From: Erythrobacter donghaensis
GTDB taxonomy: Bacteria; Pseudomonadota; Alphaproteobacteria; Sphingomonadales; Sphingomonadaceae
Direction of reading: 5' to 3'
Assembly: GCF_002155425.1 (NCBI RefSeq)
Contig: NZ_MUYG01000010.1
Location: 248,001 to 312,000, forward strand
Length of the DNA: 64,000 bases
The notes beneath the pieces were generated by a model, which was not told the origin of the DNA, searched no databases, and was given only the letters and a program-made list of their open reading frames with translations. Numbering within the stretch: position 1 is the stretch's first letter; the number at the start of each line of letters is the position of its first letter. A program made the position numbers and the translations under genes. This document shows, piece by piece, positions 1 through 64,000 of the stretch.

Positions 1-2
1 GC

Positions 3-635
3 GTCGTCCCGGCAGTCGAATATTGCGCGAGCATGGGCGCGGCGATCAGCGTCGACACCCGCCGCGCCGGGGTGCTGGCGGCTGCGCTGTCGGCGGGCGC
101 TCACATGGCGAATGACGTTTCGGCCTTGCGCTACGATCCGCGCAGCATCGAGCTGGTCGCGACCGAGGGCTGCCCGGTGGTGCTGATGCACGCGCCGGGT
201 GCGGGCGAGGATCTGCATAAGGGCGGCGACTATGCCGACGTGGTGAGCGAGGTGTTCGACTTCCTCAAGGCGGCTCGTGCGCGGGCGATCGACGCCGGGG
301 TGGCCGAGGATCGCATCATCCTCGACCCCGGTATCGGCTTCGGCAAGTCGCTCAGCGAAAACCTTGCGCTCATCAACGCCCTGCCGCTGTTCCACGCGCT
401 CGGCAGCCCGCTGATGCTGGGGGCGAGCCGAAAGCGGATGATCGGCGCGCTCTCGGCCGAGGAGCCCGCTGACCGGCGCCTCGCGGGATCGCTGGCGCTG
501 GCGGTCAAGGGGATGGAGGCGGGCGTCCACTTGCTGCGCGTCCACGATGTTGCCGAGACGGTGCAGGCGCGCAATGTCTGGCGCGGCTTGCGCGATGCGG
601 CGCTGACCGATTTCAGCACGCTCCCGCTGGCCTAA
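3..635 (+). CDS. folP: Dihydropteroate synthase, C-terminal part (gene cut by window edge)
   Basis: Joins hydroxymethyl-dihydropterin pyrophosphate to p-aminobenzoate in cytosolic folate synthesis. Only the C-terminal three-quarters or so is present; the frame is open from base 3, so the true start lies upstream of the window. Signatures seen: ISVDTRRAGV, GAHMANDVSA, CPVVLMH, the pterin-pocket segment DPGIGFGKS and the loop GASRKRM that follows it, in the order expected of a DHPS TIM barrel. It ends at TAA 633-635. The next gene starts 81 bases later on the same strand and is functionally unrelated, so an operon is not implied. The identification rests on several motifs in the right order and is secure. 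Confidence 0.93.
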   Translation, partial: VVPAVEYCASMGAAISVDTRRAGVLAAALSAGAHMANDVSALRYDPRSIELVATEGCPVVLMHAPGAGEDLHKGGDYADVVSEVFDFLKAARARAIDAGVAEDRIILDPGIGFGKSLSENLALINALPLFHALGSPLMLGASRKRMIGALSAEEPADRRLAGSLALAVKGMEAGVHLLRVHDVAETVQARNVWRGLRDAALTDFSTLPLA

Positions 636-716
636 TTCCCGCTTTTCCAGCTGCCCCGGTTCTGTCATCGGACAGCGCCAGAACCCAGCCGCTGCCATCT
701 TGTCACGGAGCCTCCC

Positions 717-1892
717 ATGCGCCTCATTCCGCTTGCCGCCACCGCCCTTGCCGCGCTCGCCGCGCCGCTTGCCGCGCATGAGGACGAGCTCGCCACGCCG
801 CGCGGCGCGCCGGTAGCGGTCAGCCTGACGCCTGACCAACTGCTCGAACCCTATTACGCCGCGCTGCGCCAGCAGGTCGCGATGCCCGAGGCCGGGCCGA
901 ACCCCGCCCTCGCCCCGGCGACGACGCTCACCCGCATCGCCTTTGGCAGCTGCAACCACCAGAACGCCTCGCAGCACATGTGGGCGCAGATCGCCGCGCA
1001 GAACCCGCAGCTGTTCCTGATGATTGGCGACAATGTCTATGGCGATAACGGCTGGGATGGCGACGCGGGGCTGGAGTCCCTGCGCGCCTCCTACGCGCTG
1101 CAAGCCTCGCACCCCGAATTCGCGGGCTTCCGGGCGAAGGTGCCGATGCTGGCGACCTGGGACGACCATGATTTCGGCCTCAACGATGCAGGCGCCAGCT
1201 TCCCCTTCCGGCGCTGGGCGGAAGACCTGTTCGAGACCTTCTGGAATTCCTCCGACGCCGTGCGCGCGCGGCCCGGCGTCTATGAAAGCACCATCACCGG
1301 CCCCGAGGGCAAGCGCGTGCAGGTGATCCTGCTCGACACGCGATTCTTCCGCTCCGACCTCAAGCGGATGCCATGGAGCAAGGAGCGCCCGCCGATGGGT
1401 GGGTATCTGCCCGAGGACGATCTCGACAAGACCGTGCTCGGCGAGGCGCAATGGGCGTGGCTGGAGGCCGAGCTTGCCAAGCCCGCCGACGTGCGGATCG
1501 TGGTCTCCTCGACGCAGGTGATCACCACCGCGCACCAATACGAGGGCTGGACCAACTTCCCGATCGAGCGCGCGCGGCTGCTGGATGCGCTGAGCCGCCG
1601 CGAGGCGAGCGGGGTGGTGCTGCTGTCGGGCGATCGCCACGCGGGCGGGGTCTACAGCACGCGCTACAAGGACGAGACCCTGTGGGAGCTGACCAGCTCC
1701 TCGCTCAACCTGTCGTTCGAGAGCAACAACGACCGCAGCACGGCGCGCGAGCCCGATCCGGCGCGGGTATCGAAGCTCTTCTCGGAAGAGAACTACGGCC
1801 TCGTCGATATCGACTGGAAGGCCAGGCGTCTGACCCTGACGCTGAAAAACAACCAGAGCGCGACGCTGGCGGAGCAGACTGTCGACTGGTGA
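717..1892 (+). CDS. PhoD-like alkaline phosphatase D family metallophosphatase, secreted
   Basis: Predicted exported metallophosphoesterase of 391 residues. Residues 1-20 form a signal peptide ending in AAPLAA, so the product should be periplasmic. Metal-binding segments of the PhoD family are visible: FGSCNHQN (about 76-83), MIGDNVYGD (102-110), TWDDHDFG (147-154) and LSGDRHAGGV near residue 305. These Asp, Asn and His residues would ligate the two metals. The likely activity is phosphomono- or diester hydrolysis for phosphate scavenging; the substrate cannot be read from sequence. Start ATG 717 has a GGAG-like site just upstream (near 706). No Pho-box was recognised. Confidence 0.85.
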   Translation: MRLIPLAATALAALAAPLAAHEDELATPRGAPVAVSLTPDQLLEPYYAALRQQVAMPEAGPNPALAPATTLTRIAFGSCNHQNASQHMWAQIAAQNPQLFLMIGDNVYGDNGWDGDAGLESLRASYALQASHPEFAGFRAKVPMLATWDDHDFGLNDAGASFPFRRWAEDLFETFWNSSDAVRARPGVYESTITGPEGKRVQVILLDTRFFRSDLKRMPWSKERPPMGGYLPEDDLDKTVLGEAQWAWLEAELAKPADVRIVVSSTQVITTAHQYEGWTNFPIERARLLDALSRREASGVVLLSGDRHAGGVYSTRYKDETLWELTSSSLNLSFESNNDRSTAREPDPARVSKLFSEENYGLVDIDWKARRLTLTLKNNQSATLAEQTVDW

Positions 1893-1977
1893 AACGGGCC
1901 CGCCCGGCCTGTGATCCAGCGCTTGCCCGGCCCGTGATTTTGTGGGAAGTTTCAGGGGTCTGGGAGGGGAATTCAGG

Positions 1978-2421
1978 ATGATGCAAAGATCGATCCGCCG
2001 CGCGATGCTGGCAGCTGCGATGCTCGCCATGCCGGTCGCCACGCTCGCACCGGCGGCAGTCCATGCGCAGGATTTTTCGGAGCTGTTCGGCGGCCCCAAG
2101 GCGCCCAGCGGCAAGAAGCTCGAAAAGCTGATTGCCAAGGCGCAGAAGCACCCGCTCGGCAGTCAGGAAAACCCGGTCCGTGCCGATATGCCGGGAGGGC
2201 AGCGCGCCTATCTTTCACGGCTGCGCTGCGCGGATGGCAACCGCCCGACCTTCGATCGGGTGGGCAGCTTCGGGGTTGGTGTCTATGGCCGGATCATCGA
2301 CGGATACGAGGTGCTGTGCGACGGCAGCTCGCCCGAGAAATCGTTGATTTTCATGGACATGTATCATCGCGGTCACCGCGAGACGGCAGCGGTGCCGGGC
2401 TTCACGATCGAGCCTGCTTAA
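1978..2421 (+). CDS. Small secreted protein of unknown function
   Basis: Not recognised as a known family. The 147-residue product starts with MMQRSIRRAM and a typical signal peptide (hydrophobic stretch about 9-25, cleavage near AVHAQ), so it should be periplasmic or secreted. The mature part is basic then mixed, with an FGG-type start, two Cys residues (in RLRCADG and VLCDGSS) that could form one disulfide, and no further membrane segment. ATG 1978 was chosen because the purine run GGGAGGGGA lies about 7 bases upstream; an in-frame GTG at 1942 would put extra residues in front of the signal peptide. It converges on the SDR gene, leaving only 3 bases between stop codons. Confidence 0.6.
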   Translation: MMQRSIRRAMLAAAMLAMPVATLAPAAVHAQDFSELFGGPKAPSGKKLEKLIAKAQKHPLGSQENPVRADMPGGQRAYLSRLRCADGNRPTFDRVGSFGVGVYGRIIDGYEVLCDGSSPEKSLIFMDMYHRGHRETAAVPGFTIEPA

Positions 2422-2424
2422 GCG

Positions 2425-3183
2425 CTAAAGCGTAAAGCCGCCGTCCGACACCATCACGTGGCCGGTGATGTTGGCGGCGGCGTCGCTGAGCAGGTAGCAG
2501 ATCGTCGCGGCCATTTCGTCCGGGGTGGCAAAGCGGCCGAGCGGGGTGGTCTTGGCCATCGCCTTGATCGTCGCCTCGCGCCCGATGGCGGCGACCGAGC
2601 GCTGGAAGTCCTCGCCGCTCTCCCAGATCGCGGTGTCGACGCCGCCGGGTGCGATGGCGTTGACGCGGATGCCCGCCTTGGCGTGCTCGACCGCCGCGAT
2701 GCGGGCCATGTGCGCAACCGCCGCCTTGGAGACGCCATAGGGGCCGATGCCGGGTACGGGCTTCAACCCCGTGACCGAGGCTACCACGACGGCGCTGCCG
2801 CCGGTCTGGCCCATCGCGCGCAGCGATGCTGCCAGCGTCAGGAACGCCCCGTCGAGATTGACCGCCATCACCCGCCGCCATTCGGCCAGCGTCAGCGAAG
2901 CAATGGGCCCGCCCGCGCCGATCCCGGCATTGACCACGGCATGATCGAGCCCAGCCATTTGCGGTTCGAGTTCGGCCCACAGTGCCTCGTCGGCAACGCT
3001 GCCGATTATGCGGTGCACCTCGCAGGGCAGGTCGAGGGCGTCGAGCCCCGCGCCGTCGACATCGACCAGCCACAGCCGGCCTGCGCCCCTTGCGGCCAGC
3101 GCCCGCGCGCAACCCGCCCCGATCCCCGAAGCCGCACCTGTCACGAGCGCCGAGCGCCCTTCGAAATCGCGAATATTCGTCAT
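2425..3183 (-). CDS. Short-chain dehydrogenase/reductase
   Basis: Classical SDR of 252 residues, a cytosolic NAD(P)-dependent oxidoreductase. The cofactor motif TGAASGIG is at 15-22, the NAG motif at 85-87, and the catalytic Ser136, Tyr149 and Lys153 (YGVSK) are all present. An acidic residue after the second strand (LVDVDG, about 39-44) favours NAD(H) over NADP(H), an inference. Substrate unknown. ATG 3183 is preferred over an upstream in-frame start at 3219 because it begins right before the Rossmann fold. It faces away from the regulator gene, with a paired palindromic repeat in the gap. Confidence 0.85.
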   Translation of the reverse strand: MTNIRDFEGRSALVTGAASGIGAGCARALAARGAGRLWLVDVDGAGLDALDLPCEVHRIIGSVADEALWAELEPQMAGLDHAVVNAGIGAGGPIASLTLAEWRRVMAVNLDGAFLTLAASLRAMGQTGGSAVVVASVTGLKPVPGIGPYGVSKAAVAHMARIAAVEHAKAGIRVNAIAPGGVDTAIWESGEDFQRSVAAIGREATIKAMAKTTPLGRFATPDEMAATICYLLSDAAANITGHVMVSDGGFTL

Positions 3184-3244
3184 GGCGCGCGGGCTAGGCC
3201 GCAACGCCGCGCCGATCAAGCGGCCAATAAGTCAACTCCGTGCG

Positions 3245-3310
3245 CCCCGCGCAGGCGGGGGCCTCCTTCGGAATTGCGCAATGCTTCCTGAGGTCCCCGC
3301 CTTCGCGGGG
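3245..3310. repeat. REP-like doublet: two inverted GC-rich hairpins
   Basis: Two small hairpins, CCCCGC-GCAG-GCGGGG (3245-3260) and CCCCGC-CTTC-GCGGGG (3295-3310), lie in inverted orientation around the palindrome ATTGCGCAAT (3273-3282). The reverse complement of the left arm matches the right arm at about 19 of 21 bases across the hairpin and flanking GAGG. This is the layout of a REP doublet (REPIN) in an intergenic gap. It may also act as a terminator-like structure for the regulator gene that ends at 3335 on the minus strand. Confidence 0.6.
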
Positions 3311-3334
3311 AATCACAAGGCTAAACAATAGTGC

Positions 3335-4780
3335 TCAAGCAGCGTTGTCGATCCCCAGATCGGAGAGCTTGCGATAGAGCGTCGAGCGCCCGATGCCGAG
3401 GCGGCGCGCCACTTCGGTCATCCGACCGCGATAGTGGCCGATGGCGAGGCGGATCACGTCGGCCTCGATCTCTTCCAGCGGGCGCAGGTTGCCGTCGGGG
3501 GTATAGAGCATGATCCCCACGCCCTCATGCGCGCTCGCCACGGTGACGCTGCCCTGTTCGCCGAGCATTTCGGAGAGCTGCGGGAAGCTGTCGGCGGTCA
3601 GCGAATTGCCCTCGCAATAGACCGCCGCGCGGAACAGCACCGATTGCAGCTGGCGGACATTGCCCGGCCAGTCATAGGCGGCGAGCAGCGCCAGCGCCGA
3701 ATCGCTGACCGACAGGTGGTTGAGCCCCGGTTGCTCGCCGATCCGGGCGAGGAAGTGGCGGGTGAGGGCGGGAATATCCCCGGTGCGGTCGCGCAGCGCA
3801 GGCAGCACGATGCGGGTCGCGCCCAGCTTGGCGGCGAGCCCGGCGTCGAACTGTCCGGCCCCCACCATCCGTTCGAGCCCGACATTGCTCGTCACCAGCA
3901 GGCGCACATCGACGCGGAAGCCGTAGCTTGCGCCGACCGGGCGGATGATGCCGCTCTCCAGCGCCTCGGCGAGGCGTTGCTGGAGCACGGGGGTGAGGCG
4001 GTCGATCTCGTCCAGGATCAGCGTGCCGCCGTCGCAATGCTGGAAGGCACCGATCTGGCGGTCGAAGGCGCCGGGGAAGCTGCCGGGCTCATGCCCGAAC
4101 AGCACCGAATCGATCGAGCCGGGCGGGATCGAGGCGAGGTTGATGGTGCGCAGATTTTCCTTCGCACGGGGGGATGCGCCGTGCATCGCGCGCATCAGCA
4201 TTTCCTTGCCGGTGCCGCTTTCGCCTTCGATCAGCACATGGCCATGCCCGCGCGCGGCCTTGGCGGCCTGCGCCAGCGCGGCGCGGAATTGCGGTGCAGT
4301 GCCGATCATCGCGTCGAAATCGAGGCTGGCGGACATCTTTTCGGTTAGCGGCGCGAGCTCATCACGCGGGGCCTCGCGGGTGGTGACGCTCCGCAGCGCC
4401 TCCATCAGCCGGTCGGGCGAGACGGGTTTGACGAGATAATCCGAAGCGCCCGCACGCATCGCCTCGACCGCCAGCAGCGGCGAGGCGCTGGTGGTGAGCA
4501 TCAGGATGGGGAGGGCGGGGCGGCGCGATTTCAGTTCGGCGATCAACTGGCAGGCATCGTCACCCGGAACCCATTGATCGAGCAGAATCGCCGACAGCTG
4601 CATCCCCTCGCGCGTGCCCAGCATCGCGATGGCGGTTTCGGCATCGGGCGCGACGATCGTGCGCCAGCCATCGCGTGCGGCAATCGCGGTGATGAGCCGC
4701 GACTGAGCCGGCTCATCGTCGATCAGCATCACGATTCGCGCATGTTCCTGCGCTTCGGGTAGGCAATCCATCTCGGCCAT
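3335..4780 (-). CDS. Response regulator with AAA+ activator domain and Fis-type HTH, GAFTGA loop altered
   Basis: NtrC-type architecture in about 481 residues. A receiver (about 13-125) shows DDEP, the phospho-acceptor in LLDQWVPG, a Thr-Thr switch and LVKP. The AAA+ domain (about 150-390) has Walker A GESGTGKE, Walker B GGTLILDEID, RDRTGDIP and WPGNVRQL. A C-terminal helix-turn-helix reads EVARRLGIGRSTLYRKL. The sigma-54 contact loop, normally GAFTGA, reads GSFPGA here, with the key Thr replaced by Pro, so classical sigma-54 activation is doubtful. The start is uncertain: ATG 4780, ATG 4771, GTG 4792 and ATG 4849 are all in frame and none has a strong ribosome site. No histidine kinase gene is adjacent. 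Divergent from the oxidase/pnt genes. Confidence 0.85.
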   Translation of the reverse strand: MAEMDCLPEAQEHARIVMLIDDEPAQSRLITAIAARDGWRTIVAPDAETAIAMLGTREGMQLSAILLDQWVPGDDACQLIAELKSRRPALPILMLTTSASPLLAVEAMRAGASDYLVKPVSPDRLMEALRSVTTREAPRDELAPLTEKMSASLDFDAMIGTAPQFRAALAQAAKAARGHGHVLIEGESGTGKEMLMRAMHGASPRAKENLRTINLASIPPGSIDSVLFGHEPGSFPGAFDRQIGAFQHCDGGTLILDEIDRLTPVLQQRLAEALESGIIRPVGASYGFRVDVRLLVTSNVGLERMVGAGQFDAGLAAKLGATRIVLPALRDRTGDIPALTRHFLARIGEQPGLNHLSVSDSALALLAAYDWPGNVRQLQSVLFRAAVYCEGNSLTADSFPQLSEMLGEQGSVTVASAHEGVGIMLYTPDGNLRPLEEIEADVIRLAIGHYRGRMTEVARRLGIGRSTLYRKLSDLGIDNAA

Positions 4781-5053
4781 CGGTCTCGGCACTCGCTTTA
4801 TGTCCAGCTGCCGGTCCGGCGCGGACGGGCAGAACAGAGGCTTGTGCATAAGCGGGGGAGGTAAAAACGTGATTAAGACTGTGCCGCGACGGGACAGGTG
4901 CGGGGGGGCGGAGACTCTCATTAAAGGTGACTTGAGATAGCGCGCGCGCTTCGATACGGGATGAAGGCGGGGGCCAACCGGCCCGATTTTTCGACAACCA
5001 CCGGCAACCAATCGCGCCGCGGCGCGTTCGGACAGCCCAAGGGGAAAGAGATC

Positions 5054-5176
5054 ATGACTGTTCACGACATGGAAAAGGCGCAGGCCACCTACAGCGGCTT
5101 CATGGGAACGCTGAAGTGGGCCGTTCCGGTGATCGCGGTGATCGCGTTCATCGTCGTCGCGCTGATCGCCAACTAA
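5054..5176 (+). CDS. aa3-type cytochrome c oxidase subunit IV (40 residues)
   Basis: Tiny single-pass inner-membrane subunit of the aa3 terminal oxidase found in alphaproteobacteria. The 40-residue product has a short polar N-terminus (MTVHDMEKAQ, then TYSGFMG) and one hydrophobic helix from about residue 19 to the end, ending AN. The length and the motif before the helix match the family. ATG 5054 follows the purine-rich GGGGAAAGAG. It lies 12 bases upstream of pntAA on the same strand and probably heads that operon; the main oxidase subunits are not in the window. The 273 bases between it and the divergent regulator (4781-5053) hold no gene and must contain both promoters, though none could be assigned with confidence. 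Confidence 0.85.
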   Translation: MTVHDMEKAQATYSGFMGTLKWAVPVIAVIAFIVVALIAN

Positions 5177-5188
5177 GCCGCCGCGCCA

Positions 5189-6310
5189 GTGAAAATCGCC
5201 ATCCTGAAAGAGCGCGCCTCGGGTGAGACGCGCGTTGCCGCCACGCCGGAAACGGCCAAGAAGTTCGCTGCACTGGGCTGCACGGTCGCGGTCGAGGCGG
5301 GCGCGGGTGTGGTCGCCTCGATCACCGATGCCGCCTATGCCGAGGCGGGCGCCGAGGTGGGCGATGCGGCGGCGACGGTGAAGGATGCCGATATCGTGCT
5401 CGGCATTCAGGCGCCCGATGTGGGGCTGTTGAAGGGCGCGAAGCCCGGTGCGTGGGTCGCCGCGCTGTTCGATCCCTTCACCAAACGTGATGTGGTGGAC
5501 GCCTACGCCGCCGCCGGGTTCGAAGCGCTGAGCATGGAATTCATGCCGCGCATCACCCGCGCGCAGAGCATGGACGTATTGTCCTCGCAATCGAACCTCG
5601 CCGGGTACAAGGCGGTGCTGGCGGCGGCTGATGCCTATGGCCGCGCCTTTCCGATGATGATGACTGCGGCCGGCACGGTGCAGGCCGCGCGCGTGTTCAT
5701 CATGGGCGTGGGCGTTGCGGGCCTTCAGGCCATTGCGACTGCCCGCCGGTTGGGCGCGCAGGTGTCGGCAACCGACGTGCGCAGCGCGACCAAGGAGCAG
5801 ATCCAGTCGCTCGGCGCCAAGCCGATCTTCGTGGAGAATGTCGCGGGGATCGAGGGCGAGGGCTCGGGCGGCTATGCCACCGAAATGAGCGAGGAGTACC
5901 AGAAGGCGCAGGCCGAACTGGTCTCCAGCCACATCGCCAAGCAGGATATCGTGATCACCACCGCGCTGATTCCGGGCCGGGCCGCGCCGCGCCTCGTCAC
6001 CGACGCGCAGATCGCGACGATGAAGCCGGGCAGCGTGATCTATGACCTTGCGGTGGCGCAGGGCGGGAATGTCGAAGGCTCGGTCGCCGATCAGGTGGTC
6101 GAGAAGCACGGCGTCAAGATCATCGGCTACGCCAACACCCCCGCCGCGCTCCCCGCTGACGCCTCGGCGCTGTTCGCGCGCAACCACTACAACTTCCTGA
6201 GCGCCTTCTGGGACAAGGAAGCGCAGCGGCCCGTGCTCGATGAGGAAATCGGCAACGCGATCCGCCTGACGCAGGGCGGCAAGGTTGTCAGCGAGAGGCT
6301 GCTAGGTTGA
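5189..6310 (+). CDS. pntAA: Proton-translocating NAD(P) transhydrogenase, NAD-binding alpha-1 subunit
   Basis: Domain I of the membrane transhydrogenase that couples hydride transfer from NADH to NADP+ with inward proton flow, supplying NADPH. The 373-residue protein begins MKIAILKER with a GTG start at 5189. It has the paired alanine-dehydrogenase-like lobes, the Rossmann glycine motif in MGVGVAGLQAIATARRLGA, and the mobile-loop region before AELVSSHIAK. There is no C-terminal membrane part, which is the split alphaproteobacterial form in which the transmembrane piece is a separate gene (pntAB at 6777). The stop TGA (6308-6310) overlaps the possible TTG start of the inserted DUF559 gene. Followed by pntAB and pntB after that insertion. 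Confidence 0.95.
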   Translation: MKIAILKERASGETRVAATPETAKKFAALGCTVAVEAGAGVVASITDAAYAEAGAEVGDAAATVKDADIVLGIQAPDVGLLKGAKPGAWVAALFDPFTKRDVVDAYAAAGFEALSMEFMPRITRAQSMDVLSSQSNLAGYKAVLAAADAYGRAFPMMMTAAGTVQAARVFIMGVGVAGLQAIATARRLGAQVSATDVRSATKEQIQSLGAKPIFVENVAGIEGEGSGGYATEMSEEYQKAQAELVSSHIAKQDIVITTALIPGRAAPRLVTDAQIATMKPGSVIYDLAVAQGGNVEGSVADQVVEKHGVKIIGYANTPAALPADASALFARNHYNFLSAFWDKEAQRPVLDEEIGNAIRLTQGGKVVSERLLG

Positions 6311-6777
6311 ACGCGGCCCGCCACAATCCTCCCCGGCACGGGGAGGGGGACCGCGCGCAGCGCGGTGGTGGGGACTCGCGGTTCGTCGCGCGGCCCGAGG
6401 TGGCGCTCGCGCGCAAGCTCCGCAAGGACATGCCGCTTCCCGAGCGGATGCTCTGGCAACTGCTCCGCCAGCGTCCAGGCGGGTTCAAGTTTCGCAGGCA
6501 GCACCCCATTGGCCCCTATGTGGTCGATTTCTGCTGCCTGTCAGAGCGCTTCGTGGTCGAGGTTGACGGAAGCGCGCACGACAATATCGACCGGGCCAAG
6601 TTCGACGACCGGCGGGTTTCATTCTTGAAAGAAAACGGGTTCAGGGTTCTGAGGGTCTCGGCGCAGCGAGTGCTGCGCGATTGTGTGGACACGGCTGACG
6701 CCATTGTCGCGCGCACGGCGAGTCCCCTCCACCAGCCTGCGGCTGGTCCCCCTCCCCGTGCCCGGGAGGCTAACTAG
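6307..6777 (+). CDS. DUF559 / Vsr-like endonuclease-domain protein inside the pnt operon
   Basis: A protein of up to 156 residues with the DUF559 fold, related to the very-short-patch repair nuclease and PD-(D/E)xK enzymes. Core motifs: LPERMLWQLLR, FRRQHPIGPYVVDF, the acidic pair in VVEVDGSAHD, then a RVSFLKENGFRVLRVS segment. The Asp in VVDF and the Glu/Asp of VEVD are the candidate catalytic residues. The TTG at 6307 overlaps the pntAA stop, but the first 28 or so codons then run through the left repeat; GTG 6400 or ATG 6430 may be the real start. The last codons read through the right repeat, and the stop shares a base with the pntAB start. DNA cleavage is inferred from the family. Confidence 0.75.
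   Translation: MNAARHNPPRHGEGDRAQRGGGDSRFVARPEVALARKLRKDMPLPERMLWQLLRQRPGGFKFRRQHPIGPYVVDFCCLSERFVVEVDGSAHDNIDRAKFDDRRVSFLKENGFRVLRVSAQRVLRDCVDTADAIVARTASPLHQPAAGPPPRAREAN
6328..6378 (+). repeat. Left 51-base inverted repeat flanking the DUF559 gene
   Basis: Contains two hairpins: CCTCCCC-GGCAC-GGGGAGG (6328-6346) and ACCGCGC-GCA-GCGCGGT (6350-6366), then a TGGGGACTCG tail. Its reverse complement matches the repeat at 6719-6769 at 43 of 51 bases. Six of the eight differences fall in the second stem as three base-pair changes that keep pairing. Confidence 0.8.
6719..6769 (-). repeat. Right 51-base inverted repeat flanking the DUF559 gene
   Basis: Inverted copy of 6328-6378. Its main hairpin is ACCAGCC-TGC-GGCTGGT (6731-6747). 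The outer end, GGGAGG at 6764-6769, sits 7 bases before the pntAB GTG start and is the only good ribosome-binding site for it, so the repeat end appears to supply translation signals to pntAB. Confidence 0.8.
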
Positions 6778-7058
6778 TGGACTTTATTGCAATCCTTTCG
6801 ATCTTCGTGCTGGCCTGCTTTGTGGGCTATTACGTTGTCTGGTCGGTGACCCCGGCGCTCCATACCCCGCTGATGGCGGTGACCAATGCGATCTCCTCGG
6901 TGATCATCGTCGGCGCGCTGATCGCTGCCGCCGAGGCCGAGAACCCGGTTGCGAAATATCTCGCGCTGGCAGGCGTGGTGATGGCCAGCATCAACATCTT
7001 CGGCGGCTTTGCCGTGACCGAGCGGATGCTCGCGATGTACAAGAAGAAGGAGAAGTAA
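6777..7058 (+). CDS. pntAB: NAD(P) transhydrogenase, membrane alpha-2 subunit
   Basis: Transmembrane piece of the transhydrogenase, 93 residues with three or four predicted helices. It begins MDFIAILSIFVLACFVGYYV and has the conserved WSVTPALHTPLMAVTNAIS segment that lines the proton path, ending in a basic tail (MYKKKEK). With PntAA and PntB it forms the complete proton channel in the inner membrane. Start is GTG 6777; its ribosome site GGGAGG falls in the right DUF559-flanking repeat. pntB begins 3 bases after its stop, so the two are translationally close. Confidence 0.93.
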   Translation: MDFIAILSIFVLACFVGYYVVWSVTPALHTPLMAVTNAISSVIIVGALIAAAEAENPVAKYLALAGVVMASINIFGGFAVTERMLAMYKKKEK

Positions 7059-7061
7059 GAG

Positions 7062-8513
7062 ATGAGCTTCTCCCTGCTTTCCGCCGCCGCATCGGGCGAG
7101 GGCGCGACTCCCGCCTGGGCGATGCTCGCCTACCTTGTCGCGGGCGTCTTCTTCATCCTCGCGCTGCGCGGACTTTCGAGCCCCGCGACCTCGCGCGCCG
7201 GCAATCGCAATGGCATGATCGGCATGGCCATCGCGGTGGTGACGACGCTGATCATGCACGGCACCAATCTGGTCGAGATCGGCATTGCCATCGCCATCGG
7301 TGCGATCCTCGGCGTCACCATCGCGCGGCGCATCGCCATGACCGCGATGCCCGAACTGGTCGCGGGATTCCACAGCCTCGTCGGCCTTGCTGCGGTGGTG
7401 GTCGGCCTTGCCGCATGGCTCAACCCCGCCGCCTTCGGGATCACCGATGCTGCAGGGCAGATCAATGCGGTCAGCCGCGTGGAACTCGGTCTCGGCATCG
7501 CCATCGGGGCGATCACCTTCTCCGGTTCGGTCATCGCGTTTCTCAAGCTCTCGGGCCGGATGAGCGGGTCTCCGATCATGCTGCCCGGGCGGCATGTCAT
7601 CAACCTCGGGACGCTGGCAGCGATTCTGGTGCTGATCGGCCTCTATACCGTCTCGCCTGAGGGCGGCGCGGGCGAGGGGTGGATGGTGATTGCCGTCACT
7701 GCGCTGGCCTTTGCCATCGGCTTCCTGCTGATCATTCCGATCGGCGGGGCGGACATGCCGGTCGTCGTCTCCATGCTGAACTCCTATTCGGGCTGGGCCG
7801 CCGCGGCGATGGGCTTCACGCTGGGCAACAGCGCGATGATCATCACCGGGGCGCTGGTCGGTTCTTCGGGCGCGATCCTCAGCTACATCATGTGCCGCGC
7901 GATGAATCGCAGCTTCATTTCGGTGATCGCGGGCGGCTTCGGCGCGGCTCCCGAAGCGGGCGGCGCTGGCGCGCGCGAGCAGCGGCCCTACAAGCAGGGC
8001 AGCGCGGAAGACGCGGCCTATATGCTCGAGCAGGCCGAAAGCGTCATCATCATCCCCGGCTACGGCATGGCGGTGGCGCAGGCCCAGCACGCGCTGCGCG
8101 AAATGGGAGACAAACTCCGCGAAAAGGGCGTGTCGGTGAAATACGCCATCCACCCCGTCGCAGGCCGGATGCCGGGGCACATGAACGTGCTGCTCGCGGA
8201 AGCCAGCGTGCCCTATGACGAGGTGTTCGAACTGGAGGACATCAACTCCGAATTCGCGCAGGCCGACGTCGCCTTCATCATCGGCGCGAACGACGTGGTG
8301 AACCCCGCGGCCAAGACCGACAAGTCCTCGCCCATCTACGGGATGCCGGTGTTCGATGTCGACAAGGCCAAGCAGGTGTTCTTCATCAAGCGCTCGATGG
8401 GGGGCGTAGGCTATGCCGGGGTCGATAACGACGTGTTCTACATGAACCAGACCGTCATGCTCCTCGCCGATGCGAAGAAGATGGTCGAGGAAATCGTCAA
8501 GTCGCTGGACTGA
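7062..8513 (+). CDS. pntB: NAD(P) transhydrogenase beta subunit
   Basis: NADP(H)-binding and membrane subunit, 483 residues, usual length. The N-terminal half has about eight or nine transmembrane helices, including GFHSLVGLAAVVVG. The C-terminal domain III carries IIPGYGMAVAQAQHALREM, a dinucleotide-binding motif, and KYAIHPVAGRMPGHMNVLLAEA, followed by IIGANDVVNPAA, the NADP-loop region. It completes the pntAA-pntAB-pntB operon that makes NADPH at the expense of the proton gradient. ATG 7062 sits 3 bases after pntAB. A small membrane-anchored gene follows after 7 bases and may be cotranscribed. Confidence 0.96.
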   Translation: MSFSLLSAAASGEGATPAWAMLAYLVAGVFFILALRGLSSPATSRAGNRNGMIGMAIAVVTTLIMHGTNLVEIGIAIAIGAILGVTIARRIAMTAMPELVAGFHSLVGLAAVVVGLAAWLNPAAFGITDAAGQINAVSRVELGLGIAIGAITFSGSVIAFLKLSGRMSGSPIMLPGRHVINLGTLAAILVLIGLYTVSPEGGAGEGWMVIAVTALAFAIGFLLIIPIGGADMPVVVSMLNSYSGWAAAAMGFTLGNSAMIITGALVGSSGAILSYIMCRAMNRSFISVIAGGFGAAPEAGGAGAREQRPYKQGSAEDAAYMLEQAESVIIIPGYGMAVAQAQHALREMGDKLREKGVSVKYAIHPVAGRMPGHMNVLLAEASVPYDEVFELEDINSEFAQADVAFIIGANDVVNPAAKTDKSSPIYGMPVFDVDKAKQVFFIKRSMGGVGYAGVDNDVFYMNQTVMLLADAKKMVEEIVKSLD

Positions 8514-8520
8514 TCCGTTT

Positions 8521-8862
8521 ATGAAGAAGTTGCTGATCGGCCTTTTGCTGGTCGTGGCTCTCGGGGCCGGTGCGCTGTTCACCGGCCTCGCCGATCCCTT
8601 GGTCGAATGGCAGGTCAAGGGCGCGCTGGTCGAGGCCGGGGTGGGCGAGCGCCGTGCCGAATGCATGGCCGGCCGCATGGTCGACCGCCTGACCATCGGC
8701 CAGCTCTGGAACCTGCGTCAGGCGATGGCCCCGCGCGAGGGCGAGCCCGAGGAAGGCTACGGCCTCGGCGAACTCGTCAAGCGGCTTGACCGCGTGAACG
8801 ATGGCGAGGTCGTGGCGGTGCTCACCACCAGCGCCGGGCTGTGCGCGATGGGGCTGGGCTAA
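8521..8862 (+). CDS. Small membrane-anchored or exported protein of unknown function
   Basis: Not recognised. The 113-residue product begins MKKLLIGLLLVVALGAGALF, either a signal anchor or an uncleaved signal peptide, followed by a soluble stretch with Cys residues in AECMAG and GLCAMG that could pair. The middle, around GRMVDRLTIGQLWNLRQAM, looks helical. It begins 7 bases after pntB, so it is probably the last gene of that operon, although nothing in the sequence ties it to transhydrogenase function. Confidence 0.6.
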   Translation: MKKLLIGLLLVVALGAGALFTGLADPLVEWQVKGALVEAGVGERRAECMAGRMVDRLTIGQLWNLRQAMAPREGEPEEGYGLGELVKRLDRVNDGEVVAVLTTSAGLCAMGLG

Positions 8863-8918
8863 GGCTTGCCATTGCTCCCCCCAATGCGCCACACTGCGCG
8901 GCGGAGAGGGAGACAATC

Positions 8919-10115
8919 ATGAAACGCTTTGCTCTGGCTGCCGCGCTGCTCTGCACCGCAGCGCCGCTCGCCGCCGAAACGCACCGGGTCGAACCGGGCG
9001 AGGGCGCGGGCACACGCTTGCAGGAGGCGCTGATCCTCGCCGCGCCCGGCGACACGATCGAACTGGGCGAGGGGCGCTTCGTGCTGACCGACGGGCTCAG
9101 CCTCGATGTCGACGGGGTGACGGTGCGGGGCGCGGGGATGGAAAAGACCATCCTCGACTTCACCGGCCAGCAGGGCTCGGGCGAGGGGCTGCTCGTCACC
9201 TCCGACAATGTCACCCTGCGCGGCTTCGCGGTCGAGAACGCCAAGGGCGACGGGATCAAGTCCAAAGGCGCGGACATGATCGTGTATGACAGTCTGCGCG
9301 TCGAATGGACCGGCGGGCCCAAGGCCACCAACGGCGCCTACGGCATCTACCCGGTCGAGAGCACCGGCGTGCTGGTCCAAGGCTCGGTCGTGATGGGCGC
9401 GTCGGATGCGGGGATCTATGTGGGGCAAAGCCGCGACATCACAGTGCGCCGCAATGTCGTCAGTTTGAACGTCGCCGGGATCGAGATCGAGAACAGCCGC
9501 AATGCGCTGGTCGAAAACAACACTGCCATGCGCAATACCGGCGGGCTGCTGGTGTTCGACCTGCCGGGCCTCCCCGTGATGAACGGCGGCAACGTGATCT
9601 TGCGGAACAACATGGTGATCGACAACGACACCCCCAATTTCGCGCCTCCCGGCAATATCGTCGCCTCCGTGCGGCGCGGCACCGGCGTTCTGGTGATGGC
9701 AAATGACGGCGTGCTGATCGAGGGCAACGCCTTCGAGGGCAACGCCACGGCGCACATCATGGTGATCGCCTATTCCCAGCCCTTCAAAGACCCTCGCTAC
9801 AACCCCCACGCCCGCAACGTGATCGTCGGCTCCAACGCCTTCGGGCGCGGCGGGTACGATCCGCAGCTCGATGACAAGGAGCAACTGCTCGAAGCCTTCG
9901 GCGGCGCGCTGCCGCCGGTGCTCTGGGACGGGATCGCCGAGGACGGCAACGGGCTGATGATCGCCGAGGGGGTGACGGGCTGGAGCCTCAACCTGTCGAC
10001 GCCCGGTCAGGATCTGGCAGAGGCGCAGCCCGGTCCGCTCACCCTCACCCCGCTCGAAAGCTGGGAGTTCCCGGAAGTCGGCGCGCCTGCAGAGCTGGAG
10101 GCACGGCTGAAGTGA
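8919..10115 (+). CDS. Secreted parallel beta-helix repeat protein (TIGR03805-like)
   Basis: Exported protein of 398 residues. Signal peptide at about 1-20 (MKRFALAAALLCTAAPLAAE). The rest is a right-handed beta-helix of repeating short strands and turns (for example DNVTLRGFAVENAKGDGIK, RDITVRRNVVSLNVAGIE, NALVENNTAMRNTGG), a fold typical of polysaccharide lyases and of binding proteins without catalysis. No lyase catalytic residues could be picked out. It overlaps the diheme cytochrome gene by 4 bases (GTGA). From memory, beta-helix proteins of this type are usually paired with a diheme cytochrome, and that pairing is what is seen here. ATG 8919 follows GGAGAGGGAGA. Confidence 0.8.
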   Translation: MKRFALAAALLCTAAPLAAETHRVEPGEGAGTRLQEALILAAPGDTIELGEGRFVLTDGLSLDVDGVTVRGAGMEKTILDFTGQQGSGEGLLVTSDNVTLRGFAVENAKGDGIKSKGADMIVYDSLRVEWTGGPKATNGAYGIYPVESTGVLVQGSVVMGASDAGIYVGQSRDITVRRNVVSLNVAGIEIENSRNALVENNTAMRNTGGLLVFDLPGLPVMNGGNVILRNNMVIDNDTPNFAPPGNIVASVRRGTGVLVMANDGVLIEGNAFEGNATAHIMVIAYSQPFKDPRYNPHARNVIVGSNAFGRGGYDPQLDDKEQLLEAFGGALPPVLWDGIAEDGNGLMIAEGVTGWSLNLSTPGQDLAEAQPGPLTLTPLESWEFPEVGAPAELEARLK

Positions 10116-11140
10116 GGTGGGGCAATGGCCTGATTGCCTTGGCGGCTGCGGCGCTGATGGCGTCAGCGACCGCCAATAGCCTTGCGAGCGGGCTGCCGGC
10201 GGTGCGGGTCAATGATGCGGCGATCATCGGCGAGGGGATGCCGCGTCAGCTTTCGGACTATCGGTTCTTTGCTGATGCGCGCGCCCAGCAGCCGATCCCT
10301 TACGTCTTTCCCTATGCTCTCAACACCCCGCTCTGGTCGGACGGCGCGGAGAAACTGCGGTTCATCTATCTGCCTCGGGGAACCCGTTTGGAAGCGGAAG
10401 GGGAGGGCCTGCTCAAGTTCCCGGTCGGTGCGGCGATCATCAAGACCTTTGCCTTCGGCGAAGGCGATGCGCGCCGCCTGATCGAAACCCGCGTCCTGCT
10501 CCACCGTGCGGATGGCTGGGTGGCGCTGCCCTATCGCTGGAACGCCGAACAGACCGATGCCAGCCTCGCGCTGGCAGGCGGGCGGGTCGATCTGGTGACG
10601 CCTGCGGGCGAGGCGATTTCCTACGCGATCCCCAACAAGAACCAGTGCAAGTCCTGCCACGGCAAGGACGAGCAGGTGATCCCGATCGGCCCCAAGGCGC
10701 GCAATCTCTCCGCCGAGTGGTTCGCGCAGATGGTCGAAAGCCGCGCGATTGACCGTGTGCCTGACAGCGCCGGGATACTGCCCGATTGGTCCACCCACGC
10801 ATCCGGCCCCGCCGCGCCGCTCGCCCGCGCCTATCTCGATGTGAACTGCGCGCACTGCCATCAGCCGGGTGGGGGCGCGTCGAACTCGGGCCTCGATCTG
10901 CGCTGGGAGCAGTCGGACGCCCACGCCATCGGCATCTTCAAGCGCCCGGTCGCGGCAGGACGCGGGGCGGGCGGCCATGAATTCTCGATCGTCCCCGGCC
11001 AGCCCGACACGTCGATCCTGCTCTACCGGATGGACAGCGCCGAACCCGGCGTCGCCATGCCAGAACTGGGCAAGGCGAGCGTCGACAAGGACGGCGTGGC
11101 CGTGGTGCGGCGCTGGATTGCGGAGATGAAAACCGAATGA
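10112..11140 (+). CDS. Exported diheme c-type cytochrome family protein (SO2930/TIGR03806-like)
   Basis: Predicted periplasmic protein of 342 residues starting at GTG 10112 with a signal peptide (hydrophobic stretch about 5-22). Two heme-attachment motifs are present: CKSCH in NKNQCKSCHGKDEQ and CAHCH in VNCAHCHQPGG. An N-terminal domain with DYRFFADARAQQ and LNTPLWSDGAEK matches the family remembered as SO2930 diheme cytochromes. The redox partner and substrate are unknown. It overlaps both neighbours by 4 bases (beta-helix gene upstream, alpha/beta hydrolase downstream), implying coupled translation of all three. Confidence 0.85.
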   Translation: MRWGNGLIALAAAALMASATANSLASGLPAVRVNDAAIIGEGMPRQLSDYRFFADARAQQPIPYVFPYALNTPLWSDGAEKLRFIYLPRGTRLEAEGEGLLKFPVGAAIIKTFAFGEGDARRLIETRVLLHRADGWVALPYRWNAEQTDASLALAGGRVDLVTPAGEAISYAIPNKNQCKSCHGKDEQVIPIGPKARNLSAEWFAQMVESRAIDRVPDSAGILPDWSTHASGPAAPLARAYLDVNCAHCHQPGGGASNSGLDLRWEQSDAHAIGIFKRPVAAGRGAGGHEFSIVPGQPDTSILLYRMDSAEPGVAMPELGKASVDKDGVAVVRRWIAEMKTE

Positions 11141-12117
11141 AATGGCTCTGGCGCGGGCTGCTGGCGATTGTCGCATTGCTGGTGATCGCCTTTCTCGTCT
11201 TCCGCACGCCCGACACCGATCCGGCGGGAATGCGCGCCAAATATGGCGCTCCGCCCTCGCAATTCCTCGCCAACGGCGACGGCGTGAAAGTCCACCTGCG
11301 CGACGAGGGACCGAAAGACGCGCCCGTGATCATGCTGCTGCATGGCTCCAACGCCGATCTGCACACCTGGGAGCCGTGGGTGCAGGCGCTCAAGGGCCAA
11401 TATCGCGTGATCCGCTTCGATCAGGTCGGCCACGGCCTCACCGGCCCCGATCCCGAGGGCGATTACAGCCGCGCCAATTTCGCGCAGGATATCCTCGAAG
11501 TCGCAGACAAGCTGGGTCTGGACAGATTCGTCCTCGCCGGCAATTCGATGGGCGGCAAGCACGCGCTCGCCTTCGCCATCGCGCACCCGGAGCGCCTCAC
11601 CGGCCTCGTGCTGGTCGACGCCAGCGGCGGACCGATGCTGAAGCTTGGCGACGCCGAAGACGACGACAGCGGCAATATCGGCTTTACCATCGCCCAGACC
11701 CCGGGGATCAACCTGCTGGTCGAACAGATCACCCCGCGCAGCCTGATCCGGCAGAGCCTCGAACAATCGGTCTCGAACAAAGCGGTCGTGACCGAGGCAG
11801 CGGTGGACCGCTATTGGGAACTGCTGCGCTATCCCGGCAACAGGCGCGCTACGTTGGCGCGCTTCAGCCTGCCCTACGATCCCCTGAGCGAGGCCGAAAT
11901 CGCTTCGGTTACCACGCCGACCCTGATCCTATGGGGCGAGGAAGACCGGCTGATCCCGGTCGAAGCGGGGCGATGGCTGGGCCGGACCCTGCCGAACAAT
12001 CGGCTCGTGATCTATCCCGCCATCGGTCACCTTCCGCACGAAGAGGCGCCCGCTGCCACTCTGGGCGACCTTCAGGCGTGGCTTGCCGAACACGCCCCGA
12101 CTGCAAAACCCGAGTAA
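11137..12117 (+). CDS. Membrane-anchored alpha/beta hydrolase
   Basis: Serine hydrolase of 326 residues. An N-terminal anchor (about 4-22, LWRGLLAIVALLVIAFLVF) suggests a periplasm-facing position. The alpha/beta fold shows the oxyanion segment MLLHGSNAD, the nucleophile elbow GNSMGG, the acid in LILWGEEDRLIP and the catalytic His in AIGHLPHEE. The substrate is unknown; esters, lactones or C-C bonds are all possible for this group. Its ATG overlaps the diheme cytochrome stop by 4 bases, so it belongs to the beta-helix/cytochrome operon and may act on the same unknown substrate. Confidence 0.85.
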   Translation: MKWLWRGLLAIVALLVIAFLVFRTPDTDPAGMRAKYGAPPSQFLANGDGVKVHLRDEGPKDAPVIMLLHGSNADLHTWEPWVQALKGQYRVIRFDQVGHGLTGPDPEGDYSRANFAQDILEVADKLGLDRFVLAGNSMGGKHALAFAIAHPERLTGLVLVDASGGPMLKLGDAEDDDSGNIGFTIAQTPGINLLVEQITPRSLIRQSLEQSVSNKAVVTEAAVDRYWELLRYPGNRRATLARFSLPYDPLSEAEIASVTTPTLILWGEEDRLIPVEAGRWLGRTLPNNRLVIYPAIGHLPHEEAPAATLGDLQAWLAEHAPTAKPE

Positions 12118-12211
12118 ACCACGCCCGCAATGCCTTGCGCACTGGACGCAAGGAACCTGTGCGCCCTAAACCGGTTCGCAGTTGCACACAAAAAGAGAAA
12201 GGGCGGCGGTT

Positions 12212-12916
12212 TTGCGCAAACTCGGGATCATCGGCGGCATGAGCTGGGTGTCGACCGCGACCTATTACGAACGCATCAACCGCCTCGTCCAGAAGCGCAG
12301 CCCTCCGATGGCGAGCGCGCCGCTGCTGATCGAAAGTCTCGATTTCTGCCAGCTTTACGCGCTGCGCGAAGCGCACGACTGGGAGCGCGCGGCGGGTGTC
12401 CTGATCGATAGCGCCCAGCGGCTCGAAGCGGCTGGGGCCGAAGGGCTGATCATCGGCGCCAATTCGATGCACCGTCTGTATGATGACGTCGCCGTCGCGG
12501 TCGGCATCCCGATCCTGCATATCGCCGAATATGTCGGCCTCGCCATGAAGCGCGCCGGGGTCAGCAGCGCGGCGCTGCTCGGCACGCGCAATGTCATGAC
12601 CGAAAGCTTCTACCGCAAGCGCCTCGTCGCGCACGGGATCGACCTGCTCCCGCCCAATCTCGACTATGTCGCGATGCTCGACCGGATCATTTATGAAGAG
12701 CTGATGGTCGGCAAGGTCACGCGCGAGGCCGAGCGCACCTTGAAGACAATCATCACCAACAAGGCGCAGGACGGCGCGAGCGCCATTGTGCTGGCCTGTA
12801 CCGAGCTGGATCTGGTGGTCGATGTCGATGCCAATGTCCTGCCGATCTTCGACAGCACCCGAATCCATTGCGAGGCGGCCGCGAACTGGATCCTTGGGCA
12901 GGAAGCGGTGAATTAG
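12212..12916 (+). CDS. Aspartate/glutamate racemase family protein, first catalytic Cys absent
   Basis: Cytosolic PLP-independent racemase family, 234 residues from TTG 12212 (MRKLGIIGGMSW is the usual family start, with AAAGGGCGGCGG just upstream; an in-frame TTG lies at 12182). The second catalytic cysteine is present in VLACTELDL (Cys196). At the first catalytic position, usually CNTxH, the sequence is ANSMH (Ala83). This resembles YgeA-type enzymes, where that Cys is Thr. It may therefore be a one-sided epimerase, a hydrolase or a lyase; the reaction is unproven. It begins 94 bases after the hydrolase stop and is likely separate from that operon. Confidence 0.8.
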   Translation: MRKLGIIGGMSWVSTATYYERINRLVQKRSPPMASAPLLIESLDFCQLYALREAHDWERAAGVLIDSAQRLEAAGAEGLIIGANSMHRLYDDVAVAVGIPILHIAEYVGLAMKRAGVSSAALLGTRNVMTESFYRKRLVAHGIDLLPPNLDYVAMLDRIIYEELMVGKVTREAERTLKTIITNKAQDGASAIVLACTELDLVVDVDANVLPIFDSTRIHCEAAANWILGQEAVN

Positions 12917-13213
12917 TCCTCGGCTCGTCTGTTGACGCGGGCGGCTTGGCGCATAGCCGGGTTGCGGGGGGTGCAACTTGTTAACGCTCTCCCTAAGTGG
13001 CCCGTGGATTTTGTCACGACAAGTTTTTGGCATCATCCGGGTCTTCGGGTCGCACCGACGGACCCATGGGGTCGCTTTCCTCCCCCCCAATCACCGGAAG
13101 GCGGCCCCATAATTTGTCGCTCGTCAAGCGCCTGTTTTCCTGACATTTTGCATGTGTTCACGGCCCGTTCCGGTTGAGCGGATGCACGCGCTGCCCTAAT
13201 CGCTCGCGCCGTG
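12917..13213. other. Non-coding gap between racemase and dgt
   Basis: 297 bases with no convincing gene. It contains the imperfect palindrome TTGTC-AC-GACAA (near 13012-13023) and AT-richer tracts such as CCATAATTTG near 13110, but no clear terminator with a T-run and no promoter that fits well. An open frame crossing it has no family resemblance. Confidence 0.4.
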
Positions 13214-14377
13214 ATGACCCGCGCCCCCTATGCCGCCGATCCTGCCGCCTGCGGCCCCCGCGAATTCGGCGGGGCCGACGTGGGCGAACGCCGCGGCCCG
13301 CGCAGCGCTTTCCAGCGCGATCGCGACCGGATCGTCCACTCGATGAGCTTCCGGCGGCTGAAATCCAAGACGCAGGTGTTCATCGCGCCCGACGGCGATC
13401 ACTACCGCACCCGCCTGACCCACAGCCTCGAAGTCGCGCAGATCGGCCGGGTGATCGCCCGCGCGCTGGGGCTGGACGAGGATCTGACCGAGGCGCTGTG
13501 CCTCGCGCATGATCTCGGCCATCCGCCCTTCGGCCATGCGGGCGAAGCGGCGCTTTCCGCTGCGATGGAGCGCCACGGCGGTTTCTGCCACAATGCACAG
13601 GCGCTGCGCACGGTGATGCGGATCGAATGCCCCTATCCCCAGCATGACGGGCTTAACCTCACCTGGGATCTGCTCGAAGGGCTGGCCAAGCATAATGGCC
13701 CGGTCACCGCCCCCGGCTGGGCGTTGGCGCAGCTGGATGCGGCTTTCCCGCTTGACCTCACCACCTGGCCCTCGCTCGAAGCGCAGGTGGCGGCCGTCGC
13801 CGACGATATCGCCTACGACAATCACGACATCGACGATGGCTTGCGCGCCGGGTTCCTGAGCCTCGACGACCTGCTCAGCCTCGATTTCCTCGCAGACCAG
13901 TGGCGGACGGTCGAAAAGCGCTTTCCCAATGCCCCGCGCGAGCGTCTGTTGCGAGAGATGATACGCGACCAGATCGGACTGATGGTGAATGACGTGATCG
14001 ACCACACGGCTGCGCAGGTGCGGGGCATGGGCTCGGTCGCCGAGGTGCGCGCGGCAGGCCGCCAGCTCGCAGGATTCTCGCCCGCGATGGCGGCGCAGGA
14101 ACGGCGGCTCAAAAGCTTCATGTACGAACGGCTTTATTTCCATCCCGAACAGATCAGCGCGGCGGAGAAGGCACGCGATGTCGTGGCGCGGCTCTATGCG
14201 GCCTATGCGCAGGATGCGACGTTGATGCCCGAAGACTGGCAGGCGCGGCTACCCGCCCGCGATCCCGAACGCGCCCGCGTGATCGCCGATTTCATCGCCG
14301 GGATGAGCGACCGTTTTGCCATGCAGGCCGTGGCGCGCATCTATGGCTTCCAGCCCGAAGGCCTGATCAATGTCTGA
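13214..14377 (+). CDS. dgt: Deoxyguanosinetriphosphate triphosphohydrolase-like HD-domain protein
   Basis: Hydrolyses dGTP (or dNTPs) to nucleoside plus triphosphate in nucleotide-pool control. The 387-residue protein is the shorter dGTPase class. HD-domain metal ligands are visible: His in RTRLTHSLEV, the HD pair in LAHDLGHPPFGH and the later Asp in VADDIAYDNHD. The substrate-loop motif SFRRLKSKTQVF lies near the start. ATG 13214 is preferred over GTG 13211. The stop overlaps the next gene by 8 bases, so it heads a three-gene run with the NAD(P)-binding protein and the ABA4-like protein. Confidence 0.92.
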   Translation: MTRAPYAADPAACGPREFGGADVGERRGPRSAFQRDRDRIVHSMSFRRLKSKTQVFIAPDGDHYRTRLTHSLEVAQIGRVIARALGLDEDLTEALCLAHDLGHPPFGHAGEAALSAAMERHGGFCHNAQALRTVMRIECPYPQHDGLNLTWDLLEGLAKHNGPVTAPGWALAQLDAAFPLDLTTWPSLEAQVAAVADDIAYDNHDIDDGLRAGFLSLDDLLSLDFLADQWRTVEKRFPNAPRERLLREMIRDQIGLMVNDVIDHTAAQVRGMGSVAEVRAAGRQLAGFSPAMAAQERRLKSFMYERLYFHPEQISAAEKARDVVARLYAAYAQDATLMPEDWQARLPARDPERARVIADFIAGMSDRFAMQAVARIYGFQPEGLINV

Positions 14378-15092
14378 TCCGCGCCCCGTGGGCCCGGTGC
14401 GCGTCGCGCTGGTGGGGGCGACCGGCCTCGTCGGCCGCCGGGTGATCGAGGTCTCCAGCGCAGGCGACGAAGTGCGGATCGTCGGCATTGCCCGGCGCGA
14501 GGCACCCCTGCCGCCCGGCGCGCGGATGGAGATGTTCGTCGCCGAGCCGGAAAAGTGGGGCGAGGTGCTGGAAGCGGTGCGTCCACGCGCGCTGATCTGT
14601 GCGCTCGGGACGACGATGAAGAAGGCCGGGGGCGACAAGGATGCCTTCCGCGCGGTCGATCACGATCTGGTGCTCGCCACCGCGGAAGCGGCGCGGCGGG
14701 CGGGCGTGCCCAACATGGTGTTGGTGAGCGCCGCCGGGGCCGATGCGCGCTCCAAGAACTTCTACATGCAGGTCAAGGGCGAGACCGAAGACGCGCTGAG
14801 CCGCGCGGGGTTCAAGCGACTCGACATCCTCCACCCCGGCCTACTGCGTGGCGAGCGCCCGGACGACCTGCGCTTTGCCGAACGCGCCGCGATGATCGCC
14901 GCGCCCTTGATCGACCCGCTGCTGTCGGGATCCTGGGCGCGCTTTCGCTCGATCGACGCAGGCCTGGTGGCCGAGGCCGCACTCGGCCTCGCGCTGCGCC
15001 GCGCGGGTGGGCGCTTCACGCACGATAACGACGCGATGCGCCGCGCCGCGCGCGAATGGCGCAAGGTCGCCGCGCAGGGAGAGGCGGAATGA
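14370..15092 (+). CDS. NAD(P)H-binding Rossmann protein (atypical SDR)
   Basis: A 240-residue atypical short-chain dehydrogenase-like protein. The glycine motif VALVGATGLVGRR is at about 12-24, followed by ICALGTTMKKAGG and FYMQVKGETEDAL; the latter resembles the YxxxK region of HTATIP2/CC3-type NADPH-binding proteins. These often act as redox sensors or in lipid and quinone metabolism; the role here is unknown. Overlaps dgt by 8 bases and the next gene by 4 bases. Confidence 0.78.
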   Translation: MSDPRPVGPVRVALVGATGLVGRRVIEVSSAGDEVRIVGIARREAPLPPGARMEMFVAEPEKWGEVLEAVRPRALICALGTTMKKAGGDKDAFRAVDHDLVLATAEAARRAGVPNMVLVSAAGADARSKNFYMQVKGETEDALSRAGFKRLDILHPGLLRGERPDDLRFAERAAMIAAPLIDPLLSGSWARFRSIDAGLVAEAALGLALRRAGGRFTHDNDAMRRAAREWRKVAAQGEAE

Positions 15093-15541
15093 TCGACTGG
15101 AACGCCTGGTTCAGCATGGTGAACCTGCTCGCGATGATCGCCTGGGCGGCGCTGATCCTGCTGCCGCGCTGGCCTGCGCTGCTTTCGGGTGTGCTCTATC
15201 TCGGCGTCGGTCTGCTGTGCCTGATCTATGCCGGCGGATTGATCGGGGTGCTCACCGGGCTGCTTGCCACCCCCGGCGGCGGCGAGGCGGATTTCTCTAC
15301 CATTACAGGCGTGCGCGCGATCTTCGGCAGCGATGCCGGGGTGACGATCGGCTGGACGCACTACCTCGCCTTCGATCTCTTCGTCGGCCTGTGGATCGCG
15401 CGCGATGCCGATGCGAAAAGCATTTCGCGGTTCGTGCAGGCGCCGATCCTGCTCGCGACCCTGCTGGCCGGGCCGCTGGGTTTGGGGGTTTGGCTCGCTC
15501 TGCGCGAACCGGCTGCGCGGCGGCAGGGCCGGTTTCGCTAA
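15089..15541 (+). CDS. ABA4-like (DUF4281) membrane protein
   Basis: Integral membrane protein of 150 residues with four predicted helices (about 8-26, 33-58, 87-105 and 115-138). The pattern FSMVNLLAMIAWAALILLP, FGSDAGVTIGWTHYLAFDLFVGLWIARDA matches the ABA4-like family, whose plant member is needed for neoxanthin synthesis. In bacteria the function is not established. ATG 15089 overlaps the previous stop (ATGA). A carotenoid oxygenase occurs 32 kb away, too far to argue an operon link. Confidence 0.75.
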   Translation: MIDWNAWFSMVNLLAMIAWAALILLPRWPALLSGVLYLGVGLLCLIYAGGLIGVLTGLLATPGGGEADFSTITGVRAIFGSDAGVTIGWTHYLAFDLFVGLWIARDADAKSISRFVQAPILLATLLAGPLGLGVWLALREPAARRQGRFR

Positions 15542-15627
15542 ACGATTCTCGCTGAAAACGGGGGGTGGACGACGCGCGCGGGCGGGCTATCTTCGGTCGC
15601 AAAATGGCATCGGGGAGAGACGCCAGC

Positions 15628-17193
15628 ATGACCGAAATCGCGCAGCACCAGTTCGTGACCCTCGACCAGATCCTGTCCCATTGGGCGGTGGTGCAGCCCG
15701 ATGCGCCCGCGATCGAGGATGGTGGGCTGGCCGTCTCCTACGGCGAGCTCGATCTCCTCTCGCGCCAGATCATCGCCTGGCTGGCCGCGCGCGGGATCGG
15801 CGCGGGCGACCGGGTGGCGTTTCTGGGCAAGAATGCGGCAAGTTACGGCGTGCTCTACTGCGCCTGCGCTCGCGCCGGGATCGTGATCGCCCCTACCGGC
15901 TGGCGGCTGGCCGCGCGCGAGATCGCCTATATCCTCGCCGACACCGAGGCCCGGCTGCTGGTGGCGACGCCCGATTTCATCGAGCTGGCAGGCAAGGCGA
16001 TGGCCGAGCTCGACAGCCCACCCGAACTGATCGTCGATAGCGCGATGCTGGAAGAAGCGCGCGGCTGCGATCCGGCCGATTACGCTCCTTGCGGCGCGGA
16101 TGATCCGATCCTTCAGCTCTATACCTCGGGCACCACCGGCCATCCCAAGGGGGTGCTGCTCTCCAACGCCAACCTCACCCGGCTGCGCAACGAAGGGGTG
16201 GCGGCGGGGCTGACCTATTACACCGATTACCGCAGCGGCGACTGCATGATGGTCGCCATGCCGATTGCGCACATCGGCGGCACAGGCACCTTCAGCCTCG
16301 CGATTCTGGCGGGCATCCGTTGCCGGTTCGAGGCGGAATTCACCCCCGCGGGCGTGCTCGCCGCGATCGAGGCGGGGACGACGCACATGTTCCTCGTCCC
16401 CGCCGCCTTGCAGATGGTTATCCAGCACCCGCAGGCGGCCGGCACCGATTTTTCGAACCTGCGCTATCTCATCTATGGCGCCGCACCGATGCCGCTCGAA
16501 CTGCTCAAGCAGGCAGTCAGCACCATGCCGAGCACGCAGTTCCTGCAGGCCTATGGCATGACCGAGACCACCGGCACGGTCTCGATCCTGCCGCCCGAGG
16601 ACCACAGCCTCGAAGGCAATGAGCGGATGCGATCGGCGGGCAAGGCGCTGCCCGGGGTGGAGATTGCGGTCCGTGGGCCGGACAATGTCGAGGTGCCGCG
16701 CGGAGAGATCGGCGAAGTGTGCATCCGCTCTCCCTCGAATACCTCCGGCTATTGGAAACTGCCCGAGGCGACCGCCAAGACGATCGATGCCGACGGCTGG
16801 CTCCACACCGGCGACGCGGGCGTGATGGATGCGGACGGCTATGTCTATATTCAGGACCGCATCAAGGACATGATCATCTCCGGCGGTGAGAACGTCTATC
16901 CCGCCGAGGTCGAGAGCGCGATCTACGGCCACCCCGCGATTGCCGAAGTCGCCGTCATCGGCGTGCCGAGCGACAAGTGGGGCGAGGAGGTCAAGGCCTG
17001 CGTCGTCGCCAAGCCCGGCTGCGAGGTCGACGCGGCCGACGTAATCGCCTGGGCGCGCGAGCGGATTGCAGCGTTCAAGGCGCCCAAGAGCGTCGATATC
17101 ATCCCGCTGATGCCGCGCAACGCCAGCGGCAAGATCCTGCGCCGCGAATTGCGCGCGCCCTATTGGGAGGGGCAGGAGCGCCAGGTGTCGTGA
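15628..17193 (+). CDS. Class I adenylate-forming acyl-CoA ligase
   Basis: Activates a carboxylic acid with ATP and transfers it to coenzyme A, probably a medium- or long-chain fatty or aromatic acid. The 521-residue protein has the AMP-binding motifs in order: LYTSGTTGHPKG (P-loop), YGMTETTG, GWLHTGDAG, the hinge DRIKDMIISGGENVYPAEVE and the catalytic Lys motif PRNASGKILRREL. It is soluble, with no membrane segment. ATG 15628 follows GGGGAGAGA; an upstream in-frame ATG at 15604 is less likely. It overlaps the DUF938 gene by 4 bases (GTGA). Confidence 0.9.
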   Translation: MTEIAQHQFVTLDQILSHWAVVQPDAPAIEDGGLAVSYGELDLLSRQIIAWLAARGIGAGDRVAFLGKNAASYGVLYCACARAGIVIAPTGWRLAAREIAYILADTEARLLVATPDFIELAGKAMAELDSPPELIVDSAMLEEARGCDPADYAPCGADDPILQLYTSGTTGHPKGVLLSNANLTRLRNEGVAAGLTYYTDYRSGDCMMVAMPIAHIGGTGTFSLAILAGIRCRFEAEFTPAGVLAAIEAGTTHMFLVPAALQMVIQHPQAAGTDFSNLRYLIYGAAPMPLELLKQAVSTMPSTQFLQAYGMTETTGTVSILPPEDHSLEGNERMRSAGKALPGVEIAVRGPDNVEVPRGEIGEVCIRSPSNTSGYWKLPEATAKTIDADGWLHTGDAGVMDADGYVYIQDRIKDMIISGGENVYPAEVESAIYGHPAIAEVAVIGVPSDKWGEEVKACVVAKPGCEVDAADVIAWARERIAAFKAPKSVDIIPLMPRNASGKILRRELRAPYWEGQERQVS

Positions 17194-17789
17194 GCGCGAA
17201 ACAGCACGCCCCCGCGACGCTGCGCAACCGCGAACCTATCGCCGCGGTGCTGGCGCGCGAATTTCCCCCTAGCGGCACGGTGCTCGAAATTGCGGCAGGG
17301 ACGGGCGAGCACGCGGTGTTCTTCGCCGAGGCCTTCCCCGCGCTGGCGTGGCAACCGAGCGATCCGTCACCCGAAGCGCTGGCGTCGATTGCTGCCTATC
17401 GCGAAGACTATCCCGGCAACAATCTCGCCGCGCCGCAGCTGCTCGATGCCGCTGCACCCGACAGCTGGCCGGTGACACAGGCTGATGCCATCGTATGCAT
17501 CAACATGGTGCACATCAGCCCGTGGGAGGCGACCCTGGGGCTTTTCCGGGGGGCTGCCCGATTGTTGGGCAACAGCGGCGGGCCGCTGATCCTTTATGGG
17601 CCCTATATCGAGCAGGGGATCGAAACCGCGCCCTCAAATCTGGAATTCGACGCCAGCCTCAAGGCCCGCGACCTGCGCTGGGGCCTGCGCGAAGCCGAAG
17701 CGCTGGATGCGCTCGCGGCCCAAAACGGATTGGCCAGAAGCGCGCGCTACGCACTTCCGGCCAATAACATCATTTTGGTTTATCGATAG
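17190..17789 (+). CDS. DUF938 family protein, predicted SAM-dependent methyltransferase
   Basis: Cytosolic protein of 199 residues from GTG 17190. It opens with APATLRNREPIAAVL, typical of DUF938, then the SAM-binding motif VLEIAAGTGEHAVFFA and an acidic second strand (WQPSDPSPEA). Later VCINMVHISPWEA and LILYGPYIE match the family. The methylation substrate is unknown. Coupled by overlap to the acyl-CoA ligase gene upstream, which is the only clue to a shared job. It converges on the entericidin genes, with 3 bases between stops. Confidence 0.85.
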   Translation: MSAKQHAPATLRNREPIAAVLAREFPPSGTVLEIAAGTGEHAVFFAEAFPALAWQPSDPSPEALASIAAYREDYPGNNLAAPQLLDAAAPDSWPVTQADAIVCINMVHISPWEATLGLFRGAARLLGNSGGPLILYGPYIEQGIETAPSNLEFDASLKARDLRWGLREAEALDALAAQNGLARSARYALPANNIILVYR

Positions 17790-17792
17790 AAA

Positions 17793-17924
17793 TCAGTCGA
17801 TCGCGCGCTTGCCGGCCTGGCCGACCGACTTGATGTCATCGCCAAGGCCATCGACCGTGTTGCAGGCGGTGGCAGTGAGCGAAAGCGCGGCGAGGGCGGC
17901 GGCGGTCAAGATATTGCGAATCAT
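17793..17924 (-). CDS. Entericidin A/B family lipoprotein
   Basis: Small lipoprotein of 43 residues. MIRNILTAAALAALSLTATAC is a signal peptide ending at a lipidated Cys21, followed by NTVDGLGDDI, the entericidin signature. Entericidins are small envelope lipoproteins; in E. coli the EcnA/EcnB pair acts as an antidote/toxin in stationary phase, but in alphaproteobacteria the role is unproven. AAAGGATG lies upstream as ribosome site. A second copy lies directly upstream at 18022. Confidence 0.8.
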   Translation of the reverse strand: MIRNILTAAALAALSLTATACNTVDGLGDDIKSVGQAGKRAID

Positions 17925-18021
17925 CGTGCTGCATCCTTTTTCAGCAGGGACGGGAATGTAACGCATGAACATGCAAAAATATTCCTGACAGGAACGTGAA
18001 GCGCGTCGCCGCCGTGCCGGG

Positions 18022-18153
18022 TCAGATTTCCTTTTCGACTTCCCGCGAAGCCGATTGCAGGTCTTCGCCTGCGCCTTCCACGGTGTTGCAGGCCGAGGCG
18101 GTGAGGGTGACGGCACCGACGGCAAGAGCGAGAAGCAGTTTACGATTGATCAT
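18022..18153 (-). CDS. Entericidin A/B family lipoprotein, second copy
   Basis: Also 43 residues: MINRKLLLALAVGAVTLTASAC, then NTVEGAGEDL. It has the same length and layout as the gene at 17793, 97 bases apart on the same strand, so the two look like a tandem duplication that has diverged (TVDGLGDD against TVEGAGED). The tail is charged (SASREVEKEI). Each gene has its own ribosome site (GGAG here). Whether they form a toxin/antidote pair cannot be told from sequence. Confidence 0.8.
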   Translation of the reverse strand: MINRKLLLALAVGAVTLTASACNTVEGAGEDLQSASREVEKEI

Positions 18154-18211
18154 GGCGGGTCTCCTATTGAACCAGAACCCGCAAGTGCCCTCGCGACGGG
18201 AATGATCCATC

Positions 18212-19123
18212 CTATTCGGCAGAATGCACCCGGGATCGGGCCAGTTGTCGCTCGCGCCAGGCGATCAGCAGCCCCGCGCCGATGATCAGCGGCGCGCCAA
18301 GCCACAGGCTGGCGGGCGCCGCGCGGTCGAACACGGCATAGCCATAATAACTCGCCCACAGCAGCGCGGTGTAATCCATCAACAGGATCACCGCCGCCGA
18401 ACCGAACCGCAGCGACGTCGTCAGCAGCATCTGCGCAGCTGCGCCGACGAAGCCCATGCCGAGGATCAGCCCCCACGTCAGCGGATCATGCGCGGCGGCG
18501 ACAAAGGGCAGGGCGAGCGCGGCGATCGGGGTCGTCAGCGCGCTGAACCAGAAGACGATGCTCCACGGGTTTTCAGTGGTGTTCAGGTCCTGCAACTGGA
18601 AGCTGATCAGCGCGACCATGAAGGGTGCGACCAGCCCCACCGCCACCCCGGCGAGCGTCACGCCCTCGTGAAACCCGCCGAAAGGCTGCATCACTACGAT
18701 CACGCCCGCAAAGCCCATCGCCACCGCGCCCCAGCGATAGGGCCCGATCCGCTCGCGGAACAGCACGATGGCGATCAGCACGGCAAAGACCGGAGCGGTA
18801 AAGCCCAGCGTGGTCGCCTCGGCCAGCGGCAGCAGCAGCACCGCGCCATAGGTGAACAGCATTCCGACAAGCCCGCTCGCCGCGCGCCGGGTGTGGGCAG
18901 GCAGGCGCCGGGTTTTCAGCATCGCCAACCGCCCGGTCAGCGCCAGCCCTGCGCCGAGTAGGATCAGCGTGAGCAATTGCCGCCAGAAAATCAGCTCGAT
19001 CAGATGCGCGCCGCGTGTCCCTGCAAGCTTCACCAACATGCCCATCGTCGCCAGCGCAAAGGCGGCGAGCAGGCGGACGCCGAGCGCGAGCAGGGGCCGG
19101 GGGCGGGCGATCGAGCCATCCAT
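18212..19123 (-). CDS. DMT-superfamily (EamA) transporter
   Basis: Inner-membrane carrier of 303 residues with about ten transmembrane helices arranged as two EamA repeats. Helices such as LLAAFALATMGMLVKLAGT, GMLFTYGAVLLLPLAEAT and FGSAAVILLMDYTALLWASY are typical of drug/metabolite exporters. The substrate is not predictable. ATG 19123 was chosen over an in-frame ATG at 19177 because it leaves a short cytoplasmic start (MDGSIARPRP) before helix 1. The gene stands alone between the entericidins and a divergent small membrane gene. Confidence 0.88.
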   Translation of the reverse strand: MDGSIARPRPLLALGVRLLAAFALATMGMLVKLAGTRGAHLIELIFWRQLLTLILLGAGLALTGRLAMLKTRRLPAHTRRAASGLVGMLFTYGAVLLLPLAEATTLGFTAPVFAVLIAIVLFRERIGPYRWGAVAMGFAGVIVVMQPFGGFHEGVTLAGVAVGLVAPFMVALISFQLQDLNTTENPWSIVFWFSALTTPIAALALPFVAAAHDPLTWGLILGMGFVGAAAQMLLTTSLRFGSAAVILLMDYTALLWASYYGYAVFDRAAPASLWLGAPLIIGAGLLIAWRERQLARSRVHSAE

Positions 19124-19188
19124 CGCGGGAGGGCTTGGCCGAGCGCCGGGGATTGCGCAAGCGGGCGAGCGTCCCATATGCGCGCAGC

Positions 19189-19431
19189 ATGGATATTGTT
19201 GCGCAATTCGAACTGCTGAGCGATGCCGCGCAGCTGGCCTGGGCGGGCGGAGCGCTGTGGCTGCTGGCCGCCTTTGCCGCCATCATGGACCGCCGCCGCG
19301 CACGCGGGCGCAGCCTTGAACGGCTCGAGCGGGTCGGCTGGGTGCCGTGGACCGGCCTGTTCATGACCCTCGCCATCGCAGGCGGCGGATGCCTCGCGAT
19401 GAGCCTGCCGGTTGTGATCGGGGGGATGTAA
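19189..19431 (+). CDS. Small two-helix membrane protein of unknown function
   Basis: Not recognised. The 80-residue product (MDIVAQFELLSDAAQLAW) has two hydrophobic segments, about 18-34 and 56-77, joined by a strongly basic loop (MDRRRARGRSLERLERVG). ATG 19189 is chosen because it directly precedes a well-formed membrane protein; upstream codons in frame look like noise. It is divergent from the DMT transporter, with 65 bases between the starts. Coding status is likely but not certain. Confidence 0.5.
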   Translation: MDIVAQFELLSDAAQLAWAGGALWLLAAFAAIMDRRRARGRSLERLERVGWVPWTGLFMTLAIAGGGCLAMSLPVVIGGM

Positions 19432-19459
19432 AACCGCCCATCCTCAACGCAAGGCGGCA

Positions 19460-19536
19460 CGACGCCAAAGGCGTCGCAAGGCCGACCGGCCGCCGGCCGG
19501 TTAGGCCGAACGATCCGGGCCGGATGGCCCGGATCG
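19460..19536. terminator. Three consecutive perfect hairpins in a convergent gap
   Basis: Between the small membrane gene and cpaF lie CGACGCC-AAA-GGCGTCG (19460-19476), ACCGGCC-GCC-GGCCGGT (19485-19501) and an 11-bp perfect stem CGATCCGGGCC-GGAT-GGCCCGGATCG (19511-19536). The last starts 5 bases beyond the cpaF stop. None is followed by a T-run, so Rho-independent termination is only possible, not shown. Confidence 0.5.
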
Positions 19537-19541
19537 GCGTG

Positions 19542-21065
19542 TCAGAGACACGCCTCCAAATACGCCTGATCGAAACCGAACTGCCGCGCCTTTTCCAGCG
19601 TGTAAGGGCGCAGGCCCGAGCTCCGGAACTCGCCGAGGATCTTCCCGTCGTCGGTCTCGTCCAGGTATTCGAACTTGAACAGCTCCTGCGTCACGATCAC
19701 GTCGCCCTCCATCCCGATCACCTCGGTGATGTTGGTGGTGCGACGCGAACCGTCGCGCAGACGCTTCACCTGCACGATCAGATCGACCGATTCGGCGATC
19801 TGGCGGCTGATGGCTTCCTTGGGGATCTTGATGTCGCCCATCAGGATCATGTTTTCCATACGGCCAAGGCATTCGCGCGGGCTGTTGGCGTGGAGCGTAC
19901 ACATCGAGCCATCGTGACCGGTGTTCATCGCCGCGAGGAGGTCGAAACACTCCGCGCCGCGAATTTCCCCGAGGATGATGCGGTCAGGACGCATACGCAG
20001 GGCGTTCTTCACAAGGTCGCCGATGGTGATCGCGCCTTGCCCTTCAAGGTTCGGCGGGCGGGTTTCGAGCGGCAGCCAGTGCGGCTGTTGCAGGCGAAGT
20101 TCCGCCGCGTCTTCGATGGTCAGCACGCGCTCGCCCGGGTCGATCATCTTCGACAGGGCGTTGAGCATCGTGGTTTTACCGGAACCCGTACCGCCCGAGA
20201 TGACGATGTTCATGCGGCATGCGCCCGCGATTTTCAGCGCGGTGCACATCTTGTCCGACATCGAACCGAAGTCGCGCAGCATGTCGAGCGTGATCGGCTT
20301 TTCGGAAAACTTACGAATCGAGATCGCGGTGCCGCGCAGCGACAGCGGGGGGACGATCACGTTCACACGCGAGCCGTCCTTCAAGCGGGCGTCGGCGAGC
20401 GGCGTGGTCTGGTCGACGCGGCGGCCGACCTGGTTCACGATGCGCTGTGCGATCTGGAACAGGTGCTGTTCGTCGCGGAAGCGGATCGGGGCGAGCGTGA
20501 GCTTGCCCTTCTTTTCGATGTAGGTCTGATCCGGCCCGTTGACCATGATATCGGAGACGTCGGGGTCGTTCAGCAGCTCTTCCAAGGGGCCGAAGCCGAG
20601 CAGCTCATCGATCAACACCTTTTCCAGTGCGAATTGTTCGCGCCGGTTGAGCGTGACCTTCAGTTCGGCCAGCACTTCCAGAATGATCGGGCGGAATTCC
20701 TCGGAGAGTTCCTCTTTGGACAGCGTCGCCGCCGCTTCGGGATCGACACGCTCGAGCAGGCGTGGGAGCACCTGTTCCTTGATCTTGTGGACGCTGGCTT
20801 CAAAGCCGCCGACTTCGGAATCGCCCGTGTTGACGGACGCCATGCGCTCGTTGAGACGCTCGATCGCTTCCGATGTGGTGGCGGGCTTTGCCAGCGAAGG
20901 CGCCGGTGCCGGGCGTGCGGCCGCAGGCTCTCCGGGGATCGGCGGGAACTGTTCCCCGCCGCGCGGCCCCGCGCCTGCACCCTTCATTGGCCGTGCGACG
21001 CCAAAGGCGGGACGTGCCCCCGACTTCAACCCGCCTGCATTGCCCTTTTTGCCGAATGCGCTCAT
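19542..21065 (-). CDS. cpaF: CpaF/TadA-type secretion ATPase
   Basis: Hexameric ATPase that powers Flp/Tad pilus assembly or type II/IV-like secretion at the inner membrane. The 507-residue protein has a disordered Pro/Ala/Gly-rich start (about 1-60), the N-terminal domain with DELLGFGPLEELLNDPDVSDIMVNG, Walker A GGTGSGKTT near residue 290, the Asp box IEDAAELRL, Walker B RIILGEIRG and the His box MCTLHANS. All catalytic elements are intact. Notably, no other cpa/tad gene (pilin, CpaA-E, TadB/C) is nearby, so it stands alone here. Divergent from glmS over 198 bases. Confidence 0.92.
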   Translation of the reverse strand: MSAFGKKGNAGGLKSGARPAFGVARPMKGAGAGPRGGEQFPPIPGEPAAARPAPAPSLAKPATTSEAIERLNERMASVNTGDSEVGGFEASVHKIKEQVLPRLLERVDPEAAATLSKEELSEEFRPIILEVLAELKVTLNRREQFALEKVLIDELLGFGPLEELLNDPDVSDIMVNGPDQTYIEKKGKLTLAPIRFRDEQHLFQIAQRIVNQVGRRVDQTTPLADARLKDGSRVNVIVPPLSLRGTAISIRKFSEKPITLDMLRDFGSMSDKMCTALKIAGACRMNIVISGGTGSGKTTMLNALSKMIDPGERVLTIEDAAELRLQQPHWLPLETRPPNLEGQGAITIGDLVKNALRMRPDRIILGEIRGAECFDLLAAMNTGHDGSMCTLHANSPRECLGRMENMILMGDIKIPKEAISRQIAESVDLIVQVKRLRDGSRRTTNITEVIGMEGDVIVTQELFKFEYLDETDDGKILGEFRSSGLRPYTLEKARQFGFDQAYLEACL

Positions 21066-21263
21066 TCCCAGCCCCCGAGGCTCTAGCCTGAAACCTTGCG
21101 CACCTCGCCCGAAACAGGCGAATGGTGCGTCTCGAACAATGGTGAATAGAAAGGAAAGGTTGTTTTTTTCCTAAGCCCGTTCGGCCTCGCGCCAATCGGG
21201 GCTTGTTGTTCACCGGCGCACGGCTAGAGCGGCGGCAATCACACTGAGGGAAGGCACGGGCGG

Positions 21264-23099
21264 ATGTGCGGCATTATCGGGATCGTGGGGCAGGGCAACG
21301 TCGCCGAACGGCTGGTGGATGGCCTGCGGCGGATGGAATATCGCGGCTATGACAGCGCCGGGATCTGCACGCTCAACGATGGCGCGCTGGTGCGGCGGCG
21401 GGCGGAAGGACGGCTCGCCAATCTGATGACCGTGCTGGCGCAGGATCCGGCGCCGGGCGATGTCGGCATCGCGCACACCCGCTGGGCGACCCACGGCGCG
21501 CCGACGGCCGCCAATGCCCACCCGCACGCCACCGCCGAGGTCGCGATTGTCCACAACGGGATCATCGAGAACTTCAAGGAACTACGCGCCGATCTCGCCG
21601 CCAAGGGCCGCACATTCGAGAGCGAGACCGACAGCGAGGTGGTCGCTCACCTGATTTCCGCCGAGGTCGAGGCCGGGGCCAATCCTGAGGATGCGGTGCG
21701 GGCCGTGCTGCCGCGCCTGCGCGGGGCCTTTGCGCTCGCCATCGCTTTCCGCGCGCACCCCGAGCTGCTGATCGGTGCGCGGTTGGGCTCGCCGCTGGTG
21801 CTGGGCTATGGGCCGGAAGGGTCGGATGCGGAGATGTATCTCGGCTCCGACGCGCTGGCGCTCGCGCCGCTGACTCAGCGCATCACCTATCTTGAAGAGG
21901 GTGACTGGGTCGTGCTGCGGCGCGACGGCGCGCAGATTTACGACGCCGAGGGCCAGCCCGTCACCCGCGAGATCCGTGCCTCGGGCGCTTCGGCGGCAGC
22001 GGTGGAGAAGGGCAATTACCGCCACTTCATGCAGAAGGAGATTTACGAGCAGCCGACGGTGGTGGCGCAGACGCTCGCCTCCTATCTGCGCCGTTCGGAC
22101 AACTCCGTGGCGCTGCCGCAGATCGATTTCGACCTGTCGAGCATCCGCCGGCTGACGATCGTTGCGTGCGGCACCTCTTTCTATGCCGGGATGGTGGCGA
22201 AATACTGGTTCGAACAGTTCGCACGCGTGCCGGTGGACATCGATGTCGCCTCCGAGTTCCGCTATCGCAACCCGGTGCTGGAAGAGGGCGGCCTTGCGCT
22301 GTTCATCTCGCAGAGCGGCGAGACGGCGGACACGTTGGCGGCGCTGCGCCATTGCCGGGCGAACGGGCAGACCATCGGCGTGGTCGTCAATGTGCCGACC
22401 AGCTCCATGGCGCGCGAGGCCGATCTGCTGCTGCCGACGCACGCGGGCCCGGAAATCGGGGTCGCTTCGACCAAGGCCTTCACCTGCCAGCTCGCCGTGC
22501 TGGCGGCGCTCGCCGCGCATATGGCGGTAAAAAAGGGCCGCCTGACCCGCGAGCAGGAGGCCGAGATCGTGCGCCATCTGCTTGAAGCGCCCGCCGCACT
22601 CAACGCCGCTCTCGCGCATGATGAGAACATCGCCGCCATGGCGCCGCTGATCGCCCCGGCGCGCGACGTGCTTTATCTGGGGCGCGGGCAGGATTATCCG
22701 CTGGCACTGGAAGGCGCGCTGAAGCTGAAGGAAATCAGCTACATCCATGCCGAGGGCTATGCCGCGGGCGAGATGAAGCACGGGCCCATCGCGCTGATCG
22801 ACGATGCCGTGCCGGTGGTGGTGATCGCCCCTTCGGGGCCGCTGTTCGAAAAGACCGTCTCGAACATGGAGGAAGTGCGTGCGCGCGGGGGCCAGGTGGT
22901 GCTGATCTCGGACGCGCAAGGCATCGCCGAAGCGGGCGAGGGCTGCATCGCCACGATTGAGATGCCCGTCGTCCACCCGCTGATCGTGCCGCTGGTCTAT
23001 GCCGTGCCGGTGCAATTGCTGGCCTATCATGTCGCCGTGGTGAAGGGCACCGATGTCGATCAGCCGCGCAATCTCGCCAAATCGGTGACCGTCGAATAG
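21264..23099 (+). CDS. glmS: Glutamine-fructose-6-phosphate aminotransferase
   Basis: First committed step of UDP-GlcNAc synthesis: fructose 6-phosphate plus glutamine gives glucosamine 6-phosphate. The 611-residue protein has the N-terminal glutaminase with catalytic Cys1 after Met removal (MCGIIGIVG), RRMEYRGYDSAG and HTRWATHG. Two SIS sugar-isomerase domains follow, with ACGTSFYAG, SQSGETADTLAA and KHGPIAL, and it ends with the conserved LAKSVTVE. Length is standard. No glmS ribozyme is expected in this phylum and none was seen in the 198-base leader; the T-run near 21165 is the only AT-rich tract there. Confidence 0.97.
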   Translation: MCGIIGIVGQGNVAERLVDGLRRMEYRGYDSAGICTLNDGALVRRRAEGRLANLMTVLAQDPAPGDVGIAHTRWATHGAPTAANAHPHATAEVAIVHNGIIENFKELRADLAAKGRTFESETDSEVVAHLISAEVEAGANPEDAVRAVLPRLRGAFALAIAFRAHPELLIGARLGSPLVLGYGPEGSDAEMYLGSDALALAPLTQRITYLEEGDWVVLRRDGAQIYDAEGQPVTREIRASGASAAAVEKGNYRHFMQKEIYEQPTVVAQTLASYLRRSDNSVALPQIDFDLSSIRRLTIVACGTSFYAGMVAKYWFEQFARVPVDIDVASEFRYRNPVLEEGGLALFISQSGETADTLAALRHCRANGQTIGVVVNVPTSSMAREADLLLPTHAGPEIGVASTKAFTCQLAVLAALAAHMAVKKGRLTREQEAEIVRHLLEAPAALNAALAHDENIAAMAPLIAPARDVLYLGRGQDYPLALEGALKLKEISYIHAEGYAAGEMKHGPIALIDDAVPVVVIAPSGPLFEKTVSNMEEVRARGGQVVLISDAQGIAEAGEGCIATIEMPVVHPLIVPLVYAVPVQLLAYHVAVVKGTDVDQPRNLAKSVTVE

Positions 23100-23169
23100 G
23101 GCTGCAACGGGCCGAAAATCGGGCCGGAGACTTTACTCCAACCTAACGTTTGGCCGCTATCGCCCGAAC

Positions 23170-25524
23170 GTGGTCCAACAACCGTCCTCCGTCCCTGCGC
23201 CGCTCCCGGCAGAACTGGCAATCGCCGATGTGCTTGGATTGTCACGCAATCCGGCGTTTGAGCCGACGCGTTTGCGAGGGGTCGAATTTTCGGAACTTGC
23301 GCGGGTCAGCCGCTACCGGATGTTTGCCAACGCGCTGGTGGCGGTGTTTGCCGTATCGGTTTTTGCCCCGCTGATCGGTTTGCTGATCGTGGTGCCCTGG
23401 GCCGCGGTGCTCGGCTTTGTGCTCTACATTACCCGCCAGACCGATCTGCTGCTGGTAGTGCCCGGGCAGAGGCCGGGTGGCGGCGCGCACGAGCGTTCGC
23501 AGCATCTCAACGCGGTGGCGGCGGCGGTGTGCTGGCTGGTGGCGCTGGTCCTCTTCCCGCGGCTCGCGGACGGGGCGCAAGAGACCACCATGCTGCTCGT
23601 AGTGCTCGTGCTGATGATGTGCTCCACCTTCGTCTTTTCGACCGCGCCGCTCAGCGTAATGATCTACAATGCGATCATGGGGCTCGGGGCCGCCGGCAAT
23701 TTGGCGGCGCAGGGCGAGTGGCATGGCGCCTGTGCAACGATCCTGTTCACCATCGCCAGTCTGGTCGCCATCATTCAGGTGCGCACGATTTTCCTCAAGG
23801 CGCGTCTCGCCGAGGCGATGGTGAGCGAGAAGGAAGAGGTGGTCTCGCTGCTGCTGCGCGAGTTCGAAGAGAACGAGGCAGACTGGCTGTGGGAAGTCGA
23901 TCCCGCCCGGCGGCTGCGCGCGGTGTCCCCCCGCTTTGCCTTCGCGCTCGGCCGCTCGCAGGAGGACACCGAAAGTAAGCCCCTGCTTGAAGTGATCGCC
24001 GGGCGCGGGTGGGAAACGGGGCAGTTTCCGCCGAGCCTCCACGATCTGGCCGAGCGGCTCAAGAACCGCGAGAATTTCTCGAACATGCTGGTGCAGGTCT
24101 CGATCCACGGTGCGGAACGCTGGTGGGAGCTTTCGGGCACGCCGATGCGCGACGAGCAGGGCCGCTTTACCGGCTTTCGCGGGGTGGGATCGGATGTCAC
24201 CGAGCAGCGCAATTCCTCGGAAAAAATCGCCTATCTCGCGCGCTTCGACACGCTCACGCAATTGCCCAATCGCCTGCAACTGACCGAGGCGCTGGGCGAG
24301 GCGCTGGCCTATGCCAGCCAGTGGCGCACGCGCTGCGCGTTGCTGATGGTCGATCTCGACCGGTTCAAGTCGGTGAACGATTCGCTTGGCCACATGACCG
24401 GCGACAAGCTGCTGGCGCAGGTGTCGGCACGGCTGCAATCGCTGATGGGCGAGAACGAGCTGTGCGGACGGCTGGGCGGCGACGAATTCGCGATCGTTGT
24501 GCGCGATGCCAGCGCGCCGGGCTGCATCGGCCAGCTCGCGCGGCGCGTGATCGAGCGCTTGTCGGAGCCCTATCTGGTCGATCACCACACGCTTTATGTC
24601 GGCGCCAGCGTCGGCTCGGCTGAAGGCCCGCGCGACGGCACCTCGGTGGAAGAGCTGATGCGCAATGCGGACCTTGCGCTCTACCGCGCCAAGGATGGCG
24701 GCGGGGGCGAGCATTGCCGCTTTGAGCCTGCGCTCCATGCTTCCGCTGAAGAACGCCGCCAGCTTGAAGTGGCGCTGCGCAAGGCGCTGGGGCGCAACGA
24801 AATGGTGCTGCACTATCAGCCCGTGGTCGATGCGCGGACCGAAAGCGTGGTCAGTTTCGAGGCGCTGGTGCGCTGGAACAGCGCCGAGCACGGCTTTGTC
24901 AGTCCCGGCAAGTTCATCCCGCTGGCCGAGGACACCCGCCTGATCGTGCCGATCGGCCAATGGGTGATGCGCCGGGCTTGCGAAGAGGCGCGCTATTGGC
25001 CCGATCACGTCAAGGTCAATGTCAACGTCTCGCCCGAACAGCTGCTGGAGCCCGGCTTCCATGGCGAGGTGCTGGATGCGCTCGCGGCGACCGGGTTGAA
25101 GCCCGAACGGCTCGAGATCGAAGTGACCGAGAGCATCTTCCTGCGCGACGCCAGCGTGGCGCGCAACGCGCTGGAGCAGGTGATGGCGCTGGGCTGTTCT
25201 GTGGCGCTCGACGATTTCGGTACCGGCTATTCCTCGCTCGGCTATCTGCGCAAGCTGCGCTTCTCGACCATCAAGGTCGATCGCACCTTCGTGCAGGGCG
25301 CAGCGCAGGGCAGCGCCGAGAGCCTTGCCATCATCAACGCGGTGGTGGCGATGGCAAAGAGCCTGAAGATGACGACCACTGCCGAAGGGGTGGAGACCGC
25401 CGAGGAATCGGAACTGATCCGGAACCTCGGCTGCGACAAGATTCAGGGCTTCTATTTCGGCCGACCGATGACCGATGAGGACGCGCGCCGCCTGTTCGTG
25501 CTGCCGAACGAACGCCGCGCCTGA
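23170..25524 (+). CDS. Membrane GGDEF-EAL protein with PAS domain (cyclic di-GMP turnover)
   Basis: A 784-residue inner-membrane protein. About five to six helices (roughly residues 45-210), then a PAS domain (about 228-345), a GGDEF diguanylate cyclase with an intact GGDEF motif near residue 435, and an EAL phosphodiesterase (FEALVRW near 563, EIEVTES, DDFGTGYSS near 680, TTAEGVET, DKIQGFYFGRP). Both active sites look complete, so it could make and break c-di-GMP. The RxxD inhibitory site normally five residues before GGDEF is not seen (NELCGR instead). Start is GTG 23170. The signal it senses is unknown; it may control motility or biofilm. Confidence 0.92.
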   Translation: MVQQPSSVPAPLPAELAIADVLGLSRNPAFEPTRLRGVEFSELARVSRYRMFANALVAVFAVSVFAPLIGLLIVVPWAAVLGFVLYITRQTDLLLVVPGQRPGGGAHERSQHLNAVAAAVCWLVALVLFPRLADGAQETTMLLVVLVLMMCSTFVFSTAPLSVMIYNAIMGLGAAGNLAAQGEWHGACATILFTIASLVAIIQVRTIFLKARLAEAMVSEKEEVVSLLLREFEENEADWLWEVDPARRLRAVSPRFAFALGRSQEDTESKPLLEVIAGRGWETGQFPPSLHDLAERLKNRENFSNMLVQVSIHGAERWWELSGTPMRDEQGRFTGFRGVGSDVTEQRNSSEKIAYLARFDTLTQLPNRLQLTEALGEALAYASQWRTRCALLMVDLDRFKSVNDSLGHMTGDKLLAQVSARLQSLMGENELCGRLGGDEFAIVVRDASAPGCIGQLARRVIERLSEPYLVDHHTLYVGASVGSAEGPRDGTSVEELMRNADLALYRAKDGGGGEHCRFEPALHASAEERRQLEVALRKALGRNEMVLHYQPVVDARTESVVSFEALVRWNSAEHGFVSPGKFIPLAEDTRLIVPIGQWVMRRACEEARYWPDHVKVNVNVSPEQLLEPGFHGEVLDALAATGLKPERLEIEVTESIFLRDASVARNALEQVMALGCSVALDDFGTGYSSLGYLRKLRFSTIKVDRTFVQGAAQGSAESLAIINAVVAMAKSLKMTTTAEGVETAEESELIRNLGCDKIQGFYFGRPMTDEDARRLFVLPNERRA

Positions 25525-25536
25525 GGCGCTGACCGG

Positions 25537-26226
25537 TTAGGCCCTGACGAGGCTTTCAAGGAAGCCGGCAAACAGCCGCCGTCCATCCTCGCCGCCCAGC
25601 GCCGTAACCGCCGCTGGTTCGATCGCCCGTTCGGGGTGCGGCATCATGCCCAGCACCCGGCCATTGGCGGAGAGCACCCCGGCAATGTCGCGCGCCGAGC
25701 CGTTGCAGGCTTCGGCATAGCGGAAGGCCACGCGGCCTTCGCCCTCCAGCCGGTCGAGCGTGTCGGCATCGGCGAAGTAGTTGCCGTCGTGGTGGGCCAC
25801 CGGAATGCGGATCGTTTCGCCCGCCGTGTAACCGGCCATGAAGGGCGAAGCAGTGCCTTCGACGGTAAGCGCCACGGTCTTGCAGACGAAACGCTGTCCG
25901 GCATTGCGCAGCAGCGCGCCGGGGAGCAGCCGGGCCTCGGTCAGCACTTGGAAGCCGTTGCAGACGCCGAGCACGGGCACACCGCGCTCCGCCGCCGCGA
26001 TCACCGCGCGCATGATCGGACTGGTCGCCGCCATCGCGCCCGAACGCAGGTAGTCGCCATAGGAAAAGCCGCCGGGCAGGGCGATCAGGTCGAGCCGCTC
26101 GGGCAGCTCGGCATCGCCGTGCCAGACCCGGATCGCCGGCACGCCCGACACCGCTTCCAGCGCCGTTGCCATGTCCCGGTCGCAATTGGAGCCGGGGAAG
26201 GTGATGACCGCCGCCCGGAACGCCAT
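25537..26226 (-). CDS. purQ: Phosphoribosylformylglycinamidine synthase subunit PurQ
   Basis: Glutaminase subunit of the three-part FGAM synthase in purine synthesis, supplying ammonia to PurL. The 229-residue protein shows the class I glutaminase motifs [21 protein letters not shown], the nucleophile elbow VLGVCNGFQ and the catalytic His/Glu in MMPHPER. Its ATG shares one base with the purS stop, so the two are translated together. purL is not in the window. It ends 12 bases from the convergent GGDEF-EAL gene. Confidence 0.96.
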
Positions 26227-26459
26227 CAGTCGGCGCCCTCAATGGTGAAGCTTTCGATCACGGTGTTGGCGAGCAGCTTTTCGCACATCGCCTTGATCGT
26301 GTCGTGATCGGTGCCGTCGGCGAGATCGAGCTCGATCAGGCGGCCGATCCGGACATCGCCGACCCCCTCGAAGCCCATCCCTTCGAGCGCATGGTGCACC
26401 GCGCGGCCCTGAGGGTCGAGCACGCCGGGCTTCAATCGGACAAGGACGCGCACTTGCAT
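26226..26459 (-). CDS. purS: Phosphoribosylformylglycinamidine synthase subunit PurS
   Basis: Small (77-residue) bridging subunit that joins PurQ to Pur[22 protein letters not shown] is the standard start and [12 protein letters not shown] plus [14 protein letters not shown] match the family. Together with purQ it forms an overlapping pair. In related genomes purC is commonly next to it, but here 5.6 kb separate them. A GGAG sequence precedes ATG 26459 and a plausible promoter lies at 26498-26525. Confidence 0.96.
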
Positions 26460-26497
26460 CGCGGGAGGCTCCTGTTCGGGGGGCTGTGTTGGGGGCC

Positions 26498-26525
26498 GCT
26501 ATAGCGCTCCGGCGGGAGGGTGCAA
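26498..26525 (-). promoter_or_regulatory. Possible sigma-70-type promoter for purSQ
   Basis: Reading the minus strand, TTGCAC (26525-26520) and TATAGC (26503-26498) are separated by 16 bases, roughly 38 bases upstream of the purS start. The -10 box overlaps the 10-base palindrome CGCTATAGCG (26497-26506). The match is partial, so this is a guess. Confidence 0.35.
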
Positions 26526-26630
26526 TCGCGCTGATGCGCATTCTGCACCGCTGTCTGGCGCACGCGGAGAGGGGCCGGCTTTTTCGCGGGCTTGTCATAA
26601 TCGGGTCGCAAGCGCCTCCCAATTGTAACC

Positions 26631-26642
26631 TTGTTGCAACAA
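26631..26642. promoter_or_regulatory. 12-base perfect palindrome, possible operator
   Basis: TTGTTGCAACAA lies 131 bases upstream of the receptor start in the divergent gap. It has the size and symmetry of a dimeric regulator site. It does not look like an E. coli Fur box. No regulator gene is adjacent. Confidence 0.3.
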
Positions 26643-26772
26643 CCGTCGCAAGAACGCCGCAGATGTGCCGCTTTCGCCCAGCCTTCAGGGCCTGCGTTCT
26701 CGCGCGAATCGAACAAAAATGTCACGGGCCGCGGCACCCACTCTCCATCCGCTCCAACCAGGGGGTTGTCCG

Positions 26773-29004
26773 ATGTCGACTCGTTTCTCCGCCATTCGTG
26801 CCATCTGGGCCGGTTCCACCGTGCTCGCCGCCGCCGCCTTCGGACTTGCCGCACCCGCCGCCGCGCAGGATGCCGAGGCCACCGCCGAAGCGCCCGAAGG
26901 TCAGCTTGCGACTATCATCGTCACCGCCAACCGGCGCGAGGAGAACCTTCAGGATGTCGCCGTATCGGCCGACATTCTGGATCAGGAGCGGGTCAGCGCG
27001 ATCTTCAGCGGCGCGGGCGACATCACCGCGCTGGCAGGCACCGCGCCCGGCCTCAATGTCGAAAGCTCGAACGGCCGCGTCGCCCCGCGCTTCTACATCC
27101 GCGGCCTCGGCAACACCGATTTCGACCTCGCCGCCTCGCAGCCCGTGTCGGTGCTGCTCGACGACGTGGTGCTCGAGAACGTCACCCTCAAGAGCTTCCC
27201 GATCTTCGACATCCAGCGCGTCGAAGTGCTGCGCGGGCCGCAGGGCACGCTGTTCGGGCGCAACACCCCGGCGGGCATCGTCAAGGTGGACTCGATCAAG
27301 CCGAGCCACGATACCTCGGTCGCCGCTTCGCTGTCCTTCGCCAGCCTCGACACGGTGTCGCTCACCGGCGCGGTCGGCGGGTCGATCGCCGAAGACGTGC
27401 TGGCCTTCCGCGTCGCCGCCCAGATCCAGACGCGCGGCGACTGGATCGACAACGGCTTCACCGGGCAGGACAACGTGCTCGGCGGCTACACCGATTTCGC
27501 CACCCGTGCGCAGCTGCTGTTCACGCCGAGCGAACGGGCGAGCATCCTTGCGTCGGTCAATTTCCGCGATCTGGCCGGTTCCTCGACCTTCTTCCGTGCC
27601 AACGTGCTGGGGCCGAGCGCCAACCAGCCGAACAACACCAACAAGCTCAACGAAAACTATGATCGCAACCGGGTGTTCTATGACGCCGGCGGCGGGAACG
27701 TGGCCGATTACCAGCAGTTCGGCGCGACGCTGACGGCGGCCTATGAATTCGACGGCGCGACCCTGACCTCGATCACCAGCCACTGGACCAGCGAAGGCTC
27801 CAGCCGCGGCGATGTCGATGGCGGCAACCTCGTGACGGGGCCGGGCTTCATCCCGTTCCCCTCGGACACGCAGGACTCGATCGACCTCAAGCAGACCACG
27901 CAGGAAGTGCGCGTTGCCTCGAACGGCAGCGGGCCCTTGAGCTGGCAGGTCGGCGGCTTCTATTTCGAGAGCGATTTCGACGTCACCACGGTCGGCTTCA
28001 GCTTCCCGCCGCCGGTCACTGTCAACCACACCAACGAAGCCTGGGCGCTGTTCGGTCAGGTCGGCTACCAGCTGACCGAGAGCCTGCGCGTCACCGGGGG
28101 CCTGCGCTACACCGAGGATGACAAGGCGTTCTTCGTCCGCTCGGGCGCGGCGCCGCAGCCGGTGAGCGTGGGTGACGAACAGTTCGATTGGGACATCAGC
28201 GTCTTCGCCGATGTCTCGGACGATGCCAGCGTCTATGCCAAGGTCGCCAATTCGTTCCGCGGGCCGACCATTCAGGGCCGCGACGTGGCGTTCTTCAGCC
28301 CGCCCTCGGTCGCCCAGTCGGAGAACATCACCTCCTACGAAGTCGGCTTCAAGAGCGAGCTGGCCGATCGCCGCGTGCGCCTGAACGGTGCAGCCTATTA
28401 CTACACTGTCGAAGACCCGCAGTTCACCGCCGTAGGCGGCGCGGGGAACCTCGTGCAGCTGATCAATGCCAACAAGGGTGAGGGCTGGGGCGTCGAATTC
28501 GACGGCGCGTTCCAGATCAGCCCCGAATTCCTGGTCACGCTGGGCGTGGCCTACAACAACACCGAGATCCAAGACGAGAACCTCGCGGTTGGTATCTGTG
28601 CGCAGTGCACCGTGACCGATCCGACCCGTCTGGTGGGCGGCACCCGCCGTGCCTTCATCGACGGCAACCCATTCCCCAATGCGCCGGAATGGAGCGGCGA
28701 TTTCACCGCTCGCTACGGCATCCCGGTGGGCAATTCGGGTGAATTCTTCATCTTCACCGACTGGGTCTACCTCGGTGAGACCAACTTCCTGCTCTACGAA
28801 AGCGCCGAGTTCAACGCCGGCAGCCGGATCGAGGGTGGCCTCAAGATCGGCTATGCGGGGGATGACGGCCAGTGGGAAGTCGCCGCCTTCGCGCGCAACA
28901 TCACCAATGAAGACAACGTGCTCGGCGTGGTCGACTTCAACAACAACACCGCTTTCGTCAACGATCCGCGCATCATCGGCGCGATGATCAGCGTCAAGTA
29001 CTGA
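26773..29004 (+). CDS. TonB-dependent outer-membrane receptor
   Basis: Energy-driven outer-membrane transporter of 743 residues, probably for iron-siderophore or another large ligand. Signal peptide about 1-30 (ending PAAAQ). A TonB-box-like ATIIVTA is followed by a plug with ALAGTAPGLNVE, RFYIRGLGN and RVEVLRGPQGTLFGRNTPAG, then a 22-strand barrel ending in an aromatic residue (MISVKY). The ligand is not predictable. ATG 26773 is chosen because it directly precedes the signal peptide; an in-frame ATG at 26665 adds unrelated residues. It lies between purS and purC, convergent with an M16 protease, and ends before a strong terminator. Confidence 0.92.
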   Translation: MSTRFSAIRAIWAGSTVLAAAAFGLAAPAAAQDAEATAEAPEGQLATIIVTANRREENLQDVAVSADILDQERVSAIFSGAGDITALAGTAPGLNVESSNGRVAPRFYIRGLGNTDFDLAASQPVSVLLDDVVLENVTLKSFPIFDIQRVEVLRGPQGTLFGRNTPAGIVKVDSIKPSHDTSVAASLSFASLDTVSLTGAVGGSIAEDVLAFRVAAQIQTRGDWIDNGFTGQDNVLGGYTDFATRAQLLFTPSERASILASVNFRDLAGSSTFFRANVLGPSANQPNNTNKLNENYDRNRVFYDAGGGNVADYQQFGATLTAAYEFDGATLTSITSHWTSEGSSRGDVDGGNLVTGPGFIPFPSDTQDSIDLKQTTQEVRVASNGSGPLSWQVGGFYFESDFDVTTVGFSFPPPVTVNHTNEAWALFGQVGYQLTESLRVTGGLRYTEDDKAFFVRSGAAPQPVSVGDEQFDWDISVFADVSDDASVYAKVANSFRGPTIQGRDVAFFSPPSVAQSENITSYEVGFKSELADRRVRLNGAAYYYTVEDPQFTAVGGAGNLVQLINANKGEGWGVEFDGAFQISPEFLVTLGVAYNNTEIQDENLAVGICAQCTVTDPTRLVGGTRRAFIDGNPFPNAPEWSGDFTARYGIPVGNSGEFFIFTDWVYLGETNFLLYESAEFNAGSRIEGGLKIGYAGDDGQWEVAAFARNITNEDNVLGVVDFNNNTAFVNDPRIIGAMISVKY

Positions 29005-29039
29005 GGGTCAGCCCCGCTGAGGGGCGCGCCGCAAAGGGG

Positions 29040-29075
29040 AAAGCCGGCGGGGGGCGACCTGCCGGCTTTTTCTTT
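29040..29075 (+). terminator. Rho-independent terminator after the TonB receptor
   Basis: Stem AAAGCCGGC (29040-29048) pairs with GCCGGCTTT (29061-29069) around a 12-base loop and is followed by a run of T residues (TTTTTCTTT). It lies between convergent genes and is the clearest intrinsic terminator in the window for the plus strand. Confidence 0.85.
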
Positions 29076-29080
29076 GCCTG

Positions 29081-31975
29081 CTACTCGGCCGCGGTTGCGG
29101 CTGCCGCTTCCGGGACGACGGTGAAGGCCACCGCGCCATCGGGATCGAGATATTTGAGCGCGGTCTGGTGCAGGTCTTCAGGCGTGATGGCGCGCAGGAC
29201 ATCGGGCACCGCGACAAAGCGATCCAGCCGCTCCGGTTCGCTTTGCGTACGCGATGCGAGCCCGATCCAGCCGCTCAGGTCCTTCAGAACATTGCTGTAA
29301 TCCTCGAGATAGGGCTTGCGCGCCCGCTCGATCACGTCCGCATCCAGCGGCCCCTTGCGCAGATCGGCAATCAGGCCCTGCAAGGCCGCGCGGCTCGGCT
29401 CGATCTGATCGACCGCGACCGAGGCGTTGATGATGAACACGCCGTAGCCCGGATAGTAATGGCTCGGCTGCGACCCCGCCGATGGGGAGTAGGCCTGCCC
29501 CAGCTCCTCGCGCAGGCGGTCGGTCAGTTCCAGCCGGACGATGCGCGACAACAGATCGAGCCGCAGGGTCTCGCCAAGGTCGCTGTCGTCGGTGGTGGGC
29601 CAATACCATTGCAGCAGCGCCTGATCGGCCTCGCCCTTGTGGGTCAGCACGCGCTCGCCGCGCGTCGCAGTGAAGCTGCGATCGCGGTTTTCGGTGCGCG
29701 AATTGAAGGCCGCCTCGCGCTGCGGCAAAGCGCCGAGTGTGGCGGCGACAGCGGCGATGGCAGCGTCTTCATCAAGATCGCCCGCAAGCGCAATCTCGAT
29801 CGCGCCCGAGGCCAGGCGGTCGCCGATCGCCTTGCGCAGAGCCTGGTAGTCCAGCGCGAAAAAGGCCTCGCGCGGTTGCAGGCTGAAGCGCGGGTCATTG
29901 TCCGACAGGATTGCTCCGCTGGCCGAGGACAGCGCGCGGTCGGGGGTGGAATCGAGCGTATTGAAGAAGTTGTCGATGTTCTTGCGGAACCGCTCGACCC
30001 CCTCGGGCCGGTAACCCGGATCGGTCAGCGTCGCGGCCAGCACCTGCATTTGCAGCAGAAGATCGCGCGGGGTGGTGACGGCCGAGGCGGTGAAGGCATC
30101 GGCGCTGCTATCGAGGTCGAAGCTGACGCTGCGCCCGGCCAGCACGCTGGTGATCTCGTCCTGGCTGTGCTTGCCGAGCCCGCCCGCTGGCAGCGAGCCG
30201 ATAAGGTAGGCGCGCAGCGGCGCATCGCGGGTGTTGAGTAGGTCGCCACCGTCGAGGGCAAAGCTCACCGCGATCCGGTCCTTGCGCACATCGGTTTGCT
30301 TGAGGTTCAGCCGCACGCCATTGTCGAACACGATGCGGCGGATGCCGAGGCGCTCCTCTACCGTGTCGCTCACCACCGTGCCCGGGGTGCCGAAATCGGT
30401 GTAGGCGAAGGCCAGCGGGCCGTTGTCGACCGGCGCGGTGATGGCGAGTGCCATGCCCTCGCCAAAGGCGCTGCGCAGCGCGACTTCGCCGCCCTCGGGC
30501 GCGGTGCGGCCGGTGAAGCGGATCAGCGGCTCATCAAGCGGCGCGGCATCCTCCCGCACCGCCTCCCACAGCGCCTGCGGGGTCATTTCGGGGGCGAGCC
30601 GCTCAAACTCGGCGAGTTGCCATTCGGGGGTGACCGGTACCCGCTCGTCCCCCGCCAGCGCCAGCGCGGCGTTGACGAACACGTTGTTGCCGCGCGTGTC
30701 GGCGGATTTCGCGGCATTTTCCAGCGTGGTGCGCAGATTGGCGAGCTGCTCGTCGACCTCGGCCTGGGTGAAGCCGAAGGTCAGCGCCTGATTGACCTCG
30801 CGCACCGCAGCAAGCATCCCCTTGTTCCACTCGCCATCGGCGCTGCTGATGCTGAGGCTGGTGATGCGCGCATCCTCGAAGATGTCGCCGGTGCCGAAGC
30901 CCGCGCCCCGGAAAGGCGCATCGGCCCCGCGCGCCAGCCGGGCGAGGCGGCGGTTGATGATCGCATAGCCGAGGCTGCGCATCGCATCTGCGCGGCGGCT
31001 CGAAACGGTGTCGGGATCGTCGCGCCAGGGGGCGAGGCGGCTGATGGTGACGGTTTCGGGCAAGGCGGGATCGATATGGATGTCGGTCAGGCCCTTGGCG
31101 GACGTGTCGATCGGGCCGGCCTCGGGCTCGGCGGGGGCAGGGGCGGGTGCCCAGCTGGCAAACCGCTCGCGGATGGCGGCCTCGACCACATCGACCGGGA
31201 AGTCGCCGACCACGACCAGCACGGTGTTGGCCGGGCGATAGGTGCGCTCATAGAGCGCGCGGATCTGCGCGGCGGTGGCGTTTTCCAGCACCTCGGCGGT
31301 GCCGATCGGCAGGCGCTCGGTATAGCGCGCGCCGGGGGCAAGGAAGGCGGCGTTGTCCTCGTAATTGCGCAGCTGAAAACCCGCCCGGTCGCGGCGTTCG
31401 GCGAGGATCACCCCGCGCTCGCGCGCCACTGCGTCCTCGGAGATGGTCAGCTCGCTCGCCGTCTCGCGCATCAGCATCAGCGCGGTGCCGAGCAGCGCCT
31501 CGTCATTGCGCGGCAGGTTGAGCATGTAGGTGATCGCATCGAAGCCGGTCGAGGCATTGGTGTCCGCGCCGAAGGCCAGCCCCTCGCGTTCGAGCAGCTT
31601 GATCATCTCGCCCTCGGGGATGCCCTTCGACCCGTTGAAGGCCATGTGTTCCAGATAGTGCGAGAGCCCGCGCTCGCTGTCGGTCTCTTCCAGCGCGCCC
31701 GAATCGATCCGCATCCGCACCATCGCGGTGCCCGCAGGGGTCGCGTTCTGGCGGATGACGTAGCGCATCCCGTTGTCGAGCTGGCCGAAGGTGTAGCCGG
31801 GGTCGACCGGCACATCGCTGGTCTCGAAGGCCCAGACCGGGGCAGGAGCCTCGGCGGCGGCCTCGGCGGCAGCGGGAGCGTCGGTGGCCGGCGCATCCTG
31901 CGCGGCGAGCGCGGTGGTGAAGGCAAGCGGCGACAGGGCCAGCATCAGGCTGGCGGCAAGGGCAAAATTCCGCAT
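29081..31975 (-). CDS. M16 family zinc metalloprotease (insulinase-like)
   Basis: Exported protease of 964 residues with the double M16 layout (two active-site-plus-inactive halves). Signal peptide about 1-25. The inverted zinc motif HxxEH is in LSHYLEHMAFNG (His106, Glu109, His110), with a downstream Glu in ARERGVILAE (about 186) as third ligand. The Ala-rich linker at 26-46 precedes the first domain. Such periplasmic enzymes degrade peptides; a role with the neighbouring TonB receptor is possible but unsupported. It ends just after the terminator and converges with the receptor. Confidence 0.92.
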   Translation of the reverse strand: MRNFALAASLMLALSPLAFTTALAAQDAPATDAPAAAEAAAEAPAPVWAFETSDVPVDPGYTFGQLDNGMRYVIRQNATPAGTAMVRMRIDSGALEETDSERGLSHYLEHMAFNGSKGIPEGEMIKLLEREGLAFGADTNASTGFDAITYMLNLPRNDEALLGTALMLMRETASELTISEDAVARERGVILAERRDRAGFQLRNYEDNAAFLAPGARYTERLPIGTAEVLENATAAQIRALYERTYRPANTVLVVVGDFPVDVVEAAIRERFASWAPAPAPAEPEAGPIDTSAKGLTDIHIDPALPETVTISRLAPWRDDPDTVSSRRADAMRSLGYAIINRRLARLARGADAPFRGAGFGTGDIFEDARITSLSISSADGEWNKGMLAAVREVNQALTFGFTQAEVDEQLANLRTTLENAAKSADTRGNNVFVNAALALAGDERVPVTPEWQLAEFERLAPEMTPQALWEAVREDAAPLDEPLIRFTGRTAPEGGEVALRSAFGEGMALAITAPVDNGPLAFAYTDFGTPGTVVSDTVEERLGIRRIVFDNGVRLNLKQTDVRKDRIAVSFALDGGDLLNTRDAPLRAYLIGSLPAGGLGKHSQDEITSVLAGRSVSFDLDSSADAFTASAVTTPRDLLLQMQVLAATLTDPGYRPEGVERFRKNIDNFFNTLDSTPDRALSSASGAILSDNDPRFSLQPREAFFALDYQALRKAIGDRLASGAIEIALAGDLDEDAAIAAVAATLGALPQREAAFNSRTENRDRSFTATRGERVLTHKGEADQALLQWYWPTTDDSDLGETLRLDLLSRIVRLELTDRLREELGQAYSPSAGSQPSHYYPGYGVFIINASVAVDQIEPSRAALQGLIADLRKGPLDADVIERARKPYLEDYSNVLKDLSGWIGLASRTQSEPERLDRFVAVPDVLRAITPEDLHQTALKYLDPDGAVAFTVVPEAAAATAAE

Positions 31976-32062
31976 GGATATCAGACGTCTCTCTCAGGCC
32001 ATTGGCGTGACCTGAGAGACTAGCGACTGAAACCGGGCTGTCAGCCTATTTCTTGCCCGGCG

Positions 32063-32866
32063 TTACTTCTTGATCGGCGGGGGCCCGCGCAGGCGCGAGC
32101 GGGCGTGGGAGAGGTCGAACACCTCGCCCGGGCCATTGTCCTCACCGTTGAGCAGGCCGAGCCGGCGGGCGACTTCGCGGTAGGCCTCTTCCTCACCGCC
32201 CAGATCGCGGCGGAAGCGGTCCTTGTCGAGCTTTTCGCCGGTCGCCATGTCCCACAACCGGCAGCCATCCGGGCTGATTTCGTCGGCGAGGATCACGCGG
32301 CTGTAATCGCCATCGTAAAGCCGCCCGAATTCAAGCTTGAAGTCCACCAGCCGGATGTCGATCGCGGCGAACATCCCGCACAGGAAATCGTTGATGCGGA
32401 TCGCCATCGAGGAGATGTCGTGCATCTCTTCATGGCTGCACCAGTTGAAGCAGGCGATGTGCTCTTCGGCGACCAGCGGATCGCCCAGCGCATCGTCCTT
32501 GTAGTAATATTCGATCAGCGTGTGCGGCAGCGGCTCGCCTTCCTCGATCCCGAGGCGCTTGCTGATCGAGCCGGCAGCGACATTGCGCACCACCACTTCC
32601 AGTGGGATGATCTCGACCTGCCGGATCAACTGCTCGCGCATGTTGAGGCGGCGGATGAAGTGGGTGGGGATGCCGATATGGGCGAGGCGGGTGAAGACGT
32701 GTTCGCTGATGCGATTGTTGATCACGCCCTTGCCGTTGATCGTGCCCTTCTTTTCCGCGTTGAAGGCGGTGGCATCGTCCTTGAAATACTGGATCAGCGT
32801 GCCGGGTTCAGGACCCTCGTAGAGGATTTTGGCCTTGCCTTCGTAGAGCTTGGTGCGGCGGGACAT
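32063..32866 (-). CDS. purC: SAICAR synthetase PurC
   Basis: Makes SAICAR from CAIR and aspartate with ATP in purine synthesis. The 267-residue protein starts [18 protein letters not shown] and has the conserved motifs [28 protein letters not shown] and DFKLEFGR, with SPDGCRLWD near the end. The last 30 or so residues ([14 protein letters not shown]) are a basic tail. ATG 32866 is chosen because AAAGGGAAA lies at good spacing; ATG 32872 is six bases upstream. It follows tRNA-Phe by 39 bases. It is separated from purSQ by the receptor and protease genes. Confidence 0.96.
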
Positions 32867-32905
32867 TGGCATTTTCCCTTTGGGCGCTCGGCCCTTTTCA
32901 GCGAA

Positions 32906-32980
32906 TGGTGCCCGAGGGCGGATTTGAACCACCGACACGCGGATTTTCAATCCGCTGCTCTACCCCTGAGCTACTCGGGC
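32906..32980 (-). tRNA. tRNA-Phe (anticodon GAA)
   Basis: 75 bases including an encoded CCA. The acceptor stem GCCCGAG/CTCGGGC is perfect. The anticodon stem GCGGA/TCCGC encloses the loop TTGAAAA, giving anticodon GAA. The T arm reads GGTGG-TTCAAAT-CCGCC with one G-U pair. It is 120 bases downstream of yacG and upstream of purC on the same strand. Confidence 0.96.
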
Positions 32981-33100
32981 ATTCGCTGCGAGCGACGGGC
33001 GCTGTGGCCCGGCGAGCAAATGAGAGCGGCCCTATGGCGAAGGCGTGACGGGTTGGCAAGGGGCTTTTATGGCCGCGTCGCCGGATTATTGCGCGCGCAC

Positions 33101-33280
33101 TCAATCCTGCTCGGGCCAGCTGCCTTGCGCCACTTCGTCCGGGTCGGCGGGCGGGCCGGGGACAGCGTAGGAATCCGAGAACCAGCGCGCCAGATCGCGA
33201 TCGCGGCAGCGCTGCGAGCAGAAAGGGTGGTGATCGGGATGCCGCGGCTTGCGGCAGATCGGGCAGGGCTTGTTGGTCAT
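33101..33280 (-). CDS. yacG: DNA gyrase inhibitor YacG, zinc-binding
   Basis: Small zinc protein of 59 residues. Two CxxC-type pairs are visible, CPIC (residues 6-9) and CSQRC (21-25), with HPFCSQRCRDRDLARWFSDSY matching YacG. In E. coli YacG binds gyrase and inhibits its DNA binding. The acidic tail (DPDEVAQGSWPEQD) is usual. Its ATG overlaps the stop of the RNase E/G-like gene by 4 bases (ATGA), so it is translated from the same message. Confidence 0.93.
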   Translation of the reverse strand: MTNKPCPICRKPRHPDHHPFCSQRCRDRDLARWFSDSYAVPGPPADPDEVAQGSWPEQD

Positions 33281-34233
33281 GCCGCCACGATCTGGGCATT
33301 GGGCGCTTCGAGCGCAAGACCGAGATCGGTTTCTACCCGCACGGTGCGCCCCGTGCGGCGGGCGAGTTCATCGAGCCATTGCGCCTTCAGCTTGGCCTTA
33401 AGCGCGGGGTGGGCACGCAGCTCCAGCACCGGGCCGTGCCCTTCGGCCTGCTCGCCGATCCGCAGGGCGAGGCGCGCGCACATCCCGACGCGAGAGGTGG
33501 CGAATCGGTGCAGCAGCGAGGGGCCCTCCAGCCGCGCGACCAGTTGGACGAAGCCGAAGCCGTTCATCGCCGTGCGTTCATGCGGCCAGTCTGCGAGCGC
33601 CGCTCCCAGCGCGTCATCGACCGCGCGGCGATCATCCTTTGCCTGGAGCGTCGGAAAATCGATCCCGATATTGCCGCCAAGCCCGAACCACGCCAGCGCG
33701 CGGGCTATTGCGGGCACGGCCGCCAGCGCAACCTCGCGCGGGGTGCCGACACCGTCTATGTCGATCACGGTCATGGCGGGGGTCACGCTGACAAGAATCT
33801 CGCCGCCGGAAATGTCGAGGCTGCCCGCCGATGCGGCGTGCCAGACTTCGTCCCACAGGCCAGCGGGAAAGCGGCGGACGATGCGGCCTTCGGGCCAGCC
33901 CGAAGCGGGCGAGGGGGCATCGGCCCCCGCCACCCGCGCCTGCGCCCGCTTGAAACGTCCGCGCTCGGCAAGGCCCGCGCGGGTGATGACGAGATCGAGG
34001 TTCTGGCCTTCCGTGGCGCTCGGCGGGAGGTGATCGACCAGCGCCTCGCGCCCGTCATCCAGCAGCGCCACACCGCGCCGCGTGCCCTTGAGCTTGGCGG
34101 TGAGCCGGCCGGTCACCCGCGCGCCTGCGGTCAACTCTCCCGGCCACATCATCTTCGCGGCCAGCACGCGCTCGCCCTCGACCAGCAGGGCGCGGGTTTC
34201 CCCGATCCCTTCCTCGATCAGCCACTCAGCCAA
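33277..34233 (-). CDS. RNase E/G-like protein, short form
   Basis: A 318-residue protein resembling the catalytic core of RNase E/G but lacking the long scaffold and shortened in the S1-like region. Visible: RGVALLDDGREALVDHLPP (S1-like strand and loop) and ISGGEILVSVTPAMTVIDIDGVG (the metal-binding Asp region of the DNase I-like domain), followed by NIGIDFPTL. Residues near HERTAMNGFGFVQLVA resemble the end of that domain. Short forms of this type accompany maf and yacG in alphaproteobacteria; their RNA target is unknown. It overlaps maf by 8 bases and yacG by 4. Confidence 0.82.
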   Translation of the reverse strand: MAEWLIEEGIGETRALLVEGERVLAAKMMWPGELTAGARVTGRLTAKLKGTRRGVALLDDGREALVDHLPPSATEGQNLDLVITRAGLAERGRFKRAQARVAGADAPSPASGWPEGRIVRRFPAGLWDEVWHAASAGSLDISGGEILVSVTPAMTVIDIDGVGTPREVALAAVPAIARALAWFGLGGNIGIDFPTLQAKDDRRAVDDALGAALADWPHERTAMNGFGFVQLVARLEGPSLLHRFATSRVGMCARLALRIGEQAEGHGPVLELRAHPALKAKLKAQWLDELARRTGRTVRVETDLGLALEAPNAQIVAA

Positions 34234-34798
34234 TCGGAAACCCCGCCGCTTTCAGCAAAGCGCGCGTTTCGTAGAGCGGCAGGCCCATCACGCCCGAGTG
34301 GCTGCCCCGGATCCACTGGATCAGGCCCTCCGCCGCGCCCTGGATTGCATAGCCGCCCGCCTTGCCCTGCCAGTCGCCGCCCGCAATGTAATCGGCGATT
34401 TCCTCGGACGAGAGCCGCTTGAAGCAGACCACGGTTTCGCTCAGCCTTTCGCGCATTGTCCCATCGGGCGCGCGCAGCACCACGCTGGTGAGCACCTGAT
34501 GCCGCCGCCCGCTCATCAGGTCGAGACAGGCGCGCGCTTCGTCCTCGGTTTCGGTCTTGGGGAGGATGCGCCGTCCCACCGCGACCACCGTGTCGCCCGC
34601 CAGCACGAAGCCCGGCGCGTCCACCGCGAGCGCCTTTTCGCGGCCCATGCGTGAAGCATAGGCGCGGGGCAATTCGCCCTTCAGCGGGGTCTCGTCGATA
34701 TCGGCGGGGGTGACCGCGTCAGGCGCAAGGCCCAGCCGCGCGAGTAATTCGCGCCGCCGGGGCGAGGCCGATGCGAGCGTCAGGTGAAGCGCGCCCAT
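34226..34798 (-). CDS. maf: Maf family nucleotide pyrophosphatase
   Basis: House-cleaning enzyme that hydrolyses non-canonical or excess nucleoside triphosphates to monophosphates. The 190-residue protein begins MGALHLTLASASPRRRELL, containing the SASPRR signature, then the catalytic Asp in LAGDTVVAVG and the later GKAGGYAIQGAAEGLI motif. The choice between dTTP/UTP and m7GTP is not settled by the motifs seen. ATG 34798 was chosen because the family starts immediately before SASPRR. Starts 15 bases after infA. Confidence 0.92.
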   Translation of the reverse strand: MGALHLTLASASPRRRELLARLGLAPDAVTPADIDETPLKGELPRAYASRMGREKALAVDAPGFVLAGDTVVAVGRRILPKTETEDEARACLDLMSGRRHQVLTSVVLRAPDGTMRERLSETVVCFKRLSSEEIADYIAGGDWQGKAGGYAIQGAAEGLIQWIRGSHSGVMGLPLYETRALLKAAGFPIG

Positions 34799-34813
34799 GT
34801 GGGCCGCCGGCAA

Positions 34814-35059
34814 TTATTGCGGGCCGGGGCCGCCGCGACCCGGCATGAAGCGGTAGGTGATGCGCGCCTTGGTGAGATCATAGGGCGTGAGTTCGCACAG
34901 CACTTCGTCGCCCACCAGCACGCGGATGCGGTTCTTGCGCATCTTGCCCGCCGTGTGGCCGAGAACCTCATGGCCGTTTTCAAGCTCCACCCGGAACATC
35001 GCATTGGGCAGCAACTCAACCACGCGCCCGCGCATTTCGAGGAGTTCTTCCTTGGCCAT
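34814..35059 (-). CDS. infA: Translation initiation factor IF-1
   Basis: Essential S1-fold factor that binds the ribosomal A site during initiation. The 81-residue protein has the standard [22 protein letters not shown] start and [24 protein letters not shown]. It is about nine residues longer than the common 72, the extra being a Gly/Pro tail (GRGGPGPQ). AAGGAAT precedes the ATG. It heads the infA-maf-RNase E/G-like-yacG-tRNA-Phe run on the minus strand and is divergent from the unusual receptor gene. Confidence 0.97.
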
Positions 35060-35314
35060 GTAATTCCTTCATGTGTTCCGCGAACGCACAATACGTCCGT
35101 CGATGCGGGGCTGCGCTTTAGCGATGCGGGAACCAAAAGGGAAGGCTCGTGCGTTAGGGGTCTGGAAAGCCGGGCGTCCGGGCAGTTTTCTGCCGGGGCG
35201 CCCTTTGACTTGCAAGTGTGCGTCCCGGTCACGGCGCAGAGCGTAACCCAACGGCCAGATGGCGGCGACAACAAGCCGCCCGGCCACATAACATACGGTA
35301 AACAAAGGGACTCG

Positions 35315-38300
35315 ATGAACCTCTCCCCGCTCTCCCGCGCTGCCTTGCGCGCCGGCACCTGTGCTCTCGCCCTGTCGCTGTTCCCCGCGCCCGCAATTTC
35401 GGCGCCCGCGCCCGCCGCCGCGGCAGCGCAGCCGCAGCCCGAGCTTGCCAACCAGCCCAAGGAGGAAGAGCTCGACAGCGCCAGCGATGTGGTGCCGGCG
35501 GCGGACAAGGAAATCATCGTGCGCTCCGGGCGGCTGCGCGGGCAGCTGTTCGTCGAACAGGCCCCGCTGCTGCAACTCGATGAAGAAGCAATCGCAGCCG
35601 AGGGCGTAACCTCGATCACCGATCTGATCGCCCAAATCAGCGCGCGCACCGGCTCTGCGCGGGGGCGCGGAGGCGGCGGGCAGCCGGTGATCCTCGTCAA
35701 CGGCATCCGCATCGGGTCATTCCGCGAATTCGCCAATTATCCCCCTGAGGCGCTCGCGCGGGTCGAGGTGTTTCCCGAGGAAGTCGCCCAGCGCTTCGGC
35801 TTTCCGCCCGATCGCCGCGTGATCAACCTGATCCTCAAGGACAATTATTCGAACCGGCAGCTCGATTTCGAGCTCGAGGCACCCTCGCGCGGGGGTTATG
35901 TTCGCAATGAACAACGGGTCGGAACGCTCAGGATCGCCGATGGCGGCCGGATCAACGCCAGCGTGCAGCTCGAAGACACGACGCTGCTGACCGAGGCGGA
36001 ACGCAATATCATCCAGACCGAAGGCTCGCAGTCCGACGTTGCCGGCGATCCCGATCAGGCCGAATACCGTAGCCTGCTGGCCGACACCTTCGGGCTCGAT
36101 GCCAATGTGTCGTGGGCCAAGGCGATCATCGACAGCGGCACCTCGCTCAGCGCCAACCTCAACTACGCCCGCAATGAGAGCCGCAGTCTCGACGGGCTCA
36201 ACACGGTCGCGCTGACGGGGCCGGATGGCGACACGGCGTTTCGCACCTTCGGGGCGGACACCCCGCTATCCCGGCGCACGTCGAGCGACACGGTGTCGGC
36301 TGCCGGTTCGATCAACCAGCCGATCAATGCCTTCCGGCTTACCAGCACCTTCGACGGCGCATACAGCGAATCTGCAACCGAGATCGACCGGCGCCTGCGG
36401 TCCGACCAGTTGCAGGTGTTCCGCGATGCCGCGGCGGCGGGCACGCTGGCGATCACCGGCTCCTTGCCGTCCGACACCGACAACGGGTTCGATCTGGCGC
36501 GCAGCAAGATCATCAGCACCGAAACGCAGACCACGCTGGAGGGGCCGCTTGCACTTCTGCCTGCGGGCGAAGTTCTGGCGACCTTCGATCTCGGCTTCGA
36601 CTGGAAGCGGATCGAGAGCAACGACACGCGGTCGCTGACGGGATCGGAACTGACCCGCCGGCGCATTTCCACCGGCGCCAATGTGGTGGTGCCGCTCACC
36701 AGCACCCGCGACGAATTCCTCGATGCGCTTGGCGACTTCACGCTGAACCTTCAGGCCGGGCTCGAGAATCTCAGCGATTTCGGAACGCTGGGGGACTGGA
36801 ACGCGGGGATCACGTGGCGGCCGACCGACGGGCTCGATCTGTCGGCGACCTATATCTGGCGCGAATCGGCTCCCTCGATCTCTGCGCTCGGCAACCCGCA
36901 GATCGACAATCTCAACGTGCCGGTGTTCGATTTCGTACGCGGGGAGACGGTGCTTGCGACCGTACGCACCGGCGGCAATCCCGATCTTCCGGCAGAGACC
37001 CAGCGCGACTGGAAATTCTCGGCAAACTGGGAATTGCCGTTCTGGGAGAATTCGCGCCTGGCGGTCGACTACATTCGCAACCGGTCGGACAATGTCGTGA
37101 GCGGCTTTCCGCAGATCACCTCCGAGATCGAAGCGGCCTTCCCGGGCCGTGTGACGCGCGCGGCGCCTGACAATCCCGGCGAGATCGGACGTCTGATCGC
37201 GGTCGACCGGCGCTCGGTCAGCTTCGCCCAGACGAAGGCGGACCGGCTCCAGTTCACGTTATCGACCAGTGGCAGCATCGGCGCGCCTGCCGAGGGCGAG
37301 GGTGGCCTTGGCGGCGGCGGTCGCGGACGCTTTGGTGGCGGTGGTGGTGGCGGCGCTCCTGCGGCGGCGGCCCCTGCGGCCCAGCCTGCCCCGCCGACCA
37401 CCGGCCCGGCGGCGACCCCGCCTGCGGGCGGACGGCCCGGCGGCGGCATGTTCGGCGGCGGCGCGGCCCCGACGCCCGAACAGCGCGAGCAGTTCATGGC
37501 CTTTCGCACCCGCCTGTGCGCCGATGACGGGCAGGCCTTCCTAGAAAGGCTGGTCGCCGCGATCGACAGCGGTGCGGACATCTCCGCCGAGTTCCCCGGC
37601 ATCGACACAGCCCGCCTCGCCCCGATGCTGGCGCGCGTACGGGCGGCGGACGGCACGGTCGACACCGACCGGCTGGCGCAGTTCCGCACCCGGATCTGCA
37701 GCATGGACCCGGCGATGATGGGTGCTGGGCGCGGGCCGGGTAGTGGCGGTCAGGGCGGGGCTCCCGCCGAGATTCCGCCGCAGCGCGCCGCCTTCCGCGA
37801 ACGTGCCTGCGGCCCCGAGGGCGCCACAGCCATCGCCGAGCTGATCGCCAAGATCGAGCGCGGCGAAGATGTCTCGGCCGAATTGCCCGGCGTCGACCCC
37901 GCCTTCATCAAGATGGCGATCGACCGCTCGCGCCGTCCTGACGGCACTATCCCGCCCGAGGCGCTGGCACAGTTCCAGCAGCGCTTCTGCGCGGCGGCCC
38001 CGGCAGGGCAGGGCGCGGGCGGGCCTCCGGCAGCAGGCGGCGGCGCGCCGGCGGGCGGCCCGGCCTTCAATCCGCTGGCCGGTCGGCAGTTTCAGGGCTG
38101 GCGCTACTTCGCCAACCTGACCCACACGATCGAGCTCGCCAACGAGGTCCTGATCGCCCCCGGCATCGCCCCACTCGACCAGCTTGACGGTCAGGCGACC
38201 GGCGCCTTCGGCCAGCCGCGGCATTCCAGCCGGCTCGAAGCGGGCCTGTTCGGCAAGGGGATCGGCTTCCGCCTGTCGGGTATCTACACGGGCGAGACCA

Positions 38301-38566
38301 GGCTCGACGGCGCGGTCGGCACCAGCGATCTGTTCTTCGACGACATCGTCACGTTCAACCTGCGCATCTTTGCCAATATGGGTGAGGTGACGGGCAAGAA
38401 CGAAGGGCTGCTCAAGGATTTCCGCGTCAGCCTTATCGCCGACAACGTCTTCGACGCGCAGCGCCGGGTCCGCGATTCGGCGGGCGAGACGCCGATCAAT
38501 TACCAGCCCTTCGTGATCGACCCGCTGGGGCTCTATCTCGGGATTGACTTGCGGAAGCTCTTTTGA
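35315..38566 (+). CDS. TonB-receptor-like outer-membrane protein with a Cys-bracketed repeat insertion
   Basis: A 1083-residue outer-membrane protein. Signal peptide about 1-30. An EIIVR TonB-box-like start, a plug (about 80-190) with QPVILVNGIRIGS and ALARVEVFPEE, then barrel strands. From about residue 655 to 920 the barrel is interrupted by an insertion: a Gly/Ala/Pro-rich stretch, then two tandem repeats with a Cys at each end (735 to 795 and 832 to 892, both spacings exactly 60). Shared core motifs are SAEFPGID/SAELPGVD and ADGTV/PDGTI with LAQF before the closing Cys. The barrel resumes at GRQFQGWRYFANL and ends in Phe. The ligand is unknown. AAAGGGA precedes ATG 35315. Confidence 0.85.
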   Translation: MNLSPLSRAALRAGTCALALSLFPAPAISAPAPAAAAAQPQPELANQPKEEELDSASDVVPAADKEIIVRSGRLRGQLFVEQAPLLQLDEEAIAAEGVTSITDLIAQISARTGSARGRGGGGQPVILVNGIRIGSFREFANYPPEALARVEVFPEEVAQRFGFPPDRRVINLILKDNYSNRQLDFELEAPSRGGYVRNEQRVGTLRIADGGRINASVQLEDTTLLTEAERNIIQTEGSQSDVAGDPDQAEYRSLLADTFGLDANVSWAKAIIDSGTSLSANLNYARNESRSLDGLNTVALTGPDGDTAFRTFGADTPLSRRTSSDTVSAAGSINQPINAFRLTSTFDGAYSESATEIDRRLRSDQLQVFRDAAAAGTLAITGSLPSDTDNGFDLARSKIISTETQTTLEGPLALLPAGEVLATFDLGFDWKRIESNDTRSLTGSELTRRRISTGANVVVPLTSTRDEFLDALGDFTLNLQAGLENLSDFGTLGDWNAGITWRPTDGLDLSATYIWRESAPSISALGNPQIDNLNVPVFDFVRGETVLATVRTGGNPDLPAETQRDWKFSANWELPFWENSRLAVDYIRNRSDNVVSGFPQITSEIEAAFPGRVTRAAPDNPGEIGRLIAVDRRSVSFAQTKADRLQFTLSTSGSIGAPAEGEGGLGGGGRGRFGGGGGGGAPAAAAPAAQPAPPTTGPAATPPAGGRPGGGMFGGGAAPTPEQREQFMAFRTRLCADDGQAFLERLVAAIDSGADISAEFPGIDTARLAPMLARVRAADGTVDTDRLAQFRTRICSMDPAMMGAGRGPGSGGQGGAPAEIPPQRAAFRERACGPEGATAIAELIAKIERGEDVSAELPGVDPAFIKMAIDRSRRPDGTIPPEALAQFQQRFCAAAPAGQGAGGPPAAGGGAPAGGPAFNPLAGRQFQGWRYFANLTHTIELANEVLIAPGIAPLDQLDGQATGAFGQPRHSSRLEAGLFGKGIGFRLSGIYTGETRLDGAVGTSDLFFDDIVTFNLRIFANMGEVTGKNEGLLKDFRVSLIADNVFDAQRRVRDSAGETPINYQPFVIDPLGLYLGIDLRKLF

Positions 38567-38571
38567 TGGGG

Positions 38572-38624
38572 AGCGCCCGCCCATCCGGGCGGGCGCTATC
38601 CTCGCTCATGCGCCCTTTGGGCGC
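38572..38624. terminator. Two hairpins between convergent genes
   Basis: An 11-bp stem AGCGCCCGCCC-ATCC-GGGCGGGCGCT (38572-38597) begins five bases after the receptor stop, then a smaller GCGCCC-TTT-GGGCGC (38610-38624). There is no T-run, so termination is probable only by position. Confidence 0.5.
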
Positions 38625-38676
38625 GTCGCTGCGGGCGCGCGGTCGCGCTTGCGGGCCTTCGTCCCGAGGGGAACCT

Positions 38677-39879
38677 TCAACCCGATTTGGCCGATTTTTC
38701 GGCGAGCGCCTCGGCGCAGGCAAAGCCGCTCGCCCAGGCCCATTGGAAGTTGTAGCCGCCGAGCCAGCCGGTGACGTCCACCGCCTCGCCGATGGCGTAG
38801 AGGCCGGGCACCTTGGCGGCTTCCATCGTGCGGCTGGAAAGCTCCGTCGTGGCGATGCCGCCTGCGGTGACTTCGGCCTTGGCATAGCCCTCGGTGCCGT
38901 TCGGAGCGAAGCGCCAGTCGTCGAGCTTCGCCTGTGCCGCGCGCAAATCCTTGTCGGAGAGGTTGCCGAGCTCGCGCTCCAGCGCCAGCCGGTCGGCCAG
39001 TGCATCAGCCAGCCGCGCGGGCAGGCGTTCGCGCAGCAAGGTGCGCAGATGGGTGCGGGGCCGATCGCGCTTGGCCTCAAGCAGCCAGTCGCTCGCCGCA
39101 TCGGGGAGGAAGGTGATGCCGACCTCCTCGCCATGCCGCCAATAGCTTGAAACCTGCAGGATGGCCGGGCCGGAGAGCCCCTTGTGCGTGAACAGCGCCG
39201 CCTCGGCGAATTCGCTCTTCCCCGCCCGCGCGCGCACCGGCGCGGCGACGCCCGACAGCTCGCGGAACAGCGCGTCCTCGCCTCCCAGCGTCAGGGGCAC
39301 GAGGGCAGGGCGGGGCTCGACCACCTTCAGCCCGAATTGCCGAGCCAGCCGGAAGGCAAAGTCGCTTGCGCCCATCTTGGGGATCGAGGGCCCGCCCGTG
39401 GCGATCACCAGTGCGGGGGCCTGCCATGCGCGGCCATCGGCGGCGGTGACGGTGAAGCTGCCATCCTCCCCGCGCGCGACGGCAGCGATCTCCACGCCGC
39501 AGGTCAGCTGCACGCGCTCCGGCGGACATTCCTCCAGCAGCATCGCCACGATCTGCTTCGCCGACCCGTCGCAGAACAGCTGGCCCAGCGTCTTCTCGTG
39601 CCACGCGATCCCGTAACGCTCGACCAGCGCGATAAAGTCCGCCGGGTTGTAGCGGGCCAGCGCGCTCTTGGAGAAGTGCGGGTTGGCCGAAAGGTAATTG
39701 CCCGGCCCCGCGCCGAGGTTGGTGAAGTTGCAGCGCCCCCCGCCCGAAATGAGGATTTTCTTCCCCGGCGCCTCGGCCTTTTCCAGCAACGCCACCCGCA
39801 GCCCGCGCTGCCCCGCCTGTCCGGCGCAAAACAGCCCGGCCGCGCCCGCGCCGAGGATGATGACGTCGCTATGCTCCAT
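38677..39879 (-). CDS. HI0933/BaiN-type FAD-dependent oxidoreductase
   Basis: Flavoprotein of 400 residues. The FAD-binding start HSDVIILGAGAAGLFCAG is followed by KKILISGGGRCNFTNLGAGP, the signature of the HI0933/BaiN group, then LVIATGGPSIPKMG and the C-terminal FAD site GLYAIGEAVDVTGWLGGYN. The substrate is unknown; related proteins act on bile-acid-like steroids or are of unknown role. ATG 39879 was chosen because it directly precedes the FAD motif; an in-frame ATG at 40098 would add a non-conserved stretch. It converges on the receptor and is divergent from the small operon at 40058. Confidence 0.88.
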   Translation of the reverse strand: MEHSDVIILGAGAAGLFCAGQAGQRGLRVALLEKAEAPGKKILISGGGRCNFTNLGAGPGNYLSANPHFSKSALARYNPADFIALVERYGIAWHEKTLGQLFCDGSAKQIVAMLLEECPPERVQLTCGVEIAAVARGEDGSFTVTAADGRAWQAPALVIATGGPSIPKMGASDFAFRLARQFGLKVVEPRPALVPLTLGGEDALFRELSGVAAPVRARAGKSEFAEAALFTHKGLSGPAILQVSSYWRHGEEVGITFLPDAASDWLLEAKRDRPRTHLRTLLRERLPARLADALADRLALERELGNLSDKDLRAAQAKLDDWRFAPNGTEGYAKAEVTAGGIATTELSSRTMEAAKVPGLYAIGEAVDVTGWLGGYNFQWAWASGFACAEALAEKSAKSG

Positions 39880-40057
39880 TGGGGCGCGATAGGCGTGTGC
39901 GGCGCGCTTGCCAATCGCCGCTGCGACCCGCCGTGCGAGGCACCTCTGTCTGCCGCCAATCCCGGGCGCAAATGGAACAAGGCGCGCCCTATGCCCTTGG
40001 TTCTCATGCCAGGCTGCCCCGCGCGGCCCCCCACACCAATCAGGAGAGGAAGTCCCC

Positions 40058-40264
40058 GTGACCGACACCACCCAAAAAGATATCGCCGACAAGGCCATGA
40101 AGCTGAAGACCGAGAACGCGCCCGCGCAGGAGCATCTCGACCATCAGGAAAAGACCGCAGGCGAAGGGCCGATCAGCCAGCGCAACCGCGAAGAGCCCGT
40201 TTCGGGTGCCTTCGACGCCGAAGGTCAGCGCCCGGTGCTCGAACGCAGCCGGAAGGTGCGCTGA
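40058..40264 (+). CDS. Small hydrophilic protein of unknown function
   Basis: Not recognised. The 68-residue product (MTDTTQKDIADKAMKLKTEN) has no hydrophobic segment, no Cys or Trp, and is rich in Lys, Glu, Arg, Gln and Asp, suggesting an intrinsically disordered protein. GTG 40058 has a strong AGGAGAGGA site seven bases upstream, which makes translation likely. It stops one base before the HPF/RaiA-type gene and appears to lead a three-gene operon. Confidence 0.6.
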   Translation: MTDTTQKDIADKAMKLKTENAPAQEHLDHQEKTAGEGPISQRNREEPVSGAFDAEGQRPVLERSRKVR

Positions 40265-40265
40265 G

Positions 40266-40589
40266 ATGGACATTCGCTTTAACACAGACAACGCCACCGC
40301 AGGTTCGGCCGACATGGCACAGGCAGTCGAAGAGCGCCTGACCGAGCGGCTCGACGCGCGCTTCGGCGAGCGCCTGACCACGATCGAAGTGCACGTTCGC
40401 GATGTCGATGGCGACAGCAACCGTCCCGACGGTATCGAGGCGCGGCTCGAGGCACGGCCCAAGAACGGCGATCCGATCTTCGTCGCCGAACGCGGCGAGA
40501 AGCCGATGGACGCGGTCAATGCCGCGCTCGGGACGCTCGTCACCCGGCTCGATACCGTGTTCGGCAAGGCCGACCGTCACCGCAAATAG
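40266..40589 (+). CDS. HPF/RaiA family ribosome-associated protein
   Basis: A 107-residue protein with the beta-alpha-beta-beta-beta-alpha layout of ribosome hibernation factors. MDIRFNTDNATAGSADMAQAVEE forms strand 1 and helix 1, then TTIEVHVRDVDGD and DGIEARLEARPKNGDPIFVAERG are the hairpin strands, and the last helix ends near LDTVFGKADRHRK. These factors bind the 30S decoding region in stationary phase. It lacks the long C-terminal dimerisation domain. It sits between the small hydrophilic gene and the host-attachment gene, ten bases from the latter. Confidence 0.75.
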   Translation: MDIRFNTDNATAGSADMAQAVEERLTERLDARFGERLTTIEVHVRDVDGDSNRPDGIEARLEARPKNGDPIFVAERGEKPMDAVNAALGTLVTRLDTVFGKADRHRK

Positions 40590-40599
40590 GAGAATCCCC

Positions 40600-41007
40600 A
40601 TGAAAATACCCGGCGGAACCCATGTCGCAGTGCTCGATGGCGAGCGTTTCCTGTGGCTCCACAACACCGGCGATGCGGTTCATCCGCAGCTGGAAATGAT
40701 CGACACCCCCGAGCTTGACCCGACCAATTACAGTCAGGGCAACCAGCGCCATTCGATCACTTCGGGCCAGAGCAGCGACAGCGCGCTTGAGGAAGGCGCG
40801 CATGTCGCAGCGGCGGCGGAATGGATGAACCATCAGGCCAAGACCAACCAGATCGAAAACCTGATCGTGGTCGCCGACAAGCGCTCGCTAGGCGAATTGC
40901 GGCGGCACTACCACGTCGAGCTCGAACAGCGGCTGCTGGGCGAGATCGGCAAGGAAATGACCAATCAGCCGATCGACGACATCGCGCAGGCGATCATCGC
41001 GGCCTGA
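40600..41007 (+). CDS. Host attachment protein family (PF10116-like)
   Basis: A 135-residue soluble protein. MKIPGGTHVAVLDGERFLWLHNTGD and IENLIVVADKRSLGELRRHYHVELEQRLLGEIGKEMTNQPIDDIAQAI match the family first named for Agrobacterium attachment to host cells. In most bacteria it probably does something else; the ribosome-associated neighbour suggests stress or stationary phase. AGGAGAATCCCC lies before ATG 40600. Confidence 0.8.
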   Translation: MKIPGGTHVAVLDGERFLWLHNTGDAVHPQLEMIDTPELDPTNYSQGNQRHSITSGQSSDSALEEGAHVAAAAEWMNHQAKTNQIENLIVVADKRSLGELRRHYHVELEQRLLGEIGKEMTNQPIDDIAQAIIAA

Positions 41008-41064
41008 CGGAAACCGCTCGCGGGGGAATTGCCAAGGGGGCGGTGCAGTCCCTATCTGGCCCCC

Positions 41065-43038
41065 ATGGCCCGAAACCCCGCCGACTCCCCCGCCGGCACC
41101 TCTCACGACCCACGCGGTGCGGAGCGCTTCAACGAGGAGCGCGCTGCATATACCGTTTCGAGCGCCCAGCCCGATCTCGAAGCCGGGGTGCAGGCGATCC
41201 GCGAGACGGTGAAGGTGCTCAAGCCTTCGCCGGGCGTCTACCGCATGCTCGATGCGCGCGGTGATGTTCTCTATGTTGGCAAGGCACGCTCGCTGAAGGC
41301 ACGGGTGGCGAACTACACCCAGATCGCGCAGCTTTCCGGGCGGCTCCAGCGCATGGTCAGCCAGACCCGCAGCATGGAGATCATCACCACCAATTCCGAA
41401 GCCGAGGCGCTGCTGCTCGAAGCGCAGCTGATCAAGCGCTTTCGTCCACCGTTCAACGTGCTGCTGCGCGACGACAAGAGCTTCCCCTTCATCCTGCTGC
41501 GCGCTGATCATGCCTACCCGCGCATCCAGAAACACCGCGGCGCACGGCGGGCGAAGGGCAATTACTACGGGCCTTTCGCCAGCGCGGGCAGCGTCAACAC
41601 CACGCTCAATGCGCTGCAAAAGCTGTTCCTGCTGCGATCCTGCACCGACAGCTTCTTCAACAATCGCGACCGGCCCTGCCTGCTCTATCAGATCAAGCGC
41701 TGTTCAGCCCCGTGTGTGGGGCGGATCGACGAGCCGGGCTATGACGCGCTGGTGCGGCAGGCGAAGGATTTCCTCTCGGGCAAATCGGGCGCGGTGCAGG
41801 CGGACCTTGAGCGGCAGATGGCCGAGGCGGCGCAAAACCTCGATTTCGAGACCGCCGCTATGCTGCGTGACCGGTTGCGCGCGGCGACCTTCATTCAGGG
41901 CAGCCAGGCGATCAACGCGCAAGGGCTGGGCGATGCCGATGTCTTCGCGCTGGCGGCGAAGAACGGGCAGATGAGCGTGCAGTCCTTCTTCATCCGCGGC
42001 GGGCAGAACTGGGGCCACCGCGCGCTGTTTCCGCGCCACACCAATGAGGTGGCCGAGGCGCAGGTGCTCGCCGATGTGATGCTGCAATTCTACGAGGAAG
42101 TGCCGCCGCCGCCCACGGTGCTGGTCGACCGTGACCTGCCCGAATGCGAGCTGATCGAGGCCGCGCTGTCCGAGCTGGCGGGGCGCAAGGTGCGCATCTC
42201 CGTCCCCGAGCGCGGCGACCGGCGCAAGCTGATGGCGCAGGCGCAGAGGAACGCGGTTGAGGCGCTGGAGCGGCGGCTGGCAGAGACCGGCACCAAGGCG
42301 CGCCTCAACCGCGAGCTGGCCGAGTTTCTGGAACTCGACGCGCCCCCGCAGCGGATCGAGGTCTACGACAACAGCCACATTCAGGGTACCAAGGCCGTGG
42401 GCGCGATGGTGGTGGCGGGGCCGGACGGGTTCGAAAAGGGCCAGTACCGCAAGTTCAACATCCGCGAGGCGCAGACCAATGATGACTTCGCGATGATGCG
42501 CGAGGTCATGGCGCGGCGGTTCCGCAACTTCGCCGAGGGCGAGGGCAACCCCGAGGCCAAGTCGGGCGGGCACGAGACCATCCTCCCCGACCTGATCCTG
42601 ATCGACGGGGGCAAGGGGCAGCTGTCGAGCGTGATGCGCGTGCTCGAGGAGATCGGCATCGCCGACGAGGTCGCGGTGATCGGCATCGCCAAGGGGCCGC
42701 ATCACGGGCGTGAGGGCCGCGAGGTGTTCCACTTTTCCGACGGGCGCGAGAAGCTGCTGCCGGTCAATTCGCCGCTGCTCTTCCACTTGCAGAACCTGCG
42801 TGACGAGGTGCACCGCTACGTCATCGGCGCACACCGCGCCAAGCGCTCGAAGGCGATCACCGCAAGCCCGCTCGACGAGATCCCCGGCATCGGCCCGGCG
42901 AGAAAGCGCGCGCTGCTCTTGCACTTCGGCACCGCGAGCAAGGTGCGCGCCGCCGCGCTCGAGGACCTCCAGCGCGCGCCGGGGGTGAGTGCGGCGGTGG
43001 CGCGGCAGATTTACGATTTTTACCATTCCAGCGGCTAA
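41065..43038 (+). CDS. uvrC: Excinuclease ABC subunit C
   Basis: Dual-incision nuclease of nucleotide excision repair. The 657-residue protein has the GIY-YIG 3'-incision domain (PGVYRMLDARGDVLYVGKAR), the UVR motif that contacts UvrB (LERQMAEAAQNLDFETAAMLRDRL), the RNase H-like 5'-incision domain (EVYDNSHIQGT, LILIDGGKGQL) and a C-terminal helix-hairpin-helix (IPGIGPARKRALLLHFG). A 40-residue extension precedes the first domain (MARNPADSPAGTSHDPRG). ATG 41065 was chosen over an in-frame ATG at 41029. Confidence 0.97.
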   Translation: MARNPADSPAGTSHDPRGAERFNEERAAYTVSSAQPDLEAGVQAIRETVKVLKPSPGVYRMLDARGDVLYVGKARSLKARVANYTQIAQLSGRLQRMVSQTRSMEIITTNSEAEALLLEAQLIKRFRPPFNVLLRDDKSFPFILLRADHAYPRIQKHRGARRAKGNYYGPFASAGSVNTTLNALQKLFLLRSCTDSFFNNRDRPCLLYQIKRCSAPCVGRIDEPGYDALVRQAKDFLSGKSGAVQADLERQMAEAAQNLDFETAAMLRDRLRAATFIQGSQAINAQGLGDADVFALAAKNGQMSVQSFFIRGGQNWGHRALFPRHTNEVAEAQVLADVMLQFYEEVPPPPTVLVDRDLPECELIEAALSELAGRKVRISVPERGDRRKLMAQAQRNAVEALERRLAETGTKARLNRELAEFLELDAPPQRIEVYDNSHIQGTKAVGAMVVAGPDGFEKGQYRKFNIREAQTNDDFAMMREVMARRFRNFAEGEGNPEAKSGGHETILPDLILIDGGKGQLSSVMRVLEEIGIADEVAVIGIAKGPHHGREGREVFHFSDGREKLLPVNSPLLFHLQNLRDEVHRYVIGAHRAKRSKAITASPLDEIPGIGPARKRALLLHFGTASKVRAAALEDLQRAPGVSAAVARQIYDFYHSSG

Positions 43039-43047
43039 AGCGGCGGG

Positions 43048-43878
43048 GTGACCCAGTTCGCCTTCGCCCTTGCTGCCATGTTCGGCGTGCCTGCCGCGAT
43101 TATCGCGCTGATCTTCCTTGCTCACCGTCTGACCCCGACAAAGATCTGGTACAGCCGACCGGTGCAGGCCGTGGCGGTGACCGGCTTCCTGTCGTGCATC
43201 GGGCTGCCTGTCCTGCTGCTCAACCTCGACAGTCAGGGCGACTATTTCGACGATGAGGCCGCGCTGGTGAGCGCCGCTTTTGCCCTGCCGGAGGGCACGA
43301 TGGTCGACCGGCAGCGCGACAAGACGCTGCGCTTGGGCGACTGCTGGCGCAATGCGGTCCTGTGGCGATCCGACGTGGCTTTTCCCGACGCGGCAAGCTT
43401 CGACCGGTGGTATGCGAGCGGCGCTTACCGGCAGGCGATCCTCGCGCAGGTCGCGGACTATTTCGGCCAGTCGCCCGAGAGGAACAGCGTCGCGCCGGGT
43501 GCGCTCGATCTCGCCCCACGCGATCCCCAATATGTGCTGTCGGACGAGCTGGGGTCGTATCAGCGCAACACCCGCATCCTGAGGTTCGACGAGCCGTTCG
43601 TCTGCACCGCGATCGACCGGGCGGCGGACGGGTCGATTGCCCTGCGCCGCTGCGATCCTGTTGCCCAAGACGGGGACGGGGACGGGGGCACGGCGGGGCA
43701 GGTGATCCTCATCCCCGATACGAAGACCCGCCGGGTCGAGGGGCTGATCTACTACGCGCAGGGCCCCTCTACCTGCACCAATCCGGTGCGCCGTGCGGTC
43801 AATGCGGCGCTGGGCCTGCCGCATCCCGAGGGCGGCAAGCCCAACACGCAGATGGCGAGCGTCCTGCCCATCATGTGA
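43048..43878 (+). CDS. Membrane-anchored protein of unknown function
   Basis: Not recognised. A 276-residue product from GTG 43048, nine bases after uvrC. Two N-terminal helices (about 5-25 and 38-60) are followed by a soluble part with four Cys residues (in LGDCWRN, FVCTAID, LRRCDP and PSTCTNP), enough for two disulfides if periplasmic. A stretch DGDGDGGTAG is acidic and glycine-rich. No signal for export beyond the membrane helices. Its function cannot be inferred from uvrC. Confidence 0.65.
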   Translation: MTQFAFALAAMFGVPAAIIALIFLAHRLTPTKIWYSRPVQAVAVTGFLSCIGLPVLLLNLDSQGDYFDDEAALVSAAFALPEGTMVDRQRDKTLRLGDCWRNAVLWRSDVAFPDAASFDRWYASGAYRQAILAQVADYFGQSPERNSVAPGALDLAPRDPQYVLSDELGSYQRNTRILRFDEPFVCTAIDRAADGSIALRRCDPVAQDGDGDGGTAGQVILIPDTKTRRVEGLIYYAQGPSTCTNPVRRAVNAALGLPHPEGGKPNTQMASVLPIM

Positions 43879-43881
43879 GGC

Positions 43882-43913
43882 GGCTGCGGCAACGCCTCAG
43901 CGCTGCCGCAGCC
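43882..43913. terminator. Hairpin between convergent genes
   Basis: GGCTGCGGCA (43882-43891) pairs perfectly with TGCCGCAGCC (43904-43913) around a 12-base loop, three bases after the plus-strand stop and seven before the OmpA-gene stop on the minus strand. No T-run. Confidence 0.6.
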
Positions 43914-43920
43914 AATGGTC

Positions 43921-44826
43921 TTACTGCCCGTCGAGCGCCTTGCTCACCAGCACATTCACCGAAACGCGGCGATTCTGCGCGCGGCCCGCTGCGGTGGTGT
44001 TGTCGGCCGCCGGATCGGCGGTCGCCATGCCGGTCGGCGTCAGCATCCGGTAGGGCTTCCACTTGCACACCTGCTGCAAGTGGTTGACCACCGCCGCAGC
44101 GCGCTTTTCCGACAGCGTCTGATTGATCTCCTGCGAACCCGTGGAGTCGGTGTAGCCAAGCACCAGCATCAGCGAATTCTCGTTGGCATTGGCTTCCTGC
44201 GCGGCGGCGCACAGCTCGTTCTTGGCCATCGGCGAGAGCACCGACTTGCCGGTGTCGAAATAGACGTTGGTGGTGCTCTTGAGGTTGTACTTGTCGATAT
44301 CGCCGAGTCGGCCGCGCAGCGCTTCGGTGGCGGCGGCGTTGGCCTGGATCGCCGCGCCCTGCTCGCCAAACTGCTGCTGGGTGCCGCCGCGGATCATCCG
44401 CGCGATCTGCGCATCGTCGCTGGTGAAGCGCACTTCGCTGGCGACCAGGCCCTCGCCATATTGCGAGGTCTTGACGATCACCGGCATGCCGTTGAGCAGC
44501 GCGCTCTGATCGAAGGTCTTGTTGCCGATCCCGAGGAACCCGCCGCGGGTGCGAATTTCGGTGTCTGGGTGGAGCGTGATGACGGTGTTTGTGCCGTCAT
44601 TGGCGGTCACCTGCAGGCGCTGTCCCTGACGCGCCGAGATGATGCCGGTCACCTTGGGGCCTTCGGTCATGTCGGCGAGCGGCGGCAGCGAGCCGTAGAC
44701 GGTGGTCAGCACCCCGCCCTGTTCGGCAGGCGGCATGGTCTGCTGCGCGGCAAGGCCGGTGGCGGCGGTGGCTGTCAGCATGGCGGCGAGCGCCAGCTTG
44801 CGAGAGTTTCGGATGGTGGTGGTCAC
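43921..44826 (-). CDS. OmpA-family envelope protein
   Basis: A 301-residue protein. GTG 44826 starts a signal peptide (TTTIRNSRKLALAAML, cleavage near LAAQ), with AGGAG about ten bases upstream. A middle domain of about 140 residues has beta character (KVTGIISARQGQRLQVTAND) and no known family. The C-terminal OmpA domain (from about 200) binds peptidoglycan: NVYFDTGKSVLSPMAKNEL, LVLGYTDSTGSQEINQTLSEKRAAAV and AQNRRVSVNVLV. It likely tethers the outer membrane to the wall. Confidence 0.88.
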   Translation of the reverse strand: MTTTIRNSRKLALAAMLTATAATGLAAQQTMPPAEQGGVLTTVYGSLPPLADMTEGPKVTGIISARQGQRLQVTANDGTNTVITLHPDTEIRTRGGFLGIGNKTFDQSALLNGMPVIVKTSQYGEGLVASEVRFTSDDAQIARMIRGGTQQQFGEQGAAIQANAAATEALRGRLGDIDKYNLKSTTNVYFDTGKSVLSPMAKNELCAAAQEANANENSLMLVLGYTDSTGSQEINQTLSEKRAAAVVNHLQQVCKWKPYRMLTPTGMATADPAADNTTAAGRAQNRRVSVNVLVSKALDGQ

Positions 44827-44933
44827 AGCGGTTCTACTCCTGCGAAATGGGCCGCGATCCCGTATGCTGGCCCTTGGTGAATTCCGTGTGGGGCGTGGTT
44901 GTTCAGCAACACCTTGCTCGCAGGTGAACGTCA

Positions 44934-44970
44934 ATGCCCCGGTGCCCAAAGGAGCGGGCAACCGGGGCAT
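44934..44970 (-). terminator. Long hairpin downstream of the DUF885 gene
   Basis: ATGCCCCGGT and ACCGGGGCAT form a perfect 10-bp stem, extended by GCCC/GGGC with one bulged base, giving about 14 pairs around an 8-base loop. It lies in the 289-base gap between the DUF885 stop (45116) and the OmpA-gene start (44826). No T-run follows on the minus strand. Confidence 0.55.
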
Positions 44971-45115
44971 GGGATGCGACGAGTTGACGCACAGCGCGGA
45001 GATGCGCGTTCAGAATCGGGCCTGTTGGAGACACATGAGACAGTGTCCAGAGAGCAGAATGCCCCTCCGCGAAAGGCCCATTCCGTCAGCCGCGCGTCTG
45101 GCCGGTGCCTTGGCC

Positions 45116-46960
45116 CTACTTTGCCGCTTGGGCCGCGATCCAGCGGTCGATCTTCTGTTCGAGGATCGCCAGCGGCAACCCGCCGGTGTCCAGCACCTCG
45201 GCGTGGAAGGCCTTGATGTCGAACTTCTTGCCCAGCTTCGCCTCGGCGCGCTGGCGCAGCTCCTGAATCTTGAGCGCGCCGATCTTGTAGGCCAACGCCT
45301 GCGACGGGATAGCGATGTAGCGATCCACCTCGGCCACCACTTCGGTGCGGGTCATGCCGGAATTTTCGAGCATGTAGTCGATCGCCTGATCGCGGGTCCA
45401 GCCCTTGGCGTGGATGCCGGTGTCGACCACCAGCCGCATCGCGCGCAGCTGTTCGTCCTGCAAGGTGCCGTAACGGTTCCACGGATCCTTGTAGAAGCCC
45501 ATCTCGTAGCCGAGCGTTTCGGCATAGAGCGCCCAGCCTTCGACATAGGCGGTCGTCCCGCCAAAGCGCATGAAAGCGGGCAGCGCCTCGTTTTCCTGCG
45601 CGAGGCTGATCTGGAAGTGGTGCCCCGGCGCGCCTTCGTGGAGGTAGAGCGTGACATTGCCCGGCGTCAGGCGGCTCGGCAGGTCATAGGCGTTGAAGTA
45701 GAACACGCCGGGCCGCGACCCGTCAGGCGAGCCACCCTGATAGGAACCGCCCGCCTCGAACTTTTCGGTCGAGGGGTCATAGGGCCGGATTTCCAGCGGC
45801 GACTTGGGCAGCAGCGAGAAATAGTCACCGATCTTGGCGTCGACCTGCTTGCCAATGTCGTAGAAGTTTTGCGTCAGCCCTTCGCGGGTCTTGGGCTGGA
45901 ACTTGGGATCGGTGCGGACGTAGTCGAAGAACTGGGTGAGCGTGCCCTTGAACTTCACTTCCTTCTTGAGCTTTTCCAGATCCGCCTTGATCCGCGCGAC
46001 TTCCGACAGGCCGAGCTGGTGGATCGTTTCGGGATCGAGCGGCAGGGTGGTCGATTCTTCGACCATGCGGGCATAGAGCTTGTCGCCGCCCTTCATCTGC
46101 GAAAGGCCGATGCTGTCACGCGCGACGGGGAGGTATTCGTTCTTGAGGAAATCGCGCAAGCCCGTGGTGGCGGCGTAGATTTCGCGGGTCTTGGCCTCGT
46201 AGGCGGCGGTCAGGCGTGCGCGGTCTTCCGCCGAAATCGTGTCGGGGAAGGCCTTGGTCGGGGCCATGAACATCGAATCGGCGAGCGGGGTTTCCAGCTG
46301 CGTGTCGAGCTGACTGACCATGATTTCGACCGTGAGCTTCGTTTCGAGCACACCGCTGTCCATGCCTTCGCGGAACTTGCCGATCGCGCGGCCGATGAAG
46401 GCGATGTAATCGTCATGCCGGCTGAGGTTGTCCTCGTAATTGGCCAGCGTCTTGAACGGCGCGACCCCGGTGCCGCTGGCGAATTGCGGGTAGAAGGTGT
46501 GCAGCCCGAAGAAGTGGTTGATCGGGCGCACTTCGGTCAGCGCGCGCATTTCGTCCGAATAGCCGTCGAGCGCGCGCTCCTGCGTGTATTTGAACACGTC
46601 ATAGGCAAGCGCGTCGGTCTCATCGAGCTTGCTGCGGTCGATCTGCGCCAGCAGCGCGAGGTTCAGCTTGATGTTGGTGCGGCTGGCTAGGAAGCTTGAA
46701 TCGGTGAGCAGGTCGCCGAGGCGGTCGGCATTCTGATCGTCACCCCGGAACAGGCGGCCCAGCGGATCGAGCTCAAGCTCGCGCGCGTCGGCGTCCTCGA
46801 ACAGGGCGAAGAGCTTGTCATGCTCAGTCTGCGGGGCGGTGGCGGTGCTCGTGGCCGTCTGTGCCGCTGTGGCGATCGGCGCGGCGGGGGAGTGCGCCAG
46901 CGCGGGGGCGCCCGTCAGCAGCAGAGCGGTCGAAGCGGCAAGAGCATAGCGCAGGGTCAT
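45116..46960 (-). CDS. DUF885 family exported protein, predicted zinc peptidase
   Basis: Exported protein of 614 residues with signal peptide about 1-23 (MTLRYALAASTALLLTGAPALA). DUF885 enzymes resemble gluzincin-type peptidases; the motif HEGAPGHHFQ, in LYLHEGAPGHHFQISLAQE, provides the HExxxGHH zinc site, and FGGTTAYVEGWALYAETLG the downstream Glu. The helix-rich N-terminal domain binds substrate. Peptidase function is inferred from the motif. It follows the carotenoid oxygenase gene on the same strand with a 125-base gap. Confidence 0.88.
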   Translation of the reverse strand: MTLRYALAASTALLLTGAPALAHSPAAPIATAAQTATSTATAPQTEHDKLFALFEDADARELELDPLGRLFRGDDQNADRLGDLLTDSSFLASRTNIKLNLALLAQIDRSKLDETDALAYDVFKYTQERALDGYSDEMRALTEVRPINHFFGLHTFYPQFASGTGVAPFKTLANYEDNLSRHDDYIAFIGRAIGKFREGMDSGVLETKLTVEIMVSQLDTQLETPLADSMFMAPTKAFPDTISAEDRARLTAAYEAKTREIYAATTGLRDFLKNEYLPVARDSIGLSQMKGGDKLYARMVEESTTLPLDPETIHQLGLSEVARIKADLEKLKKEVKFKGTLTQFFDYVRTDPKFQPKTREGLTQNFYDIGKQVDAKIGDYFSLLPKSPLEIRPYDPSTEKFEAGGSYQGGSPDGSRPGVFYFNAYDLPSRLTPGNVTLYLHEGAPGHHFQISLAQENEALPAFMRFGGTTAYVEGWALYAETLGYEMGFYKDPWNRYGTLQDEQLRAMRLVVDTGIHAKGWTRDQAIDYMLENSGMTRTEVVAEVDRYIAIPSQALAYKIGALKIQELRQRAEAKLGKKFDIKAFHAEVLDTGGLPLAILEQKIDRWIAAQAAK

Positions 46961-47085
46961 CAAGTGGGGTTCCCGAAAATGGCAGTCGTGCAATCCCGGC
47001 GCGTTACGCCTTGGGGTGCACCCGGCGCAAGCGCGGCGGCGACGAGCGGGCGAGCCAGTTCGACGGGTGACGTTGCGCCGCAGAA

Positions 47086-48582
47086 TCAGGTGCGGGCGAA
47101 GCGCGCGGCGTGGAAGGCGGCATCGGCGCGCAGCTGATCGTGCTCGACCCACACCGAATGGGTGCCTGAACAGATCTTGTGCGGCAGCGCGAGGCGGCAG
47201 ATCGGGCCCTTGGCGATGTCCGCCGCATCAAGGATCGCGCATTGCGAGGTGCCGGTGTTCTCGTCGATCAGGAAGGTGACCAGATAGCCGTCGTCTTCCG
47301 AAACCGCCCCCTTTCTGGGAATCATCGGGCTTTCGCTGGCATAGACGCCTTCGGGCAGCCGATAGACCTGTTCCTCGCCGGTCTGGGTGTCGTGGCGGAC
47401 ATAGCCGTTGAACAGGAACCAGCCGGGCCGCGTGGTGGTCGACCAGACATAGCGGCTCTTGCGCATCGCGTAGGCCGGGTTGATCATCCCGAATTCGACG
47501 ATGCGGTCGGTCAGGCGCTCTTCGCGCGTCTCGCCGGTTTTGAGGTTGAAGCGCCAGCGGTGCAGGCGGCTCTGGAAGGAATGTTCGTCCACATAAGCCA
47601 TCATGTGGCTGTAGCGGCCCATTTCCTCGAGCGGATCGGGCATGGGCTTGGCCTGATGATAGCCTTCGAGGATGACCTCGTCGCCTTCCTCCCACGCGTT
47701 GGTCCAGTGCAGGACATAGGTCGGCGAGGCCTCGAACCAGCGAATGTCCTCCGGCTGGCCATGGCGCGGGATGAGCGCGAAGCGGGTCGGCAGGCCTTCG
47801 TGAATTCGCGCGGCGTGGATGTTGTTCGCCAGCAGGCTCTCGTCCCAGAACAGCGGCATGTCGTTAAGGATCGACCAGTTCTTGGTGATCGCCATGTCAT
47901 GCGGCAGGCGCGGGCCGGGCAGGGGCACCGGCACGTAATGCACCAGCCGCCCTTCGCGGTCGACCACCCCGTAATGCATGTAAGGCGCGTATTTGGAGTA
48001 GTTGAAGAACATCAGCTCCCCGGTCGCCTCGTCGACCTTGGGGTGGGCCGAGATGCCATCGAGCGGCACCCACGGCGCCTTGCCGCGGCTGGCGAGCGTG
48101 ACCGGATCGAGCATCCACGCCTCACCGCACTGGTAGAGCGTCGCATAGGCCGTTCCGGCGTGAACGATGATGTCGGTGGAGCCCGTATCCTTCAGCCCCC
48201 CATGCGCACCGAAGCCGGGGCGCTTCGACGTGCCCCACGGGTCCATCAACCCGCCCCACAGCGATTGCCCGGCGATCTGCTCGGCCTCGAAGCAATGGGT
48301 GCGCACGAAGCGGTTGCGGTAGCTCGCCGTGCCGCCGCTGATGTTGACCTGATGGATCATCGCGTCGCCATCGAAGGGGTGGTGGCGGCCCAGCGGCTGG
48401 TGCACCTGATTTTCGGTGTTGCGCAGGTAGATGCCGTCGATGTCGGCGGGGATCGCGCCTTCCAGCACCGGCAGTTCTGCGACATCGACCTCTTCGTGCA
48501 GCGGCGTCCACGCCCCGGTCAGATAGGGGTGGTTCGACGGTTCCAGGCTGGTCTTCACCGGCGGGTGGCGCGTGATCTGCAT
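47086..48582 (-). CDS. Carotenoid oxygenase (carotenoid cleavage dioxygenase family)
   Basis: Iron(II) dioxygenase of 498 residues that cleaves a conjugated double bond, in carotenoids or in stilbene-type aromatics. The seven-bladed propeller carries the four iron-binding His: GISAHPKV, LPHDMAITKN, VLHWTNAWEE and SGTHSVW near the C-terminus. No signal peptide, so cytosolic. ATG 48582 has GAGGGAGAG upstream. The substrate (apocarotenoid precursor or lignostilbene) cannot be settled from the motifs. It lies upstream of the DUF885 gene on the same strand, with no carotenoid-synthesis genes nearby. Confidence 0.9.
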   Translation of the reverse strand: MQITRHPPVKTSLEPSNHPYLTGAWTPLHEEVDVAELPVLEGAIPADIDGIYLRNTENQVHQPLGRHHPFDGDAMIHQVNISGGTASYRNRFVRTHCFEAEQIAGQSLWGGLMDPWGTSKRPGFGAHGGLKDTGSTDIIVHAGTAYATLYQCGEAWMLDPVTLASRGKAPWVPLDGISAHPKVDEATGELMFFNYSKYAPYMHYGVVDREGRLVHYVPVPLPGPRLPHDMAITKNWSILNDMPLFWDESLLANNIHAARIHEGLPTRFALIPRHGQPEDIRWFEASPTYVLHWTNAWEEGDEVILEGYHQAKPMPDPLEEMGRYSHMMAYVDEHSFQSRLHRWRFNLKTGETREERLTDRIVEFGMINPAYAMRKSRYVWSTTTRPGWFLFNGYVRHDTQTGEEQVYRLPEGVYASESPMIPRKGAVSEDDGYLVTFLIDENTGTSQCAILDAADIAKGPICRLALPHKICSGTHSVWVEHDQLRADAAFHAARFART

Positions 48583-48732
48583 GATGGTCTCTCCCTCCCG
48601 CCAGAATGAGCGCGGGCTTTGTCCATGGCAAGATGCTATGCTGGGCGGACGCACGCAGGCCGAATTTGATCCCTGTCAAAGCCAGCCGCGGCGTTCGGGG
48701 CGACCATGTTCACCATCACCGGGAGACACGCC

Positions 48733-49548
48733 ATGAAATCGATCCTGCTACACATCGACCACGACACGGCGATGACCGCGCGCCTGCAAGTCGCGCTCGA
48801 CATCGCGCGGGCCACCAACGGCCACATCACCTGCCTTCAGGCGGTCAGCTACGAGGTCTTCGCGCCGGGCGACTTCTATGGATCGGCGATCGCCGCCGCG
48901 ATGCCGATCATCAAGGAAAACGCCGAAAAGCTGCGCGCCCAGATCGAGGCCGATCTGGAGAACGAAGGCGTGCCGTGGGACTGGCGCTTCGTCTATGGCA
49001 TCGCCCCGCAGCGCCTGCTCGAAGCCTCGCCGCTGGCGGATGTGGTGATCGTCGGCCCGGCCGAGGCGGGGAGCGACGGACGCGGGCCTTCGGCGCTGGT
49101 GGGCGATGTGGTGCTGAAAGCGCCCGTGCCGGTGCTGGTGGTGCCCGAAAGTGCCCCCAGCCTTGATGTCGGCGCGCCGATGCTGGTGGCGTGGAACGGC
49201 TCTGCCGAGGCCGCCCATGCCCTGCGCGCCGCGGTGCCGCTGCTGGCCTGCGCGTGCAAGGTGACGCTCGCCAGCATCGCCGAGCCTTCTGACAAGGCGC
49301 GCAATGATTTCCCCTCCACCGACGGCGCGCACTATCTCGCCCGCCACGGCATCGATTGCGAGATCGTGGAGATCCCGCGCGGCGAGGCGAGCATTGCCGA
49401 CACGCTGTTCTCCGCCGCGCAGATGCGCGAATGCGGGCTGATGGTGATGGGCGCCTATGGCCATTCGCGGCTGGCGGAAATGCTGTTGGGCGGCGTGACG
49501 CGGAAGATGCTGAGCGCGCCGCAGATGCCGATCCTGCTGGCGCATTAG
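48733..49548 (+). CDS. Universal stress protein, tandem UspA domains
   Basis: A 271-residue cytosolic protein with two UspA domains. The first starts MKSILLHIDHDTAMTARLQVAL; the second (from about 155) has the ATP-binding G-2X-G-9X-G motif in GAYGHSRLAEMLLGGVTRKM and ends SAPQMPILLAH. The first domain has DVVIVGPAEAG but a weaker ATP loop. ATG 48733 has GGGAGACA upstream; an in-frame ATG at 48706 is possible. It is divergent from the carotenoid oxygenase, so both may share a stress-linked control region (150 bases). Confidence 0.88.
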   Translation: MKSILLHIDHDTAMTARLQVALDIARATNGHITCLQAVSYEVFAPGDFYGSAIAAAMPIIKENAEKLRAQIEADLENEGVPWDWRFVYGIAPQRLLEASPLADVVIVGPAEAGSDGRGPSALVGDVVLKAPVPVLVVPESAPSLDVGAPMLVAWNGSAEAAHALRAAVPLLACACKVTLASIAEPSDKARNDFPSTDGAHYLARHGIDCEIVEIPRGEASIADTLFSAAQMRECGLMVMGAYGHSRLAEMLLGGVTRKMLSAPQMPILLAH

Positions 49549-49634
49549 CGGAGCGAGTCGTCTGACACGTGGTGGGCCGAAGGCACGCTGACGATCCGGC
49601 CCTTGTGGTCCTGAATTGGTCGGCGCTGTAATTC

Positions 49635-50831
49635 TCAGCCCTTGAACCAGATCAGCGGCTGCCTGAATGGCATGTTGCGGATGACCTCGGCATTTGAGGG
49701 GTCAGGATCCAGCCTGTCCCACAAGGCGCGCGACAAAGGGCGGTTTTCCAGAGCGGCATCGATCAGGAGCAGCGGATGTCTGACTGGCCACTGGTCCCAG
49801 AAGGCGACGTCCTGCGCGAACGTCCAGCGAGTCTTGTCTTCGATGAAAGGCAGCATGAAGGCTGCAGCATCAGCGAGGCTGCCGTGCGATGTGGAACGAT
49901 GAGTCCAGACCGCACGGTCTCCCGGCGCAACGAGGTGCGCCAATACCGACAGCATGTCGAGATTGAATAGCGAATAGCCGAATGGCTTTGTTCGCGACAA
50001 TTCAAGCGGCTGCGAGCCATCGACAGCGATCTGTCCCGGCACCAGCGAACCGGTCAAGCGTGTGCGGCACCATGCGATCTTGTCGCGGTCGCCGATAAGC
50101 TGCGCAAAGACGGCGACCTGAACGGCGTAGCATGTGCCGTGATTGTTGCGCTCATCCTGCTCGTCCAGCCCGTTGGGGGACGTCCACATCCATTCAAGAT
50201 AGCGAGCGAACCATGCGTCAATCCGGTCACGCGTTGCGGTCGGCATGGGCAGCTGCGGGATCGCCACCGCGACTTCGGCGAGGTGGAGGGTATCGATGAT
50301 CCCGATCCCTCGCCCGGTGTTTCGGCCGACAATCGCCTGCGCATGTTCAAGATGCGGGGCCATCGCGGTTTCGGGATCAACGAACCAGGCGGACAGGTGG
50401 CGCTGCGCAGCTTGCGCGTAGACATCCCGGCCGGTCAGCAACCATGCCGCCGCAAGCGCAGGGACAGCGCGCGACAGGCGGATCAACGCCTGCCGGTGAT
50501 CGTCGAACCGTCCGGGATAGCTCTCGCCGTCGCGCCGGACGAACGGCCCCGAGGGGTTGGCGGGGTCCGGCCACCAGTAGTCGCCTTCGGAATAATAGGC
50601 GTGCCGGTCCCCCGGGCTACGCGGTGCCAGCGACGCAGTGACTGTGATCGGTGGCGCTTCCAGCCATTGTTCCGCCTGGCGCAGCACGCGAACGCGTTCG
50701 GATGCCCCAAGGTCGATGGGTTGGGGGAGGTCGCCGCCGGCCGCGAGGTTCCGGGCGCAGCCGTTCAGCAGTGCTGAGCCGCCGATCAACCCGGCTGCAA
50801 ACACCCGCCGCGTGACCCCCGATCGCGCCAT
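49635..50831 (-). CDS. Alginate-lyase-family lipoprotein
   Basis: Probable polysaccharide lyase or hydrolase of the alginate lyase family (PF05426-like), 398 residues. MARSGVTRRVFAAGLIGGSALLNGC has a Tat-like RR and a lipobox ending at Cys, so it may be lipid-anchored. The alpha/alpha barrel shows YWWPDP, IDTLHLAEVAVAIP and DERNNHGTCY, the NNH(G) segment holding family catalytic residues, then PLELSRTKPFGYSLFNL. ATG 50831 was chosen; an in-frame ATG at 50933 would place 34 residues before the signal. Base composition looks lower in GC (about 58-60 percent in two 60-base samples) than its neighbours, hinting at transfer. No other polysaccharide genes are adjacent. Confidence 0.75.
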   Translation of the reverse strand: MARSGVTRRVFAAGLIGGSALLNGCARNLAAGGDLPQPIDLGASERVRVLRQAEQWLEAPPITVTASLAPRSPGDRHAYYSEGDYWWPDPANPSGPFVRRDGESYPGRFDDHRQALIRLSRAVPALAAAWLLTGRDVYAQAAQRHLSAWFVDPETAMAPHLEHAQAIVGRNTGRGIGIIDTLHLAEVAVAIPQLPMPTATRDRIDAWFARYLEWMWTSPNGLDEQDERNNHGTCYAVQVAVFAQLIGDRDKIAWCRTRLTGSLVPGQIAVDGSQPLELSRTKPFGYSLFNLDMLSVLAHLVAPGDRAVWTHRSTSHGSLADAAAFMLPFIEDKTRWTFAQDVAFWDQWPVRHPLLLIDAALENRPLSRALWDRLDPDPSNAEVIRNMPFRQPLIWFKG

Positions 50832-51063
50832 TCCGGCGATCGGCAGTTGGCGCGCTTCTTGCGAAAAGTGTCTCGTCAATTTCGCTCCTCCGCGCCATCC
50901 CGCTGTCGGTTGCTGCTCGGTCCGTCCGATCATCGGCCCGGTTTTCGATCGAACCGATCTGAACTTTTGACCACTGCTCCACGTGTTGCAACCGTGCTTC
51001 AGCTGCGCGGATCCATTTGAAGCGTGGTATCGGCGGGGCAGGTGTCGCAGGCCCTCGTCTGCG

Positions 51064-51996
51064 CTACCGTTTCGCTGCTGGCGCGCGCTTGCGCATCATC
51101 CCTTCCTGCGCGACGCTCGCCACCAGCTCGCCCGCGCGGTTGAAGATGCGCCCGCGGTTGAATCCGCGCCCGCCGCCGCTCCACGGGGCGTCGGTAGCGT
51201 AGAGCAGCCACTCGTCGGCGCGCGCGTCACGGTGGAACCAGATCGCGTGGTCAAGGCTCGCGCCAACCAGCTCGTTCCGCATCCAGCTGAGGCCATGCGG
51301 CAGCGCACTGGTGCCGAGCAGGGTATAGTCGCTGGCATAGGTGATGATCGCGCGGTGCAGGTCGGGCGTGTCGTCCACCCCGGTGATCGGCGCGCAGACC
51401 CGGAACCAGGTATGCGCGCGCGGCTCACGCGGTTCGCTGCTCATCCAGTGCAGCGCATCGCAGGTGCGCATCTCGATCGGTCGCGGGCGGAGCATCAGGC
51501 GGCGTTGCTGTTCGGAGAGCCTGTCCCCCCAGGCGGCGGCGATATCGCGGCGCTGTTCCATGTCGGAGCGCAGGTCTTCGGGCAAGGGCAAGTCCGGCAT
51601 GGGCGAGTCGATGTGCTCGAGGCCTGCCTCGGGCTGCTGGAAACTGGCGGTGAGGTTGAGGATCGGCACCGGCATCCCGTGCTCGTCCTCCTGGCTGGCG
51701 ACCACGCGGCGGTTGGCGAAGCTGCGCCCGTCGAAATCCCGCGCGATGCGGTATTCGATCGGCGCACCCTCGCGTCCGCCGCGCAGGAAATAAGCGTGGA
51801 GCGAATGCGCGCTCTTGCCGTCGTTCACGCTTGCCTGCGCGGCTTGCAGCGCCTGTGCCAGCACCTGCCCGCCGAACACCCGCCCGATGCCGTCCTGCTG
51901 CGGCGGCCCGGCATAGACATCGGCGGCGCGTTTTTCGACCGTCAGCAGGCGGACGAGGCCGGCGACGAGTTCTTCGGGGGTGGGTGTCTCGCTCAT
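51064..51996 (-). CDS. tesB: Acyl-CoA thioesterase II
   Basis: Cytosolic double-hotdog enzyme that releases fatty acids from acyl-CoA. The 310-residue protein matches TesB: GRVFGGQVLAQALQAA in the first hotdog, SLHAYFLRGGREGAP and RRVVASQ, then the second hotdog with HRAIITYASDYTLLGTSALPHG and SLDHAIWFHRD. The Asp/Thr/Gln catalytic network appears present. It lies 22 bases after the cupin gene on the same strand, so it probably ends the GNAT-cupin-tesB operon. Confidence 0.92.
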   Translation of the reverse strand: MSETPTPEELVAGLVRLLTVEKRAADVYAGPPQQDGIGRVFGGQVLAQALQAAQASVNDGKSAHSLHAYFLRGGREGAPIEYRIARDFDGRSFANRRVVASQEDEHGMPVPILNLTASFQQPEAGLEHIDSPMPDLPLPEDLRSDMEQRRDIAAAWGDRLSEQQRRLMLRPRPIEMRTCDALHWMSSEPREPRAHTWFRVCAPITGVDDTPDLHRAIITYASDYTLLGTSALPHGLSWMRNELVGASLDHAIWFHRDARADEWLLYATDAPWSGGGRGFNRGRIFNRAGELVASVAQEGMMRKRAPAAKR

Positions 51997-52018
51997 GGCT
52001 TGCCGCCATGCTTGGCGG

Positions 52019-52897
52019 TCAGTTGCCGGTCAACCCCAGCTTTCTCAGCACACGAAATGCATAGGCCTTGGCATAGTTCTGCACCGGCCAGCGGCCCGGC
52101 GCGCGGGGCTTCAACCCACGTTCGCGCAGGATTGCGTTGAAGATGCGCGCGTCGCTCTCCCGATAGGACCATTCGCTGCGCCAAGTGATCGAGAGCGAGA
52201 CGGAAGGGGCGGAGCCGTTCTTGACGAAATGCGGCGCCATCACCGGCACGAACAGCGCCTCGCCAGGGCAGAGTGGAAACGCGGTGCCTTGGGTGAGGAA
52301 GCTTTCGTCCCATTTCAATTCTCGCGGGCCGCCCGAATGGTAGGTCTCGTGCGCCTCGTCGGGCACGAAGCGGGTGTCGCCCGCCGGGAACTGGGTCATC
52401 ACCTTGGTGCCCCGGATCTGGAGCAGGATGTTGTGCTCCGGGTCGAAGTGGTAGGGCGTGACCGAATTGGGGCTGGAGACGAAGATGAACCCCTGCGGCG
52501 TCAGCATTGCACCGGTCGCGGCTTCGATCCCGGGGCGGATTTCCTCGAGCAGGCTGAGCAGCAGGCCCTCGTAGGCGGGCACCTGCTCGATGTTCTTTAG
52601 CACCGCCCAGCTTTCGGCCTCGGCCACCTTGCGGATGGTCTCGGCAATGGTCAGGCCGTTCGAGCCCGGCTTGCCGTCCACCCCGATCGGCAGATCGCCG
52701 CGGTTGTATTCGACCGAGGTGATCGGCAGCTTTTCCGCGAGCTGCGCCAGCGCCTCGATCTCCAGCAGCGGGTGGCTGGTGAGGCTGTGGGTGAGGATAT
52801 GCGGGCGCTCAGGGTAATGCGCGGCAAAGCGGCTGCGCGCGGCGGCGTCGAACACCGTGGCGGGCAGGGCGTCTGCAAAGCGAGCAGGGGCGTTCAT
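52019..52897 (-). CDS. Cupin-like (cupin_8/JmjC-type) Fe(II)-dependent oxygenase
   Basis: A 292-residue protein with the JmjC-type cupin fold, which includes asparaginyl/peptidyl hydroxylases. The iron site HxD is at His150/Asp152 (TPYHFDPEHN) and the distal His223 is in VMAPHFVKNG; LPLCPGEALFV-type strands precede it. The 2-oxoglutarate partner is likely Lys in KVMTQF. The substrate may be a protein or small molecule and is unknown. Its ATG overlaps the GNAT stop by 4 bases, implying a shared pathway. Confidence 0.8.
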   Translation of the reverse strand: MNAPARFADALPATVFDAAARSRFAAHYPERPHILTHSLTSHPLLEIEALAQLAEKLPITSVEYNRGDLPIGVDGKPGSNGLTIAETIRKVAEAESWAVLKNIEQVPAYEGLLLSLLEEIRPGIEAATGAMLTPQGFIFVSSPNSVTPYHFDPEHNILLQIRGTKVMTQFPAGDTRFVPDEAHETYHSGGPRELKWDESFLTQGTAFPLCPGEALFVPVMAPHFVKNGSAPSVSLSITWRSEWSYRESDARIFNAILRERGLKPRAPGRWPVQNYAKAYAFRVLRKLGLTGN

Positions 52898-54060
52898 GGG
52901 CGAGTCCTCGATCGGGTTTCATAGGCCATCAGCAGGCGGAAGGCGGCGCGCCGCAGCGGCCCGCCGATAGCGATATTGCGACTGACCATGCGGCGCTTGT
53001 CCCGCCACAGGCGCTCGATCATCGGGTGGCCTTCCGCCGCACAGCTATCAGCCCATTGCACCTCGGGCCGTTCCAGCAGCGCGAGGTTCTCCAGTTGCAG
53101 CAGCATCCCCGGAGAGAAGCGCGCATAGGCCTCGTCAAAGGCGGTCTTGAAGCTGTAGGCGCCCGGCGGCGTGATGAAGTTGACGAGCATCGCAATCGCC
53201 CGCCCGTCGAGCCGCAGCGCCAGCCGTTCGAGCCGCCCCGCCGCTGCCGCGCCCGCCAGCGCCTGTTGGAACAAAGCGCGCGTATCGGGCGCGCTGGCGA
53301 GCGCGGAACCGCCCGCGCCCTTCCACCCGGCAGCCTCAAGCGCGAGAAATTCGGCGGTCCATGCGGTGAGGCTTTCGTCGCCTGCCAGCCGTTCGAAAGT
53401 CAGTGCACCTTCATCGGCGAGGCGATTGTGCTGGCGGCGCAGCTCCTTGCGCTTCTTGGCGCTCATCGCGGCTTCACAATAGGCGGCGGCGCTGGCCTCG
53501 CCGGTAAGCAGCGCGCGGTGCTCCTCGGCGGCGGTGTAATGCGCACGGGGTGAGCAGGCCAGCACCCGGTCGAGCGCGGCGTTCACCGGGCCATCGGCGG
53601 GGAGCTGCGGCAGGTGCAGCAACAGCGCGCGTGCCGCCTGCCGGTCGCAGTGGGCGAGCAGGTCGCGCCAGAAGGCTTCCTCGTGCCCGGCAGCTATCAG
53701 CGGCACGCCGCAAAAGGCGTTGGGGTGCAGCCAGCCGCCCAGATGAGGGACGCGGTGGCCGTAATATTTGGCGCTGCGCACCACCGGCAGCAGACCTGCC
53801 AGCCGCCCCTCGGCAAACCACGCCATGATCACGACCCGTGCCGCGTCGCCCCATTGCCGCAGCGAGGGAAGGAGGAACCACGGTTCGAAGAAGGGATTGG
53901 GCTCTGCCGCGCGGGCCAGAAGCCGTTCCCACGCGGCGATGAAGGCGGGGTCTTCGGCTTCGGCGAGGGTCAGCAGGCGCAACTGGGCATGGGGCAGGGC
54001 GGCAGGCGTGTCGCCGGTCTCTGCATGGATGCGGAAGCTGTCCGCATGGCCCATTTCCAT
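52894..54060 (-). CDS. GNAT/FemAB-like N-acyltransferase (BioF2-type)
   Basis: A 388-residue GNAT-fold acyltransferase of the BioF2/FemAB-like type. Motifs: FFEPWFLLPSLRQWG near the start, SAKKRKELRRQHNRL (a basic helix), and the acyl-CoA-binding part AIAMLVNFITPPGAYSFKTAFDEAYARFSPG, then LERPEVQWADSCA. Likely transfers an acyl group to an amine or peptide. ATG 54060 was preferred over an in-frame ATG at 54111. It overlaps the cupin gene by 4 bases, and tesB follows. Confidence 0.78.
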   Translation of the reverse strand: MEMGHADSFRIHAETGDTPAALPHAQLRLLTLAEAEDPAFIAAWERLLARAAEPNPFFEPWFLLPSLRQWGDAARVVIMAWFAEGRLAGLLPVVRSAKYYGHRVPHLGGWLHPNAFCGVPLIAAGHEEAFWRDLLAHCDRQAARALLLHLPQLPADGPVNAALDRVLACSPRAHYTAAEEHRALLTGEASAAAYCEAAMSAKKRKELRRQHNRLADEGALTFERLAGDESLTAWTAEFLALEAAGWKGAGGSALASAPDTRALFQQALAGAAAAGRLERLALRLDGRAIAMLVNFITPPGAYSFKTAFDEAYARFSPGMLLQLENLALLERPEVQWADSCAAEGHPMIERLWRDKRRMVSRNIAIGGPLRRAAFRLLMAYETRSRTRP

Positions 54061-54186
54061 CGTGCTTAACCCCGTCGCGGCGCAGCCCTGCGCAGCTTTG
54101 CGATGGGTCATGACATGGAGCGATTAAGAAAGCCTCAGCGCGTGCGGGCGCTGTCCGGGGCCGGGACAGGGCGTGCGGCAAAGATA

Positions 54187-54216
54187 AACCCCGCCGGAAT
54201 CGCTCCCGGCGGGGTT
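54187..54216 (-). terminator. Rho-independent terminator after hppA
   Basis: AACCCCGCC (54187-54195) pairs with GGCGGGGTT (54208-54216) around a 12-base loop; on the minus strand the stem is followed by TTTATCTTT. It lies 83 bases beyond the hppA stop. Confidence 0.8.
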
Positions 54217-54227
54217 GAGTCTTTGCG

Positions 54228-54288
54228 GCCCTACCGCTTCGCTACTTGAGGGCGTTCTTGGTGCCCTACCGCTTCGCTACTTGAGGGC
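54228..54288. repeat. 26-base direct repeat, two copies, just after the hppA stop
   Basis: GCCCTACCGCTTCGC followed by TACTTGAGGGC occurs at 54228-54253 and again at 54263-54288, identical, with a 9-base spacer (GTTCTTGGT) and a 35-base period. Each copy can form a small stem from its ends (GCCCT with AGGGC). It lies between the hppA stop (54299) and the terminator. Confidence 0.85.
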
Positions 54289-54298
54289 CATCAGTGGA

Positions 54299-56464
54299 TC
54301 AGGCCACACCATGCGCCAGCGCCGCCAGCAGCAGCAGGGCGACGATGTTGGTGATCTTGATCATCGGATTCACGGCCGGGCCAGCGGTGTCCTTGTAGGG
54401 ATCGCCGACCGTGTCGCCCGTCACCGCGGCCTTGTGGGCTTCCGAGCCCTTGCCGCCGTGATTGCCGTCCTCGATGTACTTCTTTGCGTTGTCCCACGCC
54501 CCGCCGCCGGCGGTCATCGAGAGCGCGACGAACAGCCCGCCCACGATCACGCCCAGCAGCAGCGCGCCGAGCGCCGCAAAGCCGTTGTCCTGCCCGGCGA
54601 TCGCGGTGATCACGAAGTACACCACCACTGGCGCCAGCACCGGCAGCAGCGACGGGATGATCATCTCCTTGATCGCCGCCTTGGTGACGAGGTCGACCGT
54701 GCGCGCATAGTCGGGCTTGGAGGTGCCCGCCATGATCCCGGGGTTCTCCCGGAACTGGTTGCGCACGTCCACCACCACGTCGCCCGCGGCGCGGCCCACC
54801 GCGGTCATGCCCATCGCCCCGAACAGGTAGGGCAGCAGGGCCCCCAGCAAGAGCCCGACGATCACGAAGGGGTTTTCGAGGCTGAAGTTCACATCCGCAT
54901 CAGGGAAGAAGGTGCGAAGATCGGTGGTATAGGCCGCAAACAGCACTAGCGCGCCGAGGCCTGCCGAACCGATCGCATAGCCCTTGGTCACGGCCTTTGT
55001 GGTGTTACCCACCGCGTCGAGCAGGTCGGTCTTCTCGCGCACGCTATCGTCCAGCCCCGCCATCTCGGCGATCCCGCCGGCGTTGTCGGTGACCGGGCCA
55101 TAGGCGTCGAGCGCCACGACCATGCCCGCCAGCGCCAGCATCGCGGTCGCCGCATAGGCGATCCCCATCAGCCCAGCGAGGCCATAGGCGATGATGATCC
55201 CTGCGACGATCACCAGCGTCGGCAACGCGGTCGATTCCAAGCTGATCGCGAGGCCCTGAATCACGTTGGTGCCGTGGCCCGTCTCCGATGCCTTGGCGAT
55301 CGATCGCACCGGGCGATACTTGGTGCCGGTGTAATACTCGGTGATCCAGATGATCAGCCCGGTGATGACCAGCCCCAGCAGGGCGCACAGGAACAGGCTC
55401 ATGCCCGAAAAGCCGAGCGTGATGGTGGTCTGCGTGATGCTTTCGCCGGTGGCCCGATCGATAATCTGGGTGGTCTCTTCCGATCCGCCCGCAATCACCC
55501 GCGTCATATCACCCAGCGTGTAGGTCATCACGCCATAGATCGCCGGGATCGAGGTCACCGCGGTGACCATGAAGCCCTTGTACATGGCTCCCATCACGTT
55601 GGTCCCGCCGCCAAGGCGCACGAAGTAGGTGCCGAGGATCGAAGTGACGATGCACACGCCGCCGATCAGCAGCGGCAGCGCCATCATCGGCAGCAGCATT
55701 TCGCCAAGATCGGTCAGCAGCAGCGCGGTCAGCACCATGGTGGCGCCGACGGTGACGACGTAAGTCTCGAACAGGTCGGCAGCCATCCCGGCGCAATCGC
55801 CGACATTGTCGCCCACGTTGTCCGCGATCACGGCCGGGTTGCGCGGGTCATCCTCGGGGATGCCCGCCTCGACCTTGCCGACAAGGTCCGCGCCGACGTC
55901 TGCCGCCTTGGTGAAGATGCCCCCACCCAGACGCGCGAAGATCGAGATCAGCGAGGCCCCGAAGGCGAGGCCCACAAGCCCGTCGATCACCGCGCGGCTC
56001 GAAGGCGTCAGGCCCATCGGCCCGATCATCGCGGCGAAGAACACCGCGATCGCCAGCAGCGCGAGCCCCGCCACCAGCATGCCCGTAATCGCCCCTGCGC
56101 GGAAGGCGAGGGTGAGACCGGCTTGCAGGCTGGTGCTGGCGGCTTCGGCGGTGCGGACATTGGCGCGCACCGAGATATTCATGCCGATATAGCCCGCCAC
56201 GCCCGAAAGCACCGCGCCGGTGACAAAGCCGATCACGGCGGTGGTGCCAAGCGCGAAGGCGACGATCGCAGCGACGACCACGCCGACGATCGCGATGGTG
56301 GTATATTGGCGGTTCAGGTAGGCCTGCGCGCCTTCCTGAATGGCGGCGGCGATTTCCTGCATGCGGGCATTGCCGGGGCTCGCGCTGAGCACCTGGCTGC
56401 TGGTGATGATGCCATAGACAATGGCAAGCACCCCCAGCCCAATCGAAATGAGCAATAGATTCAC
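54299..56464 (-). CDS. hppA: Membrane-bound proton-pumping pyrophosphatase, K+-independent type
   Basis: Inner-membrane enzyme that pumps protons using the hydrolysis of pyrophosphate. The protein is about 721 residues with sixteen or so helices. Signature motifs: [35 protein letters not shown], and [10 protein letters not shown] with Lys (not Ala) after TT, the mark of K+-insensitive H+-PPases; also [11 protein letters not shown] and [18 protein letters not shown] 56464 ([11 protein letters not shown]) has GAGGGG at seven-base spacing and is preferred over an in-frame TTG at 56470 with one-base spacing. Follows thiL by 180 bases. Confidence 0.95.
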
Positions 56465-56650
56465 GAGCAATCCCCTCTCGTTATGTCCTGTCTTCCGTGA
56501 TGAAGACGCGCGCCTCTTGTTGATCCCTCGGGCGCGAGGCGCACAGTCATAGGCACTGCGCGAAGGCTGGCAAGCCTCACCGCGAGTGCCAATCCCGGTT
56601 TTGCGACAGTTTCAGCAGTTTTATGAGGGTGCGGGGGCGGGCCGGGGGCC

Positions 56651-57508
56651 TCACCCGTGGCGGTAGCCGAGGCTGGCGGGGTCGGTGAGGGCGATCTCGC
56701 CGAGGGTCAGCGGCGCAGGGCCACGAGGTGCAACGGTGCCGATGCGGTGCGCGGCTATCGGCAGGGTGGCGGCAGGCGGGGCGGTGAACAGCAGCTCGTA
56801 ATCGTCGCCCCAGCGGATGCATTCCTCCAGCCGCGTTCGATCTGCGACCGGGATCGCCGCCGGGTCGAGCGCTAGGGTCACACCGCTTGCCTCAGCCAAA
56901 CGGAAGGCATCGAGCAGCAGCCCGTCCGAGACATCCATCATCGCGCTCACGAGCGGCGCGAGCGCGCGGCCCTCGGCAACGCGCGGGGTGGGGCGGTGGA
57001 AGGCGGCGTGGTGATCGGAAGCGCCCTCGAACCCCAGCATCGCGCATCCGACCGGGCCGGTGAGGAACACCGCGTCACCCAATTGTGCGCCGCTGCGGGC
57101 GGGGACGGGCGTATGCGTCGCGCGCCCTATAGCGGTGAGGCCGAAGGTGCGTGGGCCGGCTGCGGCGATGGTGTCGCCGCCCAGCAGCGGCGTGTTGAAG
57201 GCGACCAACGCCTCGCGCAACCCTTCGAGGAACCGCGCATCGTCGCGGCCCAGCACGTGGCCGAGCAGCACGCCCAGCGGCTCCGCGCCCTTGGCGGCGA
57301 GATCGGACAGGTTGGTCGCGACCAGCTTCCACGCCACGTCCGCCATGTCGGCTCCGCTGCGGAAATGCGTGCCCTCGGCCATCATGTCGTGGGTGATGAC
57401 GAGAGTTTCTGAGCCGAGCGTGATAACCGCGCAATCATCCGCCAGCCCGCGCGCACCCGGATGGAGCGGCAGGGCGCGCAGGGCGGCGATGAAGTCGGGC
57501 TCGTTCAT
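56651..57508 (-). CDS. thiL: Thiamine-monophosphate kinase
   Basis: Phosphorylates thiamine monophosphate to the active diphosphate. The 285-residue ATP-grasp-like PurM-fold protein has the metal/ATP segments GLADDCAVI, LVITHDMMAEGTHF, WKLVATNLSDLAAKGAEP, LLGGDTIAA and ALAPLVSAMMDVSDGLLLD, with WGDDYELLFT near the end. It is shorter than many ThiL (about 320). It sits 15 bases after nusB, the usual alphaproteobacterial neighbour, and ends the hisG-hisD-nusB-thiL operon. Confidence 0.94.
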   Translation of the reverse strand: MNEPDFIAALRALPLHPGARGLADDCAVITLGSETLVITHDMMAEGTHFRSGADMADVAWKLVATNLSDLAAKGAEPLGVLLGHVLGRDDARFLEGLREALVAFNTPLLGGDTIAAAGPRTFGLTAIGRATHTPVPARSGAQLGDAVFLTGPVGCAMLGFEGASDHHAAFHRPTPRVAEGRALAPLVSAMMDVSDGLLLDAFRLAEASGVTLALDPAAIPVADRTRLEECIRWGDDYELLFTAPPAATLPIAAHRIGTVAPRGPAPLTLGEIALTDPASLGYRHG

Positions 57509-57523
57509 GCGTCGGGCGATGGA

Positions 57524-57994
57524 TTAGCCCGCGCGCGCGTCCTTGGCCACTGCATCGAGGATGCCATTGACGAACTTGGCCTGCCCGTCGTCGAAGAAGG
57601 CCTTGGCGACCTCGACATATTCGTTGATCGCCACGGGGGCGGGCACATCGGCGCGGGCGATGATTTCGTAGGTTCCGGCGCGCAGCACCTGAAGCATTGC
57701 CTTGTCGAGCCGCGCGAGGTTCCAGCCGCTTGCCAGCTTGCCAGCCACCAACGCGTCGATCTCGTCGCGCCGCGCGTCCACGCCGCGCACCACGTCGTCG
57801 AAGAAAGGCACTTCGGCATCGGCATATTCGGCATCGTCGAAATCGTCGTCGTCGATGGTGCGGCCCAGCCGGTGCTGGTGAAATTCGTCGAGCAGCTTGG
57901 CGAGCGCGGTGCCCTCCATGTGCTGCTGGTAGAGCGCCTGCACGGCGGCGAGACGCGCGGCCGAGCGGGCTTTGGAACGGGCAGGAGAGTTCAT
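57524..57994 (-). CDS. nusB: Transcription antitermination factor NusB
   Basis: All-helical RNA-binding factor that binds boxA with NusE in rRNA antitermination. The 156-residue protein begins [28 protein letters not shown] and has PVAINEYVEVAKAFF and GILDAVAKDARAG, all typical. An acidic insertion IDDDDFDDAEYADAEVPF lies between helices 2 and 3. ATG 57994 overlaps the hisD stop by 4 bases, so translation is coupled. Confidence 0.96.
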   Translation of the reverse strand: MNSPARSKARSAARLAAVQALYQQHMEGTALAKLLDEFHQHRLGRTIDDDDFDDAEYADAEVPFFDDVVRGVDARRDEIDALVAGKLASGWNLARLDKAMLQVLRAGTYEIIARADVPAPVAINEYVEVAKAFFDDGQAKFVNGILDAVAKDARAG

Positions 57995-59286
57995 TTGATC
58001 CTCAGTTCCACGGACTTGGCGTGGGCGGGCAGCCCCTCGGCATGGGCCAGGGTGGCAGCGGCAGGGCCGATGGCGGCAAAAGACGCCGCGTCGAGCCCCA
58101 GAAAACTGGTGCGCTTCATGAAATCGAGCACCGACAGCCCGCTCGAAAAGCGCGCGCGGCGCCCGGTGGGCAGCACGTGGTTGGGCCCGGCGACATAATC
58201 GCCGACCGCCTCGGGCGTCATGCGGCCCAAGAAGATGCTCCCGGCATGGCGGATGGCGTGCATGAAGGGCTCGGGATCGTCGACCGCGAGTTCGACGTGC
58301 TCCGCCGCCAGCCGGTTGGCGAGCGCCGGGGCCTCGGCGAGCAGATCGTTGACCACGATCATCACCCCGTGCGCGTCCCAGCTGGTGCGCGCGGTCTTGC
58401 CGGTGGCGAGAGCGGCGATCTGAAGGTCGATGCAATCCTCCACCTGCCGCGCAAAGCCCGCGTCGTCGGTGATCAGGATCGATTGCGAGGTCGGGTCATG
58501 CTCGGCCTGGCTGAGCAGATCGGCGGCGATCCAGTCGGGATCGTTTTTGCCGTCAGCAATCACCAGAATCTCCGAAGGCCCGGCGACCATGTCGATGCCG
58601 ACCACGCCGTAAAGCTGGCGCTTGGCTTCGGCCACCCAGGCATTGCCGGGGCCGGTGATGACGTCGACCGGGCGGATACGCTGCGTGCCATAGGCGAGCG
58701 CGCCCACCGCCTGCGCGCCGCCGATCCGCCAGATCTCGTCCACGCCTGCGATATGCGCGGCGGCGAGCACCATCGGGTTCGATTGGCCCTTGGGGGTCGG
58801 CGTGGCGATGGCGAGCCGCTCCACGCCCGCGACCCGCGCCGGGATGGCATTCATCAACAGCGAAGAGGGATAGGCCGCGCGCCCGCCGGGGACATAGAGC
58901 CCCGCCGCATCCACCGCCCGCCAGATCGCGCCAAGGCGCACGCCCGCGCTGTCGGTATAGTCGCGGTTCTGCGGCAGCTGCGCTTCGTGATAGGCGCGGA
59001 TGCGCGCGGCGGCGAGTTCCAGTGCGTCGCGCAGATCGGGGGCGAGGGCCTTGTAAGCCTCCTCGCACAGCTCGCGCGGGATCGACCAGTCGGCCTCTTC
59101 GGCCAGCGCATAGCCATCAAAGCGCTGGGTGAAGTCCACCAGCGCCGCATCGCCGCGCAGCTTCACGGTCTGGAGAATATCCGCCACTTGCCCCGCGACA
59201 TCGGCGTCGGATTCGCGCCGCGCGTCGACGATCCGGGCGAACTTCGCTTCGAAATCGGGCTGGAGGGTGGAGAGGATGTTGATCAT
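57991..59286 (-). CDS. hisD: Histidinol dehydrogenase
   Basis: Last enzyme of histidine synthesis, oxidising histidinol to histidine with two NAD+. The 431-residue protein has the zinc/substrate motifs [51 protein letters not shown]-type segment ([11 protein letters not shown]), [10 protein letters not shown] and AEHVELAV with the catalytic Glu/His, plus GPNHVLPTG near the end. Length is usual. Its start overlaps the hisG stop by 4 bases. Confidence 0.97.
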
Positions 59287-59960
59287 GCGGGCTCGCTTTC
59301 CACCACGCGCCGGAAGGCATCAACCAGCGCGGCGACGCGGGGTTCGGTCTTCAGGGCGGTGCGGTTGACGATCAGACGCGCGCTGATGTCGAGGATCACC
59401 GAGGTTTCGACCAGCCCGTTTTCGCGCAGGGTGGTGCCGGTCGACACCAGATCGACGATCTGGCGCGCAAGTCCGAGCGAAGGCGCAAGCTCCATCGCGC
59501 CATTCAGCTTGACGCATTCGGCCTGCACGCCCGCGGCGGCAAAGTGGCGGCGGGTGAGGCTGGGATACTTGGTCGCGACGCGCAGGTGGCTGACGCTGGC
59601 GGCCTCGTCGGCATCATCCGCCCGGCGCGCGACCGACAGGCGGCACAGCCCGATCCCGAGATCGACCGGGGCATAGAGATCGGCGTAGTCGAATTCTTCG
59701 ATCACGTCCGAACCCACGATCCCGACCTGCGCGGCACCGTGCGCGACGAAGGTCGCGACGTCGAAGGCGCGCACGCGGATCAGGCGCATGTCGGCGCGGT
59801 TGGTGCCGAAGGCGAGCGCGCGGCTCTTGGGATTGTGAAACTCGGCATCGGGTTCCACGCCCGCGCGCGCCATCACTGGCAGCGCTTCATCGAGGATGCG
59901 CCCCTTGGGGACAGCGAAGGTCAGCTGTCCGGGATTGTCGGAAAGGCCAATGGTGGTCAT
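59283..59960 (-). CDS. hisG: ATP phosphoribosyltransferase, short form
   Basis: First enzyme of histidine synthesis: ATP plus PRPP gives phosphoribosyl-ATP. The 225-residue protein is the short HisG, which lacks the C-terminal regulatory domain and needs the HisZ partner; hisZ is not in this window. Motifs: [36 protein letters not shown] and the PRPP loop [18 protein letters not shown] 59960 fits the family; no strong ribosome site. Heads the hisG-hisD-nusB-thiL operon. Confidence 0.95.
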
Positions 59961-59999
59961 GATCGGGGGCGCACTTAGGGGCGAGCAGGCAAAAGGGCA

Positions 60000-61100
60000 A
60001 TGGGAATGGGCGGATCGAAGCAGCGACCAGCGTATGAATTCGTCGACATGAACACCGCCGGGCCGGGTGCAGTGACGACGGCCTTTGCCAATCAGGTCGC
60101 CTATTGCGCGGCCGCGGGAGCGCATATCACTGCGCGCGTGGTCGGCGGGATCGCTGAGGTGCTGGCATCGGATGCGAAAGGCGCACTGCTCCAGCGCGTG
60201 CGCGGCTGGCAGGGCGCACCACTCGCCGATGCCCTGTCCTTGCGGGTGGCAGGCGGCCTGCACGCGCTCCATCTGTCTGGCGCCGCGCCGGAGCTGGCCC
60301 CGATCTATGGCGGTGAGGATGCCGACGACGCAGCGGTGATCGCGGACGTGATTGCCGAGCACGAGGCGGCGCTGCTCCCTTGGCTCGACGGCCCGCCGCA
60401 GACCAACGAGGCGGGGCGCTCGGCCAATTTCATCGCGGCGATGCTGTGGCTGGCAGAGCAGGGACTGCCGCCGCGCTTCGAATGTCTCGAGATCGGGTCG
60501 AGCGCGGGGATCAACCTGATGCTGGATCGTTATGCTTATGATCTGGGCGGGGTAAGTGTCGGGCCCAAGCATGCGGTGATGGCGTTCCGGCCCGAATGGC
60601 ACGGCGCGCCTCCGCCCACGCGGGACATCGCCATTGCCAGCACAAAGGGCTGCGATGTCGCCCCGGTCGACCTGACCGATCCGGCGCAGGCGCTGCGTCT
60701 GAAGGCCTATATCTGGCCCGAGCATACCGTCCGCTTCGAGCGGATGGACGCCGCAATCCGCGCCGCCTCCGAGCGCAAGCCCGATATTGTGCAAATGAAT
60801 GCGGCGGACTTTGTCGAGGCCGAGCTCGCAAAGCCGCAGGCGGCGGGCACCACACGGATGCTGATGCACTCGATCGTCTGGCAATATGTCCCCGTCGACC
60901 AGCAGGCGCGGGTGACGGCGGCGATGGAAGCGGCGGGAGCCAAGGCCACGCCCGAGCACCCGCTCGCGTGGGTGATGGTCGAAGCCGACCGCTCGGTCCA
61001 CCGCCACAAGCTGACGGTGCGCTACTGGCCGGGCGAGGCGGAAGAGACGCAGCTCACCTGGTCGCACCCACATGGCGCGGATGTGGAGTGGCTGGCCTAG
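60000..61100 (+). CDS. DUF2332 domain protein
   Basis: Soluble protein of about 366 residues. [35 protein letters not shown] (a loop resembling a SAM-binding glycine motif) and [11 protein letters not shown] match DUF2332. The glycine motif suggests a methyltransferase-like fold, but function is unproven. Start: ATG 60000 or 60006; AAAAGGG lies upstream and fits the second slightly better. It is divergent from hisG (39 bases) and converges, with overlap of 4 bases, on the small membrane gene. Confidence 0.8.
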
Positions 61101-61348
61101 TCGCGCCGCCGGGTGATGCGCAGGAAGATCGCTCCGATCGCGCCTCCCGCCACAAGCACCAGCAGCGGGATGAGCCATACCGAGGCGCTCTGCTTGCGGG
61201 CGATGCAACCGGCGTCATCGATACAATCGCCGAGAACGCCGCCAAGAAGCAGCGCCCCTGCAATCGTCAGCGACACCGCCGCAATCAGGACGCAGCCGCA
61301 ACCCCGCAGCGCAAGCGCGAGCGGATCTTTCTTGACCGGGTCGTTCAC
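61097..61348 (-). CDS. Small two-helix membrane protein of unknown function
   Basis: Not recognised. The 83-residue product from GTG 61348 has two helices (about 15-37 and 57-76) separated by a loop with Cys residues ([13 protein letters not shown]) and more Cys in the first helix (RGCGCVLIA). The GTG overlaps the stop of the epoxide-hydrolase-like gene by 4 bases, supporting real translation. It ends overlapping the DUF2332 gene. Confidence 0.6.
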
Positions 61349-62232
61349 GCGAGAAACGCGTCCATCGCCGCGTTCACAGCCTCTGGCGCTTCCCACGGGA
61401 CGAAATGCCCGCAATCTGGCACGCGCACAATGGTCAGCGGATCGATGATGTCCTCCAGCCCGTCGAGGTTCTCAGGGGGCAGGGCGAGGTCGTCGAGCCC
61501 CCAGATCACCAGCGTTGGGATGGTGAGTTTGGGCAGGGCAGGGGGCGTCCAGCCCTCTGGGACTTCGAAAGGCGCGTCCATCGTCGGCACGTCGATCGGG
61601 CTCGCGCGGTAATAGTTGAGCATTCCGAAGGCCGCATCGCGGTTCTGCCAGTCGCGCAGCAGCTGATCGCGCTCCTCGGGCTCCATCGCGCTGGGGCGGT
61701 CCCACTTGACCTCCTTCAGCAACAGGCCGGTGAGGCCGTGCTCCTTGACCAGCGCGTCATTGGCGGGATCGCGGAAGCCGCGGATATACTGGCTCGCCTC
61801 GCGCTGGCCGGGGTTGGTGTAGAGCAGCCGCTGGAAGGTCACCGGATGCGGCGCATTGGCGATCACCGCAGCGGTCACGCGCGCGTGCTGCCCGCTTAGC
61901 GCGACCCCCCAGGCAATCGCCCCGCCCCAGTCGTGCCCGACGATGGTGAAATGCGGAATCGCCAAGGTGTCCGCCAGCAGGAAGATGTCGCCGATCAGAT
62001 TGGCCGGGGCATAGGCCTCGACCGCCTGCGGCTTGGATGAGCCGCGATAGCCGCGCTGGTCGGGCGCGATGCAGCGGTAGCGATCTTTGAAATGCGCGAT
62101 CTGGTGACGCCACGTCCGATGGCTCTCGGGAAAGCCGTGGAGGAAGATCAGCACCGGCGCATCGACCGGCCCTTCGTCGACGATGTCGAGGTGGATGCCG
62201 TTGGGCAGATGGACGCGCTTGAGGTCAAACAT
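61345..62232 (-). CDS. Alpha/beta hydrolase of epoxide-hydrolase/haloalkane-dehalogenase type
   Basis: A 295-residue soluble hydrolase. Oxyanion motif HGFPESH, nucleophile elbow GHDWGG with Asp as nucleophile (not Ser), acid in VIWGLDDLALPP and catalytic His in VPDCGHFVPWE. An Asp nucleophile with HGFPE is typical of epoxide hydrolases; haloalkane dehalogenases and haloacetate dehalogenases share it. ATG 62232 overlaps the SDR stop by one base (TGATG); a GTG one codon upstream is possible. Together with the SDR it may oxidise and hydrolyse a shared substrate. Confidence 0.85.
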   Translation of the reverse strand: MFDLKRVHLPNGIHLDIVDEGPVDAPVLIFLHGFPESHRTWRHQIAHFKDRYRCIAPDQRGYRGSSKPQAVEAYAPANLIGDIFLLADTLAIPHFTIVGHDWGGAIAWGVALSGQHARVTAAVIANAPHPVTFQRLLYTNPGQREASQYIRGFRDPANDALVKEHGLTGLLLKEVKWDRPSAMEPEERDQLLRDWQNRDAAFGMLNYYRASPIDVPTMDAPFEVPEGWTPPALPKLTIPTLVIWGLDDLALPPENLDGLEDIIDPLTIVRVPDCGHFVPWEAPEAVNAAMDAFLA

Positions 62233-63041
62233 CACTGCTGCTCCAGCTTGTCCATATAGCCCTTGGCGACCATGCCTGCGACCTGATCGAACAACGCCTC
62301 GGGCGTGCGGCGCGCTTCGCCCATGGCAAGTTCCATGCCTTCCGCGACGATGATCTCGCGTGTCCCCTTGGCAATTTCGTCGAGCATCTGGCGCGCCGCG
62401 ACGTCGGCCGGGATGCCCTCGTCGATCGCCCTATCGCTGCGCCCGCGCTGCGTGCCATCGGCGTTGAGCGCGTTGCGCGAGACATTGGTGGCGACCGAGC
62501 CGGGATAGATGGTGTGGACGGTGACGCCGTTGACGGTCAGCTCGGCGCGCAGCGCATCGGCATAGCCCGCCAGCCCGAACTTGGCGGCGGAATAGGCCGT
62601 GCGCATCGGCACGCCGACCTTGCCCGCGATCGAGGAAATGAACCCCAGCGCTCCTGACCCCCGCTCCGCCATGTGGCCGATCAGCCCTTGCGTGAAGGCG
62701 ATCTGGGCGAGGAGATCCACTTCGATGATGTCGCGATAGACCTGCATCGAGGTCTTGAGCGCGCGGCTCCTCTGCGAGATGCCGGCATTGGCAAAGGCGA
62801 TGTCGACACCGCCCTTCCAGTCAATCGCCTTTGCCGTGGCATCAGCCAAAGCCGCCTCGTCGCGCACATCGAAGGCGAGGATCAGCGTCTCGCCGCAATC
62901 CGCCGCGACTTCGGCGAGGCGCGCCGCGTCACGGCCCGACAGCACCACATGCGCACCCCGTGCGGCCAGCTCCCGCGCGAGCGCCGCGCCAATGCCCGAT
63001 GATGCCCCGGTGATCCACGCCACCTTGCCCGTATAGTCCAT
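62232..63041 (-). CDS. Short-chain dehydrogenase/reductase
   Basis: Classical SDR of 269 residues. TGASSGIG near 13-20, FANAGIS (NAG), catalytic Ser in FISSIAG and Tyr/Lys in YSAAKFG. VVLSGRDAARL after the second strand (Arg) suggests NADP(H). The C-terminus is longer than usual (about 60 residues beyond YPGSVATNV), with EGMELAMGEARR. ATG 63041; it lies 25 bases after the pirin stop and overlaps the hydrolase gene, so the run pirin-SDR-hydrolase-membrane protein is likely one operon. Confidence 0.88.
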   Translation of the reverse strand: MDYTGKVAWITGASSGIGAALARELAARGAHVVLSGRDAARLAEVAADCGETLILAFDVRDEAALADATAKAIDWKGGVDIAFANAGISQRSRALKTSMQVYRDIIEVDLLAQIAFTQGLIGHMAERGSGALGFISSIAGKVGVPMRTAYSAAKFGLAGYADALRAELTVNGVTVHTIYPGSVATNVSRNALNADGTQRGRSDRAIDEGIPADVAARQMLDEIAKGTREIIVAEGMELAMGEARRTPEALFDQVAGMVAKGYMDKLEQQ

Positions 63042-63066
63042 CACTCTCTCTCCCGAAGCTGTGCTT

Positions 63067-63945
63067 TCAGGGATAGCTGACCGTCTTGGGCTTGTCGGGC
63101 AAGGGGATAAATTCTTCCTCGTCGCCGGGGACGAGCGGGAAGCTGCCCGCGCGCCAATCGTCCTTGGCCTGATTGATCCGTTCGCGGTCCGAGCTGACGA
63201 AGTTCCAGAACACGTGGCGCTTGGTGGCGAATGCTTCCCCGCCCAGCAGCATCACGCGCCCGCCGCTTTCGCTCGACAGGCGCATCGCTGCGCCCGGTGC
63301 GAGCACGGCGAGCTGATAGCGCTCCAGCGCCACGCCATCGACCGCCGCGCTGCCATCCACCAGCATCACCGCCCGCTCGTCGGCCTCGGCGTCCAGAGGG
63401 ATCGCGCCGCCCGGTTCCAGCACGATATCGGCGTAGATCGTTTCGGCATAGGTGGTGGTCTGCGCGCGGGTTCCCCATAGGCTGCCCATGATGACGCGCG
63501 CCTGTGCGCCGCTGTCTTCCACCACGGGCAGATCCTTGACCGCCTCGAATGCCGGGTCGATCTCCTCGCGCCCGTCAGGGAGCGCCAGCCAGGTCTGCAT
63601 TCCGAAAATCCCGGGATTGGTCGCCAGCTCGCCTTGCGGGCTGCGTTCGGAATGGACGATCCCGCGCCCTGCGGTCATCAGATTGACCTGTCCGGGGCGG
63701 ATCGTGGCGAAGGTGCCGAGGCTGTCGCGGTGGTCGATCGCGCCGTCGAACAGCCAGGTGACGGTGGCGAGATTGATGTGGGGGTGGGGGCGCACGTTCA
63801 TGCCGTCACCGGTAAGGTCGGCCGGGCCGAATTCGTCGACGAAGATGAAGGGGCCGACCATGGTGCGCGCCTTCGAGGGCAGCACGCGGCGCACGGTGAA
63901 AGCGCCCAGATCGTGCGTGACGGGGGTGATGGTCTGGGTGATCAT
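63067..63945 (-). CDS. Pirin family protein
   Basis: Bicupin of 292 residues. The metal site is intact: His54 and His56 in RPHPHINL, His98 and Glu100 in IVHSERSP. DEFGPADLTG and GTFATIRPGQVNLM are family motifs. Pirins can act as quercetinase-type oxygenases or as redox sensors; which applies here is unknown. Its ATG overlaps the stop of an incomplete gene by 4 bases, so the operon extends beyond the window. It ends with PLPDKPKTVSYP. Confidence 0.88.
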   Translation of the reverse strand: MITQTITPVTHDLGAFTVRRVLPSKARTMVGPFIFVDEFGPADLTGDGMNVRPHPHINLATVTWLFDGAIDHRDSLGTFATIRPGQVNLMTAGRGIVHSERSPQGELATNPGIFGMQTWLALPDGREEIDPAFEAVKDLPVVEDSGAQARVIMGSLWGTRAQTTTYAETIYADIVLEPGGAIPLDAEADERAVMLVDGSAAVDGVALERYQLAVLAPGAAMRLSSESGGRVMLLGGEAFATKRHVFWNFVSSDRERINQAKDDWRAGSFPLVPGDEEEFIPLPDKPKTVSYP

Positions 63946-64000
63946 GCGCCTGTCTCCTTTGCGATCATGTCGGCAAGGTTGGCAGGGAAGATTGGTTCCT
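63942..64000 (-). CDS. C-terminal end of a gene entering from beyond the window
   Basis: Only about 18 codons are visible, ending EPIFPANLADMIAKETGA and TGA. The stop overlaps the pirin ATG by 4 bases, the usual coupling in this genome, so it is probably a real gene. Too short to assign. Confidence 0.5.
   Translation of the reverse strand, partial: EPIFPANLADMIAKETGA

What the first reader, a model, noticed from the sequence alone, without database searches (positions are those of the whole stretch)
35315..38566. TonB-type receptor with a tandem Cys-bracketed insertion in its barrel
About 265 residues (655-920) interrupt the C-terminal barrel. They include a Gly/Ala/Pro-rich region and two tandem repeats, each with a Cys pair exactly 60 residues apart (735/795 and 832/892) and shared motifs SAEFPGID / SAELPGVD and DGTV / DGTI. 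Such an insertion would sit in one very long loop, possibly at the cell surface, and the repeats could be a ligand-binding or adhesion module.
Basis: partly seen in the sequence, partly recalled or inferred. Interest (0 to 1): 0.62.

Follow-up and report, generated by a model that had tools for sequence, protein, structure and literature searches.

The report
Cysteine-clamped periplasmic insert in receptor
A nutrient-uptake pore in the outer membrane of an Erythrobacter-like bacterium carries two small extra modules, each probably locked by a disulfide, that seem to hang into the space below the membrane rather than on the cell surface; what they bind is unknown.

Summary
The 1083-residue protein at 35315-38566 is a TonB-dependent receptor (plug plus 22-strand barrel in an AlphaFold2 model; PirA, Cir and BtuB head the structural matches). 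Residues 656-928 interrupt the barrel and hold two tandem, 42% identical helical repeats (pLDDT blocks 76-91) joined by disordered Gly/Ala/Pro linkers. The surface reading does not hold: 16 strands precede and 6 follow, so the insert replaces a periplasmic turn (T8). In 117 distinct relatives the plug and barrel have no cysteine; the insert has 0, 2 or 4 (14, 32, 71), never an odd number, in pairs 37-64 apart, as expected for one disulfide per repeat. It is not a recent expansion: dN/dS is 0.18 (barrel 0.20), the gene sits at a conserved infA-maf locus, and the duplication looks older than the double carriers, with later changes of copy number. In samples of 397 family, 296 order and 385 class genomes the repeat was found convincingly only in this receptor and this family; Pfam and PDB searches gave no credible match. 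Most likely it is a tethered periplasmic docking module, for a TonB protein or another envelope partner. Fold and side are predicted; the partner is inferred. A new variant of a known kind.

The parts
35315..38566 (+). TonB-dependent receptor, 1083 aa
35327..35380 (+). hydrophobic N-terminal helix (residues 5-22), probable signal peptide
   Evidence: sequence and model; no signal-peptide program was available
35507..35527 (+). TonB box candidate KEIIVRS (residues 65-71)
   Evidence: profile alignment to BtuB DTLVVTA
35540..35836 (+). plug domain (residues 76-174)
   Evidence: Pfam Plug E 0.0016, below cut-off; hhalign to BtuB E 6.4e-5; model
35846..37279 (+). barrel strands 1-16 (residues 178-655)
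   Evidence: model, BtuB anchor at residues 471-567
37280..37474 (+). disordered Gly/Ala/Pro-rich tether (residues 656-720)
   Evidence: pLDDT under 50 over most of it
37475..37723 (+). helical repeat 1 (residues 721-803), Cys735 and Cys795
37724..37774 (+). linker between the repeats (residues 804-820)
   Evidence: low pLDDT
37775..38002 (+). helical repeat 2 (residues 821-896), Cys832 and Cys892
38003..38098 (+). disordered return tether (residues 897-928)
   Evidence: low pLDDT
38099..38563 (+). barrel strands 17-22 and C-terminal Phe (residues 929-1083)
   Evidence: model; F1083 invariant in A1
34814..35059 (-). infA (translation initiation factor IF-1), divergent neighbour that marks the conserved locus; not part of the system
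   Evidence: the name is recalled from the sequence, no family search was run on it

Best explanation
It is an ordinary-fold TonB-dependent receptor whose eighth periplasmic turn (between barrel strands 16 and 17) has been expanded into a tethered periplasmic module: a long flexible Gly/Ala/Pro arm, one or two small helical domains each closed by one disulfide, and a shorter return arm. Supported here by computation: the fold, the side of the membrane (by strand order in the model), the pairing of the cysteines across 117 relatives, purifying selection, and restriction to this receptor in the genomes sampled. Inferred: DsbA-type enzymes oxidise each Cys pair in the periplasm; the domains then act as a docking surface next to the mouth of the barrel, capturing a periplasmic partner. 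My first choice of partner is the C-terminal domain of one of the cell's several TonB proteins, which the module could hold near the TonB box or select among paralogues; copy number one or two would tune avidity. Confidence: periplasmic location about 0.88, one disulfide per repeat about 0.85, partner docking about 0.5, TonB as that partner about 0.25.
For: Fold: 22 strands, Foldseek best E 2.7e-20 and 194 chains at E 0.001 or better; VIA Z 24.3 PirA, 22.7 Cir, 22.1 BtuB. Side: 16 strands before, 6 after; gaps on the insert's side 2,4,2,2,13,2,6,[273],2,14 against 6,29,5,33,6,3,42,38,23,13,30 on the other, one-sided Mann-Whitney p 0.003 without the insert. A local profile match to BtuB fixes strands 11-13 and the outer loop after them, three strands ahead of the insert (residues 471-567); which BtuB turn is periplasmic is recalled. 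Cysteines: 117 of 117 distinct relatives have none in the plug and barrel parts; insert counts 0, 2 or 4, never odd. Folded: pLDDT blocks 76-91 in the full model, 84.4 alone. Selected: 13 pairs, dN/dS 0.175 repeats, 0.198 barrel. Private: all 60 loci fetched for the repeat (L074-L133) carry a frame of this receptor (two of them broken by contig ends or gaps). The genome has 9 TonB_C and 4 DSBA matches over cut-off. HasR periplasmic loops without the TonB box bind HasB by calorimetry (passages, PMC11633176); a figure legend of the FhuA-TonB contact labels turns T8 and T9 for reference (PMC11658791, section 9).
Against: No partner is identified by any search. In HasR the loops named as touching HasB are L1, L4 and L10, not the eighth, so T8 is not a proven TonB site. 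Receptors with an empty T8 (14 of 117) and with one module (32 of 117) lie in the same clades as others, so the module is dispensable for the core function. The side of the membrane rests on strand order in a predicted model whose coordinates I could not inspect; some strands are my merging of neighbouring DSSP pieces. The TonB box was matched by alignment only. Identity to solved receptors in the structural alignments is 8-14%. dN/dS of the linkers (0.203) is close to that of the repeats.
Confidence: 0.5

Rival explanations
1. The insert is an extracellular loop domain for ligand capture or adhesion.
For: Long loops of such receptors are usually extracellular (PMC11633176 says so for HasR, passages); the repeats are folded and conserved.
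Against: Strand parity from both ends and the loop-length pattern put it on the periplasmic side; the BtuB anchor fits this register.
Confidence: 0.07
2. The module is a mechanical or wall-anchoring tether: it binds peptidoglycan or an OmpA/Pal-like protein and fixes or spaces the receptor in the envelope.
For: Flexible arms on both sides (median 56 residues before the first Cys, 35 after the last); Arg-bearing helix ends F-R-x-R-x-C; periplasmic side.
Against: No wall-binding family matched in Pfam. Losses among relatives.
Confidence: 0.2
3. The module catches the imported substrate on the periplasmic side, or holds a cofactor or metal, as a built-in substitute for a binding protein.
For: It hangs from the periplasmic rim of the barrel; acidic DG motifs recur in the repeats.
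Against: No known ligand; no fold match to a binding protein; the DG motif lacks the first and twelfth acidic positions of an EF-hand loop and no EF-hand family matched.
Confidence: 0.15
4. The insert is a neutral, low-complexity expansion that happens to be tolerated in a periplasmic turn.
For: The Gly/Ala/Pro linkers vary in length and the turn is 25-68 residues long even without repeats (14 of 117); copy number changes often.
Against: Repeats have dN/dS 0.175, no higher than the barrel, spacing that is steady within clades, and never an odd cysteine number.
Confidence: 0.08

Closest known systems
TonB-dependent transporters (BtuB, Cir, PirA, FepA)
   Same: Plug plus 22-strand barrel, TonB-box candidate aligned to BtuB, terminal Phe
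   Different: Known members have a short turn at this place (recalled); here 273 residues with folded repeats
TonB-dependent transducers with an N-terminal signalling domain (FecA, FoxA, HasR)
   Same: An extra periplasmic domain on a TonB-dependent receptor that meets periplasmic partners (PMC11658791 and PMC11633176, passages)
   Different: There the domain lies before the TonB box; here it is inside the barrel, and no signalling-domain family matched
EF-hand proteins such as calmodulin
   Same: A helix-loop-helix with a D-G-x-I motif; weak calmodulin-like rows (E 0.45; Z 2.0-2.3)
   Different: No family match, loop positions 1 and 12 not acidic, Cys pair instead
PapC-type ushers (domain inserted within a barrel)
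   Same: A separate domain inserted between barrel strands (recalled; PMC4356140 seen in a search listing only)
   Different: There the insert plugs the pore; here a TonB-type N-terminal plug is present and the insert is outside the barrel

Membership tests
TonB-dependent receptor | 22-strand C-terminal barrel of the TBDR fold | tested here: met
TonB-dependent receptor | N-terminal plug domain | tested here: met
   Model and hhalign to the BtuB plug E 6.4e-5, probability 64; Pfam Plug E 0.0016 but 19.3 bits against a cut-off of 23.9
TonB-dependent receptor | TonB box before the plug | tested here: inconclusive
   KEIIVRS aligns with BtuB DTLVVTA; function not testable here
TonB-dependent receptor | energy-dependent uptake of a substrate with TonB | not testable with these tools
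   substrate unknown; 9 TonB_C matches in the genome
TonB-dependent transducer (cell-surface signalling) | N-terminal signalling (secretin/TonB short N-terminal) domain | tested here: not met
   Pfam-A scan at E 1 gives Plug only; only 64 residues, signal peptide included, precede the TonB-box candidate
EF-hand | recognisable EF-hand profile and DxDxDG loop with Glu at position 12 | tested here: not met
   No EF-hand family in Pfam at E 10 for the two window repeats or at E 1 for 11 short units; loop read from sequence
EF-hand | EF-hand fold | tested here: inconclusive
   calmodulin rows at Z 2.0-2.3 only
Twin CX9C / CHCH helical hairpins (feature recalled) | two CX9C motifs | tested here: not met
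   one pair per repeat, 37-64 apart

The most novel reading that the evidence does not exclude
A TonB-dependent receptor with a control arm built into its own barrel: disulfide-locked modules hung from periplasmic turn T8 select which of several TonB paralogues may energise the pore, or report the oxidation state of the periplasm, with sensitivity set by the number of modules. This would be a second architectural solution, besides N-terminal signalling domains, for coupling an outer-membrane pore to the periplasm.
Probability: 0.15. Interest if true: 0.75.

Novelty: new variant of a known kind. Interest (0 to 1): 0.5.

Why it matters
TonB-dependent receptors are described as plug, barrel and, at times, an N-terminal signalling domain; periplasmic turns are taken as short connectors. 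Here a widespread receptor of one bacterial family has a conserved, cysteine-paired domain in such a turn, in zero, one or two copies. Natural zero- and one-copy forms in relatives make the function of the module directly testable, and bear on the open question of how TonB and other periplasmic proteins recognise a given receptor.

Tried and rejected
Surface loop or adhesin: rejected on strand parity. Recent low-complexity expansion: rejected on selection, synteny and phylogeny. EF-hand: no support. Known fold of the repeat: Foldseek best E 1.3 (gasdermin-B), 0 of 39 matches at E 0.001 or better; VIA best Z 3.6 (71 aligned, rmsd 4.2), only among the 150 chains Foldseek ranked highest, 148 aligned: no known relative found, which does not show that the fold is new. 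The viral structure library was not searched. Sequence hits in the PDB for the tandem insert (best E 0.0047, a phosphatase) and for profiles A2 and A3 (best E 0.41 and 0.03) were judged chance. A regulatory RNA near the gene was looked for because of the BtuB match: Rfam at gathering thresholds gave only one tRNA in the window. The promoter/terminator scan was uninformative. Global hhalign of the last barrel strands to BtuB misaligned beyond the anchor (-glob) and was not used; hhalign of the whole profile A1 to BtuB aligned only the N-terminal part. Papers: searches list no paper that is, by title and abstract start, about this insert; I read only these listings, apart from PMC11658791 (passages and section 9 whole) and PMC11633176 (passages). 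The library holds open-licence papers only and the lists are capped, so absence from print is not shown. A first dN/dS run held duplicated sequences and was redone on distinct ones.

Full report
WHAT IS THERE. The reading frame 35315-38566 (+) gives 1083 residues. Its only cysteines are 16, 735, 795, 832 and 892; the two stretches around the later pairs are 42% identical over 86 positions, Smith-Waterman 170 against at most 70 in 2000 shuffles. Pfam gives only a sub-threshold Plug match (E 0.0016, 19.3 bits, cut-off 23.9), NCBIfam nothing credible (best E 0.053).

THE RECEPTOR. AlphaFold2 on the window protein plus 39 relatives (A1) gave mean pLDDT 77.7, pTM 0.66. The 50 Foldseek rows shown are all TonB-dependent or SusC/RagA/TbpA-type receptors (best E 2.7e-20; 194 chains at E 0.001 or better); VIA-align gives PirA Z 24.3 (467 aligned, rmsd 3.5), Cir 22.7 and BtuB 22.1 at 8-14% identity. 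A profile of A1 finds BtuB among PDB sequences at E 4.4e-5, and hhalign aligns the N-terminus, including the TonB-box candidate KEIIVRS with BtuB DTLVVTA, and the plug to BtuB (E 6.4e-5, probability 64; BtuB from E. coli K-12).

WHICH SIDE. The tool gives secondary structure, not coordinates, so the side is read from strand order. I read 22 barrel strands, merging neighbouring DSSP pieces (252-271, 276-301, 307-337, 1006-1021) and leaving short pieces and the hairpin at 530-552 in outer loops; counting that hairpin as two strands would not change the parity. Sixteen strands precede the insert (last 635-655) and six follow (first 929-946). As the plug enters from the periplasm and the chain ends there, an even count on either side means a periplasmic turn: T8, between strands 16 and 17. 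Gaps on that side are 2, 4, 2, 2, 13, 2, 6, 2, 14 without the insert; on the other side 6, 29, 5, 33, 6, 3, 42, 38, 23, 13, 30 (one-sided Mann-Whitney p 0.003). This fits the known pattern of long outer and shorter periplasmic loops (stated for HasR in PMC11633176, passages). The local BtuB match covers window residues 471-567, strands 11-13 up to the start of strand 14, three strands ahead of the insert; that BtuB's turn in this stretch is periplasmic is recalled.

THE REPEATS. In the full model the repeats have block pLDDT of 76-91 and the linkers mostly below 50. One repeat alone, with 33 other units, gave pLDDT 84.4, pTM 0.71 and four main helices plus a short last one, with the Cys pair at the ends of the first and fourth. 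Both Cys end a similar helix, F-R-x-R-x-C (69 units of the 60-spaced type): Arg at -4 in 69 of 69 and 49 of 69, Arg at -2 in 60 of 69 and 67 of 69. No Pfam family matches credibly; no fold match was found.

ACROSS RELATIVES. One genome scan gave 42 named loci, by title Sphingomonadales-type or unplaced Pseudomonadota. From 172 loci then held, 7 were set aside (six of the window's own gene, and BtuB), 153 of the other 165 had both barrel parts in one frame, and 117 were distinct (12 dropped for not meeting the frame test, 36 as duplicates). Cysteines in the plug and barrel parts: none in 117 of 117. In the insert: 0 in 14, 2 in 32, 4 in 71, odd in none. Spacing within a pair: 60 (79 pairs), 41 (39), 37 (26), 59 (11), 40 (10), 63 (5), and 58, 61, 50, 64 once each; between pairs 19 to 55. 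The empty turn is 25-68 residues. The short 41/37 forms align as the long form without a middle stretch. Extra cysteines near the N-terminus of some relatives lie ahead of the parts counted.

DISTRIBUTION. All counts are of samples, in the family codes of the tool. In 397 genomes of the family the plug and barrel part matches in 341 at E 1e-30 (82 of 96 genera; likely paralogues among the weaker matches were not removed), the long repeat profile in 126 at E 0.01 (37 of 96 genera; 114 at E 1e-4 or better by my count of the table). In the order, the short profile matches 85 of 296 genomes at E 0.01; matches in other frames, and the single one outside the family (E 0.0071), are weak (E 8.6e-5 to 0.0097) and look like chance, though I did not examine each. 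In the class, 6 of 385 genomes at E 0.001: four of the same family and two weak ones (5.9e-5 with a stop in frame, 5.8e-4). All 60 loci fetched for the repeat (L074-L133) carry a frame matching this receptor; L076 is the window's own gene, L079 covers only residues 720-1083 at a contig start, and in L089 the frame matched is a neighbouring piece of a gapped contig. In the window's own genome no second copy was seen at E 10 with the two-repeat stretch.

HISTORY. A quick tree of 118 receptors on the plug and barrel part, insert left out, needs 22 changes for the six architectures (shuffled mean 62.9), so architecture is inherited but changes often. Within the 28 doubles with 60-spaced repeats, first repeats resemble each other (mean identity 0.68) and second repeats each other (0.65) more than the two of one protein (0.43, at most 0.51; the lowest within-class values, 0.37 and 0.36, overlap this), which suggests a duplication older than these species; 12 of 13 singles are nearer the first type, some only slightly, and L071 is nearer the second. 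infA lies upstream in the opposite direction in 39 of 42 named loci (in L025 about 2.7 kb away); the other three are cut by the contig end. On 13 pairs of distinct sequences (Nei-Gojobori) dN/dS is 0.175 for repeats, 0.198 for the barrel, 0.203 for linkers and 0.31 for the N-terminus; dS differs between regions (0.55 to 0.92), some pairs are distant and one (L013/L017) joins a long and a short form, so these ratios are rough, and by this measure the linkers are not much freer than the rest, although their length varies.

MECHANISM. Supported by computation: receptor fold, periplasmic side, paired cysteines, selection, restriction to this receptor in the samples. Inferred: oxidation by DsbA-type proteins (four DSBA matches over cut-off in the genome) and docking of a periplasmic partner. 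I favour a TonB-type partner: the genome has nine TonB_C matches over cut-off, HasR without its TonB box still binds HasB through its periplasmic loops by calorimetry, more than 30 times more weakly than whole HasR (PMC11633176, passages), and a figure of the FhuA-TonB contact labels turns T8 and T9 for reference (legend, PMC11658791, section 9 read). Against it, the HasR loops named are L1, L4 and L10, and nothing here identifies a partner. Wall anchoring and substrate catching stay open.

VERDICT. It is a new variant of a known kind, of moderate interest because natural zero-, one- and two-copy forms allow a direct test.

Noticed in passing
26665-29004: A second TonB-dependent receptor frame, best NCBIfam match TonB-siderophor (E 1.3e-31, below its cut-off).
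   Followed up: no
whole genome G000: Nine TonB_C matches, all over the Pfam cut-off, in a 3.4 Mb genome; a large set in my judgement, with no comparison run.
   Followed up: no
37280-38098 in relatives without the repeats (14 of 117): The turn is still 25-68 residues long, Gly-rich in those printed, long for a periplasmic turn, so the site seems expanded apart from the repeats.
   Followed up: partly
L018, L022, L061, L073 and others, N-terminal region: Extra cysteines near the N-terminus occur in some relatives, in or near the probable signal peptide.
   Followed up: no
23170-25524: GGDEF/EAL-type protein by its NCBIfam matches.
   Followed up: no
33277-34233: Short Rne/Rng-related protein between maf and a tRNA-Phe, matching only part of the RNase E/G model (TIGR00757 E 2.3e-6, below cut-off).
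   Followed up: no
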